From Ilumatobacteraceae bacterium (GTDB taxonomy: Bacteria > Actinomycetota > Acidimicrobiia > Acidimicrobiales > Ilumatobacteraceae), in contig JAHEKY010000008.1 of assembly GCA_024644465.1 (NCBI GenBank), positions 1 to 59,618 of the forward strand: a stretch of 59,618 bases of DNA, read 5' to 3'. The notes beneath the pieces are model-generated. The model saw only the letters and a program-made list of their open reading frames with translations, had not been told where the DNA came from and searched no databases. A program made the position numbers and the translations under genes. Shown here in pieces: positions 1 to 59,618 of the stretch (the first letter of the stretch is position 1; every line of letters begins with the position of its first letter).

Positions 1-1278
1 GCGCGGGCTCTCGCCGTGGATCACCAGCGTCGACATCTGGATGAAGATGCCGGCGATGATGCTGCCGAACAGGGCGCCGTAGGCCGTACCGAGACCGCCG
101 AGCGTCACGCCGGCGAACATCAGCAGCAACAGCCGGAACCCCATCTCCCAGTTGATGTTCTCGGTCAGACCGAACAGCACACCGCCGAGGCCGGCGAGCG
201 CGCTGCCCACGATCCACACCCACCGAATCACCTTCTCGACGTCGATGCCGGACGACTCGGCGAGATCCCGGTTGTCGGCGACGGCGCGCATCGCCTTGCC
301 GATCCGCGTCCGCTGCAGTGCGACTCCGACGGCCACGAGAACGATGAGCGAGAAGGCGATGATGAAGATGTCCTTGCGCAACAGCGAGAACACCCCGAAG
401 TCGACCTGCTGACCGATGCGGTAGTCGCGGTAGAAGCCGGCCCGCCCACCGAACTGGTACAGCAGGATGTACCGCACCAGGATCGAGAAGCCGATCGAGA
501 CCACGAGCGCTGCGATCAGGCTCGCACCTCGGTTGCGGAGGCGCTTCCACACGTACTCGTTGAACAGGAAGCCGGCGACGCCGGTGAGGAGCAGTGCGAC
601 GAACCCGGCGAAGACGAGCGAACTCATCCAACTGCCGAGCCACGACACCTGCCACGTCACGTGGAACACGAACGCGATCATCGCCCCGAACGTCACCATC
701 TCGCCGTGCGCGAAGTTCGTCAGGCCGGTCGTGCCGTAGATCAGCGACAGCCCGATCGCGCACATCGCGATGATCATCCCGAGCTTGATGCCATCGACGA
801 ACAGCTGCACCGACCGGATCGTGTTGTCCGCGGTCGTCACGCGCTCGCCGAGCGGGAACAGCGTGTTGCGTGTCGTCCCGGGTTGCACCTCGATGCCGGT
901 CAACGGGTTGTTGGCCCCCTCGCGCAGCGAGATCCCCTCGGCGAGCGTCGACTCGTCGAGCTCGACGGAGTACACACCCGACCCCGGCAACGCCACGAGC
1001 CACGCTCCTTCGGCGTCGGTGACCGCGGACCCGACTTCGTTCCCGTCGGAGTCGAACACGGTGAACGTGACACCTTCGACGAACACGTTCTCACCGGCCT
1101 CGTCCCTCGTCCGGAGCGTGCCACCGAGCGTCTCGTCGGCCTCGGCGGGATCGTCCTGCGCGAGCGCCGGAGCACCGACCGCGAGCGCAACGAGTACCGC
1201 CGCGAGGGCCGACAGGAGGGTCGTCACGCCGAGCGATCGGCGACCGGGTCGTTGCAGATTTCGAGTCGCCTGGAGCAC
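1..1278 (-). CDS. Branched-chain amino acid ABC transporter permease, LivH type, with N-terminal extracytoplasmic domain (partial, 3' end off window)
   Basis: The first 426 codons of an inner-membrane permease that would import branched-chain amino acids or a related solute; the 3' end lies beyond the window edge. The GTG start at 1278 leads into a signal-peptide-like segment (residues about 18-40, ending APALAQ). About 100 residues of a beta-sandwich-looking region follow (50-145, with VTDAEGAWLVALPGSGVYSV, like carboxypeptidase-regulatory or Cna-B folds). The permease core starts near residue 157 and contains IGLSLIYGTTGLTNFAHGEM, typical of LivH. Ordinary LivH proteins are about 290-310 residues and lack the front domain. 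The gene lies 11 bases after ctaA on the same strand. A -10-like TAGAGT (1287-1292) overlaps the ctaA stop, so it may have its own promoter. The permease call is sure; the front domain's fold is inferred from composition. Confidence 0.9.
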   Translation of the reverse strand, partial: MLQATRNLQRPGRRSLGVTTLLSALAAVLVALAVGAPALAQDDPAEADETLGGTLRTRDEAGENVFVEGVTFTVFDSDGNEVGSAVTDAEGAWLVALPGSGVYSVELDESTLAEGISLREGANNPLTGIEVQPGTTRNTLFPLGERVTTADNTIRSVQLFVDGIKLGMIIAMCAIGLSLIYGTTGLTNFAHGEMVTFGAMIAFVFHVTWQVSWLGSWMSSLVFAGFVALLLTGVAGFLFNEYVWKRLRNRGASLIAALVVSIGFSILVRYILLYQFGGRAGFYRDYRIGQQVDFGVFSLLRKDIFIIAFSLIVLVAVGVALQRTRIGKAMRAVADNRDLAESSGIDVEKVIRWVWIVGSALAGLGGVLFGLTENINWEMGFRLLLLMFAGVTLGGLGTAYGALFGSIIAGIFIQMSTLVIHGESPR

Positions 1279-1289
1279 GGCCGGTAACT

Positions 1290-2216
1290 CTAGGCCGCGG
1301 ATGTGACGCGCGCCGCACTCGTCACGCCGGGTGGTGACGCCGCCACGCGTCCGACGCCTCCGACGAGAGCGAGCGTGACGAGCCACAGCACGGTCGCGAA
1401 CGCGATGTGCGCTCCGACGAGGAGTTCCGGCACGCCGTTGAAGTACTGCACGTAACCGATGCCACCCTGGACGAGTCCGATGAAGATCCAGGCCGACACC
1501 GAGGATGCGAGCTCCTGGCGCCCGGCGGGGTCACGTCGCAACTGCCACGCGAGCGCGAGTGCGAACCCGACGGTCGCGATCACGACGACACTGTGCAGAC
1601 GGGCGACGTCGGAGATGTCGAAACCGAACCGGCGGACGTCCTCGTCACCAGCGTGCGGGCCGGTGCCGGTCACCACGGTGCCGGTGACGAGCGCGAGCGC
1701 GGTTCCCGCGGCCAACGCGCGGGCGAGGTGGCGGGTCGGTGGCTGCACGCCGACGGTGCGCGCCGCATCGGCGACGCCGGAGCCGGCCCGCCGCACGACG
1801 GTCATCGCGAACGCGAGCGACACCATCGCGAGGAGGAAGTGCGACTGGACGAGCGACGGATGAAGGTCGCCGCGGACCGCCAGGCCACCGACGACGCCAT
1901 TGGCGAGCACGGAGACGAGCACGCCGATCGACGGGACGCGCACACCGCGAACCGGGACCCGGAACGCGAGGATCGCCAGCGCCAGCGTCGGGATGCCGAT
2001 CAGCCCGCTGAAGATCCGGTTGATCTGCTCGATCGCCGCATGGCCGGACGACACGTCGACGAAGCGTTCGCTGTTGCAGTTCGGCCAGTCGTCGCACCCG
2101 AGGCCGCTGCCCGTCAACCGGACGACCCCGCCGGCGACGACGAGCAGTGCGATTCCGGCCGTCGTGACGATCGCGAGTCGACGAAAGCCCCGTACGCCGA
2201 TCGTCTCGCGTTTCAC
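1290..2216 (-). CDS. ctaA: Heme A synthase (COX15/CtaA family)
   Basis: A 308-residue polytopic membrane protein that oxidises the C8 methyl of heme O to make heme A for aa3-type cytochrome oxidase. Visible family marks are the first-loop cysteine pair (C41 and C47 in GLGCDDWPNC), His59 with Glu63 in HAAIEQINR, and later helix histidines in LVQSHFLL, VARLHSVV and LVGAHIAF. The usual ExxHR is ExxNR here; I recall the same in other actinobacterial members. GTG at 2216 is chosen because TAGCCT (2224-2229) sits 7 bases upstream. The divergent neighbour at 2247 has its own -10 four bases away, so the two promoters share a very short interval. Confidence 0.92.
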   Translation of the reverse strand: MKRETIGVRGFRRLAIVTTAGIALLVVAGGVVRLTGSGLGCDDWPNCNSERFVDVSSGHAAIEQINRIFSGLIGIPTLALAILAFRVPVRGVRVPSIGVLVSVLANGVVGGLAVRGDLHPSLVQSHFLLAMVSLAFAMTVVRRAGSGVADAARTVGVQPPTRHLARALAAGTALALVTGTVVTGTGPHAGDEDVRRFGFDISDVARLHSVVVIATVGFALALAWQLRRDPAGRQELASSVSAWIFIGLVQGGIGYVQYFNGVPELLVGAHIAFATVLWLVTLALVGGVGRVAASPPGVTSAARVTSAA

Positions 2217-2246
2217 GACGTCAAGGCTACGGCTAGCGTCCCCGCG

Positions 2247-3383
2247 GTGCTCAGCTCGTTCGACGACTTCCCGATCCACCAGACGTCGCGACCGGTCGCG
2301 CACACCGCGACGACCGACCTCAACCACTACGACCGGTACTTCTTCAACGGGTACACCCGCGATGGCACGATCTTCTTCGCCGTGGCCGCCGGGCTGTATC
2401 CGAACCGCCACGTCGCCGACGCCCACTTCAGCATCGTGATCGACGGCGGGAGTCCCGGCGCGCACCAGATCAACGTCCACGCGTCCCGTCGTGCCCCACT
2501 CGACCGAGCCGATGCGAACACGGTCGGCCCGATCGAGATCCAGGTGCTCGATCCCCTCCAGGCGCTGCGCGTCACCGTCGAGGCGCCGGAGCACGGCGTC
2601 CGCGCCGATCTCACGTTCGTCCGCCGATCCCCCGCGATCGAGGAACCGCACTTCTTCCTCCAGGTCGGCCAGCGAGTCGTGATGGACTCGACCCGACTCA
2701 CCCAGTTCGGCGGCTGGGAGGGTTGGCTCGAGATCGACGGCGAACTGATCGACCTCGGTCCGGGCGAGACGCTCGGCGTGCGCGATCGCTCGTGGGGCGT
2801 CCGCCCGGTCGGCGAACCGGCACCGTCGGGCGCACCGGTCGCCGATCCCCAGTTCTTCTGGCTCTGGGCGCCGCTGAACTTCGACACGTTCTCGACGCAC
2901 TTCGACGTCAACGAGCACTTCGACGGCCGGCGCTGGCACGAGACGGGCCACATCGCGCCGGTGATGACCAACGACCGCTCCGACCCGCCTGAAGCGATGC
3001 GCCACGTCGAGTACCGCCTCGGGTGGAAGGAGGGGACGCGATGGGCCGACTGGTTCGAAGTCGATCTGGTCCCCTGGGCCGGCGAGCCCTCGACGATCGC
3101 GCTCGAACCGCTCTTCGATTTCCAGATGAAGGGTCTCGGCTACGGCCATCCCGAGTGGCGCCACGGTGCATGGCAGGGCGAACTCGCAGTCGGCGGGGAT
3201 CGTTGGGAGCTGCCCGTGGAGGACCCGACCGCTGGCGAGAACCTCCATGTGCAGACGCTCGTCCGGGCAACGACGGGCGGAGGTGTCGGCGAGCACACCG
3301 GCATCGGCGTCCTCGAACAGCTCGCGCTCGGCCGGCACGACCCGACGCACCTGACCGGCCTCACCGATGGCCACGGCCGCTGA
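2247..3383 (+). CDS. Lipocalin-like (CrtC/AttH-type) protein of unknown function
   Basis: A 378-residue soluble protein without signal peptide or membrane segment. It is rich in beta-strand and Trp patterns such as GGWEGWLEIDGE, GVRDRSWGVRP and FFWLWAPLNF, which resemble the two-lobed lipocalin fold of CrtC/AttH and the related actinobacterial DUF7064/7065 proteins. CrtC itself hydrates carotenoids, but no carotenoid genes are nearby, so the substrate is unknown. GTG at 2247 follows TAGCGT (2234-2239) by 7 bases, implying a leaderless mRNA. It is transcribed away from ctaA and ends convergently with the SDR gene at 3435. Fold assignment is moderate; function is open. Confidence 0.6.
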   Translation: MLSSFDDFPIHQTSRPVAHTATTDLNHYDRYFFNGYTRDGTIFFAVAAGLYPNRHVADAHFSIVIDGGSPGAHQINVHASRRAPLDRADANTVGPIEIQVLDPLQALRVTVEAPEHGVRADLTFVRRSPAIEEPHFFLQVGQRVVMDSTRLTQFGGWEGWLEIDGELIDLGPGETLGVRDRSWGVRPVGEPAPSGAPVADPQFFWLWAPLNFDTFSTHFDVNEHFDGRRWHETGHIAPVMTNDRSDPPEAMRHVEYRLGWKEGTRWADWFEVDLVPWAGEPSTIALEPLFDFQMKGLGYGHPEWRHGAWQGELAVGGDRWELPVEDPTAGENLHVQTLVRATTGGGVGEHTGIGVLEQLALGRHDPTHLTGLTDGHGR

Positions 3384-3434
3384 GCAGGCCGGTTGCGGGC
3401 GGGGTTCGGCCGTTACCTCATGTGTGCCCGTACG

Positions 3435-4289
3435 TCATGTGTGGCGGATCGACATCCCGCCGTCGACCGCGATCGCGGTGCCGTTGACGTAGCTCGCCGA
3501 CGGTAGGCACAGGTTGAGCGTCATGTGGGCGACTTCCTCTGGGTCGCCGTAGCGGCGCAGCGGAACGCGCCGCCGCGCGTAGACCGCTTTCGCCTCCGGT
3601 TCGATCGCGGCGGTCATCGCGGTCTCGATCGGGCCGGGGCAGATGCAGTTGACCGTGATGCCGTGCCGCCCCAACTCGACCGCGAAGCTCTTGGTCAAAC
3701 CGATCACGCCGGCCTTCGTCGCCGCATACGCGGCGAGACCGGCAGTCGTGACGATCGCTTCGGTCGAGGCGATGTTGACGACTCGTCCGCCGCCCGAACG
3801 GGCGAGGTGTTCGACCGTCAGCCGGATCAGCCGTGCGTGCGCGGTCAGGTTGACGTCGAGCGTTCGCGCCCAGTTCTCCTCGAACTCGGCGCCGGGTTGG
3901 AACGCAGACGTGACCAGCGAGACACCGGCGTTGTTGACGACGATGTCGATCCCGTCGGCCCACGCGAGCGTGTCCGCGACGAGCGCGTCGAGTTGCTCGG
4001 GATCAGCCACGTCACCGACGGCGCCGAGCGCCGAGTCGGGGCCGTGCACCGCTCGGATCTCATCGACGACGGCCGCGACTCGCTCGGCACCGAGATCCGC
4101 GACGATCACCCGCGCCCCTTCATCGGCGAACAGGTGGGCCGTCGCCCGGCCCATGCCGCTCGCCGCGCCGGTGACGATCGCGGTCCGGCCGGCGATCGAC
4201 CGTGACAGCGCAGTCAGCCGTGAGTCGGACGTGGATCCGGGCCGCAAGGCGGACGGTGCAACGGACGGCGAGTCGGACGGTGGCGGCAT
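3435..4289 (-). CDS. Short-chain dehydrogenase/reductase (SDR)
   Basis: A 284-residue classical SDR: NAD(P)-binding TGAASGMG (residues 40-47), NNAG (119-122), and catalytic Ser175, Tyr188 and Lys192 (YAATK). It should oxidise or reduce an alcohol/ketone; the substrate cannot be read from sequence. The first 30 residues are a low-complexity Pro/Ser/Thr tail that is unusual for this family. The ATG at 4289 is kept because it lies 4 bases after the stop of the upstream methyltransferase and I see no other in-frame start nearer the fold. Probably co-transcribed with that methyltransferase. Confidence 0.88.
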   Translation of the reverse strand: MPPPSDSPSVAPSALRPGSTSDSRLTALSRSIAGRTAIVTGAASGMGRATAHLFADEGARVIVADLGAERVAAVVDEIRAVHGPDSALGAVGDVADPEQLDALVADTLAWADGIDIVVNNAGVSLVTSAFQPGAEFEENWARTLDVNLTAHARLIRLTVEHLARSGGGRVVNIASTEAIVTTAGLAAYAATKAGVIGLTKSFAVELGRHGITVNCICPGPIETAMTAAIEPEAKAVYARRRVPLRRYGDPEEVAHMTLNLCLPSASYVNGTAIAVDGGMSIRHT

Positions 4290-4293
4290 CGCG

Positions 4294-5391
4294 TCACGGC
4301 CGGATCGCGTAGAAGGCGTTGACGCTGTGGTCGACGGGCAGCCGTTCGAATCGCGAGAATCCGGCGTCGGCGCTCATCTGCCGAGCCTTCGACTCGGGCA
4401 GCCCGAGCGTCCCGAGCCCCGCGCCGCCCGGCTCGGACAGGGCCGACGACATGCAGGACAGCACGCTGATGCCGTACATCAGCGCCGCCATCGGGTTCTT
4501 CTCGACGTTCTCGGCGAAGGAGTCGCGACCCTTGATGTCGACGAGCAGCCAGATGCCGTCGTCGCTGATCGCGGCGCGGATCGCGGCGATCGTCTCCTCG
4601 GGGTGAACCATGTCGTGGATGCAGTCGAACGTCGTGACCAGACCGACGGAGTGGTCGGTCGGCAGCGGCTCGTCACGCGGGTCGACGAAACGGGCGTTCG
4701 TCGCGCTGCTGTCGCGGCGCCGTTGTTCGGCACGATCGAGTGCGTGGCGCGAGATGTCGTAGCCGACGAAGCTGCTGTTCGGAAACGCCTCCGCCATCAT
4801 CATCACCGCTCCCCCGGCGCCGCAGCCGATGTCGGCCACCGCAATGCCCTGTTCGAGCCGTTCGACGACCCCGTCGAGCGTCGGCAGCACCGTCGGGACG
4901 AGGTGATGTCGGTTCCACGGCTCGAAGCTGCGCTCGATTCCGACCGCCCCTTCGGGGCCGTGACTGTCGTAGTCGTGGCCGACGCCGGTCCGGAAGCTCT
5001 CCGGCATCAGGTCGAGCGCGGCCATCGTCTGGGGGAACCGGTGGAACATCCCGGTCCCCGACGCCGGGTGGTCCGGCGACGCCAGCACGGCGATGCCCTC
5101 CGGCGACAATCCGAACCGTTCTCCGTCCGCGTCGGCCGTCAACAGGTTCGCTGCGGCCTGGTTGTACGCCCACTCGCGGACCCAGCGCTCGTCGAGCGAT
5201 GCCCGCTCGGCGATCTCGTCGGTCGTCAACGGCTGCGGCGCCGACGCGAGCACCCGATAGAGGCCGAGCTTGTCGCCGAGGTGGATCATGCCCGCCGTGA
5301 CGGCACCGCTGAGTTGGGTGAAGACGTTGAACGAGAAGAACTTGAGCTTGTCGGGGTCGGTACCGAGGTCGTCGTCGATGTCGCTGGCCAT
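4294..5391 (-). CDS. SAM-dependent methyltransferase with N-terminal winged-helix domain
   Basis: A 365-residue class I methyltransferase. Residues about 20-110 look like the winged-helix dimerisation domain seen in O-methyltransferase-like proteins (YRVLASAPQPLTTDEIAERA). The Rossmann SAM motif is VADIGCGAGGAV near residue 185, followed by FDCIHDMVHPEE. The whole resembles a widespread actinobacterial group annotated only as class I methyltransferase; the substrate is unknown. ATG at 5391 is preferred over GTG at 5394 because TACGGT (5398-5403) ends exactly 6 bases before it. Likely the first gene of a two-gene unit with the SDR. Confidence 0.85.
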   Translation of the reverse strand: MASDIDDDLGTDPDKLKFFSFNVFTQLSGAVTAGMIHLGDKLGLYRVLASAPQPLTTDEIAERASLDERWVREWAYNQAAANLLTADADGERFGLSPEGIAVLASPDHPASGTGMFHRFPQTMAALDLMPESFRTGVGHDYDSHGPEGAVGIERSFEPWNRHHLVPTVLPTLDGVVERLEQGIAVADIGCGAGGAVMMMAEAFPNSSFVGYDISRHALDRAEQRRRDSSATNARFVDPRDEPLPTDHSVGLVTTFDCIHDMVHPEETIAAIRAAISDDGIWLLVDIKGRDSFAENVEKNPMAALMYGISVLSCMSSALSEPGGAGLGTLGLPESKARQMSADAGFSRFERLPVDHSVNAFYAIRP

Positions 5392-5425
5392 CACCAGACC
5401 GTACGCGGCGACCCGCCGCCGGTCG

Positions 5426-6103
5426 TCAGCGGGTGCGATCGTCCGTTGCGAGGTGCTCCGCGCTGCCGAGGCGAGTCACGCCGAACGCGTGCCCGTCGGC
5501 GAGTTCGAACGTCTCGAGCCGCGAGATCGACGAGTGGAACAGCTGGAACCGCTCCCACTGCCACGGCACCGGTTCCACACCGAGCAGATGTCCGATCGTC
5601 ATCGAGTTCGTCCCGGCGTGCGCGACGAGGGCGATCCGCAGTTCGGGCGAGCCGAGCTTCCACACCGGCAGCTGGCCGTCGATGCGTCGCGCCCCACGCT
5701 CGTCGAGGAAGTCGATGACGCCGGCTGCGATCCGGTCCGCGAAGTCACGCACGCTCTCGCCTCCTTCCAGGCCCGTCCAGCGTTCGAGCGACGGACGTGC
5801 GAGGAGTTCCTTGTACGCCGCCTGCGCGTGCTCCGCAGGGGTTCCGTGCCATGACGGGTTGCCGATCTCGCGCAGCCACGGGGCGATCACCTCCTCCCGG
5901 CCGAGCGCGTCGAGCAATGGCGCGGCGGTCTGGCGGGCGCGTCGTAGCGGCGACACGAGGACCTCGTCGAAGTGTTCGCCGGCGAGCACCTCGGCCATCC
6001 GCTCCGCCTGACGTACCCCGAGCGGCGTCAACGGCGGGTTCTCGACGTTCAGCCCATCCTTCACCCACTCGGGTTGCCCGTGGCGCACGAGGACGATCTC
6101 CAT
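5426..6103 (-). CDS. Histidine phosphatase family protein (phosphoglycerate mutase-like)
   Basis: A 225-residue branch-1 histidine phosphatase. The phosphorylated His is in LVRHGQPEW near the N-terminus (VRHG) and the second catalytic His in ALVAHAGT; SPLRRARQT is the usual phosphate-binding loop. Members remove phosphate from many small molecules, and I cannot choose a substrate. ATG at 6103 is preceded by TACAGT (6112-6117) 8 bases upstream. Divergent from the DUF2510 gene at 6180. It ends 34 bases before the methyltransferase start on the same strand, but that gene appears to have its own -10. Confidence 0.88.
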   Translation of the reverse strand: MEIVLVRHGQPEWVKDGLNVENPPLTPLGVRQAERMAEVLAGEHFDEVLVSPLRRARQTAAPLLDALGREEVIAPWLREIGNPSWHGTPAEHAQAAYKELLARPSLERWTGLEGGESVRDFADRIAAGVIDFLDERGARRIDGQLPVWKLGSPELRIALVAHAGTNSMTIGHLLGVEPVPWQWERFQLFHSSISRLETFELADGHAFGVTRLGSAEHLATDDRTR

Positions 6104-6179
6104 GGCTCTCGACTGTACGGGAGCGACGGTTCCGAGCGCGAGATCCGCCCGTGCGTCCGGCGGCGCTAGCTTGCCCCGG

Positions 6180-6923
6180 GTGAGTCGACCCGCACCGGGC
6201 TGGTACCCCGACCCGATGACGCGGTTCGAGCTGCGCTACCACAACGGCGAGGCCTGGACGGCCGACGTGTCGAGCGACGGCCGACGCTATGTCGACCCGC
6301 AGGGCATCCGTCCCAGCGTCGACGCACCGTCGGACGTTTCCGGCCGCCAGCCGGCCGACGCGAGGAACCCGTCCGCGACCGCTGCGATGACGCTCGGGAT
6401 CATCGCGGTCGGGATCGGGTGGCTCCCGGTCGTCGCCGTCCTCGGAGCCATTGCGGCGGTGCTCGCGATCGTCCTCGGGGTGATCGGACGGCGCCGCTCC
6501 CGCCGGACCGGCGTCGGACGCGGGGCCGCGCTCACCGGTCTGATCACCGGCGGCGCCGGCATCGCCATGTCGGTCGTCGGTGTGATCTTCACCATCTCGA
6601 TCTTTGCCGCCGTCGATCGCTTCTCCGATCCCGCCGACAACGACACCTCGATCCTGAGCTGCACCCGCGACGAGGACGACGTGACGGCCCGAGGGGAGCT
6701 GACCAACCTCGACGACCGGGCCGCCGGGTTCACGGTCCGGGTGTTCTTCGTCCGTCCGGGCACCGACAACCCGCGCCGCGCCGCGCTCGTCGACGTCGGC
6801 CGGGTCGAACCCGGCGCGACCGTGCCGTTCGAGATCACCCGCGCGGTCGGGCCGGACCCCGTCGACTGCATCGTCGGCGCCGTGCGCGGCCCACTCCCCT
6901 ACGGCATCGATCCCGGAAGGTGA
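6180..6923 (+). CDS. DUF2510/DUF4190-like membrane protein
   Basis: A 247-residue protein. It opens with a DUF2510 motif (APGWYPDP at residues 5-12, then RYHNGEAWT), a short actinobacterial N-terminal module. Two hydrophobic helices follow (about 65-105 and 120-150) around GVIGRRRSRRTGVGRGAALTG, as in DUF4190. The C-terminal 90 residues look like an extracellular beta-domain (TRDEDDVTARGELTNLDDRA). The function is unknown. GTG at 6180 is chosen over an earlier in-frame ATG at 6102 because TAGCTT (6167-6172) lies 7 bases upstream and the earlier start would overlap the divergent phosphatase start. Confidence 0.8.
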   Translation: MSRPAPGWYPDPMTRFELRYHNGEAWTADVSSDGRRYVDPQGIRPSVDAPSDVSGRQPADARNPSATAAMTLGIIAVGIGWLPVVAVLGAIAAVLAIVLGVIGRRRSRRTGVGRGAALTGLITGGAGIAMSVVGVIFTISIFAAVDRFSDPADNDTSILSCTRDEDDVTARGELTNLDDRAAGFTVRVFFVRPGTDNPRRAALVDVGRVEPGATVPFEITRAVGPDPVDCIVGAVRGPLPYGIDPGR

Positions 6924-6971
6924 CGGGGTCGGACGTTTCCATGCCGATCGGCTCGCCATAGCGTCTGCGTC

Positions 6972-7529
6972 GTGGAAACCGACCACACCGAACACCGCGA
7001 CCCCCGCGTCGCCGGCGATCTCCCCGGTCGAGTCGGCCTGACCCCGTTCCGCGTTCTCTTCCCGATCGGGTTCGCGCTGTTCGCCGCGTTCTGGGTGTGG
7101 GCACTGTTCTTCGCGTCGAAGACGGCGATCAACAAGATCGAGGATCGGGCGTGGGCCGCCCGGGCGGAGACGATCTGCGCCCCCGTGAAGGCCGAGCTCC
7201 GCGAGATCGAGTTGCTCGCCGACCCGGACCTCGAGGTCCGTGCCGACCTCGTCGTCCGTTCGACCGATCTCCTCGCGGCGATGCTCGACGACCTCGTCGC
7301 GGTCGAGCCGTCCGACCCGAAGGGGCAGGCGATCGTGCCTCAGTGGATCGCCGACTGGCGGCGGCTGCTCGCGGACCGGTACGCCTACGCCGATCGTCTG
7401 CGCGGGGGCCAGGACGGCCCGTTCACCGAGACCGCGGTCCAGGGCCTGCCGATCTCGGAACGGATCGAGACGTTCGCCGGCGACAACGAGATGCCGAGCT
7501 GCGCCCCGCCGCACGGCTCAGTCGTCTGA
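6972..7529 (+). CDS. Single-pass membrane protein of unknown function
   Basis: A 185-residue protein that I do not recognise. A cytoplasmic N-tail of about 25 residues precedes one strong transmembrane helix (about 30-50, PIGFALFAAFWVWALFF). The acidic, helical C-terminal region, probably extracytoplasmic, ends with PSCAPP. GTG at 6972 follows TAGCGT (6959-6964) by 7 bases. It lies 48 bases after the DUF2510 gene on the same strand but seems to have its own promoter. Its end overlaps the convergent acyltransferase gene by 12 bases. Confidence 0.72.
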   Translation: METDHTEHRDPRVAGDLPGRVGLTPFRVLFPIGFALFAAFWVWALFFASKTAINKIEDRAWAARAETICAPVKAELREIELLADPDLEVRADLVVRSTDLLAAMLDDLVAVEPSDPKGQAIVPQWIADWRRLLADRYAYADRLRGGQDGPFTETAVQGLPISERIETFAGDNEMPSCAPPHGSVV

Positions 7530-8183
7530 ACCCGGCGCCGCCGTCATCGTCCTGATCACGCGCGCTGGAACCCCGGCGGCAACCGAGTTGTCGGCGATGG
7601 CACCCGTGACGACGCTGTTCGCGCCGATCACGACGTGACGGCCGATCGTGGCGCCGGGAAGCACGACCGTGCCATGGCCGAGCCATGACCCGTCGCCGAT
7701 CGAGACCGGCCGCTCCGGCATCATCTGCCGGGAGATCGGCAGGTCGAGTTCCTCGTAGCCGTGGTTCTGGTCGGTGATGTAGACGTGGTGTCCCGTCCAC
7801 ACGTCGTGGCCGATGGTGATCTCGAGATGGCCGACGATGCCGCTGCCCTTGCCGAACAGGCAGCGGTCGCCGATCGAGATCACGGTGTCGGAGACCATCT
7901 GTTGACCCGGCACCATCCCCGCAGAGAGCGTCATCTGCGGCCCGAAGAGCGTCCCGGCGCCGATCCGGATGTACTGCTCGTTGAACAATGCGTTCGGCGG
8001 GAAGCAGATCACGCTGTTCCGGCCGAACGCACCGAATCGCCTGCCACGGCGGCTGTCGGGGCCGATCGCGCCGAGTTCGACCACCAGCTCCCAGCCCCGA
8101 TGGACGACCTCACCGGCGGCGCGCTTGACCGCAGTCCGCAACCGTTGCCGGGCGGTGGCGGGAACCGCGTCGCGTTCGAGCAA
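7518..8183 (-). CDS. Left-handed beta-helix (hexapeptide) acyltransferase
   Basis: A 221-residue acyltransferase of the LbH/WxcM-CysE fold: repeated hexapeptide turns such as IGDRCLFGKGSGIVGHLEIT and IGRHVVIGANSVVTG, with the catalytic-type DQNHGYE loop seen in maltose/galactoside-type O-acetyltransferases. It probably moves an acetyl group to a sugar or polysaccharide; no sugar cluster is adjacent. The start is a TTG at 8183, chosen because TACCGT (8192-8197) lies 8 bases upstream and no ATG/GTG in this frame is better placed. Divergent from the carboxylesterase. Confidence 0.85.
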   Translation of the reverse strand: MLERDAVPATARQRLRTAVKRAAGEVVHRGWELVVELGAIGPDSRRGRRFGAFGRNSVICFPPNALFNEQYIRIGAGTLFGPQMTLSAGMVPGQQMVSDTVISIGDRCLFGKGSGIVGHLEITIGHDVWTGHHVYITDQNHGYEELDLPISRQMMPERPVSIGDGSWLGHGTVVLPGATIGRHVVIGANSVVTGAIADNSVAAGVPARVIRTMTAAPGSDD

Positions 8184-8222
8184 GAGTCCCGACGGTAGTC
8201 ACGGAACATCTAGGTTGACCCA

Positions 8223-9677
8223 ATGGCCGATCCGGCGCGACACCGTGGTGCGGAGAGCGAGCCCCGCACGACCGCGGTCGTCGCCTGCCCCGCGGGCGAA
8301 CTGGTCGGCGTCGATCGCGCCGCGACGCAGGCGTTCACCGGGATCCGGTTCGCGACATCCCACCGGTTCGAAGCACCCGAGGACGTCGTGAAATGGGACG
8401 GCCGGCTGCTCGCGACCGGCATCGGCCCGCAGGCACCGCAGAACAGCGGGGCACTCGAGCGGCTGTTGGGCGGGTCGGCGATCCCGATGGACGAGGACTG
8501 CCTCTTCCTCAACGTCTACACGCCGAGCTGTGACGGTGCTCGGCGCCCGGTGCTCGTGTGGATCCATGGTGGCGCGTACGTCACGGGCACCGGCGCGATG
8601 CCGTGGTACGACGGCGGCGCGTTGGCCGCCCGCGGCGACGTCGTCGTCGTCACGATCAACTACCGGCTCGGAGCGCTCGGCTTTCTCGACGACCACAACA
8701 ACGGCACGCTCGATCAGGTGGCCGCGCTGCGGTGGGTGGCGCGCAACATCGTCGCGTTCGGCGGGGACGCCGACAACGTCACCGTCTTCGGCGAATCGGC
8801 AGGCGGGTCCGCGCTGCTCGCGCTGATGGCGACGCCGGCGGCCGACGGGCTGTTCCATCGGGCGTTCGCGATGAGCCCGTCGATCCTGCAACTGCGGACG
8901 CAGTCGCAAGGTGCGCGCTTCGCCGCGGCGTTCCTCGACCTGGCCGGCGCGACCACGCTCGACGACGTGCGACGGTCACCGATCGAGATGCTCCTGCGGG
9001 CGCAGGCACGCGTGCCCGCCTCGACGGCCGGGTTGAAGAACTTCAGCCCGACGAGCGGGACCGCGGTCATCCCGCAGCCCGTCCTGACGGTCGCCGCCGA
9101 CGATGCGCGCCCCCTCGTGATCGGGACGAACCGCGACGAGATGCTGCTGTTCACGGCGTTCGATCAGACCCGGGGCGGTTGGTCCGACGCCGACCTCGAT
9201 CGGGAGTACGAGCGGCGATTCGGCGCTGACGCCCCGGCGGCGGTTCGGGCATACCGCCGGCACCGACCCGATGCCACGCCGAGTCAGCTCGTCTCGGCGA
9301 TGCAGACCGACGAGGTCTTCCGCGTCCCGGCACAGCGTCTCGGCGATTCCCGATCCGGGCGCGATCGCGCGACGTGGATGTACACGTTCGACTTCGAGTC
9401 GAGGGCGTTCGGCGGCGCGATGGGCGCCTGCCACGGTCTCGACATCCCGTTCGCCTTCGACAACCTCGGCAAGCAGGGCGCCGAGATGTTCACGGGTGCC
9501 GGCGACGATCGCCAGGCGGTCGCCGACCAGTTCGCGACCGCGATCGTCGGGTTCGCCCGGACCGGCGACCCCGGATGGCCGGCATACGACGCGACGACCC
9601 GGGCGACGCAGCGCATCGGTCTCGAACCGGACCTCGTCAAGGACCCCGACGCCGATCTGCGTGAACTCTGGCAATGA
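8223..9677 (+). CDS. Type-B carboxylesterase
   Basis: A 484-residue alpha/beta-hydrolase of the carboxylesterase/lipase family, hydrolysing carboxyl esters. Marks are the EDCLFLNVYTP signature, the oxyanion-hole HGGAYVTG and the nucleophile elbow GESAGG with Ser192. Length and layout are normal and there is no signal peptide, so it is cytoplasmic. ATG at 8223 follows TAGGTT (8211-8216) by 6 bases. The stop overlaps the start of the P1 peptidase gene by 4 bases (ATGA), so the two are translationally coupled and sit upstream of panC in one unit. Confidence 0.93.
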   Translation: MADPARHRGAESEPRTTAVVACPAGELVGVDRAATQAFTGIRFATSHRFEAPEDVVKWDGRLLATGIGPQAPQNSGALERLLGGSAIPMDEDCLFLNVYTPSCDGARRPVLVWIHGGAYVTGTGAMPWYDGGALAARGDVVVVTINYRLGALGFLDDHNNGTLDQVAALRWVARNIVAFGGDADNVTVFGESAGGSALLALMATPAADGLFHRAFAMSPSILQLRTQSQGARFAAAFLDLAGATTLDDVRRSPIEMLLRAQARVPASTAGLKNFSPTSGTAVIPQPVLTVAADDARPLVIGTNRDEMLLFTAFDQTRGGWSDADLDREYERRFGADAPAAVRAYRRHRPDATPSQLVSAMQTDEVFRVPAQRLGDSRSGRDRATWMYTFDFESRAFGGAMGACHGLDIPFAFDNLGKQGAEMFTGAGDDRQAVADQFATAIVGFARTGDPGWPAYDATTRATQRIGLEPDLVKDPDADLRELWQ

Positions 9678-10759
9678 CCGCCACACCGTTCGGTTCGATC
9701 ACCGACGTCGCCGGCGTCGACGTCGGCCATCACCAGCGCACCGGTCGCGGATGGCAGACCGGCACGACCGTCGTCGTCGTCGAGGGCGGAGCGACACCGG
9801 GCGTCGACGTGCGCGGTGGGGGCCCCGGCACGCGCGAAACCGATGCGCTCGCCCCGGAGAATCTCATCCAGCAGATCCATGCGGTGTGTCTGACCGGCGG
9901 GAGCGCCTACGGGCTGTCCGCAGCCGATGGCGTCGTCGCCTGGCTCGAGCGGCGCGGCCTCGGCTTTCCCGTCGGCCCGCCCACGGGGGACGACCAGCGC
10001 GTCGTGCCGGTCGTGCCGGCGGCGGTCGTTTTCGATCTCGAACGCGGCGGCGTCTTCGCCAACCGCCCTGATGCGTCGTTCGGTGATCGGGCCGCGCGCA
10101 ACGCTCGGCGCGCCCAGCAGGCATGGGGAGCCGTCGGTGCCGGCACCGGCGCGACCGCCGGCGGACTCCAGGGCGGCGTGGGGACGGCATCGACGCGGGT
10201 CCGGATCGCGACCCCACCGGCAACCGCCGACGACGCAGAGCCGGCACCGTTCGCCGACATCGTCGTCGGCGCACTCGCCGTCGTCAACGCCAACGGGACG
10301 GTGATCGACCCCGTCTCAGCGCTGCCCTGGGCGCCGAGCGGTGCCCGGCTCCGGCGGCCGACTCGACCCGAACGCGACGCGCTCGGCGACGCTCTCGCCG
10401 AGCAGGCGCGGGCACAGCTGAACACGACGATCGGCGTCGTCGCGACATCGGCCAGGTTGACGAAGGCCGAGGTGGCGAAGTTCGCCTCCGTCGCCCACGA
10501 CGGCCTCGCGCGGGCCGTCCGGCCGGCGCACTCGATGTTCGACGGCGACACGGTGTTCGGGCTGGCCACCGGAGCGAGCGAGCTGCCGGCTGGGCCGACC
10601 CGGCTGCAGACGGAGGGATCCCGCCACCACGCGCTGAACGCACTGCTGGCCGCTGCGGCCGACACGTTCGCAGCGGCGTGCACCCATGCGGTGCTCGCCG
10701 CGACGACGATCGGTCACGCGCCGGCGTATCGCGACCTGTGCCCCTCGGCGCTACGTTGA
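9674..10759 (+). CDS. P1 family (DmpA/BapA-like) aminopeptidase
   Basis: A 361-residue self-processing Ntn-type hydrolase of peptidase family S58/P1. Family marks are ITDVAGVDVGHH near the start, LTGGSAYGLSAADGV, GAVGAGTGATAG, and the cleavage region LNTTIGVVAT where Thr251 would become the N-terminal nucleophile. Known members DmpA and BapA release N-terminal D-amino acids or beta-amino acids such as beta-alanine from peptides. The gene lies between a carboxylesterase (4-base overlap) and panC (5-base gap). PanC joins beta-alanine to pantoate, so a role in providing beta-alanine is an attractive inference. Confidence 0.9.
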   Translation: MTATPFGSITDVAGVDVGHHQRTGRGWQTGTTVVVVEGGATPGVDVRGGGPGTRETDALAPENLIQQIHAVCLTGGSAYGLSAADGVVAWLERRGLGFPVGPPTGDDQRVVPVVPAAVVFDLERGGVFANRPDASFGDRAARNARRAQQAWGAVGAGTGATAGGLQGGVGTASTRVRIATPPATADDAEPAPFADIVVGALAVVNANGTVIDPVSALPWAPSGARLRRPTRPERDALGDALAEQARAQLNTTIGVVATSARLTKAEVAKFASVAHDGLARAVRPAHSMFDGDTVFGLATGASELPAGPTRLQTEGSRHHALNALLAAAADTFAAACTHAVLAATTIGHAPAYRDLCPSALR

Positions 10760-10764
10760 CCGCG

Positions 10765-11679
10765 ATGCGCACGATCTCGTCGCCGGCCGAGATGCGGGCA
10801 TGGGCACGCACCGAGCACGCGAGCGGCAGGACGATCGGCCTCGTACCGACGATGGGGGCGCTCCACGGCGGTCACATGGCGTTGATCGCGGACGCGGCGC
10901 GCCGGTGTGAACGCGTCGTCGTGTCGATCTTCGTCAACCCGCTCCAGTTCAACCGACCTTCGGACCTCGACAGCTACCCGCGGCCGATCGACGACGACGT
11001 GGCCGCGTGTGCCCGTGCCGGTGTCGACATCGTGTTCGCCCCGACCTCGGCCGAGATGTATCCGACCGGGTTCCAGACCCGTGTCGTGCCCGGCCCGCTC
11101 GGTGACGTCATGGAGGGGCCGGGCCGCCCCGGCCACTTCGAGGGCGTGATGACCGTCGTCGCCAAGCTGCTCGGCGCGACGAATGCCGACGTCGCGATCT
11201 TCGGCCAGAAGGACTACCAGCAGCTCCGCATCGTGACCCAGATGGCCGCCGACCTCGACCTCGACGCCGAGATCGTCGGCCATCCGATCGTGCGCGACGC
11301 CGACGGGCTCGCGTTGTCCAGTCGCAACGTCCGGCTCAGCGCGTCCGACCGCAACGCAGCGGGTTGCATCCCGCGCGCGCTCGTTGCGGCCGCCGAAACC
11401 GCGCTGACGACGTCCGACCCTGCGGTGGTCGTCGCCTCGGCACGGGTGGTGCTCGACGCCGAACCGGCCGCGGCGACCGAGTACGTGACCGTCTTCGACG
11501 CAGAGACACTCGGCCCGGTGGACAGACTCGATGCGGTCGACCGCGCGCCGGGCAGGGTGCGCATCGGGGCGGCAGTGTGGTTCGGCGACGTCCGGCTGAT
11601 CGACAACCGCGACCTCTTCGATCGCGAGCTGTTCGACGGGGACCTTGCGGAGGGCCCCGCACGTGGGCCTGACCGCTAG
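10765..11679 (+). CDS. panC: Pantothenate synthetase
   Basis: A 304-residue enzyme that uses ATP to condense pantoate with beta-alanine, the last step of pantothenate synthesis. Diagnostic segments are LVPTMGALHGGH (HxGH adenylate-forming motif), VSIFVNPLQF, FGQKDYQQL and LALSSRNVRL. ATG at 10765 lies 5 bases after the P1 peptidase stop, so the gene is probably read from the promoter at 8211. Its stop shares a CTAG with the stop of the convergent CPBP gene. panB is only 0.9 kb downstream but has its own promoter. Confidence 0.97.
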   Translation: MRTISSPAEMRAWARTEHASGRTIGLVPTMGALHGGHMALIADAARRCERVVVSIFVNPLQFNRPSDLDSYPRPIDDDVAACARAGVDIVFAPTSAEMYPTGFQTRVVPGPLGDVMEGPGRPGHFEGVMTVVAKLLGATNADVAIFGQKDYQQLRIVTQMAADLDLDAEIVGHPIVRDADGLALSSRNVRLSASDRNAAGCIPRALVAAAETALTTSDPAVVVASARVVLDAEPAAATEYVTVFDAETLGPVDRLDAVDRAPGRVRIGAAVWFGDVRLIDNRDLFDRELFDGDLAEGPARGPDR

Positions 11680-12527
11680 TTCTGGAGGCGCTCGGCGACG
11701 CCCGTCAGCACGAGCAGCAGGACCGCGCCGTTGAAGATCGCATGGGCGACGATCGTGGGGCCGATCCGTCGCAGCAGGTAGGCGGCACCACCGAAGGCCG
11801 CGCCGACACCGGTCAGCACCAGGACGAGGCCGATGTTGCCGGCGCCGCGCACCGGGTCGAGATGGGCGACGCCGAACAGTGCCGCCTGGACCGCGATCGT
11901 CGGCACCGCGCCGATGCGGCTGAGCAGGCCGCGCATGACGACGCCGCGGAACACGATCTCCTCGACGAACGGGGCAGCGACTACGGCGGTGATCACGATC
12001 GACACCACGTACGTGCGGTCGGTCGTGAGTTCGCTGATGCCGTCAGTGTTGTTGCTCAGCGGCACGTCGAACGCGATCACCAGTGCGCCGACGAAGATCT
12101 GCGTGCCGATCGCCGCCAACCACACGACCGGGCCCCAACCGAGATCGGACCAGCGAGCGTGCAGGCCAACGTCGTCGAGGAACTTCCCGGTCCCCCACCG
12201 GCGGCTGGCGTAGCGGCACCAGACCAACGACGGCCCGTACCCGACGGTGCCGAGCAGCGCCACGTAGACGACGACCGGCCACTCGAAGCCGAGCACCGCG
12301 TCGAGGACGTACTTCGACGAGAAGAGCGACGCGATCAGCACGACGAGCGCGCCGACCGCAGCAGCGATCGGCAGCGTCGCATGCGGCGCGCGGGGCGGCG
12401 CGAACGTCGGTTGCGGCATCCCCGGCGGTCGGGGTGGTGGCGGCGCCTGCCCAGGTGGCGGCGGTGCCCACGCAACGCCTTGCGCGGCGCCGGCCGGCGG
12501 GCGTGGCGGTGGCGGGAGGGCGGTCAT
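11676..12527 (-). CDS. CPBP family intramembrane metalloprotease
   Basis: A 283-residue membrane protein of the CAAX protease/bacteriocin-processing (ABI) family. A Pro/Gly/Ala-rich cytoplasmic tail fills residues 1-47, followed by about six to eight hydrophobic helices. The catalytic motifs are present: VEEIVFRG (Glu189-Glu190, Arg194), FGVAHL (His222) and AHAIFN (His262). Targets are unknown. ATG at 12527 is the first start after a stretch without hydrophobicity. Unlike its neighbours it has no -10 hexamer next to the start; a TAGCCT about 35 bases upstream could be its promoter. Divergent from panB. Confidence 0.9.
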   Translation of the reverse strand: MTALPPPPRPPAGAAQGVAWAPPPPGQAPPPPRPPGMPQPTFAPPRAPHATLPIAAAVGALVVLIASLFSSKYVLDAVLGFEWPVVVYVALLGTVGYGPSLVWCRYASRRWGTGKFLDDVGLHARWSDLGWGPVVWLAAIGTQIFVGALVIAFDVPLSNNTDGISELTTDRTYVVSIVITAVVAAPFVEEIVFRGVVMRGLLSRIGAVPTIAVQAALFGVAHLDPVRGAGNIGLVLVLTGVGAAFGGAAYLLRRIGPTIVAHAIFNGAVLLLVLTGVAERLQN

Positions 12528-12613
12528 GGTGGTCTGCCGGCCGGCGGGCCGTGCGGCGTCCAGGCTACGTCGATCGTGCTCGATCGGGCCGCCATCGGGT
12601 CTAACGTGGCGCG

Positions 12614-13462
12614 GTGACCGACGAGCAGCGCCCATACGGAAGTACGTCGAACGACCCGACACTGAAGCGCGTCCGCACTCGCCACTTCAAGCGGGCGAAG
12701 GAGGACGGGATCAAGATCACGGGCCTGACCAGCTACGACTACATGTCGGCATCGATCTTCGACGAGGCCGGCGTCGACTTCCTGCTCGTCGGCGACAGCG
12801 CCGGCAACACCGTGTTCGGCTACGACACGACGATCCCGGTGACGCTCGACGAGCTGATCCCGCTGACTGCGGCCGTCGTGCGCGGCGCGAATCGCGCACT
12901 CGTCATCGCCGACATGCCGTTCGGGTCGTACGAGAACGGGCCGAAGCAGGCCCTCGAGACGGCGATGCGGTTCATGAAGGAGACCGGCTGCCAGGCGGTC
13001 AAGCTGGAGGGCGGGCGGCGGAGCGCCGACCAGATCGAACGGATCGTCGGTGCCGGCATCCCCGTGATGGCCCACATCGGCTTCACGCCGCAGAGCGAAC
13101 ACGGGCTCGGCGGCCACATCATCCAGGGCCGCGGCGAGGGTGCGGAACTCCTGCTCGCCGACGCGCACGCGGTCGAGGCCGCCGGCGCCTTCGCGGTCGT
13201 CCTCGAGATGGTGCCGTCCGAGATCGCCGGGCGCTGCACCGAGGAACTCTCGATCCCGACCATCTCGGTCGGCGCCGGGCCCCATTGCGACGGGCAGCTG
13301 ATGGTCTGGACCGACTGGGCCGGCTTCGGCTCGGGGCGGATCCCCCGCTTCGTCAAGCAGTACGCGAACATCCGCGAGGTGCTGCTCGACGCGACTCGTT
13401 CGTATCGGGCGGAGGTCGAGGCCGGGATCTACCCGGGGCCGGAGCACGAGTACAGCGAGTGA
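12614..13462 (+). CDS. panB: 3-methyl-2-oxobutanoate hydroxymethyltransferase
   Basis: A 282-residue TIM-barrel enzyme that makes ketopantoate from 2-oxoisovalerate and methylene-tetrahydrofolate, the first committed step of pantothenate synthesis. Clear signatures are ITGLTSYDYMSASIFDEAG, LLVGDSAGNTVFGYDTTIPV, VKLEGG, MAHIGFTPQS and the catalytic-Glu region VLEMVP. The GTG start at 12614 follows TAACGT (12602-12607) by 6 bases, implying leaderless translation. The gene ends 3 bases before the end of the convergent thioesterase gene. Confidence 0.97.
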   Translation: MTDEQRPYGSTSNDPTLKRVRTRHFKRAKEDGIKITGLTSYDYMSASIFDEAGVDFLLVGDSAGNTVFGYDTTIPVTLDELIPLTAAVVRGANRALVIADMPFGSYENGPKQALETAMRFMKETGCQAVKLEGGRRSADQIERIVGAGIPVMAHIGFTPQSEHGLGGHIIQGRGEGAELLLADAHAVEAAGAFAVVLEMVPSEIAGRCTEELSIPTISVGAGPHCDGQLMVWTDWAGFGSGRIPRFVKQYANIREVLLDATRSYRAEVEAGIYPGPEHEYSE

Positions 13463-13465
13463 ACG

Positions 13466-14212
13466 TCAGCCGCGTGGCGCCCAGTGGGCAGCGCTGAGGA
13501 CATCGCCGTCGGATGCGAGCCAGGCGGCACCCGGGCGATCCGGGTCGAGACGAATCGCAACGTCGGCGTCCGGGCCGACCGGGGCGACGAACTCCATCTC
13601 CGCCGCACCGCGCCGATCGGTGAACGTGCCGACCGCTTCTTCGAGGAAGGCCCAGTTTGCGGCGTTGTTGACGTGGTCGAACCGGTCGAGATCGGTCCGC
13701 CGGACCCGCCACGGCCGGCGTGGCCCGTCTGCGGGCGGCGGCCCGAGCGACAGCCTCGCGGACACCGCCCGACCGGCGCACGCGGTGCCGTAGATCTCCG
13801 TGAACTGGTCGGTCAGGCGCGTCGGGCGGGCGGTCGACATGTCGATCTGCACCCAGACGCTGACCGTCTCGATTCGGGCTCCGGCCGCGCCGGTGATCGT
13901 CGTGCGCCGTTCGGCCCAGCTGCGGCCGAGGCCGGTACACGACGTCGTCAACTCGACCGCCTCCCCGACGACCGCCGGCGTCGCGATCTCGATCAGCGTC
14001 CTGCGCACCAGCCACCCGAACCGTCCGTCCAGACCTCCGTCGGTTGCATCGTCGGTCGCGACGTCCTGGAGATAGCGCGCCGTGGCGTCGAGCCGGAGAC
14101 GACCGGCGGGGTCGACATCGCCGAGCCGCACGACGCGCTGCGCACGGAAGCGTCGCCCGACGGTCGTGTGCGGGAGCATCTCGGTCGCTCCCTGGACCGC
14201 CGACTGCGCCAT
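13466..14212 (-). CDS. Acyl-ACP thioesterase family protein
   Basis: A 248-residue double hot-dog protein of the FatA/FatB-like acyl-ACP thioesterase family, which releases fatty acids from acyl carrier protein. The first hot-dog opens with VRLGDVDPAGRLRLDATARY and LQDVATDDA; the second carries FDHVNNAANWAFLEEAV. Members in actinobacteria are common and mostly untested. ATG at 14212 follows TAGGTT (14219-14224) by 6 bases on the minus strand. It stands alone, with the M1 peptidase gene upstream on the same strand ending 26 bases before it. Confidence 0.88.
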   Translation of the reverse strand: MAQSAVQGATEMLPHTTVGRRFRAQRVVRLGDVDPAGRLRLDATARYLQDVATDDATDGGLDGRFGWLVRRTLIEIATPAVVGEAVELTTSCTGLGRSWAERRTTITGAAGARIETVSVWVQIDMSTARPTRLTDQFTEIYGTACAGRAVSARLSLGPPPADGPRRPWRVRRTDLDRFDHVNNAANWAFLEEAVGTFTDRRGAAEMEFVAPVGPDADVAIRLDPDRPGAAWLASDGDVLSAAHWAPRG

Positions 14213-14238
14213 CGGCCCAACCTACCCGGGCGTTGCGC

Positions 14239-15813
14239 TCACCCCGGGTAGTCGTCGGGGAGGTCGGTCGCGTACAGCCAGTCGTCGAAGAACTCGGTGA
14301 GATCGGTGCCGGCGACCTCCTCGGCCAGGGCGACGAACGTCGCGGTCGTCTGGGCCGTCCCGTTGTGCTCGGCCACCCACCGCTGCAGCACCTCGAAGAA
14401 GGTGTCGTCGCCCAGCGTCAGCCGGAGCGCGTGGACGATCGTCGCCCCGCCGTCGTAGCTCTCGAAGCCGAACATGCTCTGCACGATCGGGTCGCCGGTC
14501 GAGATCGAACCGTTCTGGCGGCCGGCGAGCGCGTCGCCGGCCTGCCGGTCGAGCGTGTCGAGGCCGACTTCGTCCAGCCACAGCCACTGGCTGTACGTCG
14601 CGAAGCTCTCGTTGAGCCAGATGTCGGACCACGTCCCGGGGCTGACGGCATTGCCGAACCACTGGTGAGCCAGCTCGTGCGCGAGCAGCAGCCGGGAGAG
14701 GTAGTCGAGCCGGCCATCGCGGAAGTCGGACAGGTCGAACATCGAGCGGCCCTGCGTCTCCATCGCCAACCCCGGCGTGCTGTCGACGAACGCGAGGCCA
14801 TAGCGGTCGAGCGGGTACGGCCCGAACCGCTCCTCGAAGAACGCGAACTGCTGCGTCGTCTCGTCGAGGAACAGGTCGAGGTCGTCGGCGAGCGACGACG
14901 GTGCGAGGTTCGTCATCGGGATCGTGTCGCCGTCGACCGATTCGAGCGGTGGCGACTCGACGATCTCGTAGTCGCCGATCACGAGCTGCACGAGGTACGT
15001 CGACATCGGTTCCGACATCTGCCAGATCCACGGCTGGTCCGCGCCGCCCCGCTGGACGAGTTCCCCGTTGGCGGACGCGACCAGACCGTCGGGGACCGTG
15101 ATCTCGAACCGCCAGTTCGCCTTGTCCGACGGATGGTCATTGGACGGCAGCCAGCGCCGCGCCCCGTCGGGTTCGTTCAAGACGTACGACCCATCGTCGC
15201 CCTGGAACCACCCCGCGGGCAGGCGGGCCACCGAGTAGGTGTCGTCAGGCATCGCGCGGTAGCTGATCTCGGCGTCGACGCGCCGCTCCCGTTCGGCGGG
15301 CAGGTCGATCACCAGCTCGTCACCGGGTTGGTCGAACGTCGCGTCGGAGCCGTCGACCAGTACGCGGTCGACCGCGAACCCCGACGCGTCGAGTACCAGT
15401 TGGTCGACGGTCGGGTCGACCTCGGCGGCGATGCCGATCGTCGCGTCGAATGCACCGGCGGCGACGTCGACGTCGAGCCGAACGTCGTAGGCGATGACGT
15501 CGATGCCGGGTGCACCGAGTTCGGGGAAGAGCTCGTCGCCGAGGCCGAAGGGATCGGCGGGCGGCGAGGTCGTCGGTGGCGGGTCGGTCGCCACCGGGCT
15601 GCCGGTGTCGTCGGTCGACGACGGCTCGGCAGCGGCGGGGTCCGTCGACGCCGGCTGAGCGGGCGGGTCCGTCGTCGGTGGAAGCGTCGGGGCCGTCACG
15701 GGCGGAGCGCTCATCGCCGCGACGCTCTCTGTCTCGACCGAGCGGTCGGCTCCGCACCCGGTCAGCGACAACACGACGACCGACGTCGTGATCCATCGCC
15801 CGGGTTTCCGCAC
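14239..15813 (-). CDS. M1 family metallopeptidase, lipoprotein
   Basis: A 524-residue secreted zinc peptidase anchored by lipid. The signal peptide ends in a lipobox LTGC with Cys20, followed by a Pro/Thr/Ser/Asp-rich linker to about residue 85. The M1 zinc site is HELAH (His379, His383) with Glu402 in NESFA, and AMETQG stands for the GxMEN substrate loop. M1 enzymes trim N-terminal residues from peptides; here it would act outside the membrane. GTG at 15813 is chosen because the signal peptide starts there and TACGCT (15820-15825) lies 6 bases upstream. The usual C-terminal helical domain of large M1 enzymes is absent. Confidence 0.93.
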   Translation of the reverse strand: MRKPGRWITTSVVVLSLTGCGADRSVETESVAAMSAPPVTAPTLPPTTDPPAQPASTDPAAAEPSSTDDTGSPVATDPPPTTSPPADPFGLGDELFPELGAPGIDVIAYDVRLDVDVAAGAFDATIGIAAEVDPTVDQLVLDASGFAVDRVLVDGSDATFDQPGDELVIDLPAERERRVDAEISYRAMPDDTYSVARLPAGWFQGDDGSYVLNEPDGARRWLPSNDHPSDKANWRFEITVPDGLVASANGELVQRGGADQPWIWQMSEPMSTYLVQLVIGDYEIVESPPLESVDGDTIPMTNLAPSSLADDLDLFLDETTQQFAFFEERFGPYPLDRYGLAFVDSTPGLAMETQGRSMFDLSDFRDGRLDYLSRLLLAHELAHQWFGNAVSPGTWSDIWLNESFATYSQWLWLDEVGLDTLDRQAGDALAGRQNGSISTGDPIVQSMFGFESYDGGATIVHALRLTLGDDTFFEVLQRWVAEHNGTAQTTATFVALAEEVAGTDLTEFFDDWLYATDLPDDYPG

Positions 15814-15853
15814 GGAGTCAGCGTAATCAGCGGCCCGGCCGACCGGGTCGCGG

Positions 15854-17371
15854 TCAGCGGTGCGTCGAGTGGTCGGTGACGACGGCGCGGTAGCGCACGG
15901 TGTGGACGCTGTCGCCCGACAGGATCGCGCCACGCCCCAGCATCCGTCCGCCCTGCCAGTTCGACAGCCCGAGCTCCGGCGCGGCAAGCGCGTACTGGCC
16001 GTCGACCCAGCGGGTGAAGCCGTTGCCGACGAACGGCGCATCGACCGCGCTGTAGAACCAGTCGTGTTCGGCGTCGTCGTCGCCCACCAGCGACGCGGTG
16101 AAGTGGGGGCTGTACGTGTTGCAGAGCCGCACGGCGTGGCCCACGTCGTCGACGACGACGAGGGTCACCTCCGGTGAGTTCTCCCACTCCCATTCCGTTG
16201 CGAGGCCCACCTCGTCGAGCGACGTCGCGAACGGCTCGTCGTGGGTGCCGTCGGCACGGTCGACCGCCACGATGCGCTCGAAGCAGTCGGCAGGGACGAA
16301 CGGCTCGGACCCGGCCACGACGTGCAGTCGCGGCGACGTCGACCGGTTCGCCGCCGCCCGTTCGAGACCGCTGAGCACCGCCGGGACCAGGTCGTGGGCA
16401 CGCGATGCAGGGAGTGCGCACACGTTGAGCGTGTTGCACACCTTGCGATCCAGCGAGTGGGTGACGACCGCCTCGAGCCGGCCCGCATTCGCCGATTCGC
16501 TCGCCACGACCCAGGCGCCACCGGTGCCGTGCAGGCTGACCGGCACGCCCGATTGGGCGGCAACCGCCCCGAGCTGGGCGACGGCCGCACCCGAACCGCG
16601 GGCGACCGCCAGGGCCAGACGGTGGTCGCTGAACAGCGCGTGTCCCGCGCTGCGCGCCGCCGAGTCGACGAGCTGCACGACGCCGGGAGGCAGACCGGCC
16701 GCAACCAGCGCCGGCTGCAACGCGTGGTCGACGATCGCCCGGGCGGTACCGAGCGCGTCGGAGCCGATGCGGAACACGACGGCGTTGCCGGTCCGCACGA
16801 CGCCGCATGCGTCGGCGAACACGTTCGGCCGCCCTTCGAACACGAAACCGACGACGCCCAACGGCGCCCGCCTGGCCTCGAGCCGCCACCCCCGGTGCTC
16901 GAACTCACCGACGACGACGTTGCGCGTCGCGGCTGCGTCGCGCCAGCCGTACAGGCCGTCGACCATCCCTGCCCGCATCGTCGGCGACAGCTCGAGCCGG
17001 GTGGTCGAGCGGCCCTTCTCGCGTGCTGCTTCGATGTCCCGTGCGTTTGCCGCTGCGATCGGCGCGAACGTCCCGTCGTCGTCCAGCAGCCTGGCGAACC
17101 GGTCGAAGAACTCGGTGATCGCGGCGTCGGTGCAGTCGCGCAATGCGGCGAACCCGTCGGTGGCGGCGCTGACCGCGGCGTCGACCGTCTCGTGCTCGGC
17201 GGCCGGGATGTGCAGCAGGGCGCCGTCCGACTGCACGACGACCAGGCGGTCTCCCGGGCGAAAGGCGGCCGCGAGCGACTCGTCGACCGTTGCGACGCGA
17301 TCGCCGCCGTAGACGATCTGCTGCCCCTCGGCGAGCTCGGTGAGCACGCCGCGCGTCGTCACGTCGGTCAC
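15854..17371 (-). CDS. ProA-like aldehyde dehydrogenase family protein with N-terminal extension
   Basis: A 505-residue protein whose residues from about 90 on resemble glutamate-5-semialdehyde dehydrogenase (ProA): IAAANARDIEAAREKG, RAPLGVVGFVFEGRPNVFAD, GNAVVFRIGSDA and the catalytic-Cys region DRKVCNTLNVCALP. ProA is normally about 415-430 residues. Here roughly 75 extra residues with no motif I know precede the fold, and several ProA-invariant segments are altered. True ProA activity is therefore doubtful; a different acyl-phosphate or aldehyde substrate is possible. GTG at 17371 overlaps the stop of the upstream Gfo/Idh gene by 4 bases, so the two proteins are translationally coupled and likely act together. 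Confidence 0.75.
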   Translation of the reverse strand: MTDVTTRGVLTELAEGQQIVYGGDRVATVDESLAAAFRPGDRLVVVQSDGALLHIPAAEHETVDAAVSAATDGFAALRDCTDAAITEFFDRFARLLDDDGTFAPIAAANARDIEAAREKGRSTTRLELSPTMRAGMVDGLYGWRDAAATRNVVVGEFEHRGWRLEARRAPLGVVGFVFEGRPNVFADACGVVRTGNAVVFRIGSDALGTARAIVDHALQPALVAAGLPPGVVQLVDSAARSAGHALFSDHRLALAVARGSGAAVAQLGAVAAQSGVPVSLHGTGGAWVVASESANAGRLEAVVTHSLDRKVCNTLNVCALPASRAHDLVPAVLSGLERAAANRSTSPRLHVVAGSEPFVPADCFERIVAVDRADGTHDEPFATSLDEVGLATEWEWENSPEVTLVVVDDVGHAVRLCNTYSPHFTASLVGDDDAEHDWFYSAVDAPFVGNGFTRWVDGQYALAAPELGLSNWQGGRMLGRGAILSGDSVHTVRYRAVVTDHSTHR

Positions 17372-18498
17372 TCCAGCCCTTCCAGCTCGGGCAGGTCGGA
17401 CATCATCACCGGGAGACCGGCGTCGAGCGAGCGATGCGCGGCGACGCCGATGGCGGCCGCCCACAGGCCGTCGGTGACCGTGACGGCTGCCGTGCCGCCG
17501 GACCTGATCGCGCGAGCGAAGTCGACGTGTTCGAGGTAGCTCGCGCCGTGATGTAGCCCGACGTGCTTGATGTCGGTGTCCCGGATCGTCTCCTCGATCA
17601 CGGCATGCACGCCGCTGAAGATGTCCGGTGTACGCCGCCCGACGCGAAGCAGGCTCTCGGTGTCGAGCGCCTCCAGTTTGCCGCGCGGCCCGACGACGGA
17701 GATCTCCCGCTCGTTCTTGCTCGCCTCGGCGAACATGCACAGGTCGAGCATCGCGCGGCTTCCGTTGTCGAAGTCGACGACGACGAACGCATTGTCGAGG
17801 ATGTCGGGCGTCTCGCCGTCGTAGCGTTCCTCGAGGTGGTTGACGTCCTGACCGCCCGTTGCGAAGACCCGCACCGGTCGGCCGCCGGTCATCTGGATCA
17901 TCAGGTCGAAGAAGTGGCACGTCTTCTCGACGAGGGTGCCCCCGGTGTTGCGGTTGAAGCGGTTCCAGTTGTCGACCTTGTCGAGGAACGGGAAGCGGTG
18001 CTCGCGGATCGCGACCATCTTCACGTCGCCGACCGTGCCCCGCTCGATCTCCTCCATCAGGCGGCGCACCGGAGGCATGTAGCGGTACTCGAGCCCCATC
18101 CAGACGATCTGGCCGGCCGGCCGGGCCGCGACGAGGTCGACGACCTCCCGGCAGTCGGCGAGCGTCGTGCAGAGCGGCTTCTCGACGAGGAGGTGCAGCC
18201 CCGACTCGATCGCGGGAAGCAGCACGTCGTGATGGGTGTAGTTCGGCGTGGCGATCACCACCGCGTCGCAGTGGCCGGATTCGAGCAGCTCCTCGGCGGT
18301 CGAGAACGTGGCGAGGTCGTTGGCCGCGCCGACTTCGGCCTGGGCTGCTGCGAGCGAGGCGGGATGCGGGTCGGCCACCGCCGTGACGATCGCGTCGTCC
18401 ATCGCCATCACGTTCTGGATGTGCTCGACGCCCATCATGCCGGTGCCGATCACGCCGTATCGGATGATGTCGTGCTCGACCTCGGATGCCTGCGTCAC
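17368..18498 (-). CDS. Gfo/Idh/MocA family oxidoreductase
   Basis: A 376-residue NAD(P)-dependent oxidoreductase. The Rossmann motif YGVIGTGMMGVEH is close to the N-terminus, EKPLCTTLADCREVVDL carries the EKP signature, and the C-terminal half has the open beta-sheet substrate domain (TGGTLVEKTCHFFDLM). Such enzymes oxidise sugars, inositols or sugar acids; the substrate is unknown. GTG at 18498 follows TACGCT (read on the minus strand, 18506-18511) by 7 bases. It is the first gene of a coupled pair with the ProA-like gene. Divergent from the metallo-beta-lactamase gene, with which it shares a symmetric -10 region. Confidence 0.9.
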   Translation of the reverse strand: MTQASEVEHDIIRYGVIGTGMMGVEHIQNVMAMDDAIVTAVADPHPASLAAAQAEVGAANDLATFSTAEELLESGHCDAVVIATPNYTHHDVLLPAIESGLHLLVEKPLCTTLADCREVVDLVAARPAGQIVWMGLEYRYMPPVRRLMEEIERGTVGDVKMVAIREHRFPFLDKVDNWNRFNRNTGGTLVEKTCHFFDLMIQMTGGRPVRVFATGGQDVNHLEERYDGETPDILDNAFVVVDFDNGSRAMLDLCMFAEASKNEREISVVGPRGKLEALDTESLLRVGRRTPDIFSGVHAVIEETIRDTDIKHVGLHHGASYLEHVDFARAIRSGGTAAVTVTDGLWAAAIGVAAHRSLDAGLPVMMSDLPELEGLE

Positions 18499-18504
18499 GA
18501 CGGT

Positions 18505-18511
18505 TAGCGTA
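18505..18511. promoter_or_regulatory. Overlapping divergent -10 elements for the Gfo/Idh and MBL-fold genes
   Basis: TAGCGTA reads TAGCGT on the plus strand, 6 bases before the GTG at 18517, and TACGCT on the minus strand, 7 bases before the GTG at 18498. The two hexamers overlap by five bases, so one nearly symmetric element could drive both genes as leaderless mRNAs. No Shine-Dalgarno sequence is present on either side. Confidence 0.6.
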
Positions 18512-18516
18512 CGCGT

Positions 18517-19236
18517 GTGGACGGACTTCCCGACAACGAACCGACCGGCTCCGACCGGCTCTACTTCCGGCAACTGCTCTCGGGCGTCGATTTCGCCGTC
18601 GGCGACCAGCTCGCCGGACAGATGGTCAATTTCGTCTACGCCATCGGGGATCGGGACACCGGCGAATGTGTGCTCGTCGACCCCGCCTACGCGCCTGGCG
18701 AGCTCGTCGACATCGTCGAGGCCGACGGGATGACCGTCACGGGTGTCCTGGCAACGCACTACCACGCCGACCACGTCGGCGGTTCGATGATGGGGTACCC
18801 GATCGACGGCATCGCCGCGCTGCTCGAGCGCGTCGACTGCCCGGTGCACGTGCAGGCCGAGGAGACCGAGTGGGTCGAAAGGACAACGGCCGTCGGCGCC
18901 CAGCACCTCGTCGCGCACGCATCGGGTGACGTGGTGACGGTCGGCGCGGTCGACATCACGCTGCTCCACACGCCCGGCCACACGCCCGGCAGCCAGTGCT
19001 TCTTCGTCGACGGCCGCCTCGTCGCCGGCGACACCCTGTTCCTCGACGGCTGCGGCCGGACCGATCTGCCCGGCTCGAACCCGGCGCAGATGGTCGAGAG
19101 CCTGCGCCGGCTGTCATCGGTGCCCGGCGAGACGATCCTCTACCCGGGGCACCGCTACTCCCCCGCGGCGAGCGCCACGATGGAGCACGTGGTCGCCGAG
19201 AACTGGGTGTTCCAAGGGCTTTCGCCCGACCGTTGA
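18517..19236 (+). CDS. Metallo-beta-lactamase-fold hydrolase (glyoxalase II / persulfide dioxygenase-like)
   Basis: A 239-residue metal-dependent hydrolase. The metal motif is THYHADHVGG, with further ligands in HTPGHTPGSQCFFVDG, AGDTLFLDGCGRTDLPG and LYPGHRY. The GRTDLPG and PGH features are shared with persulfide dioxygenases and glyoxalase II-like proteins, so an S-linked thioester or persulfide substrate is likely but not certain. GTG at 18517 follows TAGCGT (18505-18510) by 6 bases. Convergent with the LysM lipoprotein gene across a small hairpin. Confidence 0.88.
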   Translation: MDGLPDNEPTGSDRLYFRQLLSGVDFAVGDQLAGQMVNFVYAIGDRDTGECVLVDPAYAPGELVDIVEADGMTVTGVLATHYHADHVGGSMMGYPIDGIAALLERVDCPVHVQAEETEWVERTTAVGAQHLVAHASGDVVTVGAVDITLLHTPGHTPGSQCFFVDGRLVAGDTLFLDGCGRTDLPGSNPAQMVESLRRLSSVPGETILYPGHRYSPAASATMEHVVAENWVFQGLSPDR

Positions 19237-19254
19237 TTCCGAGCCGGAGGCGAG

Positions 19255-19270
19255 TCGGGCGCCAGCCCGA
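19255..19270. terminator. Small GC hairpin between convergent genes
   Basis: TCGGGC and GCCCGA form a perfect 6-base-pair stem with a GCCA loop, placed between the stops at 19236 and 19280. There is no T-tract. It could help end transcription from both sides, but the stem is short for a GC-rich genome. Confidence 0.35.
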
Positions 19271-19279
19271 GCACCGGCG

Positions 19280-19900
19280 TCAGCAGTCGGCCTTGGCCGG
19301 GATGACGATCTCGAGACCCGGGTAGAACGAGCTGTAGCCGTCCGTTCCCGCGTTGGCTGCGTCCATCGCCTCGACGGTGACGTCGAACTTGTTCGCCACC
19401 TTGACGCGGCTCGTGTCGCCGGCCTCGATCGTGTAGCTGCCGGCCTCACAGTTCGAGCCCGCTTCGGGGATCGTGTCGCCGACCGGAGCGTCGACCGGGG
19501 CGGCCTCGTCGGGGGTGGGGTCGGCCGCGCCGGCCGTGGCGCCGCCGGGTGGAATCCGGACTTCCTGGCCCGGGAACGGGAACTCGTTGCCGCTCGCCCA
19601 CCCGTTGTAGTTGAGGAGGTCCTCCAGCGGCACCTGGAACAGATCGGCGACCTTGATCGCGTAGTCGCCGGCCTGCACGATGTAGATCTGCTCGCCGGTC
19701 GACGTCGTGTCGTCGATCAACGGGGCGATCGTCGTCGTGACGGGGTCCTTGACGATGTAGTTCGTCGCCTCGGTGTCGAGGTTCAACGTGCTCGCCGTCG
19801 CACCGCCCGCTCCGTCGCTGCCGCAGGACGCCAGGATCAGGGCTCCGGCCGCGATCGGCCACGCCAGTACCCCGACTCGCCGGACGTTGTTCAACCGCAT
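19280..19900 (-). CDS. LysM domain lipoprotein
   Basis: A 206-residue secreted lipoprotein. After a basic N-terminus and hydrophobic stretch, the lipobox LASC gives the lipidated Cys. Two LysM-like modules follow: YIVQAGDYAIKVADLFQVPL to FPGQEVRIPP, and YTIEAGDTSRVKVANKFDVT to YPGLEIVIPA. They are separated by a Pro/Ala/Asp linker. LysM modules bind N-acetylglucosamine polymers such as peptidoglycan, so a wall-associated role outside the membrane is likely. ATG at 19900 is preferred to the earlier in-frame ATG at 19948 because TACGAT (19908-19913) lies 7 bases upstream and the signal peptide begins there. Confidence 0.88.
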   Translation of the reverse strand: MRLNNVRRVGVLAWPIAAGALILASCGSDGAGGATASTLNLDTEATNYIVKDPVTTTIAPLIDDTTSTGEQIYIVQAGDYAIKVADLFQVPLEDLLNYNGWASGNEFPFPGQEVRIPPGGATAGAADPTPDEAAPVDAPVGDTIPEAGSNCEAGSYTIEAGDTSRVKVANKFDVTVEAMDAANAGTDGYSSFYPGLEIVIPAKADC

Positions 19901-19944
19901 CCGCACAATCGTAGGGGTTCGGACTGGTTCCCCGGCGTCAGCGC

Positions 19945-21399
19945 TCACATCAACGGGCGTTCGGTCGGCGCGATCGGACGCGGCAGGCGGGTCTCGCCCA
20001 TCAGGTACGCGTCGACGCCGGCGGCCGCGGCCCGGCCCTCGGCGATCGCCCAGACGATCAGGCTCTGACCGCGGCCCATGTCACCTGCGACGAACAACCC
20101 GTGCTGGTTCGTCATGTAGTTGTCGTTGCGCGCCACGTTGCCACGCTCGTCGTAGTCGACGCCGAGATCGTCGAGCCATCGACCCTTCTCCGGCCCGACG
20201 AACCCGAGCGCGAGGAACACAAAGTCGGCCGGGATCTCCCGGTCGGTGCCCTCGACCTTGGTGAACCTGCCGTCGACGAGTTCGACCTCGTGCAACTGCA
20301 ACGCGGCCACGCGGCCCGCCCCGTCGTCGACGAAACGCTCGGTGTTGACGCTGTAGATCCGCTCACCACCCTCCTCGTGGGCCGAGCTGATCTTGTACAC
20401 CTGGGCGAACTGGGGCCACGGGTTGCGGTCCTCGGCGCGCTCCGCCGGAGGTATCGGCATGATCTCGAGCTGCGTCACCGAGGCGGCCCCCTGGCGATGG
20501 GCCGTGCCGAGGCAGTCGGCGCCCGTGTCCCCGCCGCCGATGATCACGACGTGACCACCCTCGACATCGATCGGTGACTGCTCCTGGTCACCGAGCTGAA
20601 CCCGGTTCGACTCGGGCAGGTATTCCATCGCCTGGTGGATGCCGCCCAGTTCACGCCCGGGAATCGGCAGGTCCCGCCATGCGGTCGCGCCGCACGCCAG
20701 GACGACTGCGTCGTGCGACGCCCGCAGCACCTCGATGTCGACGTTCTCGCCGACGACGGCGTTCGTCCGGAACTCGGTTCCTTCCGCCTCCATCTGGTCG
20801 ATCCGCAGATCGATGTGGCGCTTCTCCATCTTGAACTCGGGGATGCCGTAGCGCAGCAGCCCGCCGATGCGATCGGCCCGCTCGAGCACCACGACATCGT
20901 GACCGGCGCGCGTCAACTGCTGCGCGGCTGCGAGCCCGGCCGGCCCCGAGCCGATCACCGCGACGCGCTTTCCGGTGCGCACCGAGGGGATGTGCGGGGT
21001 GACCCATCCTTCGCTCCACGCGCGATCGATGATCTCCACTTCGACCTGCTTGATCGCGACAGGATCCTGATTGATGCCCAACACGCACGCCGACTCGCAC
21101 GGGGCCGGGCAGAGCCGACCGGTGAACTCCGGGAAGTTGTTCGTCGCGTGGAGTCGTTCGATCGCGTCGCGCCACTGGTCACGGTAGACGAGATCGTTCC
21201 AGTCGGGGATCAGGTTGCCGAGCGGGCAACCGTTGTTGCAGAAGGGGATGCCGCAGTCCATGCACCGTGCGGCCTGATGCCGCAGTGCGTCGGCGTCGAA
21301 CGGTTCGTAGACCTCGTGCCAGTCGCGGATGCGCACGGGGACGGGGCGGCGCGCCGGCGTCTCACGCTCCCACTCGAGAAATCCGGTCGGCTTGCCCAT
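19945..21399 (-). CDS. gltD: Glutamate synthase, small (NADPH) subunit
   Basis: A 484-residue iron-sulfur flavoprotein that passes electrons from NAD(P)H to the large subunit GltB to make glutamate from glutamine and 2-oxoglutarate. The N-terminal cysteine clusters are AARCMDCGIPFCNNGCPLGN and GRLCPAPCESACVLG. VIGSGPAGLAAAQ binds FAD and IIGGGDTGADCLG binds NAD(P)H. Length is typical. The ATG at 21399 shares its A with the gltB stop (TGATG), so translation is coupled and the subunits are made together. Confidence 0.97.
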   Translation of the reverse strand: MGKPTGFLEWERETPARRPVPVRIRDWHEVYEPFDADALRHQAARCMDCGIPFCNNGCPLGNLIPDWNDLVYRDQWRDAIERLHATNNFPEFTGRLCPAPCESACVLGINQDPVAIKQVEVEIIDRAWSEGWVTPHIPSVRTGKRVAVIGSGPAGLAAAQQLTRAGHDVVVLERADRIGGLLRYGIPEFKMEKRHIDLRIDQMEAEGTEFRTNAVVGENVDIEVLRASHDAVVLACGATAWRDLPIPGRELGGIHQAMEYLPESNRVQLGDQEQSPIDVEGGHVVIIGGGDTGADCLGTAHRQGAASVTQLEIMPIPPAERAEDRNPWPQFAQVYKISSAHEEGGERIYSVNTERFVDDGAGRVAALQLHEVELVDGRFTKVEGTDREIPADFVFLALGFVGPEKGRWLDDLGVDYDERGNVARNDNYMTNQHGLFVAGDMGRGQSLIVWAIAEGRAAAAGVDAYLMGETRLPRPIAPTERPLM

Positions 21400-24300
21400 C
21401 AGGCCCTCGCTGCTTCCATGATCTTGTCGACGGTGGCGGCGTCGCTCAGCCCGGCGGCGTGCGACTCCTCGATCACCGTCAGCACGCGCTTGTAGTCGAT
21501 CGGCATCACCTTGCGGAACTTGGCGACCTCGACCTCCCACGAGGCCAGAATCCCCGCAGCGACGGTCGACCCGGTGTACTGCCGGTGGCGTGTCACCGTG
21601 TCCTTCACGAAGTCGCGATCCTCGGCGGTGAGCTGTTCGAGTTCGACCATCTCGTAGTTGACCTTGCTCGCGAAGTCGCCTGTCGGGTCGAAGACGTAGG
21701 CGATCCCGCCGGACATGCCCGCACCGAAGTTGCGCCCGGTCTCGCCGAGCACGACCACCCGGCCCCCGGTCATGTATTCGCAGCCGTGGTCGCCGATGCC
21801 CTCGCTGACGGCCAGCGCACCGGAGTTGCGGACGCAGAATCGTTCGCCGACGACGCCGCGCAGGAAGACCTCGCCGCTGGTGGCGCCGTAGCCGATCACG
21901 TTGCCGGCGATCACGTGGTCCTCCGGCACGAACGGTGCCAGCGGGTGCGGATGGATGATCAGCCGCCCGCCGGACAGGCCCTTGCCGACGTAGTCGTTGG
22001 CGTCTCCGACGAGGCGCATCTGGATGCCTGCCGGCACGAACGCGCCGAAACTCTGGCCTGCGGAGCCAGTCAACGTGATGTCGATCGTGCCGTCGGGCAG
22101 CCCGGCGCCCTTCCAGTGCTTCGTGACCTCGTGGCCGAGCAGCGTGCCGACCGTACGGTGGACGTTGCGGATCGGCAGGTCGATCGACACGGCGTGACCG
22201 TCGTTGATCGCTGCCTGGGCCTGCTCGATCAGTTGCTGGTCGAGCGCCTGATCGAGCCCGTGGTCCTGGCCGACGGTCTGATGCCGCTCCTGGTGGTACG
22301 GGTTCTGTGGCACGGCGAGGATCGGCCCGATGTCGAGCCCGGACGCCTTCCAGTGATCGACCGCGTCGCGCGTGTCGAGGCATTCGACATGGCCGATCAT
22401 CTCGTCCATCGTGCGGAAGCCGAGCGACGCCATCAGCTCCCGGACCTCCTCGGCGACGTACTCGAAGAAGTTGACGACGAACTCCGGCCGGCCGGTGAAC
22501 CGCGCCCGAAGTTCCGGGTTCTGGGTGGCGATGCCGACCGGACAGGTGTCGAGATGGCAGACCCGCATCATCACGCAGCCGGACACGACGAGCGGCGCCG
22601 TGGCGAACCCGTACTCTTCGGCGCCGAGCAACGCTGCGATCACGACGTCGCGCCCGGTCTTCAACTGGCCGTCGGACTGCACGACGATGCGATCGCGCAG
22701 CCCGTTGAGCATCAGGGTCTGCTGCGTCTGCGCCAGGCCGAGCTCCCACGGGCCGCCGGCGTGCTTCAACGACGTCAGCGGGCTCGCGCCCGTGCCGCCG
22801 TCGTGACCGGAGATCAGCACGACGTCGGCCTTCGCTTTGGCGACGCCGGCGGCGACGGTGCCGACGCCGGTCTCGGCGACGAGCTTGACGTGGATCCGCG
22901 CCTGCGGGTTGGCGTTCTTGAGATCGTGGATCAGCTGCTTGAGATCCTCGATCGAGTAGATGTCGTGGTGGGGCGGCGGTGAGATCAGCCCGACGCCGGG
23001 CGTCGAATGCCGGGTTTTCGCGATCCAGGGGTACACCTTGTGGCCCGGCAACTGCCCGCCCTCGCCCGGCTTGGCGCCCTGCGCCATCTTGATCTGGAGG
23101 TCGTCGGAGTTCGTCAGGTATTCGGCCGTGACGCCGAAGCGGCCGGACGCGACCTGCTTGATCGCCGAGCGCCGCTCCGGGTCGTACAGCCGCTCCTCGT
23201 CCTCACCCCCTTCGCCGGTGTTCGACTTCGCACCGATCCGGTTCATCGCGATCGCGAGCGTCTCGTGCGCCTCGGCCGAGATCGACCCGTAGCTCATCGC
23301 ACCGGTCGAGAAGCGCTTGACGATCTCGCTGACGGGCTCGACGTCCTCGAGCGGGATCGCCGGCCGGTCGGCGTGCTGCTTCCATTCGAAGAGCCCGCGC
23401 AAGGTCATCAACTTCTTCGACTGATCGTCGACCTTCGCCGTGTACTCCTTGAAGATGTCGTAGCGGCCGGCCCGCGTCGCGTGCTGCAACTTGAACACCG
23501 TTTCGGGGTTGAACAGGTGCTGCTCGCCTTCGCGGCGCCACTGGTACTCACCGCCGAGCTCGAGCTTGCGGTGCGCCCGGTCCTCGGGGCGATCCGGGTT
23601 GGCCATCCGGTGACGCGCCGCCACCTCGGCCGCGATCTCCTCGAGGCCGATGCCGCCGAGTTGGCTGATCGTGCCGGTGAAGTACCGATCGATGACGTCC
23701 TCGCCCAACCCGATCGCCTCGAAGATCTGGGCACCGGTGTACGAGGCGACGGTCGACACACCCATCTTCGACATCACTTTGAGCACGCCCTTGTTGCATG
23801 CCTTGATGTAGTTGTGCACCGCGATGCCGGCGTCGGCGCCGCCGAGGCCGTGCATCCCCTCTTGGATCAGGTCCTCGATCGACTCGAACGCGAGGTACGG
23901 GTTGATCGCGCCGGCGCCGTACCCGATCAGGAGCGCCATGTGGTGCACTTCGCGGGCGTCGCCGGCTTCGACGAGCAGACCGGCCATCGTGCGCTGCTTC
24001 GTGCGCACGAGGTGGTGGTGGACCGCCGCGGTCAACAGCAGCGACGGGATCGGCGCGTCGATGGTGTCCGCGTTGCGGTCGGACAGCACGATGATTCGTG
24101 CGCCGTCCTCGATCGCCGCTGACGCTTCGGCACAGACCCGATCGAGCGCTCGGGCGAGGCCCGGTCCGCCGTCGCTCACGCGGTACAGACCGGACAGCAC
24201 CTTGGCCTGCAGCTCCGCGTGGTTGCCGTCGTCGTTGATGTGGATGATCTTCGCCAGCTCGTCGTTGTCGATGATCGGGTTCGGCAGCGTCAGCTGCTTG

Positions 24301-25946
24301 CAGCTCTCCGGCCCGGGCGACAGCAGGTTCGCCTCCGGCCCGACCGTCGACGACACCGCCGTGACGACCTCCTCGCGAATCGCGTCGAGCGGCGGATTGG
24401 TGACCTGCGCGAACAGTTGCTTGAAGTAGTCGAACAGCAGCCGGGGCCGCTCCGACAACACGGCGAGCGGCGTGTCGGTGCCCATCGACCCGAGCGCCTC
24501 GTAGGCGTTCAACGCCATCGGCGTGATCAGGATCTTCAGCTCCTCGTGGGTGTAGCCGAACATCTGCTGGCGCCGCAGCACACTCTGATGGCTGAACACG
24601 ACGTGCTCGCGTGCCGGCAGGTCCTCGAGGCTGACCATGCCCGCCTCGAGCCACGCACCGTACGGATGCTCGGCGGCCAGCTTCGACTTGATCTCCTCGT
24701 CGCCGACGATCCGCCCCTCGTTCGTGTCGATCAGGAACATCTTGCCCGGCTGCAAGCGGCCCTTCGCCACGACCCGTGACGGCTCGATGTCGATCACGCC
24801 GACCTCGGATGCCATCACGACGAGGTCGTCGTCGGTGACCCAGTAGCGGCTCGGCCGCAGCCCGTTGCGATCGAGCACGGCGCCGATCATCTCGCCGTCG
24901 GTGAACGTGACCGACGCCGGCCCGTCCCACGGCTCCATGATCGCGGCGTGGAACCGGTAGAAGTCGCGCTGCTGCTGCGACATCGTCGTGTCGTTCTCCC
25001 AAGCCTCCGGGATCATCATCAGGACGGCATGGTGGATCGGGTAGCCGCCGAGGTGCAGGAGCTCGAGCACCTCGTCGAACCGGGCGGTGTCCGACGAACC
25101 GGGCGTGCAGATCGGGAACGCCCGGTCGATCCCGGGCAGCGCGGGGCTCTCGAGCATCGCCTCGCGCGCCCGCATCCAGTTCTGGTTGCCCTGCACCGTG
25201 TTGATCTCTCCGTTGTGGGCGATGAACCGGTACGGGTGGGCGAGCGGCCACGACGGGAACGTGTTCGTCGAGAACCGGCTGTGTACGAGCAGCAGTGCCG
25301 ACTCGACGCGCGGGTCGGTCAGGTCGGGGAAGAACTCACTCAGTTGCGGTGTCGTCAGCATCCCCTTGTAGACGATCGTCCGAGACGACAACGACGAGAA
25401 GTAGCTGTCGAGTTCGCCGACGAGTTCGCGCCGCGAGGTCTTGCGGGCGACGAACGCCTTGCGGTCGAGATCGATTCCGGTGGCCCCGTCGGGGTCGCTG
25501 ATGAACAGTTGCCTGAACGTCGGCATCGCCGCCCGCGATGTGGTGCCGAGACAGTCCGGGTTGATCGGCAGGTCGCGCCAACCGAGCACGGTCAACCCCG
25601 CGCCGGCGACGGTGTTGTCGATCGCCGCGACCGCCTTCTCCGCGAGCCGTGGATCCGCCGGCAGGAACGCCACGCCGGCGGCGTACGCACCGGCGGGCGG
25701 CAGCGCGAAATCGACGACCTCTCGGAAGAACCGGTCCGGGATCTGCAGCAGGATGCCGGCGCCGTCGCCGGTGTCGGGCTCGGCGCCCGTCGCGCCGCGG
25801 TGCTCGAGGTTGGTCAGTGCCTTCAGGCCGGTGACGACGAGCTCGTTCGAGCGCTCGCCCTTCAGGTTCGCGACGAACGAGACACCGCAGGAATCGTGTT
25901 CCTGCCGCGGGTCGTACAGGCCGCTGGGGCCGGGAGGTTGCTGCAT
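21399..25946 (-). CDS. gltB: Glutamate synthase, large subunit
   Basis: A 1515-residue glutamine amidotransferase and FMN/3Fe-4S subunit of glutamate synthase. Cys20 in [10 protein letters not shown] is the Ntn nucleophile exposed after removal of a 19-residue propeptide, a normal size. Domains in order are the glutaminase (20-about 430), a central domain, the FMN-binding synthase barrel ([20 protein letters not shown] and [14 protein letters not shown]), the 3Fe-4S cysteines in [20 protein letters not shown], and the C-terminal beta-helix. ATG at 25946 is preferred to the in-frame GTG at 25958 because it gives the ordinary propeptide length. No -10 hexamer abuts the start, so this mRNA probably has a leader. 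Confidence 0.97.
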
Positions 25947-26190
25947 TGTCACATCCACGAGTCGTTGATTCGGCTACGAATTCGCACCGGGACGCCGCGG
26001 TCGACACTGACCGGCTGAGCGGTCGTCGTCGACCGGATCGGCACGCCCCTCACGAGGATGCTCGAGACAACGCTGGCTCAAGCGGAAACGACATCCTAGG
26101 GGCTGAACGGCCCACTGGGCCAGCTCGTTCGATCGTGATCGCGGGTATCGGTGGTTGCCGCCGCCGGCTCGCTCGGGGGATGATGGATCG
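25947..26190. promoter_or_regulatory. Divergent intergenic region between gltB and the methyltransferase pair
   Basis: At 244 bases this is the longest non-coding stretch in the window. On the gltB side a TAGGAT hexamer (plus-strand ATCCTA, 26093-26098) would give a leader of roughly 140 bases. Upstream of it is the 13-base palindrome GGCCCA-C-TGGGCC (26109-26121), a possible operator. On the other side GATGAT ends 6 bases before the ATG at 26191. I see no riboswitch fold that I recognise. Confidence 0.4.
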
Positions 26191-26982
26191 ATGAGGGCAT
26201 CGGAGCGCTGGGCGGCACAACTCGCCGGCTGGGCGATTCCCGACGAGATCCTCGAGGGTGCGTCAACCTCACCGTGGCAGCTCGACGCCGCCACGTTCGC
26301 GGTCGACGACACGCTCGACCGTTCCACGTTGGCCGCGGCGATCGCCCGCGCCGAGTTGCCGGCAGCCGGCGGATCGGTGCTCGACGTCGGATGCGGCGGC
26401 GGGCGCGCCTCGATGGCGCTCGTGCCACCGGCGGAGTTCGTGATCGGCGTCGACGAGAGCCACGCGATGCTCGCCTCCTTCTCGGGCGCGGCCGACGCCG
26501 CGGTCGTCGAGTCGCTCGCGATTCCAGGGCGATGGCCCGATGTCGCATCCGACACGCCGCGCGCAGACGTCGTCGTCTGCCACCACACGGCGTACAACGT
26601 CGCGGACATCGTCCCGTTCGTGGATGCGCTGACCGATCACGCCCGCGGCGCCGTCGTGATGGTGCTCCCGGCGCTCCACCCCCGCTCGGCGTGGAACGAG
26701 GCGTGGAAGCACTTCTGGGGCCTCGACCGTCCCACCGGGCCGACCGCGTCCGACTTCGCCGACGTCCTCGCCGAACTGCGCATCGACGCCGTGCGGTGGG
26801 AGATGCCTCGCCCGGCGCTGTCGCGCCACGGTGAGGACCCGGCGACGCTGGTGCCGACCGCGTTGCGGATCCTGTGCCTCGGCGAGGATCGCCGTGACGA
26901 CGTCGCGGCATACCTCGACGCGCACGAGCCGGCGTGGGTCCGGATGCACGACGTGTTCCGCTGGAGCGGCACTGCACGGTGA
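26191..26982 (+). CDS. SAM-dependent methyltransferase
   Basis: A 263-residue class I methyltransferase. The SAM-binding motif is VLDVGCGGGRASM near residue 75, followed by GVDESHAML and, at motif IV, CHHTAYNVAD. The C-terminal part (HPRSAWNEAWKHFWGLDRPT) is distinctive but I do not recognise a substrate class. ATG at 26191 is preferred over an in-frame ATG at 26155 because the protein then starts directly at its conserved N-terminal helix. It is followed 4 bases later by a second methyltransferase, so the two form one unit. Confidence 0.82.
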   Translation: MRASERWAAQLAGWAIPDEILEGASTSPWQLDAATFAVDDTLDRSTLAAAIARAELPAAGGSVLDVGCGGGRASMALVPPAEFVIGVDESHAMLASFSGAADAAVVESLAIPGRWPDVASDTPRADVVVCHHTAYNVADIVPFVDALTDHARGAVVMVLPALHPRSAWNEAWKHFWGLDRPTGPTASDFADVLAELRIDAVRWEMPRPALSRHGEDPATLVPTALRILCLGEDRRDDVAAYLDAHEPAWVRMHDVFRWSGTAR

Positions 26983-26986
26983 GGTG

Positions 26987-27652
26987 ATGGAGACGCCGGA
27001 ACCCGGCGACGCCCATCCGGCGATCGAGCGTGCGTTCCGGCTCGGCGGCGATCCCGCGAGGATCACCGACTACTACGAGGACTGGGCAGCAACGTACGAC
27101 GAGGATGTCGCCGGCGAGGTCTACGGTGTGCCGGCCAGCTGTGTCGCCGTCCTGCAGAGCTGCGCCGGGCGCGTCTCCGCGCTGGACGTGCTCGATCCGG
27201 CGCTGCCGATCCTCGATGCGGGCTGCGGGACCGGACTCGTCGGTGTCGCGCTCGCTGCGGCCGGTTACCGCACGATCGACGGCGTCGACCTCTCGCCCGC
27301 GATGGCCGAGACGGCGCGCGAACGCGGCGTGTACCGCCGGCTGCTCGCCCCTGTCGACCTGACCGCGACGCCACCGGTGGGTTGGGCGCACGCCTGCGAC
27401 GTGATGGTGATCGGCGGCGTGTACACCCTCGGCCACCTCCCGCCTTCGACGTTGGGCGACATGCTGCGTTGGGTCCGCGCCGGCGGGCTGCTGATCACGA
27501 GCGTGCGCGACGCGTACTACGAGGAGGCCGGGTACCAGGAGGCGAGCGATGCACTCGCGGCGGCCGGGCACGCGACCGAACTGATCCATGCGGAGGGCAT
27601 GCCCTACACGGCGGACAGCACTGGCCATTACTTCGCGTACGCGGTGAACTGA
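26987..27652 (+). CDS. SAM-dependent methyltransferase
   Basis: A 221-residue class I methyltransferase, different from its upstream partner. It starts with the YYEDWAATYDEDV element common in small-molecule N- or O-methyltransferases, then ILDAGCGTGLVGVAL, IDGVDLSPAMAE and ADSTGHYFAYAV at the end. The substrate is unknown. ATG at 26987 lies 4 bases after the previous stop. It ends one base away from the end of the convergent TIGR04282 gene. Confidence 0.85.
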   Translation: METPEPGDAHPAIERAFRLGGDPARITDYYEDWAATYDEDVAGEVYGVPASCVAVLQSCAGRVSALDVLDPALPILDAGCGTGLVGVALAAAGYRTIDGVDLSPAMAETARERGVYRRLLAPVDLTATPPVGWAHACDVMVIGGVYTLGHLPPSTLGDMLRWVRAGGLLITSVRDAYYEEAGYQEASDALAAAGHATELIHAEGMPYTADSTGHYFAYAVN

Positions 27653-27653
27653 A

Positions 27654-28295
27654 TCAGCCCCAGCTCGGTCCGATCAGGTGCGCCGCCACGCCTGCGAGGT
27701 GTGATCCCGGCAACTCGGCCACGAGGGGCGCGATGTCGTCGACGTCGTCGAGGTCACGCACGGTCGGCAGCACCCGCACATCCCGGCCGAGCGCGTGCAG
27801 CCGATCGAGTTGCGCCGTCCCCGTCGTTTCGGTGCTCATCGGAACGCCCACGAAGACGTCCGGGTCGGGCTCGACGAGCGCGATCCCCCAGTACCCGCCG
27901 TCCTCGGTCATCCCGATCGCGTCCTCGCCGGCACGCAGCGCGTCGAACGCGTCGTCGAACCAGCGGCCGGCCGAGGGTGTGTCCATGCCCACGATCAGCC
28001 CGGCACCGAGGTCGTCGAACCCGTTCGCGAGCCGCTCACCCAACCCGTCGCCACGTTGGCGGACGATCTCGTAGCCCGACGGGATCCACGGGCCGGCGTC
28101 GCCGTCGATCAGAACGACCCGCCGCACGTCCGCGTGGCGTGCTGTGGCTGCGGTCACCGCGGCGAACGTGTCGGCGAGACACGCCGCAGCGACCTGCGCC
28201 GCCTGCTCGGGGGACAGCGGCGGCACCAGGCGGGTCTTGACCCGTCCCGCAACCGGCTCCTTGGCGATCACCGTGAGATGGAACGGCGCCGTCAT
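27654..28295 (-). CDS. TIGR04282/DUF2064 family glycosyltransferase-like protein
   Basis: A 213-residue GT-A-fold protein of the DUF2064 group (TIGR04282, named after an arsenosugar-biosynthesis proposal). Marks are VIAKEPVAGRVKTRLVPPLS near the N-terminus, LIVGMDTPS and the conserved MTEDGGYWGIALVEPDPDVF. The natural donor and acceptor are unknown. No arsenic genes are nearby. Its ATG overlaps the stop of the upstream glycosyltransferase 2 gene by 4 bases, a pairing seen in many actinobacteria, so the two likely work on one glycan or glycolipid. Confidence 0.85.
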   Translation of the reverse strand: MTAPFHLTVIAKEPVAGRVKTRLVPPLSPEQAAQVAAACLADTFAAVTAATARHADVRRVVLIDGDAGPWIPSGYEIVRQRGDGLGERLANGFDDLGAGLIVGMDTPSAGRWFDDAFDALRAGEDAIGMTEDGGYWGIALVEPDPDVFVGVPMSTETTGTAQLDRLHALGRDVRVLPTVRDLDDVDDIAPLVAELPGSHLAGVAAHLIGPSWG

Positions 28296-28942
28296 CGGAT
28301 CTCGCGCAGCATGCGTCCCATGTCGGTGACGGCGCCGACCGTCCCCCGCACGGTCCCGGTCACCTTCGACCGGCCGGCTCGAGCGTGGTACTCGACCGGC
28401 ACGTTGCGCACGGTCAGTCCGGCGTCGACCGCCCGCAGCACCATCTCAAGCGGCCAGCCCGAACGCCGATCGGTCATCGCGAGATCGAGCAGCTGTCGCC
28501 GTTCGATCGCGCGCATCGGCCCGAGGTCGTCGAGGCGCAGCCCGGTGCGGCGGCGCACCTCGAACGCGAGCACCCTGTTCGCGAGCCTGGCGTGCATCGG
28601 CCAGGCGCCCCGGTTCGCGACCCGACTCCCGATCACCAGATCGGCGTCGCCCCGCTCGACGTACGCCGTGAGCAGGGGTAACGCGATCGGATCGAGCGAC
28701 GCGTCGCAATCCATGAAGCACACGACGTCCGCCGTTGCGGCCTGCAGCCCCGCCCAGCACGCGGCGCCGAACCCGCGCCGGTGCTCGTGCACGACCGTCG
28801 CGCCGTGCGCCGCGGCGAGTTCGGCGGTCCGGTCGGTCGAGCCGTTGTCGACGACGATCGCCCGGTAGCCGGCAGGCATCCGCGTCAGCACCCACGGCAC
28901 TGCCGCGGCCTCGTTGAGCGCAGGCAGGACGACATCGGGCAT
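28292..28942 (-). CDS. Family 2 glycosyltransferase
   Basis: A 216-residue GT-A glycosyltransferase similar to dolichyl/polyprenyl-phosphate sugar synthases. VVLPALNEAAAVPWVL and IVVDNGSTDRTAELA make the nucleotide-binding part, CFMDCDASLDP contains the metal-binding DxD-like acidic motif, and GWPLEMVLRAVDAG matches the acceptor side. No membrane helix follows the catalytic part, so it would act at the cytoplasmic face. ATG at 28942 follows TACCCT (28950-28955) by 7 bases. First gene of a two-gene unit; divergent from the epimerase. Confidence 0.88.
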   Translation of the reverse strand: MPDVVLPALNEAAAVPWVLTRMPAGYRAIVVDNGSTDRTAELAAAHGATVVHEHRRGFGAACWAGLQAATADVVCFMDCDASLDPIALPLLTAYVERGDADLVIGSRVANRGAWPMHARLANRVLAFEVRRRTGLRLDDLGPMRAIERRQLLDLAMTDRRSGWPLEMVLRAVDAGLTVRNVPVEYHARAGRSKVTGTVRGTVGAVTDMGRMLREIR

Positions 28943-29023
28943 CGCCGTGAGGGTACTGATCGTTTGGTGAACAATCCGGACTGCCACCGATCTGCGAGCT
29001 CGGCCGCCGGTACGTTCCGCTGG

Positions 29024-30088
29024 ATGAGAGTCCTCGTGACCGGTGGTGCCGGCTTCATCGGCTCGCACATCGTCGACGACCTCGTCGCGCTCGGCCACGA
29101 CGTCGTCGTCGTCGACGACCTCGATCCCGCTGCGCACGATGGCGTCCCAGCCGGCCTCAACGACTCGGCGACGTACCACTGGGCCGACATCCGTGACCCG
29201 GCCACCTTCGCGAACGGCGTGCTCGACGACGTCGACGCCGTCAGCCATCAGGCCGCGAAGGTCGGCCTCGGCGTCGACTTCGCGGACGCCGGCGAGTACG
29301 TCTCACGCAACGAGGGCGGAACCGCGACGCTGCTGGAGGCGCTGCACGCGCGTGATTTCCGGGGGCGAATCGCGCTCGCGTCGAGCATGGTCGTCTACGG
29401 CGAGGGCCGGTACCACTGTGCCGAGCACGGCGTCGTCCGGCCCGGACCGCGTGCGATCGACGATCTCGAGGCAGGCCGCTTCGAACCAAGGTGTCCGGCA
29501 TGCAGCGGTGCGCTCGAGGCCGAGTGCGTCCCGGAGAGCCATCGTCTCGACCCGCGCAACGTGTACGCCACGACGAAGCTCGGCCAGGAGTTGCTCTGCA
29601 CCGCGTACGCCCGCCAGCACGCGGGGGCCTCGGTCACCGCGTTGCGCTACCACAACGTCTACGGCCCCCGGATGCCGCGGGACACGCCGTACGCCGGCGT
29701 CGCGAGCATCTTCCGCAGCGCGTACGAGCAGGGCGCCGCGCCGCGTGTCTTCGAAGACGGTGGTCAGACGCGGGACTTCGTCCACGTCCGTGACGTCGCG
29801 ACGGCGAACGTGCTCGCACTGACCAACGCCGAGCCGTCCGACGGCGCGTTCAACATCTGCAGCGGGTCACCGCGGACGATCCTCGACATGGCGAATGCCC
29901 TGCGCCCAGATGGGGCGCCACCGCCGGAAGTCGTCGGCGGGTACCGCCTGGGCGACGTGCGCCACGTGTTCGCGAGCCCCGCCGAGGCGACCCAGCGGCT
30001 CGGCTTCACCGCGCGAATCCCGTTCGACGACGGGTTCGCCGAGTTCGCCACCGCGCCGCTGCGGACCGCTGTCGCTCCCCGACCATGA
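29024..30088 (+). CDS. NAD-dependent epimerase/dehydratase (extended SDR)
   Basis: A 354-residue nucleotide-sugar epimerase or dehydratase: TGGAGFIGSH at the start binds NAD, Ser-Ser-Met at ALASSMVVYG and the YATTK pair supply catalysis, and RYHNVYGPRMP and DFVHVRDVATAN are usual late motifs. It carries a small insertion with RCPACSG plus YHCAEHG, which looks like a zinc-ribbon-type loop found in an actinobacterial subgroup. The substrate is probably a nucleotide sugar. ATG at 29024 follows TACGTT (29011-29016) by 7 bases. Neighbouring glycosyltransferases suggest a shared glycan pathway. Confidence 0.88.
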   Translation: MRVLVTGGAGFIGSHIVDDLVALGHDVVVVDDLDPAAHDGVPAGLNDSATYHWADIRDPATFANGVLDDVDAVSHQAAKVGLGVDFADAGEYVSRNEGGTATLLEALHARDFRGRIALASSMVVYGEGRYHCAEHGVVRPGPRAIDDLEAGRFEPRCPACSGALEAECVPESHRLDPRNVYATTKLGQELLCTAYARQHAGASVTALRYHNVYGPRMPRDTPYAGVASIFRSAYEQGAAPRVFEDGGQTRDFVHVRDVATANVLALTNAEPSDGAFNICSGSPRTILDMANALRPDGAPPPEVVGGYRLGDVRHVFASPAEATQRLGFTARIPFDDGFAEFATAPLRTAVAPRP

Positions 30089-30107
30089 AATCGGCGGGCG
30101 GTGGCGG

Positions 30108-31463
30108 TCACCACTTCGAGACGAGCGCCGCCTGGAGCAGGATCGCCGTGAGCGCCTGCGCCGCGACCCACGCCGCACCGCGCGCCGCCGGGCCGACCGT
30201 GAGTCGGCGCACTTCGATCGGTGCGACGAGCGCCGCTCCGGCGACCACCAACCACGGGTAGAACAGCAACCAGATCCGCTCGACCTCCGCCTTCGAGAGC
30301 TGTGAGACGTTGGCGACGAACAGTGCGAGGAGCGCCCCGCCGGCGAGCGTCCAGATCCGGCGATCGCGCAGCTTCGTCAACCCGGCCAGCGTCGCCGGCC
30401 CGATCGCGATCAGCGCCACGGCCAGGTTGGCGAAGATGAAGTAGTTCCAGATCCGGAACTGGGCGCTGCCGTCCCAGTACTCGCGCCGGGTGGCGGCGGC
30501 TCCGTCGAACCACCAGAAGCCTGCGACCGCCCAGGCGGCTGTCACGATCGCGGCCGCTGCGACGGCGCCGACCACCGCCGGCAGTACGCCGGGTTGTCCC
30601 CGACGCCACGCGACGACCGTGATCGTCAGCGGGAGGAGCAGGTAGACGGCGCCGCCATACGTCATGAACATCAGCAACCCCAGCAACACACCGCCGGCTC
30701 CGCCGTACGCGATCGCCACTCGGCGGGACCGGCGCATCGCCAGCGCGACGAGCGCGACGCCCCACGCGCCGAGCGCAGTGAAGAAGGCGTCGGCCGACGT
30801 GACCATCCAGAGTGCGTACGGCGCGACGACGAGGAACGGCGCCGCCCGGCGCGCCCACCCGTGCCCACCGATCGCCCAGACGGCCACGAGCACCGCCGCC
30901 GGGAGCGCGATCGTCGACACCAGCGACACCATCGCGACCGGCCACGGGCCGGTCAGGCCGAGTCCGTCGATCAGCTCGAGCAACACGATGAAGCCCGGCG
31001 GGTGACCGCGCGCATGCACCGTGTAGTCGTCGATCCGCTCGACGAACGTCCGCACGAACTCGCCTGCCGGTGGCGCGATCGACAGGTTGGCGAGGTACTC
31101 GTGCTCGTCGGCGGCGCCGTAGAGCACACCGTCGCGGCCGTCGGTCAACGCGAGCAGCAGCGCGAACGCGCCGGCGCTGATCGAGGTCGCGGCCACGACG
31201 ACGCGCAGCCGAGCCCGCTCGAACCAGCCGTTCGCGAGCGCGCCGATCACGAGCGCGGCGACGACCCCCGCACCGATCAGCCCCCAGCCGAACCGCCAGT
31301 CCCAGCCATCGCGGAAATCGCGGCCGACGAGTGGCGCGGCACCGAGGAAGACTTCCGGCGCGGTGCGCTGGAGTTCCCTCCCCCAGATGACGCCGACCCA
31401 CAGCGCACTGACTGCTCCGGCCCACAGGGCGAGGACCAGCACTCGCGGGATCCACTTCGACAC
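30108..31463 (-). CDS. Polytopic membrane protein, GT-C glycosyltransferase-like
   Basis: A 451-residue integral membrane protein with about ten to twelve helices. After the second or third helix, a loop with AADEHEYLANLSIAPP and HARGHPPGFIVLLELI carries acidic and His-Pro-Pro-Gly residues like those of polyprenyl-phosphate-sugar-dependent GT-C enzymes. LSKAEVERIWLLFYPWL near the C-terminus is another recurring element of actinobacterial members. It could add a lipid-linked sugar outside the membrane. The GTG at 31463 has only a weak CATCCT 7 bases upstream. The nearby GT2 and epimerase genes support a glycan role. Confidence 0.7.
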   Translation of the reverse strand: MSKWIPRVLVLALWAGAVSALWVGVIWGRELQRTAPEVFLGAAPLVGRDFRDGWDWRFGWGLIGAGVVAALVIGALANGWFERARLRVVVAATSISAGAFALLLALTDGRDGVLYGAADEHEYLANLSIAPPAGEFVRTFVERIDDYTVHARGHPPGFIVLLELIDGLGLTGPWPVAMVSLVSTIALPAAVLVAVWAIGGHGWARRAAPFLVVAPYALWMVTSADAFFTALGAWGVALVALAMRRSRRVAIAYGGAGGVLLGLLMFMTYGGAVYLLLPLTITVVAWRRGQPGVLPAVVGAVAAAAIVTAAWAVAGFWWFDGAAATRREYWDGSAQFRIWNYFIFANLAVALIAIGPATLAGLTKLRDRRIWTLAGGALLALFVANVSQLSKAEVERIWLLFYPWLVVAGAALVAPIEVRRLTVGPAARGAAWVAAQALTAILLQAALVSKW

Positions 31464-31538
31464 GTTCGCCAGGATGCCAGTGCCGACGGCGACACCGGCG
31501 ACACCGATCGCGTGTTGTCTCGTCGTTTCGAAGACCGG

Positions 31539-32381
31539 TCAGACGTCGACGAACACGGGTGGGCGGTCCTCGAAGCCGGACTTCACCGCCTCGATCTGAT
31601 TCGCCGAGCCGATCTGCTCGCCGATCGCCTGGCGCTCCGCGGCGAATTGCTCGGCTGCGCCGTCGGACGCCATCCGATTGATCAGCGCCTTGGCGCCTCT
31701 GACCGCGCCGGGGCTACGGCCCGCGATCTCGCGCGCCATCGCCATCGCGTCGTCGTACGGCGTGTCGCTCAGCCGCGTCGCGAGGCCGAGCGCGAACGCC
31801 TCGGTTCCCGAGAAGACCCGGGCAGTGAACGTGAGCTCCTTGGCGATGTCGGGCCGGACGAGCCGCGACAGCATGAAGGTGCCGGTCATGTCCGGGACGA
31901 GGCCCCAGTGGACCTCGCGAACCGACAGCTTCGTGTCCGGATGGACGATCCGGATGTCGGCGCCGAGCGCGATCTGGATCCCGCCGCCAAGCGCGTGCCC
32001 GTGCACCGCGGCGATCACCGGCACCGGCACCTCCTGCCAGACCCAGCAGACCTGCTGACCGAGATGGGTGATCCGTCCGGAGGCCATCTCGCCCGGGTTG
32101 CCCGACTCACCCGGGTTGCCCGATTCGTGCGCCGCGGCACGGTCGGCGGCGTCACCGGAATCGGCCAGCCGCTGCATCGACGAGAAGTCGAGGCCGGCAC
32201 AGAACGACGGCCCGTCACCGGACAGCACGACGGCGCGGAGGCCCGGCCGAGCCTTCAACTCCTCCCCTGCGCGTGCGAGTGCGAGAAACATCGCGTTGTC
32301 GAGCGCGTTGCGCTTGTCGGCGCGATTGAGACGGACGTCGGCGATGCCGTCCTCCAGGTTGATGGTCACGCGGTCGGTCAT
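31539..32381 (-). CDS. Enoyl-CoA hydratase/isomerase family protein (crotonase fold)
   Basis: A 280-residue crotonase. The oxyanion-hole segments are GPSFCAGLDFSSMQ and HGHALGGGIQIALGADIRI, with VREVHWGLVPDM in place of the usual catalytic glutamates' region. ECH-like proteins hydrate or isomerise acyl-CoAs in fatty acid or aromatic degradation; the exact reaction is unknown. A variable loop holds GNPGESGNPGE, encoded by an 18-base tandem duplication (32092-32127). ATG at 32381 fits the family N-terminus. Divergent from the Pro-rich membrane protein. Confidence 0.88.
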   Translation of the reverse strand: MTDRVTINLEDGIADVRLNRADKRNALDNAMFLALARAGEELKARPGLRAVVLSGDGPSFCAGLDFSSMQRLADSGDAADRAAAHESGNPGESGNPGEMASGRITHLGQQVCWVWQEVPVPVIAAVHGHALGGGIQIALGADIRIVHPDTKLSVREVHWGLVPDMTGTFMLSRLVRPDIAKELTFTARVFSGTEAFALGLATRLSDTPYDDAMAMAREIAGRSPGAVRGAKALINRMASDGAAEQFAAERQAIGEQIGSANQIEAVKSGFEDRPPVFVDV

Positions 32382-32486
32382 CCCGGAATCCTCGCGCTCG
32401 ATCGGCCGCGCCGACGAAGTGGCAGCTTGCCTGTCGTGCGCCGAGTGATCGGTCAAGACATCGTCGCGAGGTGCCGAAGAAGGAAC

Positions 32487-34580
32487 ATGACCGAGCATCA
32501 CGGCCTTGCGGCGCCGACCGCGGCGTCGCCGACATCCCCATCGGGATCGGCGCCGACGCCACCGCCCGCGCCGCTCGCCGCGCCGACGGCCGAGTCGTCG
32601 CCGGATTCGACGCCGTTCGCCGCGCCTCCGATGGCTGCGCCGACGCCGCCCGCCCCGATCGAGCCCGCACCTTCGGTTCCGTTGGTGCCGCCCGCCCAGC
32701 CGCCGTTCGTCGATTCGCCGCCGGCCGACCTCCCGCCTCTCCTGCAGTCCGCCGACCCTGAGCCGGCCGATCCGCCGGCGGACGACCCCGACGTCGACCC
32801 CGTCCCCGCCGACCCCTCCTCGCCCTTCGTCGGCCCGACGTTGACCGACGTGCCCCCGGCGTCCTCCCTGATCGTCGCCCCGAGTGACCCAGCGACGCCG
32901 TTGGCGGGTCCGGTCGACTTCGCGGACTTCGCGCCCCCGATCCCCGCGGTGGAGACCTTCGACACGGCGATCGGCGCCGCGGACGAGGACGACGCCGCCG
33001 ACAGCGCCGATGCCGATGCGCCGCCGACCTTCGCCCGACCCGCAAGCGCGCCGCCCGACATCGACCGCACGGATCCGGCACCCATCGGCCTCGCGATGCC
33101 CGCCCCCGACCTCGCGTCGCCGACGACCGACCTCGCCACACCCACGACCGACCTCGCCACACCCACGACCGACCTCGCCATGCCCGCACCGGACCTCGTA
33201 GTGGCCGACCTCGCGCCGCCCATGGACGCCGTGCCCGAGCTCGCCACGCCGACGGCCGACCTCGCCATGCCCGCACCGGACCTCGCGGTGGCCGACCTCG
33301 CGCCGCCCGTGGACGCCGTGCCCGTGCCGTTGGCCGCGCCCGACGGCACTGCGGCGCGACACGACGCCCCGGCGCACCCGCTGCCCGGTGCGCTCACCGC
33401 ACCGGTTGCCGACGAGCCTGCGCTGGACGCCGCCGTGGTGACCGCGGAGATGCCGGCGCTGGCGCCGACGATGCAAGAGCCGGCGGTCGCCGATCGGTCC
33501 GCCGGTCCGGGTGGGCCCGGCATGATCGCTCCGCCGTCGAGCGATTGGGTCTCGCCGTCCAAGAAGAAGCCGACGAAGCGCCGCCGTACCCCGTCGACAG
33601 GCATCAAGCACGTTGGTGTCGCCGTGCTGCTCGGCGCGCTCGGCCTCGGCGGCTTGTACGCCTCGCAGCGCCTCGCCGGCGACGACACCACTCCGGTCGT
33701 GCCCGCGCCCGTCGAGTCGACACCGGCCGAGTCGACACCGGCCGAGTCGGCGCCCGCCGACGTCGAGGACGCGGCCCAACTGCCGGTCAGCCCGGACGCG
33801 GCCACCGACCCGACATCGGACATCGGCATCATCGCCGACGCGAACGACATCGTTGCCGAGATCAACGACAACGACGAGGAGATCGAAGCACTCGAACTCC
33901 TCGACCTCGATCCGGTCGGGCCGTTCGCGGCCGCGCCGGACGCGGTCATCTTCGACGGTGACGAGATCGCCGACGGCACGGCATCGGTGTCCGATGCACA
34001 GAGTTACTCATTCAGTTGGTCATATCCGGCAGGGACCTCGATCACTGCCTGGATCGACGCAAGCACGGGAGACTTCCAAATGACAACCGCAGCGAACCAT
34101 GTTCTCAGGAGCGTGGACGGACTGTTGTACGAGCAAGCCGTCCCGGGCGGGCAGTGGTCACTGTCACCGCTGCAGGAGTTCGCCGACCGCTCGTTCGTCG
34201 GCCGGGATCGGCTGATCACGATGCCGTCGATGCTGCCCGAGGAGATGCTCGCGTTCGCGACCGTCAGCGAGATCGGCGAGGACGGCTTCGGCAGCTACCT
34301 GATCGACGACGTCGCCTTCCACCGGGAGAACCCGCAGCTCCGCTCCGACTGGCTGACGATCTGGGGCTTCGACGCCTCGGTCGTACCGACCGAGTCGACC
34401 GACGCCGAGGGCGTCATGCCGGACGCCGCTGGACCGGGGCAGATCCTCGTCCACACCGAAGGCGGCCTCGATTCGGTGGTCACCACCGCGACCGTTTCGA
34501 CGCCCGCCGGCACGTCGACCTACGTCCTGCTCGAGGCATCGCGCGACGAGCGGGCGCTCACCGTGCCCGAGCTCGGCTGA
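32487..34580 (+). CDS. Large Pro/Ala-rich, repeat-containing single-pass membrane protein
   Basis: A 697-residue protein that I do not recognise. Residues 1-360 are almost wholly Pro, Ala, Asp and Thr, predicted disordered. At about 203-280 they contain repeats of TTDLATP (three near-identical 21-base units) and a larger duplicated block LAMPAPDLxVADLAPPxDAVP. KKKPTKRRR then precedes one membrane helix (about 374-392), so the disordered part should be cytoplasmic. After a second acidic linker (ESTPAESTPAES) the last 220 residues look like a folded extracellular domain. A strong Shine-Dalgarno-like AAGAAGGA sits 4 bases before the ATG, unlike most genes here. Codon use changes around 33985-34140. 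Confidence 0.75.
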   Translation: MTEHHGLAAPTAASPTSPSGSAPTPPPAPLAAPTAESSPDSTPFAAPPMAAPTPPAPIEPAPSVPLVPPAQPPFVDSPPADLPPLLQSADPEPADPPADDPDVDPVPADPSSPFVGPTLTDVPPASSLIVAPSDPATPLAGPVDFADFAPPIPAVETFDTAIGAADEDDAADSADADAPPTFARPASAPPDIDRTDPAPIGLAMPAPDLASPTTDLATPTTDLATPTTDLAMPAPDLVVADLAPPMDAVPELATPTADLAMPAPDLAVADLAPPVDAVPVPLAAPDGTAARHDAPAHPLPGALTAPVADEPALDAAVVTAEMPALAPTMQEPAVADRSAGPGGPGMIAPPSSDWVSPSKKKPTKRRRTPSTGIKHVGVAVLLGALGLGGLYASQRLAGDDTTPVVPAPVESTPAESTPAESAPADVEDAAQLPVSPDAATDPTSDIGIIADANDIVAEINDNDEEIEALELLDLDPVGPFAAAPDAVIFDGDEIADGTASVSDAQSYSFSWSYPAGTSITAWIDASTGDFQMTTAANHVLRSVDGLLYEQAVPGGQWSLSPLQEFADRSFVGRDRLITMPSMLPEEMLAFATVSEIGEDGFGSYLIDDVAFHRENPQLRSDWLTIWGFDASVVPTESTDAEGVMPDAAGPGQILVHTEGGLDSVVTTATVSTPAGTSTYVLLEASRDERALTVPELG
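33113..33320 (+). repeat. In-frame coding repeats (21-base units and a duplicated larger block)
   Basis: Three nearly identical 21-base units encode TTDLATP/TTDLAMP, followed by two copies of a block encoding DLAMPAPDL(V/A)VADLAPP(M/V)DAVP. All lie in frame in the disordered cytoplasmic part of the 32487-34580 protein. Near-identity at the DNA level points to recent duplication or slippage. Confidence 0.8.
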
Positions 34581-34598
34581 AGAACCCGACCCGTTCGG

Positions 34599-35816
34599 TC
34601 ACCGCTTCCACTGCACGAGATCGCGATCGATCTCGGCGATCGACCGCACACCGGACAGGGCCATCGTCCGATGCAACCCGTCGCGCATGAACGCCAACAT
34701 GTGGTCGACGCCGCGCTCGCCGGCTGCGCCGAGCGCATAGAAATACGGACGGCCGATCGACACCGCATCGGCGCCCAACGCGATCGCCTTGACGATGTCG
34801 CTGCCGCGGCGCACACCCCCGTCGCAGATGATCGTCGCGTCGGCGCCCAACTCCTGGCGGACCGGCTCGACGAGTGAGATCGGGGTGGGCGCATCATCGA
34901 GCTGGCGCCCGCCGTGGTTCGAGAGGCCGATGCCCTCGACGCCGAGCGCGACCGCCTGCTTGGCGTCGGCGACCGTCTGGATTCCCTTCAGCACGATCGG
35001 ACCGTCCCAGAAGGTGCGCAACCAGTCGATGTCGTCCCACGACAACGCCTGGTCGAACTGCCGCGCGACGTGCTCGGCGAGCGACACTGCGGTCGTGCCG
35101 TCGTCCTCGTTGCGGCCGACGACGTTGGCGAAGGTGATCGGTTCGTTGCGCAGGAAGTCGAGCGTCCACCAGGGATGGATCGCGCCGTCCAGGATCGTGC
35201 CGAGCCCGATCTTCGGCGGCAGGGTCATCCCCCGTCTGACGTCGCGCTCGCGGCGGCCGAGGACGGCGGTGTCGACGGTCAGCCAGAGCGCCGTGAACCC
35301 GGCATGCCTCGCGCGCTCGACGAGTTCGCGCACCAGGCCCCGGTCCTTCCAGGTGTAGACCTGGAACCACTTGTCGCCGTCGCTGACCGCAGCGACCTCT
35401 TCGATCGAGCGCGTGCCCATCGTCGACAATGACCAGGGCAGACTTGCCCGAGCCGCCGCCCGCGCGACGGCCAGCTCGCCCTGCGAATGCGCGATGCGGG
35501 TGAAGCCCGTCGGCGCGAGGATCAGCGGCATCGAGGCGGGCCGCCCGAAGATCGAGGTCGACGTGTCGACGTCGCTGACGTCGCGCAGTACCCGAGGCCT
35601 GAACTCGATGTCGGAGAAGTCCCGCGTGTTGCGCTGCAACGTCCGCTCGTCCTCCGCGCCGCCGTCGATGTAGTCGAAGACACCGAACGGCAATCGCCGC
35701 TTCGCGACTTTGCGGTAGTCGTCGATCGACGCGATCTTCTTCAGCCGCCGTTCGACCGGATCGAGCGTGATCGAGTCGAACTGGACGACCGACCGGAACG
35801 TCTGGATCATTCCCAT
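34599..35816 (-). CDS. lldD: FMN-dependent alpha-hydroxy acid dehydrogenase (L-lactate dehydrogenase LldD2-like)
   Basis: A 405-residue TIM-barrel flavoprotein that oxidises L-lactate or another L-2-hydroxy acid and passes electrons to the quinone pool. FVDYIDGGAED-type opening (FGVFDYIDGGAEDE), ILAPTGFTRIAHSQGELAVA, LTVDTAVLGRRERDVRRGM and the FMN/catalytic-His motif GLSNHGGRQLD are all present. It resembles mycobacterial LldD2 more than the mycofactocin enzyme MftD. ATG at 35816 follows TACGCT (35824-35829) by 7 bases. It stands alone between two convergent or tandem units. Confidence 0.88.
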   Translation of the reverse strand: MGMIQTFRSVVQFDSITLDPVERRLKKIASIDDYRKVAKRRLPFGVFDYIDGGAEDERTLQRNTRDFSDIEFRPRVLRDVSDVDTSTSIFGRPASMPLILAPTGFTRIAHSQGELAVARAAARASLPWSLSTMGTRSIEEVAAVSDGDKWFQVYTWKDRGLVRELVERARHAGFTALWLTVDTAVLGRRERDVRRGMTLPPKIGLGTILDGAIHPWWTLDFLRNEPITFANVVGRNEDDGTTAVSLAEHVARQFDQALSWDDIDWLRTFWDGPIVLKGIQTVADAKQAVALGVEGIGLSNHGGRQLDDAPTPISLVEPVRQELGADATIICDGGVRRGSDIVKAIALGADAVSIGRPYFYALGAAGERGVDHMLAFMRDGLHRTMALSGVRSIAEIDRDLVQWKR

Positions 35817-35855
35817 CGTGGAGAGCGTACGTCGCGACTCGGGACCGCCGTCCGG

Positions 35856-36581
35856 TCAGTCGACCAGGCGCAGCCCGATCGGCGTCGTCGACGGTTCCGC
35901 CTGCGGCAGGTCGACGACGAACTCGGTGCGGTGCGCTGGGAACAGATGCTCACTCACGAGCACCGGCTCTCCTTTGCGATCGGTCGTGACCCTTTGGCAC
36001 CGCAGCAGGGGTGAACCGACGCGGATCCCGAGCAACCGGGCATCAGCCGGCTCCGCAGAGTCGGCGCCGATCGTCTGCGTCGCGCCGCGCAGCTCGATGT
36101 CGAGCAGTTCGTAGAACGGGCGCCGCTCGACATCGCGTCGAGAGAGCTTCGCCCCGAGATCGGCCGGGCACCAGACGGTGACGACCGCGAACGGTTCGCC
36201 GTCGGCGAAGTTGACCCGCTTGACGCGGAGCACCTGATCGGTGCGCAGCAGCGCGCGGACGCGCGCCGGCGGCTGCTCGTACGCGAATTCCTCGACGCGC
36301 CGCTCCGAGACCTTGCCGACGCCTTCGATCTGTGCCTCGATCGTGCCGAGCGACTCCAGGCGCTGGCGGACCGGCTCCGTGGCGACGAACCAGCCGAACC
36401 CCTGGCGTGCTGCGATCAGCCCGTCGTCCCTGACCAGCTCGAGCGCCCGCCGGACGGTCACCCGCGACGCCTTGAACTCGGCGGACATCTCGGCCTCTGA
36501 GGGCAGCAGCGAGCCGGCCGGGGACGCCGCCGCGCGCTCCCGCAGCTCGTCGGCGATCTCCTGGTACCGAATCCGTCTCAC
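35856..36581 (-). CDS. GntR family transcriptional regulator (HutC/UTRA type)
   Basis: A 241-residue regulator. A winged-helix GntR domain fills residues 1-72 (LLPSEAEMSAEFKASRVTVR with LELVRDDGLIAARQGFGWFV), and a UTRA effector-binding domain follows (about 90-235, LRVKRVNFADGEPFAVVTVW). The GTG at 36581 shares one base with the stop of the VOC gene (TAGTG), so it is translated together with it. A regulator next to the divergent aconitase promoter is a natural candidate to control it; the effector is unknown. Confidence 0.9.
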   Translation of the reverse strand: MRRIRYQEIADELRERAAASPAGSLLPSEAEMSAEFKASRVTVRRALELVRDDGLIAARQGFGWFVATEPVRQRLESLGTIEAQIEGVGKVSERRVEEFAYEQPPARVRALLRTDQVLRVKRVNFADGEPFAVVTVWCPADLGAKLSRRDVERRPFYELLDIELRGATQTIGADSAEPADARLLGIRVGSPLLRCQRVTTDRKGEPVLVSEHLFPAHRTEFVVDLPQAEPSTTPIGLRLVD

Positions 36582-37057
36582 TACTCCACCTCTTCCTGCC
36601 GATGCGAGCCGGCTCGGAGCGAGTCGGCGTCGACGAGTTCGATCCGGTTGCCGAACGGGTCGGCGACGTGGCACCGTACGAGCCCGTCGATCTCGGCGTT
36701 CCACGTCGCCGTGAGCCCGGCCCGCTCGACGAAGTCGACCAGGTCGCGGCGGATGAGCGCCGGGTGGGCCTTGCGGGCCGGAACGAACGGAGCCTCCGGG
36801 CCGACATGGATGCGCAGCGCACCGGCCTCGAACCAGGCGCCACCACGCGCCGCCATCACGGCGGGTTTCGGGACTTCGGCCATCCCGAGCACCCCGCAGT
36901 AGAACCCGCGCGCCACCGGTTCTCCGCCGACAGGAATCGCGAGCTGGACATGGTCGATACCGACCCACGGAGGCGGCGCGTCGTCACCTGGGCCGCCTCC
37001 GGCACGAAGCCCGTCCCGCCGCTCGCCTTGGCGCCCGTCTCCGGTTGGTGTCGTCAT
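36581..37057 (-). CDS. VOC superfamily (glyoxalase/dioxygenase-like) protein
   Basis: A 158-residue vicinal-oxygen-chelate protein. A 30-residue polar tail precedes the fold. [20 protein letters not shown] begins the first beta-alpha-beta module, and [15 protein letters not shown] closes the second with the conserved Glu metal ligand. The reaction is unknown. ATG at 37057 is preceded by a perfect TATAAT on the minus strand (plus 37066-37071), 8 bases upstream. Co-transcribed and coupled with the GntR gene, divergent from aconitase. Confidence 0.87.
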
Positions 37058-37060
37058 CGA

Positions 37061-37080
37061 CTTGTATTATAGTTGTCTAC
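37061..37080. promoter_or_regulatory. Bidirectional AT-rich promoter, probable regulator site, for aconitase and VOC-GntR
   Basis: An AT-rich island in GC-rich DNA. TATAGT (37068-37073) ends 7 bases before the aconitase ATG on the plus strand; TATAAT on the minus strand (plus 37066-37071) ends 8 bases before the VOC ATG. The hexamers overlap. A dyad TGTA-N11-TACA (37063-37081) spans them and could be bound by the adjacent GntR protein; that binding is inference. Confidence 0.6.
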
Positions 37081-39357
37081 ATGGCCTCCGTGAGCGCAAG
37101 CACCCCCATCGATCTCGTCGAGCGCGTCTACGCGGGTCTCCCCGGCCGAGTCGCGCTGGGACGCGAACGGCTCGGACGACCGCTCACCCTCACCGAGAAG
37201 ATCCTCGTCAACCATCTGGTCGACCCCGACGGCCAAGAGATGGAACGCGGGGCGAGCTACGCGGACTTCGACCCCGACCGGGTCGCGATGCAGGACGCGA
37301 CGGCCCAGATGGCACTCCTGCAGTTCATGACCGCCGGGTTGCCGGAGGCCGCGGTGCCGTCGACGGTCCACTGTGATCACCTCATCCAGGCCAAGGTCGG
37401 TGCCGCGATCGACCTCGGTGTCGCGATCGACACGAACGCCGAGGTGTACGACTTCCTGAAATCGGTGTCGGCGAAGTACGGCATCGGGTTCTGGGGCCCG
37501 GGCTCGGGCATCATCCACCAGGTCGTGCTCGAGAACTACGCGTTTCCCGGCGGGATGATGATCGGCACCGACAGCCACACCCCGAACGCCGGCGGACTCG
37601 GCATGGTCGCGATCGGCGTGGGGGGCGCCGACGCCGTCGACGTGATGACGGGATTCCCGTTCAACGTCAAGTGGCCGAAGGTGATCGGCGTCAGGCTGAC
37701 CGGGTCGCTGTCCGGCTGGTCGAGCCCGAAGGACGTCATCCTGGAAGTCGCGCGTCAATTGACCGTCGAAGGCGGGACCGGCGCGATCGTCGAGTACCAC
37801 GGCCCCGGCGCCGACTCGATCTCGGCGACCGGCAAGGCGACGATCTGCAACATGGGCGCCGAGATCGGTGCGACGACCTCCCACTTCCCGTACGACCAGA
37901 ACATGGCGGTGTACCTCAAGTCGACCGGTCGGGAGGCGATCGCCGACGCCGCGGACCGGGTCGTCGCCGATCTCCGTGCCGACGACGGGGCGATGTACGA
38001 CCAGCTGCTCGAGATCGACCTCGACGAACTGAAGCCGCAGATCAATGGCCCGCACTCCCCCGACCGGGCCCACCGGGTCGGAGCGGCCGGCGTCGGCGCG
38101 GCCGCCCGCGAGAACGACTGGCCGCTCGAACCGTCGGCATGTCTGATCGGTTCGTGCACGAACTCGTCGTACGAGGACATCACCCGTGTCGCGTCGATCG
38201 CCCGCCAGGCTGCCGCCCGCGGGTTGACCGCGAAGTGCGAGCTGCTGATCACGCCGGGGTCCGAGCAGGTGCGCGCCACGATCGAGCGCGACGGCCTGCT
38301 CAGCGACCTCGAAGCGATCGGTGCGACCGTGCTCGCCAACGCGTGCGGGCCGTGCATCGGCCAGTGGTCACGCCCGGAGTCGATCACCGGTCGGCCGAAC
38401 ACGATCGTCAACTCGTTCAACCGGAACTTCCCGAAGCGCAACGACGGTTCGGCGAAGACGCTGAGCTTCGTCACCTCGCCGGACACGGTGCTCGCGATCG
38501 CGCTCGCCGGCCGGCTCGACTTCGACCCCACGACCGACACGATCACGGCTCCCGACGGCAGCGAGGTCACCCTCGATGCACCGGTTGGTGAGATCCTGCC
38601 GAGCGCCGGGTTCGACCCCGGCGAGGACACCTTCACCGCACCGCCGGACGACGGTCGCGACGACATCGACGTCGTCGTGTCGCCGACGAGCGACCGGCTG
38701 CAACTGCTGACCCCGTTCGAGCCGTGGGACGGCGAGGACTACCACGACCTGCCCGTGCTGATGAAGGCCCAGGGCAAGTGCACGACCGACCACATCTCGG
38801 CCGCCGGCCCGTGGTTGAAGTACCGCGGCCACCTCGAGAACATCTCCGGCAACCTGTTCGCTGGCGCGGTCAACGCGTACACCGGCGAAGCCGGCTCGGG
38901 CAAGGACATCACCGACGGCGAGACGCGCCCGTACCCCGACATCGCGAAGAACTACCACGAGGCCGGCATCCGGTGGGTCGCGATCGGCGACCGGAACTAC
39001 GGCGAGGGCTCGTCGCGCGAGCACGCCGCGATGGAGCCCCGTTTCCGCAACGGCGTCGTCATCCTCACCCGGTCGTTCGCCCGCATCCACGAGACGAATG
39101 CGAAGAAGCAGGGCCTGCTGCCGTTGACGTTCGCCAACCCCGACACCTACGACGAGATCGATGAGGACGACCGGATCAACGTCCTCGGTCTGCCGCCGGT
39201 CCCGGGTGAGAACGTCCGCTGCCAGATCGTCAAGCCGGACGGCACGACGGTCGACTTCGAGGCGAAGCACACGTTCAGCCCCGAACAGGTCGAATGGTTC
39301 ATCGGCGGCTCCGCGCTGAACATCGTCCGCCAGAAGGTCGCCGCCGGCGACGCCTGA
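37081..39357 (+). CDS. Aconitate hydratase, mitochondrial-type
   Basis: A 758-residue 4Fe-4S aconitase that interconverts citrate and isocitrate in the TCA cycle. The cluster cysteines are Cys359 ([11 protein letters not shown]), Cys422 and Cys425 ([11 protein letters not shown]). [14 protein letters not shown] and [15 protein letters not shown] are active-site segments. At 758 residues and with [16 protein letters not shown] it matches the mitochondrial-type branch rather than the 890-residue AcnA common in actinobacteria. The ATG at 37081 is essentially at the predicted transcription start, so the mRNA should be leaderless. Confidence 0.95.
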
Positions 39358-39379
39358 TCCACGACCGTTCAGGGCCGCG

Positions 39380-39847
39380 TCAGCGTTCGAGTGCCTCCTT
39401 GACGCGATCGAGCGTGACCTGCATGCCCTTGGTCATCGCCGTGCGTCGGCTCGCGAGCACGCCGTAGACGATTCGCTGCCAGCCACCGTAGGGCGGGTGA
39501 CTGAACCGCTCGGTCACCGTCGTGACGCCATCGTGTTCCTCGAACTCGTAGCGCCAGTTGGTGTGGTCCTCGGCGACGAACTCGAACAGCTCGTTCGGCT
39601 CGAACCCGACGACCTCGGACGTCGTCGACCACCGCTTGAGGGTCACCGGGCCCAGCGAGGCCACGTTGTCGCCTTCGAACCGGGCGCCCAACGCCGGACC
39701 GGTGGCTCCGTCGATCCACCGGCCACCGACACACTCCGGGCTCCACTCCCCCATGCGGGTCACATCGCTGATCGCTTCGAAGACCGTGCCGACCGGTGCG
39801 TCGATCGTCGTGCACGCCGTTCCGGTGATGGGGTACGTCTTGGTCAT
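39380..39847 (-). CDS. SRPBCC (START-like) family protein
   Basis: A 155-residue helix-grip protein of the polyketide cyclase/SRPBCC type, which binds a small hydrophobic ligand. It begins with the usual APVGTVFEAISDVTRMGEWS and continues with TVTERFSHPPYGGWQR. A precise ligand cannot be named. ATG at 39847 gives the canonical N-terminus. It lies 65 bases after the choline-dehydrogenase-like gene on the same strand, with no -10 next to its start, so it may be the last gene of that unit. Confidence 0.82.
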   Translation of the reverse strand: MTKTYPITGTACTTIDAPVGTVFEAISDVTRMGEWSPECVGGRWIDGATGPALGARFEGDNVASLGPVTLKRWSTTSEVVGFEPNELFEFVAEDHTNWRYEFEEHDGVTTVTERFSHPPYGGWQRIVYGVLASRRTAMTKGMQVTLDRVKEALER

Positions 39848-39912
39848 AGTCCCGAGTGTGTCGTAGGCCGGTCGCGACGAACGAGAGGCCTTCGTCACAT
39901 CGCGGACCCGGG

Positions 39913-41586
39913 TCAGCGCCGGCCACCGTCGGCGACATCTCCCCGGTACACCTCGGCGTGGTCCGGCGGCAGCGGCGTGTTGCCGAGGATCAGATCGGCG
40001 GCCTTCTCGGCGATCATCATCGTCGGCGCGTAGGTGTTGCCGTTGCTGACGTTCGGCATGCACCCGGCGTCGACGACGCGCAGGCCCGCGGTGCCGTGGA
40101 CGTTCATCGTGTTCGGCTCGACCACGGCCAACGCGTCGGTGCCGAGCTTCGTCGTGCACGACGGGTGCAGCGCCGTCTCGGAGTCGCGCGCCACCCAGTC
40201 CATGATCTCTTCGTCGGTCTGTACGGCCGGCCCGGGCGAGATCTCGCCTGCGTTGAACGGTTCGAACGCGGGTTGCGTCAGGATCCGCCGCGCGGTCCGC
40301 ACCGCCTCGATCCACTCGCGGCGGTCCTGCTCGGTCGACAGGTAGTTGAACTGCACGGCGGGATGACGGCGAGGGTCGGTCGAGGTGATCTTCACCGTGC
40401 CCCGCGCATCGGAGTACATCGGCCCGACGTGCACCTGGTAGCCGTGCTCGACCTTGCCGGTGGCGCCGGTGGGCGACGAGCCGTCGTAGCGGATCGCGAT
40501 CGGCAGGAAGTGGAACATCAGGTTCGGATACGACTCGTTCGGGTTGCTCTTCACGAACGCGCCCGCCTCGAAGTGGTTCGACGTGCCCGGCCCCGTGCGG
40601 AACAACCACTGCAGGCCGATCCACGGCTTCTTCCAGTGCGCGAGGTGCGGCTGGATCGACACGGGCAACTTCGACTCGTATTGGATGTACACCTCGAGGT
40701 GGTCCTGGAGGTTCTCGCCGACCCCCGGCACGTCGGCGACGACATCGATCCCGAGCGCACCCAGGTGGCCGGGATCCCCGACGCCGGAGAGCTGCAGCAA
40801 CTGCGGACTGTTGAACGCTCCCCCGCACAGGATGATGTCGTTGCCTGCGGCCGTCTCGACCGAAGTCCGGACGCCTCGGCGCCGGTACTCGACGCCGACG
40901 GCGCGGTTGCCGTCGAACAACACCCGGTTGACTTCGGCGCGCGTGATCAGATCGAGGTTCGGGCGGTCGAGAACCGGATGGAGGTACGCCCGCGCTGCGC
41001 TGAGTCGACGGCCGCGCAACACGTTCTTGTCGAACGCCGCGAAACCCTCCTGGCGGTATCCGTTCACGTCGTCGGTGCGGTTGAATCCCGCTTCGACGCC
41101 CGCGTCCAGCCAGGCCCGGAACAGCGGGTTGATCGCCGGGCCGCGCTCGAGCACGAGCGGCCCGTCGGCGCCGCGCCATTCATCCGCACCGGCCAAGCAG
41201 GTCTCCATCCGCTTGAAGTACGGCAGGCAGTGCGCCCAGTCCCAGCGATCCATCCCCGGGAGCGCGCCCCACTTGTCGTAATCCATCGGGTTGCCGCGCT
41301 GGAAGATCATGCCGTTGATGCTCGAGGATCCGCCGAGCACCTTGCCTCGGGCGTGGTACACCCGGCGCCCGTTCATGAACGGCTCCGGTTCGCTTTCGTA
41401 CTTCCAGTCGTAGAACCGGCTGCCGATCGGGAACGCGAGCGCGGCGGGCATGTGGATGAACACGTCCCACTTCCAATCGCGTCGGCCGGCCTCGATGACG
41501 AGCACGCGGTTCGACGGGTCGGCGCTCAGCCGGTTGGCGAGCGCGCAGCCCGCCGAACCGCCGCCGACGATGATGAAGTCGTACAC
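39913..41586 (-). CDS. betA: GMC family flavin oxidoreductase, choline dehydrogenase-like
   Basis: A 557-residue FAD-dependent alcohol dehydrogenase. [18 protein letters not shown] binds [23 protein letters not shown] and [17 protein letters not shown] are GMC signatures; the catalytic His sits in [10 protein letters not shown] and the second in [10 protein letters not shown]. Length and motifs match choline dehydrogenase BetA, which makes betaine aldehyde, but no betaine aldehyde dehydrogenase is next to it, so another alcohol is possible. The gene lies 24 bases after the acyl-CoA ligase and is probably co-transcribed. Confidence 0.82.
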
Positions 41587-41610
41587 CGGGCCAGTCTGGC
41601 AGCGGCGTCG

Positions 41611-43230
41611 CTAGATCTCGCCGAACTCGCCCGCCCCCCACCGGTCGCGCAGCTTGTATTTCTGGATCTTGCCGGATCCCGTGAACGGGAACTCGTCGAC
41701 GACGAACCACTGCTTCGGCGTCTTGTGCGGCGCGAGGTGCTCACGCAGATACGCGAACAGGACGTTCTTGTCGATCGTGTGGCCCGGCGCAGGACGGAGG
41801 AACGCGCCGACGGTTTCGCCCCACTTCTCGTCGGGCAGCCCGACGACGGCGACTTCACCGACCGACTCGTGCTGGAACAGCAATTCCTCGACTTCCTTCG
41901 GATAGATGTTCTCGCCACCGCGGATGATCATGTCCTTCAGGCGCCCTTCGACGGTGCAGTAACCGCGTTCGTCCATCGCACACAGGTCGCCGGTGTGCAA
42001 CCACCCGTCGGCGTCGATCGCCTCGGCGGTCTGCTCCGGCATCTCGAAGTAGCCGTGCATCACGTGATAGCCGCGCGTGCAGAACTCGCCGGTCTGGCCA
42101 ATCGGCAGCGTCGCACCGGTTTCGGTGTCGATGATCTTGACCTCGACGTTCGGCATCGGCAGGCCGATCGTGCCCGCCTTGTCCTCGATCGTGTCGGTCG
42201 GATGCGTCATCGTGGCCACCGGCGAGCACTCGGTCTGGCCGAAGACGATCGTGAACGGTGCGCCGAGATCGGCTTCGAACCGCCGCACCAGGGCGTCCGG
42301 GACGAGCGAGCCCCCGGAGCAGATCCCCTTCAGGTGCGACAGGTCGCGGTCGGCGAAGGTCGGGTGTTCGAGCATCGCGATGAGCATCGTCGGCACGCCG
42401 ACCATCGCCTCCGCGTCGTACTCGTCCAGCAGCGAGAGCACCAGCGCCGGCTCGAACGCCTCGACGACGACGTGCGTCGACGCGCTGCCGACGCAGCCGA
42501 GCACGCCCATCACGCTGCCGGCGGTGTGAAACAACGGCATCGTGCCGACCAACACGGTGCCCGCGTCGAGGCCCATCCGATCGAAGAAGTGCGCGGCGTT
42601 GTTCGTCAGCCCCCGGTGATGCAGGTACGCGCCCTTCGGGAACCCGGTCGTCCCCGACGTGTACTGGATCATCACGGGGTCGTCCGGTGACGGTATTGGC
42701 AACTTGCCGCCGAACCCGTCGGCGGTCCGCACGAAATCGTGCCAGTCGTCGAAGCGAATGATCTCCCGGAGGTCACGGCACTGCGGCTGCACGTCGCTCG
42801 CCGTCGCGAACATCGGGTTGCCGCGGAACTCGTTGACGACGAACAACCCGGCCGCACGCGACTGCGTCAGGACGTACGTCAACTCGCTCGCGCGGAACCC
42901 CGGGTTGACGGTGACGATCACCATGCCCGCCATCGCACACCCGAATTCGAGGATCACCCACTCGGGCGAATTCGGCGCCCAGACCGCGATCCGTTCACCT
43001 TCGTCGAAGCGCGCCCGCAGCGCCCGCGCGACGACGGTTGCCTCGTCGAGCAACTCGCGGTACGTCCACTGGCGGCGGGCCGCGGGATCGGGCGCGCCGT
43101 CGATCAGCGCGATCCGGTCGGGCGCGCGTTCCGCAGCCTCCCGGAGGATGCTGCCGAGCGTCGTCTCGCGCACCGGTGGCGAACTGACGCCGGTCGCGTG
43201 TGATTCGGTCAGGAGGGCCTGCGTCGACAT
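41611..43230 (-). CDS. AMP-binding acyl-CoA ligase
   Basis: A 539-residue adenylate-forming enzyme that activates a carboxylic acid to its CoA thioester. The P-loop-like YTSGTTGFPKGA, FGQTECSPVAT, GWLHTGDLCAMDERGY, GRLKDMIIRGGENIYPKEVE and the catalytic Lys in TGSGKIQKYKLR are all present. The layout is that of medium/long-chain fatty acid-CoA ligases. ATG at 43230 follows TAATCT (43237-43242) by 6 bases. First gene of a likely unit with the GMC oxidoreductase; divergent from an enoyl-CoA hydratase, so a role in acyl-CoA degradation is plausible. Confidence 0.92.
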   Translation of the reverse strand: MSTQALLTESHATGVSSPPVRETTLGSILREAAERAPDRIALIDGAPDPAARRQWTYRELLDEATVVARALRARFDEGERIAVWAPNSPEWVILEFGCAMAGMVIVTVNPGFRASELTYVLTQSRAAGLFVVNEFRGNPMFATASDVQPQCRDLREIIRFDDWHDFVRTADGFGGKLPIPSPDDPVMIQYTSGTTGFPKGAYLHHRGLTNNAAHFFDRMGLDAGTVLVGTMPLFHTAGSVMGVLGCVGSASTHVVVEAFEPALVLSLLDEYDAEAMVGVPTMLIAMLEHPTFADRDLSHLKGICSGGSLVPDALVRRFEADLGAPFTIVFGQTECSPVATMTHPTDTIEDKAGTIGLPMPNVEVKIIDTETGATLPIGQTGEFCTRGYHVMHGYFEMPEQTAEAIDADGWLHTGDLCAMDERGYCTVEGRLKDMIIRGGENIYPKEVEELLFQHESVGEVAVVGLPDEKWGETVGAFLRPAPGHTIDKNVLFAYLREHLAPHKTPKQWFVVDEFPFTGSGKIQKYKLRDRWGAGEFGEI

Positions 43231-43280
43231 GCGCAGAGATTAGGTCCGGACGGTCCGCGCGCCCGCGCGATGCTGGCGGC

Positions 43281-44162
43281 GTGACCGAACCAGTGGTGCT
43301 CTACGACGAACGCGACTCGATCGCGATCATCACGCTCAATCGCCCGGACAAGAAGAACACGCTGACGGACGCGGTGATCCAAGGCGTCGCCGACGGCATC
43401 GATGCGGCGACGAAATCGGCCGACGTCGCCGCCGTCGTGCTCCGCGGCGCGGGTGACACGTTCACCGCCGGGTACGACCTCACCGCGGGACAGGCGCAGG
43501 GCGACGACGACAACTGGTCGACGCCGTACGGCGCGCACGGGCCCGACCCGCGCGCGGGCGCCTGGGACCCCGTCCGCGACTACCAGTTCATGAACAACAA
43601 CGTCCGGCGGTTCATGAAGGTCTGGGAGTGCCCGAAGCCGGTGATCGGCGAGATTCGCGGCTGGGCGGTCGGTGGTGCGACCGATCTCGTGCTGTGCGCC
43701 GATCTGCTGTTCATGGCCTCCGACGCCCACATCGGCTACGCGCCGAGCCGCATCTTCGGAACACCGACGACGATGCTGTGGGTCTACCGCCTCGGGCTCG
43801 AGCACGCGAAGCAGTTCCTGCTGACGGGCCGGGCGATCGACGCCCCGACCGCACACCGGATCGGATTGGTCTCGACGGTCTGCCTGCCCGAGGAACTCGC
43901 CGCCGCCGTCGAAGCGGAGGCGATCCGCTTCGGCAACATCCCTGCGAATCAACTCGCGCTCAACAAGCTCCTGATCAACCAGGCATTCGAGAACATGGGT
44001 CTCCGGACGTCGCAGATGCTCGGCACGTTCTTCGACGGGATGACCCGCCACACCGAGGAGGCCTACCGCTGGGTCGAGTCGTTCGACGAGCGCGGCTTTC
44101 GCGAGGTGATCCGCGAGCGCGACGAACCATGGCAGGACTACGGCCAACGACGGCACGATTGA
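43281..44162 (+). CDS. Enoyl-CoA hydratase family protein (crotonase fold)
   Basis: A 293-residue crotonase. IAIITLNRPDKKNTLTD, GAGDTFTAGYDLTAGQAQGD (oxyanion hole 1), IRGWAVGGATDLVLCADLLF (oxyanion hole 2) and the late ANQLALNKLLINQAF are recognisable. The insertion NWSTPYGAHGPDPRAGAWDP is a feature of a separate actinobacterial subgroup. It probably hydrates or isomerises an acyl-CoA. GTG at 43281 is chosen because the fold begins there; only a weak GATGCT lies 6 bases upstream. Confidence 0.87.
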   Translation: MTEPVVLYDERDSIAIITLNRPDKKNTLTDAVIQGVADGIDAATKSADVAAVVLRGAGDTFTAGYDLTAGQAQGDDDNWSTPYGAHGPDPRAGAWDPVRDYQFMNNNVRRFMKVWECPKPVIGEIRGWAVGGATDLVLCADLLFMASDAHIGYAPSRIFGTPTTMLWVYRLGLEHAKQFLLTGRAIDAPTAHRIGLVSTVCLPEELAAAVEAEAIRFGNIPANQLALNKLLINQAFENMGLRTSQMLGTFFDGMTRHTEEAYRWVESFDERGFREVIRERDEPWQDYGQRRHD

Positions 44163-44243
44163 CTCGCCGCAGACGAAGCTCCGTTCGCGTCGATCGGTCG
44201 CCGATGATGTTTGGCCGGCCGTGAATACGGCAACTCCCCCGCA

Positions 44244-44567
44244 ATGGATGACCCCGTCGAGATTCGCACGGCGTTCCGCGACGCCGTCAACATGAGCCCG
44301 ACTGAACTCGAGGCGTGGCTCGAGACCGACGAGTCGAAGTCGGTCGGCGACCGTGACGACGGCGAGAGCACCGGACACGCATCGGGTCGACGCATCGTCG
44401 AGATCAAGCGCAAGACGGTGGACGAACTGACCGAGAGCGATCACGACCACATGAACAAGGTCGTCGGGTACGTCAACCGGCACCTCGCCCAGCGCCCCGA
44501 CGGTGACGTCTCCGAGACCCCCTGGCGCTACTCCCTGATGAATTGGGGCCACGACCCGCTCAACTGA
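44244..44567 (+). CDS. DUF3140 family protein
   Basis: A 107-residue soluble protein of the DUF3140 family, common in actinobacteria and of unknown function. MSPTELEAWLETDESKSVG, GRRIVEIKRKTVDELTESDH, HMNKVVGYVNRHLAQRP and the C-terminal WRYSLMNWGHDP are family-typical. ATG at 44244 gives the normal N-terminus; a TTG 33 bases upstream in frame is less likely. It lies alone, 81 bases after the enoyl-CoA hydratase. Confidence 0.88.
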   Translation: MDDPVEIRTAFRDAVNMSPTELEAWLETDESKSVGDRDDGESTGHASGRRIVEIKRKTVDELTESDHDHMNKVVGYVNRHLAQRPDGDVSETPWRYSLMNWGHDPLN

Positions 44568-44641
44568 GCGGCGCTCGCCGCCGACCACGGCCGAGCGGAG
44601 CGGCCACCGAGCAGCGGCGCCATCGACCGCACTGCCGTCCG

Positions 44642-44689
44642 GGTCCGCATCGGTCCCTGGTCCGCATCGGTCCCTGGTCCGCATCGGTC
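44642..44689 (+). repeat. Tandem 17-base repeats upstream of the nitroreductase gene
   Basis: GGTCCGCATCGGTCCCT occurs twice end to end (44642-44658 and 44659-44675), followed by a third copy matching the first 14 bases (44676-44689). The array ends 5 bases before the -10 hexamer TAGGTT (44695-44700) of the nitroreductase gene, so it covers the -35 region and the DNA above it. Equal spacing suggests operator sites or a slippage tract. Confidence 0.75.
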
Positions 44690-44706
44690 ATGGTTAGGTT
44701 GCGGTG

Positions 44707-45360
44707 ATGGACCTGCGTACCGCCATCCGAACAACCGGCTCCGTGCGGACGTTCACGTCACAGCCGGTCGAGCGCGAGACGGTGGTCCAGCTCCTCGACG
44801 ACGCCCGCTTCGCTCCGTCGGGCGGCAACGGGCAGCCCTGGCGGGTCGCAGTGGTCGAGGGACCGGTGCTGCGCCGCTCGATCGCCGACCTGATGCAACC
44901 GGTGTGGGACGAATACCTGGAGATCCGAGCCGCCGGCGGTCAGCCCTACACCGTCGTCGGCTACGACGTGCCGGCCACGATCACGCCGAACAAGCCGAAC
45001 GCCTTGCTGCACGACATCGAGTCGATCCCCGTCGTCATGGTGATCGCCGCCGACCTCGGGAAGATCGCGATGATGGATGCCGAACTCGACCGCGCCCCGA
45101 TGACCGGTGGCGGCTCGATCTACCCGTTCTGCTGGAACCTGCTCCTGTCCGCGCGGGCGCACGGGTTGGGTGGCGTGATGACGACGTTCCTCAGCCGTCG
45201 CGAGCCCGAAGCCGCACCACTGCTCGGCCTCCCGCCCGACCATGCCCTCGTTGCGACGATCTTCCTCGGTTACCCCGAGCACCAGCCGACGAAGCTCAGC
45301 CGCCACCCGGTCTCGATGTTCGCGACGCTCGACCGCTTCGACGGCGAAGCGCTGCGGTGA
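44707..45360 (+). CDS. Nitroreductase family protein
   Basis: A 217-residue FMN-dependent reductase. The N-terminal TTGSVRTFTSQPVERETVVQ is the standard phosphate-binding opening, ARFAPSGGNGQPWRVAVVEG is the FMN motif, and the C-terminal LLGLPPDHALVATIFLGYP closes the fold. These enzymes reduce nitro groups, quinones or enones; the substrate is unknown. ATG at 44707 is preferred to GTG at 44704 because TAGGTT (44695-44700) ends 6 bases before it. Its stop overlaps the RDD gene start by 3 bases. Confidence 0.88.
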   Translation: MDLRTAIRTTGSVRTFTSQPVERETVVQLLDDARFAPSGGNGQPWRVAVVEGPVLRRSIADLMQPVWDEYLEIRAAGGQPYTVVGYDVPATITPNKPNALLHDIESIPVVMVIAADLGKIAMMDAELDRAPMTGGGSIYPFCWNLLLSARAHGLGGVMTTFLSRREPEAAPLLGLPPDHALVATIFLGYPEHQPTKLSRHPVSMFATLDRFDGEALR

Positions 45361-45833
45361 AGGCCACGACGAGACACCTGCCCGCGAGCCTCCTCCAGCG
45401 CGCCGGCGCCCTGCTCGTCGACGCGCTGCTCTTCGCTTGCCTCGTGCTCGTCCCGACGACGCTGATCACCTGGTGGTTCGGTCCCGAGGCGAAGACGTTC
45501 TGTCAGATCCGCAACGGCTCGGAGTCGTGCAGCGTCACGCCCGAGGCGCTGCGCTTCACCCGCTCGGTCTTCTGGCCGATCGCCTCCGTGTTCGTCCTGG
45601 TCTACAGCCGGTCGATCGCGCAGGGCGCGTCGATCGGCAAGAAGGCGACCGAGATCGTCGTCGTCGACGCCGAAACCGCTCGCCCGATCTCGTACGGTCG
45701 CGCCCTCGCGCGAACCGTGCTGTCGGTCGTCAGCGTCGCCGCGTTCGGCCTCGGCATGCTCCTGGCCCTCACGAACCCGCAGCGCCGGACGCTGCACGAC
45801 TACATCGTGCGCACCCGGGTGATCAGCCCGTGA
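45357..45833 (+). CDS. RDD family membrane protein
   Basis: A 158-residue membrane protein with three or so hydrophobic helices. RAGALLVDALLFACLVLVP at the start contains the Arg-Asp pair of the RDD family, followed by the conserved GKKATEIVVVDAET and NPQRRTLHDYIVRTRV near the end. RDD proteins are of unclear function, some linked to ion transport or stress. GTG at 45357 overlaps the nitroreductase stop (GTGA), so translation is coupled. Confidence 0.85.
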   Translation: MKATTRHLPASLLQRAGALLVDALLFACLVLVPTTLITWWFGPEAKTFCQIRNGSESCSVTPEALRFTRSVFWPIASVFVLVYSRSIAQGASIGKKATEIVVVDAETARPISYGRALARTVLSVVSVAAFGLGMLLALTNPQRRTLHDYIVRTRVISP

Positions 45834-45853
45834 CCGCACTCCGCTCCACACCA

Positions 45854-45899
45854 CTCCGGTGAGAGGTGAGAGGACCCCTCCCACCTGACTCTCACCGCA
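45854..45899. repeat. 46-base hairpin-forming direct repeat, copy 1
   Basis: This copy is identical to 45916-45961. Within it GGTGAGAG pairs with CTCTCACC (8 of 8) and the inner GTGAGAGG with CCTCCCAC (one mismatch) around an ACC loop, so it can form a long stem. It lies between the convergent RDD and trpA genes and may act as a two-way terminator or belong to a dispersed repeat family. Confidence 0.8.
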
Positions 45900-45915
45900 G
45901 CGTCGGCCCGCTTCG

Positions 45916-45961
45916 CTCCGGTGAGAGGTGAGAGGACCCCTCCCACCTGACTCTCACCGCA
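45916..45961. repeat. 46-base hairpin-forming direct repeat, copy 2
   Basis: Second perfect copy of the 45854-45899 element, separated from it by 16 bases. It ends 3 bases before the trpA stop codon, where it would be the first structure met by transcription running out of trpA. Two perfect copies this close imply recent duplication or maintained function. Confidence 0.8.
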
Positions 45962-45964
45962 AGG

Positions 45965-46735
45965 TCAATCGGCGTCGATCGCCGCGCGTACCTCGGCGAC
46001 GTAGTCACCGACCGCGTCGGGGCCGGACTCCATCAAGCGGCGGACGACGGATGCCCCCTGGATGACACCGTCTGCGACGCGCGTTGCCTGATACGCCTGC
46101 ACCGCGTCGGACACACCGACGCCGACGAGCACGGGTTTGTCGGTGATCGCCTTCAACCGGCCGGCGAGGTCGGTCGCCGTCTCGGCGAGCGAAGCCCGCT
46201 CGCCGGTGACGCCGAGCAGGCCGACCGAGTAGATGAAACCGCGCGCCCGATCGGCGATCAGCGGCAGCCGCGCATCCGGTGCCGTCGGCGCGGCGAGCAT
46301 GATCGTCTCGATCTCTGCGGCGTCCGCCGCGGCACACCACGGCCCTGACTCCTCGAGCGGGAGGTCGGGCAGGATTGCCGCCGCGATGCCTGCACGCTGG
46401 AGGTTCGCGGCGAACCGCTGCGGCCCGGGGTGATGCACGAGGTTGTAGTACGTCATCACGGCGAGGGGAATCTCGACGTCCAGGTGCGGCACCTCGTGGA
46501 GGATCTTCGCCGGAGTGGCACCCCCCTCCAGTGCGGTGTGGGATGCGGCCTGGATGACCGGGCCGTCCATGACGGGGTCGGAGAAGGGGATCCCGATCTC
46601 GACGGCGTCTGCGCCGTTCGCCGCGCAGGCCCGGACCGCATCCTGCCATCGCGGGTAGCCGCCGGTGATGTAGGGGACGAGCAGCTTGCGACCGGCGTCG
46701 CGCGTGGCCCGGAACGCCGCTTCGAGCCCCGCCAT
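45965..46735 (-). CDS. trpA: Tryptophan synthase, alpha subunit
   Basis: A 256-residue TIM-barrel subunit that cleaves indole-3-glycerol phosphate and passes indole to TrpB. The catalytic Glu46 lies in ADAVEIGIPFSDP and Asp57 in SDPVMDGP; FIYSVGLLGVTGER and VGVGVSDA are further family marks. The ATG at 46735 shares its A with the trpB stop (TGATG), as usual for this complex. Third gene of trpF-trpB-trpA; a duplicated hairpin element follows its stop. Confidence 0.97.
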   Translation of the reverse strand: MAGLEAAFRATRDAGRKLLVPYITGGYPRWQDAVRACAANGADAVEIGIPFSDPVMDGPVIQAASHTALEGGATPAKILHEVPHLDVEIPLAVMTYYNLVHHPGPQRFAANLQRAGIAAAILPDLPLEESGPWCAAADAAEIETIMLAAPTAPDARLPLIADRARGFIYSVGLLGVTGERASLAETATDLAGRLKAITDKPVLVGVGVSDAVQAYQATRVADGVIQGASVVRRLMESGPDAVGDYVAEVRAAIDAD

Positions 46736-47910
46736 CAGAGCCGGCCGTTCAGGATGTCCATCATCTGCGCGACGTCCTTGTCGCCACGACCGGACAGGTT
46801 CATCAGGACGGTCTGGCCCTGGATGCCGTGCGCCTCGCGGCTGAGCCACGCGACGGCGTGCGCCGATTCGAGCGCCGGGATGATGCCCTCCGTCTCGGAC
46901 AGCAGGCGGAATGCCTCGACGACCTCGTCGTCGGTCACCGAGGGGTACTCGGCGCGGCCCCGCTGGGCGAGGTACGAGTGCTCGGGGCCGACACCGGGAT
47001 AGTCGAGCCCCGCCGAGATCGACACCGCCTCCTCGACCTGGCCGACTTCGTCCTGCAACAGGTTGCTGCGCATCCCGTGGACCACACCCGGCACGCCGTG
47101 GCCGATCGCCGCACCGCCGGCCGGTTCGACCCCGACGAGGCGCGTCCCCGGCTCGTCGACGAACCCGGCGAAGATGCCCATCGCATTCGACCCGCCGCCC
47201 ACGCAGGCGACCACGACATCGGGCAGCGCACCGGTCATCCCGCGCATCTGGGCGTGGGCTTCTTCGCCGATCACTGCCTGGAACTGGCGGACCATGTACG
47301 GGTACGGGTGGGGGCCGACGACGGACCCGAGACAGAAGTACGTGTCGGCAACGTTCGCGACCCAGTGGCGCATCGCCTCGTTCACGGCGTCCTTCAACGT
47401 CCGGCTGCCGCTCTCGACGGATTCGACCTCCGCGCCGAGCAGCTTCATCCGGAACACGTTGAGCGCCTGGCGTTCGACGTCGACCGCGCCCATGTAGACC
47501 TTGCAGTCGAGGCCGAGCAGAGCGGCCGCGGTCGCGCTGGCGACCCCGTGCTGGCCGGCACCGGTGTCCGCGACGATGCGCTGCTTGCCCATCCGCTTCG
47601 CGAGCAACGTCTGCCCGATCACGTTGTTGATCTTGTGCGAACCGGTGTGGTTGAGGTCCTCGCGTTTGAGGAACAGCCGCACGCCGAGCCGGGCGCCCAG
47701 GTTGTGACACTCGGTGATGATCGATGGTCGCCCCGAGTACCGGCGGTGGACGTCGTCCAACTCCTCGCGGAACACGGGGTCGGCCCAGGCGTCCACGAAC
47801 GCTGCTTCGAGTTCCTGGCATGCGGGGACGAGCGTCTCGGGAACGAACCGCCCACCGAACTCGCCGAAGCGGCCGGTGGCGTCGGGCGGTGCGAGCAACG
47901 AATCGGTCAC
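46735..47910 (-). CDS. trpB: Tryptophan synthase, beta subunit
   Basis: A 391-residue PLP enzyme that joins indole and serine. Lys93 in [12 protein letters not shown] binds [17 protein letters not shown] follows, and [12 protein letters not shown] holds the phosphate loop; the length is typical of TrpB1. GTG at 47910 overlaps the trpF stop by 4 bases and its own stop overlaps the trpA start by one base. It is therefore embedded in a tightly coupled operon that keeps subunit ratios equal. Confidence 0.97.
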
Positions 47911-48560
47911 TCGTCGTCCCAGTCGTAGGGGACGTTGTCGTCGCCTCGGTACTGCTGCGGCGCGTTCGCCTTGGCGTTCTCGATGAAGCGTTTGACCGCC
48001 AGAGCGTCCTTGCGGCCGGGCGACTTCTCGGTGTGGGTCGCCGCATCGACGCCCCACGGCTGCACCTCCTTGATCGCTGCGGCGACGTTGTCGGGCGTCA
48101 GCCCGCCGGAGAGGATCAGCTTCAACGAGTCCGGCGCGTCACCGGCCACCGACCAGTCGAACACCTTTCCGCTGCCGGGATTCGGGGCGTCGATCATGAT
48201 GATGTCGGTGCCGTACCGATCTGCCTTGGGCAGGTTCTCGTCGTCGGCGCCGAACACCTTGATCACCCAGCGGAAGTGGCCGGCGACCTCGGCCGTCTGC
48301 GCGGGCGTCTCCCGGCCGTGCAACTGGACCGCCTTGACGCCGGCCTTGTGGGCGATCTCGATGACCCGTGACGGGAGTTCGTCGCGGAACACACCGACGG
48401 TGAGGATTTCCGGTGGCAGGCGGCGGGTGATGTCGTAGACCTTCTGGGGCGCCACCTGCCGGGGCGACGGGGCGAAGATGAACCCGACGGCGTCGGCACC
48501 CATCGCCACCGCGAGCAGCGCGTCGTCTTCGTTGGTGATGCCGCAGATCTTCACGAACAT
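47907..48560 (-). CDS. trpF: Phosphoribosylanthranilate isomerase
   Basis: A 217-residue TIM-barrel isomerase for the third step of tryptophan synthesis. The catalytic Cys is in FVKICGITN at residue 6; [37 protein letters not shown] and [10 protein letters not shown] follow in order. ATG at 48560 is the operon's first start; TACCGT (48570-48575) lies 9 bases upstream. I see no leader peptide or attenuator between them. First gene of trpF-trpB-trpA. Confidence 0.95.
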
Positions 48561-48599
48561 GAGTCCCTCACGGTACCCGTCCCGATCGGTCGCGATGTT

Positions 48600-48641
48600 G
48601 CCCATTTGTCCCGCCCGGTCGGCCCGCCCATTTGTCCCGCC
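48600..48641. repeat. Two copies of a 16-base motif upstream of ppk2
   Basis: GCCCATTTGTCCCGCC occurs at 48600-48615 and again at 48626-48641, a 26-base period, between the divergent trpF and ppk2 genes. The second copy ends 12 bases before the ppk2 -10 hexamer TACTCT (48654-48659). Placement suggests a pair of regulator sites. Confidence 0.6.
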
Positions 48642-48665
48642 GGGCGCGTGACGTACTCTTCGCCG

Positions 48666-49409
48666 ATGGGCCGCCTCGAGAACCTCGACAAGACCGTACG
48701 ACTGAAGCAGGACGAGTACGAGCGTCGACTGCACGCCGCGCAGGTCCGATTCCTCGAACTGCGACTGGCGCTCGGCGGGCACGTGAACGGCGGCGACATC
48801 GGACCCGGGTTGCTCGTCGTGATGGAGGGCTCCGACGCGGGCGGCAAGGGCGGCGCGATCAGGCGAATGGTCGAACCACTCGACCCGCGCCACTACAGCG
48901 TCTACAGCTACGCAGCCCCGGACCCGCGCGAGCTGCGCCACCATTTCCTCTGGCGATTCTGGGCCAAGGTGCCGGGCAGGGGTGGGCTGTGCGTGTTCGA
49001 CCGCAGCTGGTACGGCCGGGTGCTCGTCGAACGGGTCGAGGGCTTCGCGACGACGGCCGAGTGGACGCGCGCCTACGACGAGATCGTGCAGTTCGAGCGC
49101 GGCCTCGTCCAGGAGGGGGTGATCCTCGTGAAGTTCTGGATGGAGGTCAGCCCGGACGAACAACTGGAGCGGTTCAAGAGCCGGCAAGGCGACCCGCTGC
49201 GGAGCTGGAAACTGACCGAGGAGGACTGGCGCAATCGGGACAAACGGCACCTGTACGACGAGGCTGCCGAGGAGATGTTCGAACGCACCGACCACGCGCT
49301 GGGCCCGTGGGACCTCATCGCGGCCGATCAGAAGAAATTCGCGCGCGTTGCCGTACTCGAGACGTTGATCAAACGGATCGAGCACGGAATCGAACTCTGG
49401 TCGGCGTGA
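48666..49409 (+). CDS. ppk2: Polyphosphate kinase 2 family protein (polyphosphate:AMP/ADP phosphotransferase-like)
   Basis: A 247-residue single-domain PPK2, which moves phosphate between polyphosphate and nucleotides. The Walker A motif is EGSDAGGKGGAIRRM; HHFLWRFWAKVPGRGGLCVF and DRSWYGRVLVERVEGF contain Walker B and lid residues; SWKLTEEDWRNRDKR follows. These residues resemble one half of the two-domain polyphosphate:AMP phosphotransferase (class II), though class and direction need assay. ATG at 48666 follows TACTCT (48654-48659) by 6 bases, implying a leaderless mRNA. Confidence 0.92.
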   Translation: MGRLENLDKTVRLKQDEYERRLHAAQVRFLELRLALGGHVNGGDIGPGLLVVMEGSDAGGKGGAIRRMVEPLDPRHYSVYSYAAPDPRELRHHFLWRFWAKVPGRGGLCVFDRSWYGRVLVERVEGFATTAEWTRAYDEIVQFERGLVQEGVILVKFWMEVSPDEQLERFKSRQGDPLRSWKLTEEDWRNRDKRHLYDEAAEEMFERTDHALGPWDLIAADQKKFARVAVLETLIKRIEHGIELWSA

Positions 49410-49428
49410 CGCGGAAGTCATCCTTCAG

Positions 49429-49464
49429 ACTGCCCTTGCGGGGCGCAAGGGCAGTTCCTAGAGT
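49429..49464 (+). promoter_or_regulatory. Promoter with a 27-base palindrome on its -35 element
   Basis: ACTGCCCTTGCG (49429-49440), a GGG centre and CGCAAGGGCAGT (49444-49455) form a perfect inverted repeat. TTGCGG (49436-49441) in its middle stands 17 bases before TAGAGT (49459-49464), so the palindrome sits on a plausible -35/-10 promoter for the downstream gene. As RNA it could also end ppk2 transcription, but no T-tract follows. Confidence 0.6.
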
Positions 49465-49491
49465 GAGCGGCCAGCAGGGAGGAGTCCGACC

Positions 49492-50523
49492 ATGGTGCAA
49501 TTCGTCGACGCGCAGAACATGGCGCGCTGGATTTCCACGTCCGGCGTCGAGCACGTGATCGACGAATTGACCGGCTACCTCGAGGAGGACTTCAAGCGTT
49601 GGCCGAGTTTCTCGAAGATCGCCCGTGTGACGAGCCAGTCCGACATCGGCGTGATCGAGTTGATGCCGACGAGCGACGGCACCGACTACGCGTTCAAGTA
49701 CGTCGCCGGACACCCGTCGAATCCCACGACCGGCATGCAGACCGTCGCGGCGTTCGGCGTTCTCGCCGACGCCACCACCGGCTACCCCACGTTCTGGTCG
49801 GAGATGACGCTGCTGACGGCGCTGCGTACCGCTGCGACGTCGGCGATGGCCGCCCGCGTGCTCGCTCGGCCCGACTCCGCCACGCTCGCGCTGATCGGGA
49901 CGGGCTCCCAGTCCGAGTTCCAGGCGCTCGCGATGCGCTCGGCGCTCGACGTGTCGATGTTGCGGATCTGGGACATCGACGACGACGCGATGGCGAAGTT
50001 CGTCCGGAACGTCGAACCGCTCGGCTTCGATGTGCACATCGCGTCGAGCGCAGCCGACGCGGCCGATGGCGCCGACGTGGTGACGACGTGCACTGCTGAG
50101 CAGGCGCACGCCGTCGTCGTGCCGACCGAGGCGATCGCGCCCGGAACTCACGTGAACGCGATCGGCGGCGACTCCCACGGCAAGACCGAGCTCGACCCGA
50201 GCGTCCTGTACCGCAGCGACGTCTTCGTCGAGTTCGTCGATCAGACCCGGTTGGAAGGCGAGATCCAGCAGGTCGAGAGCGGCTTCCCGGTCACCGAGTT
50301 GTGGGAGGTGATCGCGGGGCATGCCCCAGGGCGTCGTGACGATCGGCAGATCACGGTCTTCGACTCCGTCGGGTTCGCGATCGAGGACTACTCCGCGCTG
50401 CGCTACGTGCGCGACGCCGTTGCCGGTACGGACTTCTTCGAACTCGTCGAGCTGATCGTCGAACCGTCGCACCCGAAGAACCTCTTCGACGTCGTGGTCG
50501 GCGCCTTCGCCTCCGTCCACTGA
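49492..50523 (+). CDS. Ornithine cyclodeaminase/mu-crystallin family protein
   Basis: A 343-residue NAD(P)-dependent enzyme. The Rossmann segment ALIGTGSQSEFQALAM and the preceding TALRTAATSAMAARVLARPD are hallmark OCD motifs; KYVAGHPSNPTTGMQT carries the substrate-binding Lys, and HVNAIGGDSHGKTELD the catalytic-type Asp region. Members deaminate ornithine to proline or handle related amino acids. Unlike most genes here it has a strong Shine-Dalgarno sequence, AGGGAGGAG, 7 bases before the ATG and a conventional promoter carrying a palindrome, so regulated expression is likely. Confidence 0.92.
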   Translation: MVQFVDAQNMARWISTSGVEHVIDELTGYLEEDFKRWPSFSKIARVTSQSDIGVIELMPTSDGTDYAFKYVAGHPSNPTTGMQTVAAFGVLADATTGYPTFWSEMTLLTALRTAATSAMAARVLARPDSATLALIGTGSQSEFQALAMRSALDVSMLRIWDIDDDAMAKFVRNVEPLGFDVHIASSAADAADGADVVTTCTAEQAHAVVVPTEAIAPGTHVNAIGGDSHGKTELDPSVLYRSDVFVEFVDQTRLEGEIQQVESGFPVTELWEVIAGHAPGRRDDRQITVFDSVGFAIEDYSALRYVRDAVAGTDFFELVELIVEPSHPKNLFDVVVGAFASVH

Positions 50524-50552
50524 TCCGCTCGCGGGTGCGCGAGGCTTGTCGC

Positions 50553-51392
50553 ATGAAGCAGTTCGCCGATCGTGTCGTCGCTGTCACCGGCGCAGGTTCG
50601 GGGATCGGGCGCGCGGTCGCCGAGGATCTCGCGCAACGCGGGGCCCATCTGGCCCTCGCCGATCTCGACGAGGACGGGCTCGGCGAGACGGTGCGGAACT
50701 GCGAGGGCCGCGGCGTCAAGGTCGGCGTGCGGCGCGTCGACGTCGCCGATCGGGCCGCGATGTTCGTGTGGGCCGAAGAAGTCGCCGCTGAGCACGGTCG
50801 CGTCAACATGATCGTCAACAACGCAGGGGTCGGGCTGGCGGCCACCGCCGAAGCGCAGTCGATCGAGGACTTCGAGTGGTTGATGAACATCAACTTCTGG
50901 GGCGTCGTCCACGGCACCCAGGCGTTCCTGCCCCACCTCAAGGCCGCAGGCGAGGGCCACGTGGTCAACATCTCCAGCGTGTTCGGCCTCGTCAGCATCC
51001 CGTCGCAGTCGGCGTACAACGCGGCGAAGTTCGGGGTACGGGGGTTCACCGACGCGCTGCGGATGGAGTTGGAGATCGAGCGCAGCCCGGTCTCGGCGAC
51101 GACGATCCATCCCGGCGGCATCAGGACGAACATCGCGCAGAACGCACGCACCCACCCGAGCATGGCGGCGGTCGGCAATCCCCCCGGTTCCTTCGCCGAC
51201 GAATTCGAGCGACTTGCGCGGACGACGCCGGAGAGGGCCGCACGACAGATCCTCAAGGCTGTCGAGCGCAACCGCCGCCGCGCGCTGATCGGCCCGGACG
51301 CCGTGCTGTTCGACTTCGCCTCGCGCCTTCCCGCCGGGCTCTACCAGCGAATACTGATCGCAGGTGGTCGCCGCGACCGACAGATCAGCTGA
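50553..51392 (+). CDS. Short-chain dehydrogenase/reductase (SDR)
   Basis: A 279-residue classical SDR: TGAGSGIGRAVAEDLAQRGA binds NAD(P), NNAGVG and the catalytic SSVFGL-to-YNAAKFGV pair (Ser, Tyr, Lys) follow. A C-terminal extension of about 50 residues (RRALIGPDAVLFDFASRLPA) is shared with a mycobacterial/actinobacterial subgroup acting on lipid or steroid alcohols. ATG at 50553 is used; an upstream in-frame GTG at 50535 is less likely. It follows the ornithine-cyclodeaminase-like gene by 29 bases, on the same strand, and ends convergent to trpC across a symmetric terminator. Confidence 0.88.
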   Translation: MKQFADRVVAVTGAGSGIGRAVAEDLAQRGAHLALADLDEDGLGETVRNCEGRGVKVGVRRVDVADRAAMFVWAEEVAAEHGRVNMIVNNAGVGLAATAEAQSIEDFEWLMNINFWGVVHGTQAFLPHLKAAGEGHVVNISSVFGLVSIPSQSAYNAAKFGVRGFTDALRMELEIERSPVSATTIHPGGIRTNIAQNARTHPSMAAVGNPPGSFADEFERLARTTPERAARQILKAVERNRRRALIGPDAVLFDFASRLPAGLYQRILIAGGRRDRQIS

Positions 51393-51397
51393 ACCTG

Positions 51398-51422
51398 CAA
51401 AGTTGTGTCTGACACAACTTTG
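51398..51422. terminator. Symmetric two-way terminator between SDR and trpC
   Basis: CAAAGTTGTGTC (51398-51409) and GACACAACTTTG (51411-51422) are perfect inverted repeats around one T. Short A and T runs lie at the outer ends. It fills the gap between stops at 51392 and 51425 and is markedly AT-rich for this genome. A folded RNA would end transcription from either direction. Confidence 0.8.
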
Positions 51423-51424
51423 AC

Positions 51425-52201
51425 TCAGGCGAGCAGGTCGGCGATGACGGCGGCGGGGTCGGGGCTCGTGACCAGGGTCTCCCCGACGAGGACCGCGTCG
51501 TAGCCGACGGCCCGTAACCGGCGCGCATCGTCACCGTCGCGGACGCCGGACTCGGCGACCTTGACGGCGTGGTTCGGAATGACACCTGCCATTCGTGCGG
51601 CGCGATCGTGGTCGACGTCGAACGTCACGAGGTCGCGCTGGTTCACTCCGACGAGGGTCGCATGGGCGGCGAGCGCATGTTCCAGCTCGTCTTCGTCGTG
51701 GATCTCGACGAGGACGTCGAGCCCGATCTCGACGGCGAGCGAGTGGTACTCCGCGAGCTGGTGCGGGTCGAGCGCGGCGGCGATCAGCAGCACGCAGTCG
51801 GCGCCGATGATCCGCGTGTCGAGGACATCACGCGCGCTCACCGTGAAGTCCTTGCGGAGGATCGGCAGCGAACACGCGCTCCGTGCCGCGCGCAGGTCGT
51901 CGACCGACCCACCGAACGACTCGTGGTCGGTCAGCACCGAGATGCACGCGGCACCCCCCGCCGAGTAGGCCGCGGCCAACTCGGCCGGGTCGAGACCCGC
52001 CCGGAGGTCACCCTTCGACGGCGACCGCCGTTTGATCTCTGCGATCACGCCGAGTTGGGCGCGGCGGGCGAGCGCTGCCCTGAACCCCCGCGTCGGTGCC
52101 ATCGCACTCGCCTGCTCCAACAGCGGGCCGATCGGCCGTGTGTCGGCCGCAGCGACCGCCCGGTGACGGTCGAGGATCGCGTCGAGGTACGTCGTCGCCA
52201 C
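51425..52201 (-). CDS. trpC: Indole-3-glycerol phosphate synthase
   Basis: A 258-residue TIM-barrel enzyme for the fourth step of tryptophan synthesis. ILDRHRAV at the start, VIAEIKRRSPSKGDLRAGLD (catalytic Lys), SVLTDHESFGGSVDDL, PILRKDFTV, VGVNQRDLVTFDVD and AESGVRDGDDA give a complete set of family motifs. GTG at 52201 begins 12 bases after the glyS stop, so trpC is probably read with glyS. It lies apart from trpF-trpB-trpA, about 3 kb away with four genes between. Confidence 0.96.
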   Translation of the reverse strand: MATTYLDAILDRHRAVAAADTRPIGPLLEQASAMAPTRGFRAALARRAQLGVIAEIKRRSPSKGDLRAGLDPAELAAAYSAGGAACISVLTDHESFGGSVDDLRAARSACSLPILRKDFTVSARDVLDTRIIGADCVLLIAAALDPHQLAEYHSLAVEIGLDVLVEIHDEDELEHALAAHATLVGVNQRDLVTFDVDHDRAARMAGVIPNHAVKVAESGVRDGDDARRLRAVGYDAVLVGETLVTSPDPAAVIADLLA

Positions 52202-52213
52202 CGAGATCCCGAT

Positions 52214-53524
<1,311 letters not shown>

Positions 53525-53668
53525 AAGGCAGCGAGTCTACGAGCACCGGGTGGCGATGAGCCGCAGAGGTTCGAGTCGTCGCGGACCCCGAGATCGGCCG
53601 GCGGTTCGCCATCCGGTGGCCATCGCGTCGCAACTCGGTGCCGGCAGCCGATGACCTCGTCCTGGGGG
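53525..53668. other. Intergenic region between the VWA lipoprotein gene and glyS
   Basis: These 144 bases hold the glyS -10 hexamer TAGACT next to the glyS start and the end of the VWA gene region. I see no further gene, strong hairpin or repeat in it. Confidence 0.5.
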
Positions 53669-55402
53669 TCAGAGCAGGCGGGACGCCGCCTCGATCAGGT
53701 CGGCGAGTTCGTCGACCCGGCGGTCGTCGAGGTCGTCAGCGAGTCGCTCGACTTCGTCGACGAGGTCGCGGACGTCGACGTCGTCGGCGTACGGGTTGTC
53801 CCGCAGCAGCTCGGCGAACGTCGTCACGACCGTGGCCAGTTGGAAGTCGTCGGCCGTGTTGCGCCAGTCGGCTTCGATGTCACGCAGATCGATGTCCTCG
53901 TCGATCTCGATGACCTCCCCGGTGGCGGGGTCCTCCCACCGCAGCTCGACGACGCCGATCTCCCTGCGATCGTCGAGGGAGACGCCGCGCTCGAGTTCGA
54001 TCTCGTACATCGCCGTCACCTGATGGCCGGCACCGAGTTCACCGGCGTCGACGGCGTCGTTGCGGAAGTCGGAGTCCCGCACGCCCCGGTTCTCGAAGCC
54101 GATCAGCCGGTAGGCGTCGACGATCTCGGGGTCGAACTCGACCTGGATCTTGGCGTCCTTCGCGACGGTCAGCAGCGTCGAGGTCAGTTCGTCCCGGAAC
54201 AGCCGCTCGGCTTCGTCGATCGTGTCGACGTAGGCGTAGAAGCCGTCGCCCTGGTCGGCGAGCTGCTCCATCGTGACGTCGTTGAAGTCACCCATTCCGA
54301 AGCCGATCGTCACCAGGTCGATGCCGCGATCGGCGTCGTCGCGGATCATCCGGGCGAGATCGTCAGGGTCGGTCTGGCCGGCGTTGGCGACGCCGTCGGA
54401 CGCGAGCACGACCCGGTTGATGCCGTCTGTGCGGAACGCCTCACGGGCGAGGTCGTACCCCTCACGCAGGCCCGCTTCGAGGTTGGTCGACCCGCCGGGG
54501 CCGAGCCGTCCGATCGCCTGCAGGATCTCGAACTTGTCGGCGACCGGCGTCGGGTCGAGCACGATGCCCGACGAGTCGCTGTAGGTGACGATCGCCACCG
54601 TGTCGTCGTCGGCGAGCCCGTTCACGAGCACCGTCAGTGATTCCTTGACGAGGCCGAGCCGGTCCGGCCGGTCCATCGACCCGGACGTGTCGATGACGAA
54701 GGTCAGCGCCGCCTGGCCACGGTCGCGATCCTCGACGATCTCCGCCTGGACACCGATCCGGACGAGGAAGTTGTCACGATCGAACGGCGACGGCCCGCCG
54801 TCGACGGTGACGTCGAGCCCGCGGCGCGGCGCCCGGTAGTCGTAGTCGAACGCGTTGATGTACTCCTCCGGCCGCACGGACTCGATGGGCGGGAGCGAGC
54901 CGTTCTCCAGTGCTCTCCGGCCGATCGTGTACGCGCCGGTGTCGACATCGAGTGCGAACGTCGACAGTGCATCGCGGGTGGTGGGGATGAAGTCGCGGTA
55001 GCCGTAGTCCTCGAAGCGGCTGTCGTCGAACGTCGGGCCCGTGTCACGGGTCGGCTCGTCGAAGAGGCCGCCGTCGTCGTCGCGTGCGGTCGGCGCCGCG
55101 ACATTGCCGGCGAGCTGGTCCTCCGCGTCGGCGGCGACCTCGTCGCGCACGTTGGGTGCCGACGGGGCGACCGTCTCGGCGGGAGCGTCCGTCTCCGCCG
55201 GTGCGTCGGTCTCAGGCGGCGATTCTCCCGACAGGTAGTCCTCGGCGTCGTCGGCACGCACGCCGACGTCGCGGCCGGCGTCGGTCGCGGCCGGCGACTC
55301 ACCGGCGTCGTCGTCGCTCGCGCACGCGGCGAACATCAACGCCGACGCCGCCAGCCCCGCGGCGATTCGGATGCTCCTGCTGCGCTTCCCCCTGTGCGTC
55401 AT
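53669..55402 (-). CDS. VWA (YfbK-like) domain lipoprotein
   Basis: A 577-residue exported lipoprotein. The basic N-terminus and hydrophobic stretch end in FAAC with Cys27, followed by an Asp/Ala/Glu-rich linker to about residue 120 with DAPAETDAPAETVAPS repeats. Then come the YfbK-type leader (TTRDALSTFALDVDTGAYTI, VRPEEYINAFDYDY) and a VWA domain whose metal site starts TFVIDTSGSMDRP. The acidic C-terminal part fits DUF3520. VWA proteins of this kind bind protein partners at the cell surface; the partner is unknown. ATG at 55402 starts the signal peptide; a GTG at 55429 in frame is an alternative. Confidence 0.9.
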   Translation of the reverse strand: MTHRGKRSRSIRIAAGLAASALMFAACASDDDAGESPAATDAGRDVGVRADDAEDYLSGESPPETDAPAETDAPAETVAPSAPNVRDEVAADAEDQLAGNVAAPTARDDDGGLFDEPTRDTGPTFDDSRFEDYGYRDFIPTTRDALSTFALDVDTGAYTIGRRALENGSLPPIESVRPEEYINAFDYDYRAPRRGLDVTVDGGPSPFDRDNFLVRIGVQAEIVEDRDRGQAALTFVIDTSGSMDRPDRLGLVKESLTVLVNGLADDDTVAIVTYSDSSGIVLDPTPVADKFEILQAIGRLGPGGSTNLEAGLREGYDLAREAFRTDGINRVVLASDGVANAGQTDPDDLARMIRDDADRGIDLVTIGFGMGDFNDVTMEQLADQGDGFYAYVDTIDEAERLFRDELTSTLLTVAKDAKIQVEFDPEIVDAYRLIGFENRGVRDSDFRNDAVDAGELGAGHQVTAMYEIELERGVSLDDRREIGVVELRWEDPATGEVIEIDEDIDLRDIEADWRNTADDFQLATVVTTFAELLRDNPYADDVDVRDLVDEVERLADDLDDRRVDELADLIEAASRLL

Positions 55403-55474
55403 GTTCTTGTGACGTCGCCCCGCCCCCACCGGTTCCCGAATCGTCGAGGTTGCGACGAATCGTCACGCGACGAG

Positions 55475-56203
55475 TCAGTGCGCTTCGAACATCGCAACGG
55501 CCTTCAATCGCCGTTCGATGTGGAATTCGAGCGCCCTCGTCGCCAGGTGCGAGACCTCGTGGGTGACCGGCGATTCCTCCTGGGCCAACGCGTGGGCGAG
55601 ACGGCCGCCGAGGATGTCGCGGACCGTTTCGAGTGCGCCCTGGCTGAGCGAGTGCCCCGACCGGCAGTTCCGGCAGAGCACACCGCCCTCGCCGAGGTCG
55701 ATCGCGACGAGTTGCGTCTCCGGCTCGCCCTCGCCGCAGCGCTGGCAGGCGTCGAGCTGGGGCCGGAACCCTTCGCTGGCCAGCAGCTTCCAGTAGAACG
55801 CGGGCACGTTGATCGGCGACGGTGCGCCGGCGATCGTCCGCAGCACGCCGACCGCCATGCGGTACAGCTGCTCGTTCGGTTCCCGCTCCATCGAGAGCTG
55901 GTCGACCGCTTCGAGCACGGCGAGGCCCTGCGACGCCCGGTCGAGCGACGACAGCATCGGTGCGAGCGGTTCGACCGACTCGGCCTGCGTGACGATGTCG
56001 AGTTCGCGGCCGCGGTACAGCTGCAGGTTGACGTGGCTCATCGGTTCGAGCCGGGCCCCGAACTTCGACTTCGTCTTGCGGACGCCCTTTGCGACGGCCC
56101 GCACCTTGCCGTTGTCTCGAGTGTGGATCACGACGATCCGGTCCGCTTCGCGCAGCTTGTACGTGCGCAGGATGACCCCGGTGTCGCGGTAGAGCGCGCT
56201 CAC
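55475..56203 (-). CDS. recO: DNA repair protein RecO
   Basis: A 242-residue mediator that loads RecA on gapped DNA with RecR. The OB-fold N-terminus (YRDTGVILRTYKLREADRIV, VAKGVRKTKSKFGARLEPMS) and the zinc finger CQRCGEGEP...CRNC are clear, and the length is normal. The GTG at 56203 overlaps the stop of the upstream cis-prenyltransferase-like gene by 4 bases, so the two are coupled. recO next to uppS is a frequent actinobacterial arrangement (for example in mycobacteria), which ties the degenerate gene to a uppS ancestor. Confidence 0.95.
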   Translation of the reverse strand: MSALYRDTGVILRTYKLREADRIVVIHTRDNGKVRAVAKGVRKTKSKFGARLEPMSHVNLQLYRGRELDIVTQAESVEPLAPMLSSLDRASQGLAVLEAVDQLSMEREPNEQLYRMAVGVLRTIAGAPSPINVPAFYWKLLASEGFRPQLDACQRCGEGEPETQLVAIDLGEGGVLCRNCRSGHSLSQGALETVRDILGGRLAHALAQEESPVTHEVSHLATRALEFHIERRLKAVAMFEAH

Positions 56204-56790
56204 GCGTCGGAGTCGTCGAGCCCGCCGAAGCGGCGCTCACGCTGGGCGAAGTCGGCGAATGCGTCGACGAGATGATCGGCACTCAGCTCCGCCCACCCGA
56301 GCGGCATGAACACGAGCTCGCCGTACGCGAGTTCCCACACGAGCGACGGCGGCAATCGCGTCGACTCGCCGAGCACGACGATCAGGTCCGGCTCGCCGTC
56401 GGCCGGGGCGTACAGCGCCTCGGCAACGGTCGCCTCGTTGACCGGGTCGGCGGGGTCGAGGCGTTGCATCGCCTCCGCGAACCGCTCGCGGCCGTCGCCA
56501 CACGGGTCGATGATCACGTGGCAACCGCCGATGCGGCGTTCCCACCGAGGTTGGTCGACGGCATCGCTGCCCGGCTCGAACGCGCGCAATGTCAGGAACG
56601 AGGCGCCCGCTTGATCGGCGATCGCGCCGAGGGCCGCAACGCGCGCCTCCCACTGCGGTTCGCCGAGCTCCTCCCATTCACGGAGCGTGCCGCCGACGAC
56701 CATCACGTGCCGGAGGAACTGGCGCGTCGAGTCGGCGGTCGCGGCCGGACGCGAGTCCGGAACCGATGTCGATGCCACCTTGGTCGCCAC
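56200..56790 (-). CDS. Degenerate cis-prenyltransferase-like protein (NgBR/Nus1-like partner subunit)
   Basis: A 196-residue homologue of undecaprenyl diphosphate synthase that has lost its chemistry. HVMVVGGTLREW (28-39) aligns with HVAxIMDGNGRW but lacks the catalytic Asp. TLRAFEPGSD replaces TLYAFSTENW, and some 60 middle residues are missing. PDLIVVLGESTRLPPSLVWE (134-153) stands for PDLLIRTSGExRxSNFLLWQ without its pyrophosphate-binding Arg residues. Yet Glu158 (AYGEL) and the terminal RERRFGG with the RxG motif (187-189) are intact. The same mixture marks eukaryotic NgBR/Nus1, the non-catalytic half of dehydrodolichyl diphosphate synthase. The gene is coupled to recO and divergent from catalytic uppS. 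GTG at 56790 is the most likely start. The homology is read directly; partner function is inference. Confidence 0.8.
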   Translation of the reverse strand: MATKVASTSVPDSRPAATADSTRQFLRHVMVVGGTLREWEELGEPQWEARVAALGAIADQAGASFLTLRAFEPGSDAVDQPRWERRIGGCHVIIDPCGDGRERFAEAMQRLDPADPVNEATVAEALYAPADGEPDLIVVLGESTRLPPSLVWELAYGELVFMPLGWAELSADHLVDAFADFAQRERRFGGLDDSDA

Positions 56791-56875
56791 GGCACCATTC
56801 TTCCACGTCGTGCACGCGAATCGGCGTCTGTCGGTGCTCGCCGACGGACGCCACACCGCAGTACCGTGGAGAGCC

Positions 56876-57553
56876 GTGCCCCGCGACGAATCCGACCACC
56901 GCCTCCATGTCGCCTGCATCATGGACGGCAACGGCCGGTGGGCCGGTCGGCGCGGCCTACCCCGCACCGAGGGCCACACCGCCGGCGAGGAGAATCTCGC
57001 CAAGCTCGTGCGCGTCGCCGTCCGCCGGAACATCGGCTGGCTGACCGTCTTCGGCTTCTCGACGGAGAACTGGCGGCGACCGAGGCCCGAGGTGCGGCAC
57101 ATCCTCGGCCTGCACGAGAAGCTCTTCGGCCGAGTCGCCGAGCTCAACGAGCTGAACGTCAAGATCCAGTGGATCGGCCGCCCCTTCGACTCGCGGGAGG
57201 CCCGCACCCCGAAGTACGTGCAGCGTGCGATTCGCAAGGCGATCGCCGACACCGCCGACAACACGGGCATGGTCCTGACGATCGCCTTCGACTACGGCGG
57301 CCGCTCCGAACTGGTCGCCGCCGTCGAGAAGGCCCGCACCGATCCGGCCGGCATCACGAGCTCGACGATCGGCGATCACCTCTATCTCCCCGACCTGCCG
57401 GCGGTCGACGTGCTCGTCCGCACGAGCGGCGAGCGGCGCGTGTCGAACTTCCTGTTGTGGCAGGCGGCCGGCGCAGCGATCTACTTCACCGAGGCGCCGT
57501 GGCCGGACTTCGACGAAGCCGAACTCGACGCGGCGCTCGCGCTCGCTCGATGA
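56876..57553 (+). CDS. uppS: Undecaprenyl diphosphate synthase (cis-prenyltransferase catalytic subunit), lacking the C-terminal RxG
   Basis: A 225-residue cis-prenyltransferase that extends farnesyl or geranylgeranyl diphosphate with isopentenyl diphosphate to make the lipid carrier for wall and glycan synthesis. Asp17 in HVACIMDGNGRWA, FGFSTENW (59-66), FDYGGR and the Arg-rich VRTSGERRVSNFLLWQ (181-196) are intact. Two things are missing: the conserved Glu of the AELYF stretch is Ala201 (QAAGAAIYF), and the protein stops at LDAALALAR without the usual RERRFGG tail. Eukaryotic DHDDS shows the same losses. GTG at 56876 follows TACCGT (56862-56867) by 8 bases. Its stop overlaps the helicase start by 4 bases. 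Confidence 0.9.
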   Translation: MPRDESDHRLHVACIMDGNGRWAGRRGLPRTEGHTAGEENLAKLVRVAVRRNIGWLTVFGFSTENWRRPRPEVRHILGLHEKLFGRVAELNELNVKIQWIGRPFDSREARTPKYVQRAIRKAIADTADNTGMVLTIAFDYGGRSELVAAVEKARTDPAGITSSTIGDHLYLPDLPAVDVLVRTSGERRVSNFLLWQAAGAAIYFTEAPWPDFDEAELDAALALAR

Positions 57554-59577
57554 CGATCCCGTCGTCGGACTCCGCGCCGCTCCCCGGCGACGAGCCGACC
57601 AACGGCGGGCGACAGCCCAACGATGACCCGGCGCCCGACGACCGGCCGACCGACGGAGCCCGATCCACCGACGATGCCCGGCCCAGCGACGCAGCCCGGC
57701 ATCCCGATGTCGTTGCTTCGCTCGCCGTGGCGACCGCTGCGCTGGTCGGCGCGGAGGACCGGCCGGGGCAGGTCGAGATGGCGGAACGCGTCGCCGCGGC
57801 AATCACCGAGAAGCGCCACCTGGTCGTGCAGGCCGGTACCGGCACCGGCAAGACGCTCGCCTATCTCGTTCCGGCGATCACGGAGAAGCAACGGGTGATC
57901 GTCGCGACCGCGACCAAGGCATTGCAGGATCAGCTGGCGAACAAGGACCTGCCGTTCCTCGCCGAGCACCTCGACGTCGCGTTCGACTTCGCGGTGCTCA
58001 AGGGCCGCAGCAACTACGTCTGTCTGCAGCGACTGCGTGAGATGAGCAGCGGCGACCAGGGCCAGCTCGAGCTGGACACGATGGCGGTCACGACGCAGGC
58101 CGAGATCAAGAAGATCGCCGACTGGGCAGGGAACTCCCCCACCGGCGACCAGGCCGAGCTCGACTGGGCACCTTCGGACAACGCATGGCGGTCGGTCAGC
58201 GTCGGCAGCGACGAGTGCCCGGGCGCCGACAAGTGCCCGCTCGGTGACCCGTGCTTCGCGGAGCAGGCCCGCCGGCGCGCCGCGGTGGCGGACGTGATCG
58301 TCGTCAACACGTACCTCTACGGCCTCAACGTGGCGAGTGGTGGCGCGATCCTGCCCGACCACGACGTCGTCGTGTTCGACGAGGCACATGTCCTCGAGGA
58401 CACGATGAGCGACACGGTCGGCGTCGAGATCTCGCCCGGCCGGTTCACCGCCCTCTCGGGCGTCATCCGCCGGATCATCGACGACCCGAAGCTGACCGGG
58501 TCGGTCGCCGAGATCGGCGAAGGGCTGCGCGACGTGCTCAGCGGGCACGTCGGAGAACGGTTGACGTCGCCGTTGCCCGACGAGATCCAGGAGGTTCTCA
58601 CCGACGCTCGCCTGCGACTCGGCGATGCAAACGACACGCTCGTCGCGATCAAGACCGACAACGAGGACGCCGGCCAGCGTCGCCTGCGGGCCCAGATGAT
58701 GACCGGCCGGGCGATCGAGCAGCTCGACATCGCGATCGAGGGTCGTGAGGGCCACGTCGCGTTCGTGTCGGGGTCGCGCGACAACCCGCGCCTCGAGATC
58801 GCCCCGCTCGACGTCGGGCCGACGATGGACGAGGGCGTCTGGTCGAAGCGGACCGCCATCCTGACGAGTGCGACGATCCCGTCGTCGCTCGCCGACCGAG
58901 TCGGCATCCCGTCCGCCGAGGTCGACCTCGCGGACGTCGGCAGCCCGTTCGACTACGAGCACAACTCGATGCTGTACAACGCGATTCACCTGCCGAACCC
59001 GAACAGCGAAGGATTCCGGCCGGCCGTGCACGACGAGTTGGAGGCGCTGATCACCGCCGCCGGGGGCCGCACCCTGGCGCTGTTCACGAGTTGGCGGTCG
59101 ATGGACGAGGCGGCCGACGCGCTCCGCAGCCGGATCGACTTCCCGATCCTCACCCAACGCGACCTGCCGAAGCCCGCGCTCGTCAAGGCGTTCGCCGACA
59201 GCGAGGCGACCTGTCTGTTCGCGACCGCGGGCCTGTTCCAGGGCGTCGACGTGCCCGGCCAGACGCTGTCGTTGGTCGTGATCGACCGCATCCCGTTCCC
59301 CCGGCCCGACGACCCGCTGTTGTCGGCGCGCCGGGAGTTGCTCGGCCCCGCGGCGTTCAGCCAGATCGACATCCCGCGGGCCTCGATGATGCTCGCCCAG
59401 GCGTGCGGCCGGCTGATCCGCAACTCCACCGACAAGGGTGTCGTGGCGGTGATGGACCCCCGCCTCGGCAAGGCGCGCTACCGATGGGACATCGTGAACG
59501 CGCTCCCACCGATGAAGCGCACCCGCCACCGCTCCGACGTCGAGGACTTCCTGCGCGCGATCCGCGACGAGACCTGA
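57550..59577 (+). CDS. ATP-dependent DNA helicase, DinG/XPD-like
   Basis: A 675-residue superfamily 2 iron-sulfur helicase that unwinds DNA 5' to 3'. A disordered Asp/Pro/Arg tail (1-50) precedes Walker A AGTGTGKT (Lys101). The Fe-S cysteines are in NYVCLQRL and DECPGADKCPLGDPCF. Walker B is VVFDEAHVL (Asp277-His280). Domain 2 carries LFATAGLFQGVDVPG and the arginine-finger motif AQACGRLIRN. Length and order match actinobacterial DinG-like proteins without the exonuclease domain. The ATG overlaps the uppS stop (ATGA), so the two are co-expressed. Confidence 0.94.
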   Translation: MTIPSSDSAPLPGDEPTNGGRQPNDDPAPDDRPTDGARSTDDARPSDAARHPDVVASLAVATAALVGAEDRPGQVEMAERVAAAITEKRHLVVQAGTGTGKTLAYLVPAITEKQRVIVATATKALQDQLANKDLPFLAEHLDVAFDFAVLKGRSNYVCLQRLREMSSGDQGQLELDTMAVTTQAEIKKIADWAGNSPTGDQAELDWAPSDNAWRSVSVGSDECPGADKCPLGDPCFAEQARRRAAVADVIVVNTYLYGLNVASGGAILPDHDVVVFDEAHVLEDTMSDTVGVEISPGRFTALSGVIRRIIDDPKLTGSVAEIGEGLRDVLSGHVGERLTSPLPDEIQEVLTDARLRLGDANDTLVAIKTDNEDAGQRRLRAQMMTGRAIEQLDIAIEGREGHVAFVSGSRDNPRLEIAPLDVGPTMDEGVWSKRTAILTSATIPSSLADRVGIPSAEVDLADVGSPFDYEHNSMLYNAIHLPNPNSEGFRPAVHDELEALITAAGGRTLALFTSWRSMDEAADALRSRIDFPILTQRDLPKPALVKAFADSEATCLFATAGLFQGVDVPGQTLSLVVIDRIPFPRPDDPLLSARRELLGPAAFSQIDIPRASMMLAQACGRLIRNSTDKGVVAVMDPRLGKARYRWDIVNALPPMKRTRHRSDVEDFLRAIRDET

Positions 59578-59618
59578 CGCGGCGACCGCGCCGTTCGATG
59601 TGGGGCCGTTCGGTGCGG
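59578..59618. other. Non-coding end of window after the helicase gene
   Basis: These 41 bases follow the helicase stop. Nothing recognisable can be called in so short a piece. Confidence 0.4.

Follow-up and report, generated by a model that had tools for sequence, protein, structure and literature searches.

Can a single undecaprenyl diphosphate synthase (UppS), the essential enzyme that supplies the carrier lipid for wall synthesis, be divided between two genes in a bacterium? Ordinary bacterial UppS is made of two identical chains, each with a catalytic pocket. The RxG tail of each chain crosses the interface, closes the pocket of the partner and binds the diphosphate of IPP. The question is raised by two cis-prenyltransferase homologues that lie head to head in the window (the whole stretch of 59,618 nucleotides analysed), with 85 bases between them; their predicted position proved correct by sequence. 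The plus-strand gene, here called CAT (56876..57553, 225 amino acids), encodes a catalytic cis-prenyltransferase/UppS subunit that lacks both the RxG tail and an equivalent of E213 (alignment columns are numbered as in E. coli). The minus-strand gene, REG (56200..56790, 196 amino acids), encodes a non-catalytic cis-prenyltransferase-like subunit that bears the RxG tail. Both have GTG start codons, which diverge from the 85-bp gap (56791..56875), and both promoters presumably lie within it. REG is followed on the minus strand by recO (55475..56203, with RecO_N and RecO_C domains), and CAT on the plus strand by a DinG-type helicase gene (57550..59577, with Helicase_C_2 and DEAD domains). Each junction is a 4-base overlap, ATGA at the end of CAT and GTGA at the REG stop and recO start; REG is not fused to recO, as had been proposed.

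CAT carries the motifs DGNGR, FSTENW and SGERRxSN, and its catalytic Asp17 (56924..56926, plus strand) stands in the column of E. coli D26. As predicted, the catalytic motifs are kept, Ala201 (57476..57478, plus strand) occupies the E213 column, and the C-terminal end, LALAR, has no RxG. Both the PF01255 profile score (E 3.3e-63, 213.6 bits with a cut-off of 27, profile positions 1-208 of 219) and the fold of the model (pLDDT 86.5) place CAT in the superfamily; the model aligns with E. coli UPPS 1x07 over 216 residues (VIA Z 27.3, rmsd 2.3).

Conservation was examined in 107 family loci selected from the matches in the family genomes, made of the window, 26 returned loci and 80 fetched stretches, with matches listed to E of about 1e-62. 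Among the matches listed, all 107 CATs keep the twelve catalytic or substrate residues tested (D26, N28, R30, H43, S71, N74, W75, R77, R194, E198, R200 and S202), and none has an RxG tail at the usual columns or a Gly at the G244 column. Tyr211 is gone in 107 of 107 and E213 in 100 of 107, the latter column being filled by K (43), A (23), R (13), P (8), E (7), Q (6), H (4), S (2) or N (1). One CAT (locus L094, genome G196) happens to have an R-x-G triplet in its last residues, SRQGS, but not in the columns where the tail normally aligns. Gly is found at A69 in all 107 CATs, in contrast with Ala in 32 of the 34 full-length UppS compared (30 from the order's other families and 4 from Ilumatobacteraceae). 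A profile match that extends to position 217, contains one TGA and spans the CAT stop raised the possibility of a concealed REG-like tail beyond it; this was rejected because the stop codon varies between genomes (TGA, TAA or TAG).

The window REG ends in RERRFGG plus six residues. Its Arg187-Phe188-Gly189 (56224..56232, minus strand) aligns with E. coli R242-F-G244 and human NgBR R290-L-G292, and its Glu158 (56317..56319, minus strand) with E213. The catalytic Asp is replaced, in agreement with the original prediction for this chain. Every one of the 101 REGs among the matches listed has Y211, E213, R239, R241, R242, F243 and G244. In the same sets, the D26 column holds G in every REG and D in every CAT. 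The twelve catalytic or substrate columns are lost or unconserved in REG, with R200 kept in 45 of 101 and S71 in 30 of 101. Alignment A2 comprised 64 of the 79 named-locus REG frames and alignment A3 58 of the 71 CATs, each with the window.

REG also belongs to PF01255 by profile score and by fold of the model, but its likeness is confined to the C-terminal part (profile positions 133-219 of 219 only, E 3.6e-12, 46.7 bits, cut-off 27). A leader of about 26 residues precedes the conserved core. The REG model (pLDDT 89.2) aligns with UppS structures over 161 residues (VIA Z 11.9, rmsd 3.3-3.7), and it lacks the segment corresponding to a2-a4 of the CAT model, as judged by matching elements by hand. 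NUS1 chains were not among the best 50 structural matches listed for this model, an observation that excludes nothing.

The split pair is found throughout the Ilumatobacteraceae loci read: among the matches listed, 107 loci have CAT and 101 of these also have REG, which is divergent from CAT in all 101 pairs. The predicted co-occurrence of both genes across the family is hence confirmed for these loci. In a sample of 296 genomes searched with a REG profile, REG was detected in 22 of 23 Ilumatobacteraceae genomes and in none of the 273 other genomes sampled in the class. The split is therefore a real property of a lineage and not a chance occurrence.

Does the family have a complete UppS elsewhere? 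In the window's own genome, whose assembly is 83% complete, no further complete uppS was found; likewise, none was found beside the CAT-REG pair among the matches listed for 221 family genomes, and the possibility of a missed enzyme was rejected on these grounds. Three one-contig genomes (G134, G006 and G254, 99% complete) yield exactly two matches each even at E up to 10, a limit that applies to all 221 match counts, so that some second matches may be noise. A complete UppS was detected in 4 of the 221 genomes, each time as the sole match, and these four genomes show neither CAT nor REG. Two of the four have nothing between the helicase gene and recO. In G259, also one of the four, lack of the pair proves little because the assembly is 72% complete, its rpoB is broken and no recO was found. 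The mraY gene, whose product consumes the carrier lipid, was found in all 7 genomes tested.

In the rest of the order, a single uppS adjoins recO in 30 of 30 loci (the best-scoring of the matches listed), with the helicase gene in view and divergent to uppS-recO in 11. REG occupies the recO-linked place of uppS in these relatives, and the split appears to have arisen within Ilumatobacteraceae. In a tree with 11 of 12 intended outside UppS (L319 was left out), 31 of 41 order UppS and 11 of 107 CATs, the CATs fall into a single clade (support 100/100), whose long branch lies outside the UppS of the order; grouping with them is, however, not rejected (p-AU 0.41). REG is placed among the order's UppS in a tree made without five second copies (L276-L280), a placement that is unsure owing to long branches. 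An rpoB tree, which omits G000, G353 and G259 (no usable rpoB row), puts G270, G352 and G196 at the base of the family in no resolved order. G270 is a single-gene relative that has retained the ancestral arrangement. Distance tests were made on the 60 loci that show all four genes. CAT distances gave their best partial correlation with REG (0.48, compared with 0.09 for the operon neighbour); this is weak evidence, because recO and the helicase gene, which are not known to interact, correlate more strongly (0.58).

Altogether, these observations support the earlier interpretation of CAT and REG as a heteromer: the catalytic residues are on one chain, the RxG tail is on a non-catalytic homologue, and neither chain unites the two. 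We are confident that CAT and REG together form an undecaprenyl diphosphate synthase that is an obligate heteromer, an arrangement that originated in Ilumatobacteraceae, and that the REG tail completes the CAT active site. By sequence, CAT has kept the pocket and lost both the tail and the Tyr211/Glu213 site; REG has kept the tail and the Tyr/Glu site but no longer has the catalytic residues, and its model seems to lack the product-tunnel helices. With a pocket in CAT only and a tail in REG only, the heterodimer would have one working active site, located in CAT and completed by Arg187-Phe188-Gly189 of REG. The two chains probably bind each other, neither is expected to work well alone, and the product is likely to be the peptidoglycan carrier lipid. 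A more detailed proposal also seems probable to us: that catalysis and the trans-acting RxG/Glu site were split between two genes independently of eukaryotes, with a division of residues like that of DHDDS/NgBR, and that the resulting heterodimer has a single active site and is the only route by which these bacteria obtain that lipid.

An alternative is a CAT that needs no partner and acts as a homodimer without tails; REG would then serve some other purpose, for instance control of CAT or binding to a different protein. Some activity of CAT alone is conceivable because some cis-prenyltransferases lack RxG and DHDDS is active by itself: Methanosarcina mazei MM_0014 has no RxG, ends in TLGG and works (PMC8131916), and DHDDS without its partner is still active, though about 400-fold less so (PMC7573591). 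In addition, the binding of CAT to REG is something that we only infer. However, among the residues that never vary in REG are precisely the ones that act on a partner's pocket in trans, CAT holds the only pocket found, and both genes are absent where a complete UppS is present. We thus regard a self-sufficient CAT as unlikely. Somewhat less likely still is a heteromer that makes a different polyprenyl, either longer, shorter or for a lipid outside the wall, with the wall carrier coming from elsewhere. The fixed changes of CAT relative to ordinary UppS, such as Gly at A69, would fit this idea, as would the mostly long chains made by known heteromers (PMC7839719). Yet no other PF01255 protein was found in the searches above and mraY is retained, while an altered chain length would fit a heteromeric UppS equally well.

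It is hardly credible that REG is what is left of the former uppS beside recO, in decay since CAT replaced it. The dN/dS of REG does exceed that of CAT, recO or the helicase gene (0.47 versus 0.22-0.35), which indicates loose constraint outside the tail region. An in-frame stop interrupts REG in L173 (1 of 80 named loci) and in L233 (genome G186, beside unread bases), and G150 has frameshifted pieces only; all three are draft assemblies. On the other side, RRFG is present in 101 of 101 REGs among the matches listed and in all 79 named-locus frames checked, and REG is nearly constant in the family genomes of the class sample. The median pairwise identity of REG is only 39%, which implies long retention, and the tail never varies. 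In all 255 pairs within dS limits, dN/dS is below 1 (median 0.47). A pseudogene was rejected on these grounds, as anticipated, and the heteromeric reading is the one that we retain.

The human DHDDS/NgBR enzyme (NUS1; PDB 6z1n, 6w2l and 7pb1) likewise combines one catalytic and one dead superfamily chain, and NgBR, the dead chain, is described as giving its RxG to DHDDS across the interface (PMC7573591). DHDDS, like CAT, lacks the Tyr/Glu site (H/S/C compared with Y/A/E in E. coli UppS), and NgBR, like REG, retains the Glu, together with W and RLG, in columns matched by hand. NgBR resembles cis-prenyltransferases in its C-terminal part only (PMC7839719), as REG does; the tunnel of DHDDS is built in part by a2 and a3, and NgBR contains no cavity (PMC7573591). 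In contrast, CAT and REG are bacterial, and CAT lacks the helix-turn-helix domain of DHDDS because it stops short. REG is also nearer in sequence to bacterial UppS (best chain E 1.1e-22 with the REG profile) than to NUS1 (best chain 5.8e-6; human NUS1, about 6e-6), and was rejected as an orthologue of NgBR/NUS1. Hence, the description of REG as NgBR-like is apt for how it works but not for descent. The parallel once drawn with the RxG tail of yeast Rer2/Nus1 fails, as Nus1 has Asn instead of Arg and no canonical RxG according to the available text of two articles (PMC7573591, PMC7839719), which makes the human pair the better comparison. CAT/REG appears to have arisen separately from DHDDS/NgBR, within one bacterial family.

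Heteromeric cis-prenyltransferases exist in archaea, and two-gene prenyltransferases similar to CAT/REG in that respect are known in bacteria (HexA/HexB of Micrococcus luteus, HepS/HepT of Bacillus), with trans stereochemistry and a fold unrelated to cis-prenyltransferases. In the HexA/HexB pair, catalysis belongs to one chain, and chain length may be controlled by its partner (PMC7839719). MM_0014, unlike CAT/REG, was crystallised as a homodimer, and the accessible part of its report describes no RxG-bearing partner (PMC8131916). With homodimeric UppS (E. coli IspU, M. tuberculosis Rv2361c) the pair shares the fold, the catalytic residues of CAT and probably the reaction and role; the difference is that homodimeric enzymes have all motifs on one chain (D26, Y211, E213, R242 and G244 together in 34 of 34 compared) and CAT/REG has them divided over two genes.

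No bacterial heteromeric cis-prenyltransferase was found in searches of the open-licence literature, and a review assigns homodimers to bacteria and plants and heteromers typically to fungi, metazoans and plants (PMC7839719, in the part available). A bacterial heteromer confined to one family, within the genomes searched, makes the passage from homodimer to obligate heteromer testable, with the single-gene relative G270 and the named strain Ilumatobacter nonamiensis YM16-303 (L153) as useful material. Long chains have been linked with heteromers (PMC7573591), and CAT/REG likewise makes it testable whether the heteromeric state is tied to longer chains. If our interpretation is true, the pair would serve as a compact model of its human counterpart, where disease results from a mutation of the NgBR tail (PMC7573591). 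Our observations also suggest that annotation will tend to call REG a partial UppS and CAT a truncated one.

The phylum was sampled with CAT as query (396 genomes). A candidate heteromer in family f102, which had weak CAT scores, was rejected: its two match pieces lie within one open frame and reflect an insertion. Genomes of families f31 and f29 have a second cis-prenyltransferase of DGHRRF type, with an RRFG tail of its own.

CAT, the catalytic cis-prenyltransferase (UppS) that ends short of an RxG tail, is encoded at 56876-57553 on the plus strand, and REG, its non-catalytic homologue with an RxG tail, at 56200-56790 on the minus strand. Both genes start with GTG; they are divergent, with start codons 85 bases apart, and are flanked by recO and a DinG-type helicase gene. 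CAT matches positions 1-208 of the 219 in PF01255 (E 3.3e-63), and REG matches positions 133-219 only (E 3.6e-12). The original prediction described REG as fused to recO; the sequence reads instead as an overlap of the REG stop with the recO start (GTGA), and the CAT stop likewise overlaps the helicase start (ATGA). The same prediction raised the question of a second complete uppS, and no PF01255 match other than CAT and REG was found in the window's genome, which is 82.9% complete.

Within the family Ilumatobacteraceae 107 loci were read (the window, 26 loci from a family PF01255 search and 80 further stretches). CATs and REGs were aligned with E. coli UppS, whose numbering is used here, and with 34 full-length UppS, of which 4 belong to Ilumatobacteraceae and 30 to different families of the order Acidimicrobiales. 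CAT is present in 107/107 loci, and a divergent REG in 101. The claimed complementarity of motif loss extends to the whole set: columns D26, N28, R30, H43, S71, N74, W75, R77, R194, E198, R200 and S202 are invariant in all 107 CATs, while Y211, E213 and the tail region (R239, R241, R242, F243, G244) are invariant in all 101 REGs. The twelve CAT-invariant columns are lost or scattered in REG, with Gly at D26 in 101/101, Pro at S202 in 100 and Val or Ile at R194 in 97; the residue is still kept at R200 in 45 REGs, at S71 in 30 and at N74 in 2. Every CAT lacks both Tyr211 (Gly in 75) and the Gly of the G244 column, and the E213 column holds Lys (43), Ala (23), Arg (13), Pro (8), Glu (7), Gln (6), His (4), Ser (2) or Asn (1). 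A single CAT (L094) ends in an R-x-G triplet, SRQGS, but outside the usual columns. W207 is constant across CAT, REG and full-length UppS, and D26, Y211, E213, R242 and G244 occur together in 34/34 full-length proteins.

PF01255 matches (E up to 10) were detected in 208 of 221 family genomes. By manual table count, 193 of the 221 have at least two, some second matches being possibly noise at that threshold. Among the matches listed (to about E 1e-62), a full-length match (1-219) is found only in G270, G352, G353 and G259, in each as the sole PF01255 match; because these four score 2.8e-71 or better, further full-length family UppS should have been listed. Exactly two matches are found in the one-contig genomes G134, G006 and G254 (99% complete). 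A second look at the genomes having a single match or three showed the extras to be weak fragments, split genes or second copies of CAT; in G191 (98% complete) REG lies at a contig start and CAT was not seen. A complete UppS together with the CAT/REG pair was seen in none of the 221 family genomes searched. In the order, PF01255 is matched in 143 of 148 genomes; outside the family a genome usually has one match, and six have two. A second full-length copy, of type DGHRRF, occurs in G116, G081, G079, G147 and G031 (L276-L280; families f31 and f29); DGHRR replaces DGNGR in these proteins, which have their own RRFG tail. The two matches of G094 are halves at contig ends.

The distribution of REG in a sample of the class Acidimicrobiia agreed with the original prediction. 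A REG profile matched 22 of 23 sampled family genomes at 120 bits or more over nearly its whole length (the exception is G352), and none of 273 non-family genomes exceeded 101.2 bits, their matches beginning no earlier than about position 40, which is the pattern of ordinary UppS. A pattern scan of one genome for each of 84,980 species yielded 167 relatives. The 80 retained are titled mostly as Ilumatobacter (including Ilumatobacter nonamiensis YM16-303, L153), Ilumatobacteraceae, Acidimicrobiaceae or unplaced Actinomycetota MAGs, and a few of the titles are evidently wrong. Records that bear the name Bifidobacterium breve or Ferrithrix thermotolerans (L208, L209, L221-L223) carry Ilumatobacteraceae-type REG loci and are probably mislabelled MAGs.

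Six of the 107 loci showed no divergent REG, three of them being contig ends (L040, L086, L131). A different open frame adjoins CAT in L038 (G173) and L039 (G150); in G173 another contig holds a second CAT, which lies about 2.3 kb from REG, and in G150 REG is broken into frameshifted pieces at the start of a contig. CAT of L070 (G247) has an unrelated frame beside it, and in L166, a named contig of equal length that we infer to be the same one, REG lies about 10 kb from CAT. Strict adjacency is thus not required, since about 2.3 kb separates CAT from REG in L336, L221 and L222 and other frames stand beside CAT in L038, L039 and L070. The REG frame is intact (at least 169 aa) in 78 of 79 named-locus frames and in L203. 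One in-frame stop each was found in two draft genomes (L173, 740-1260; L233, 1893-2430), and that of L233 adjoins unread bases.

A single uppS adjoins recO in the 30 best-scoring loci of the order, with a divergent helicase gene in view in 11 of them; G002, G101 and G018 (L281-L283) are counterexamples, with no uppS within view of recO. The ancestral uppS-recO arrangement is found in the Ilumatobacteraceae genome G270 (L033). In the split state, the uppS slot next to recO is taken by REG, and CAT stands ahead of the helicase gene. The helicase-recO junction is empty in G352 and G353, whose complete UppS sits elsewhere and clusters in trees with copies of families f3 and f18; the native uppS looks to have been replaced by a foreign copy in this g136/f3/f18-type clade. 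The clade (100/100) groups genus g136 with both families and includes L034 and L035 (G352, G353), L281-L283 and L036 (G259); RRRRMG stands near the C-terminal end in L281 and L282. In the rpoB tree, G270, G352 and G196 lie at the family base with their branching order not separated. CATs form a single clade (100/100), as do REGs (100, SH-aLRT), and a grouping of CAT with the order's UppS was not rejected (p-AU 0.41). In f102 UppS (L322-L324, L330-L332; G480, G519, G461) the PF01255 match falls in two pieces within one open frame, with a break at about 89-103, which suggests an insertion around these profile positions.

Selection was examined in 60 named loci showing all four genes. Across 255 pairs with moderate dS, median dN/dS was 0.22 for CAT, 0.47 for REG, 0.25 for recO and 0.35 for the helicase, and no REG pair exceeded 0.865; by NG86 at high dS, only the sign of these values is safe. 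Partial correlations of distances were 0.48 for CAT-REG, 0.37 for CAT-recO, 0.24 for REG-recO, 0.09 for CAT-helicase and 0.06 for REG-helicase. The CAT-REG value is weak support for a link, because recO-helicase reaches 0.58.

Heteromeric cis-prenyltransferases are known in archaea. By our column matching, human DHDDS has LLWQTSHSCLVF around the Y211/A212/E213 site and has lost the Tyr/Glu site, as CAT has; NgBR (PWHIRLTEIV, C-terminus QRLGK) keeps Trp, Glu and RxG, which argues, by analogy, that REG works like NgBR. The tail parallel drawn with yeast Nus1 does not hold, as Nus1 has Asn at the RxG arginine. In sequence, REG is closer to bacterial UppS (E 1.1e-22) than to NUS1 (5.8e-6). Single-chain models reached pLDDT 86.5 and pTM 0.86 for CAT, and 89.2 and 0.81 for REG. 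The CAT model matches E. coli UPPS with a VIA Z of 27.3, and the REG model reaches a Z of 11.9 against solved cis-prenyltransferases, with about 160 residues aligned. According to our assignment of elements, REG has a short hairpin in place of a2, a3, bC, a4 and bD of CAT, and a long C-terminal helix reaching the tail. The consulted part of PMC7573591 describes a2 and a3 of human DHDDS as helping to form the tunnel, and NgBR as having no cavity.

CAT and REG are complementary, conserved and mostly adjacent genes, and PF01255 searches of the window's genome and the family genomes found no alternative cis-prenyltransferase beside the pair. On the model of known homologues, they would dimerise via the usual cis-prenyltransferase interface into a dimer with one active site, the REG tail closing the CAT pocket and binding IPP. 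M. tuberculosis Rv2361c illustrates what the tail does: Arg292 of the partner chain touches Mg-bound waters and the substrate phosphate (PMC6450523, in part). The product would be the peptidoglycan carrier lipid; mraY is present in 7/7 genomes tested. No paper naming a bacterial heteromeric cis-prenyltransferase appeared among the open-licence PubMed Central papers listed, judged mainly by titles and abstract openings, in several searches at the top of a longer list (subscription literature lying mostly outside this scope), or in the portions consulted of PMC8131916, PMC7573591, PMC7839719 and PMC6450523.

CAT also has fixed or nearly fixed residues where the order's UppS differ (E. coli columns 69 G, 85 I, 93 F, 109 W, 116 T, 130 D and 144 D); these may help to determine chain length or the interface. 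Column A69 is Gly in 107/107 CATs versus Ala in 32/34 full-length UppS, and fixed changes such as this one make an altered product chain length possible.
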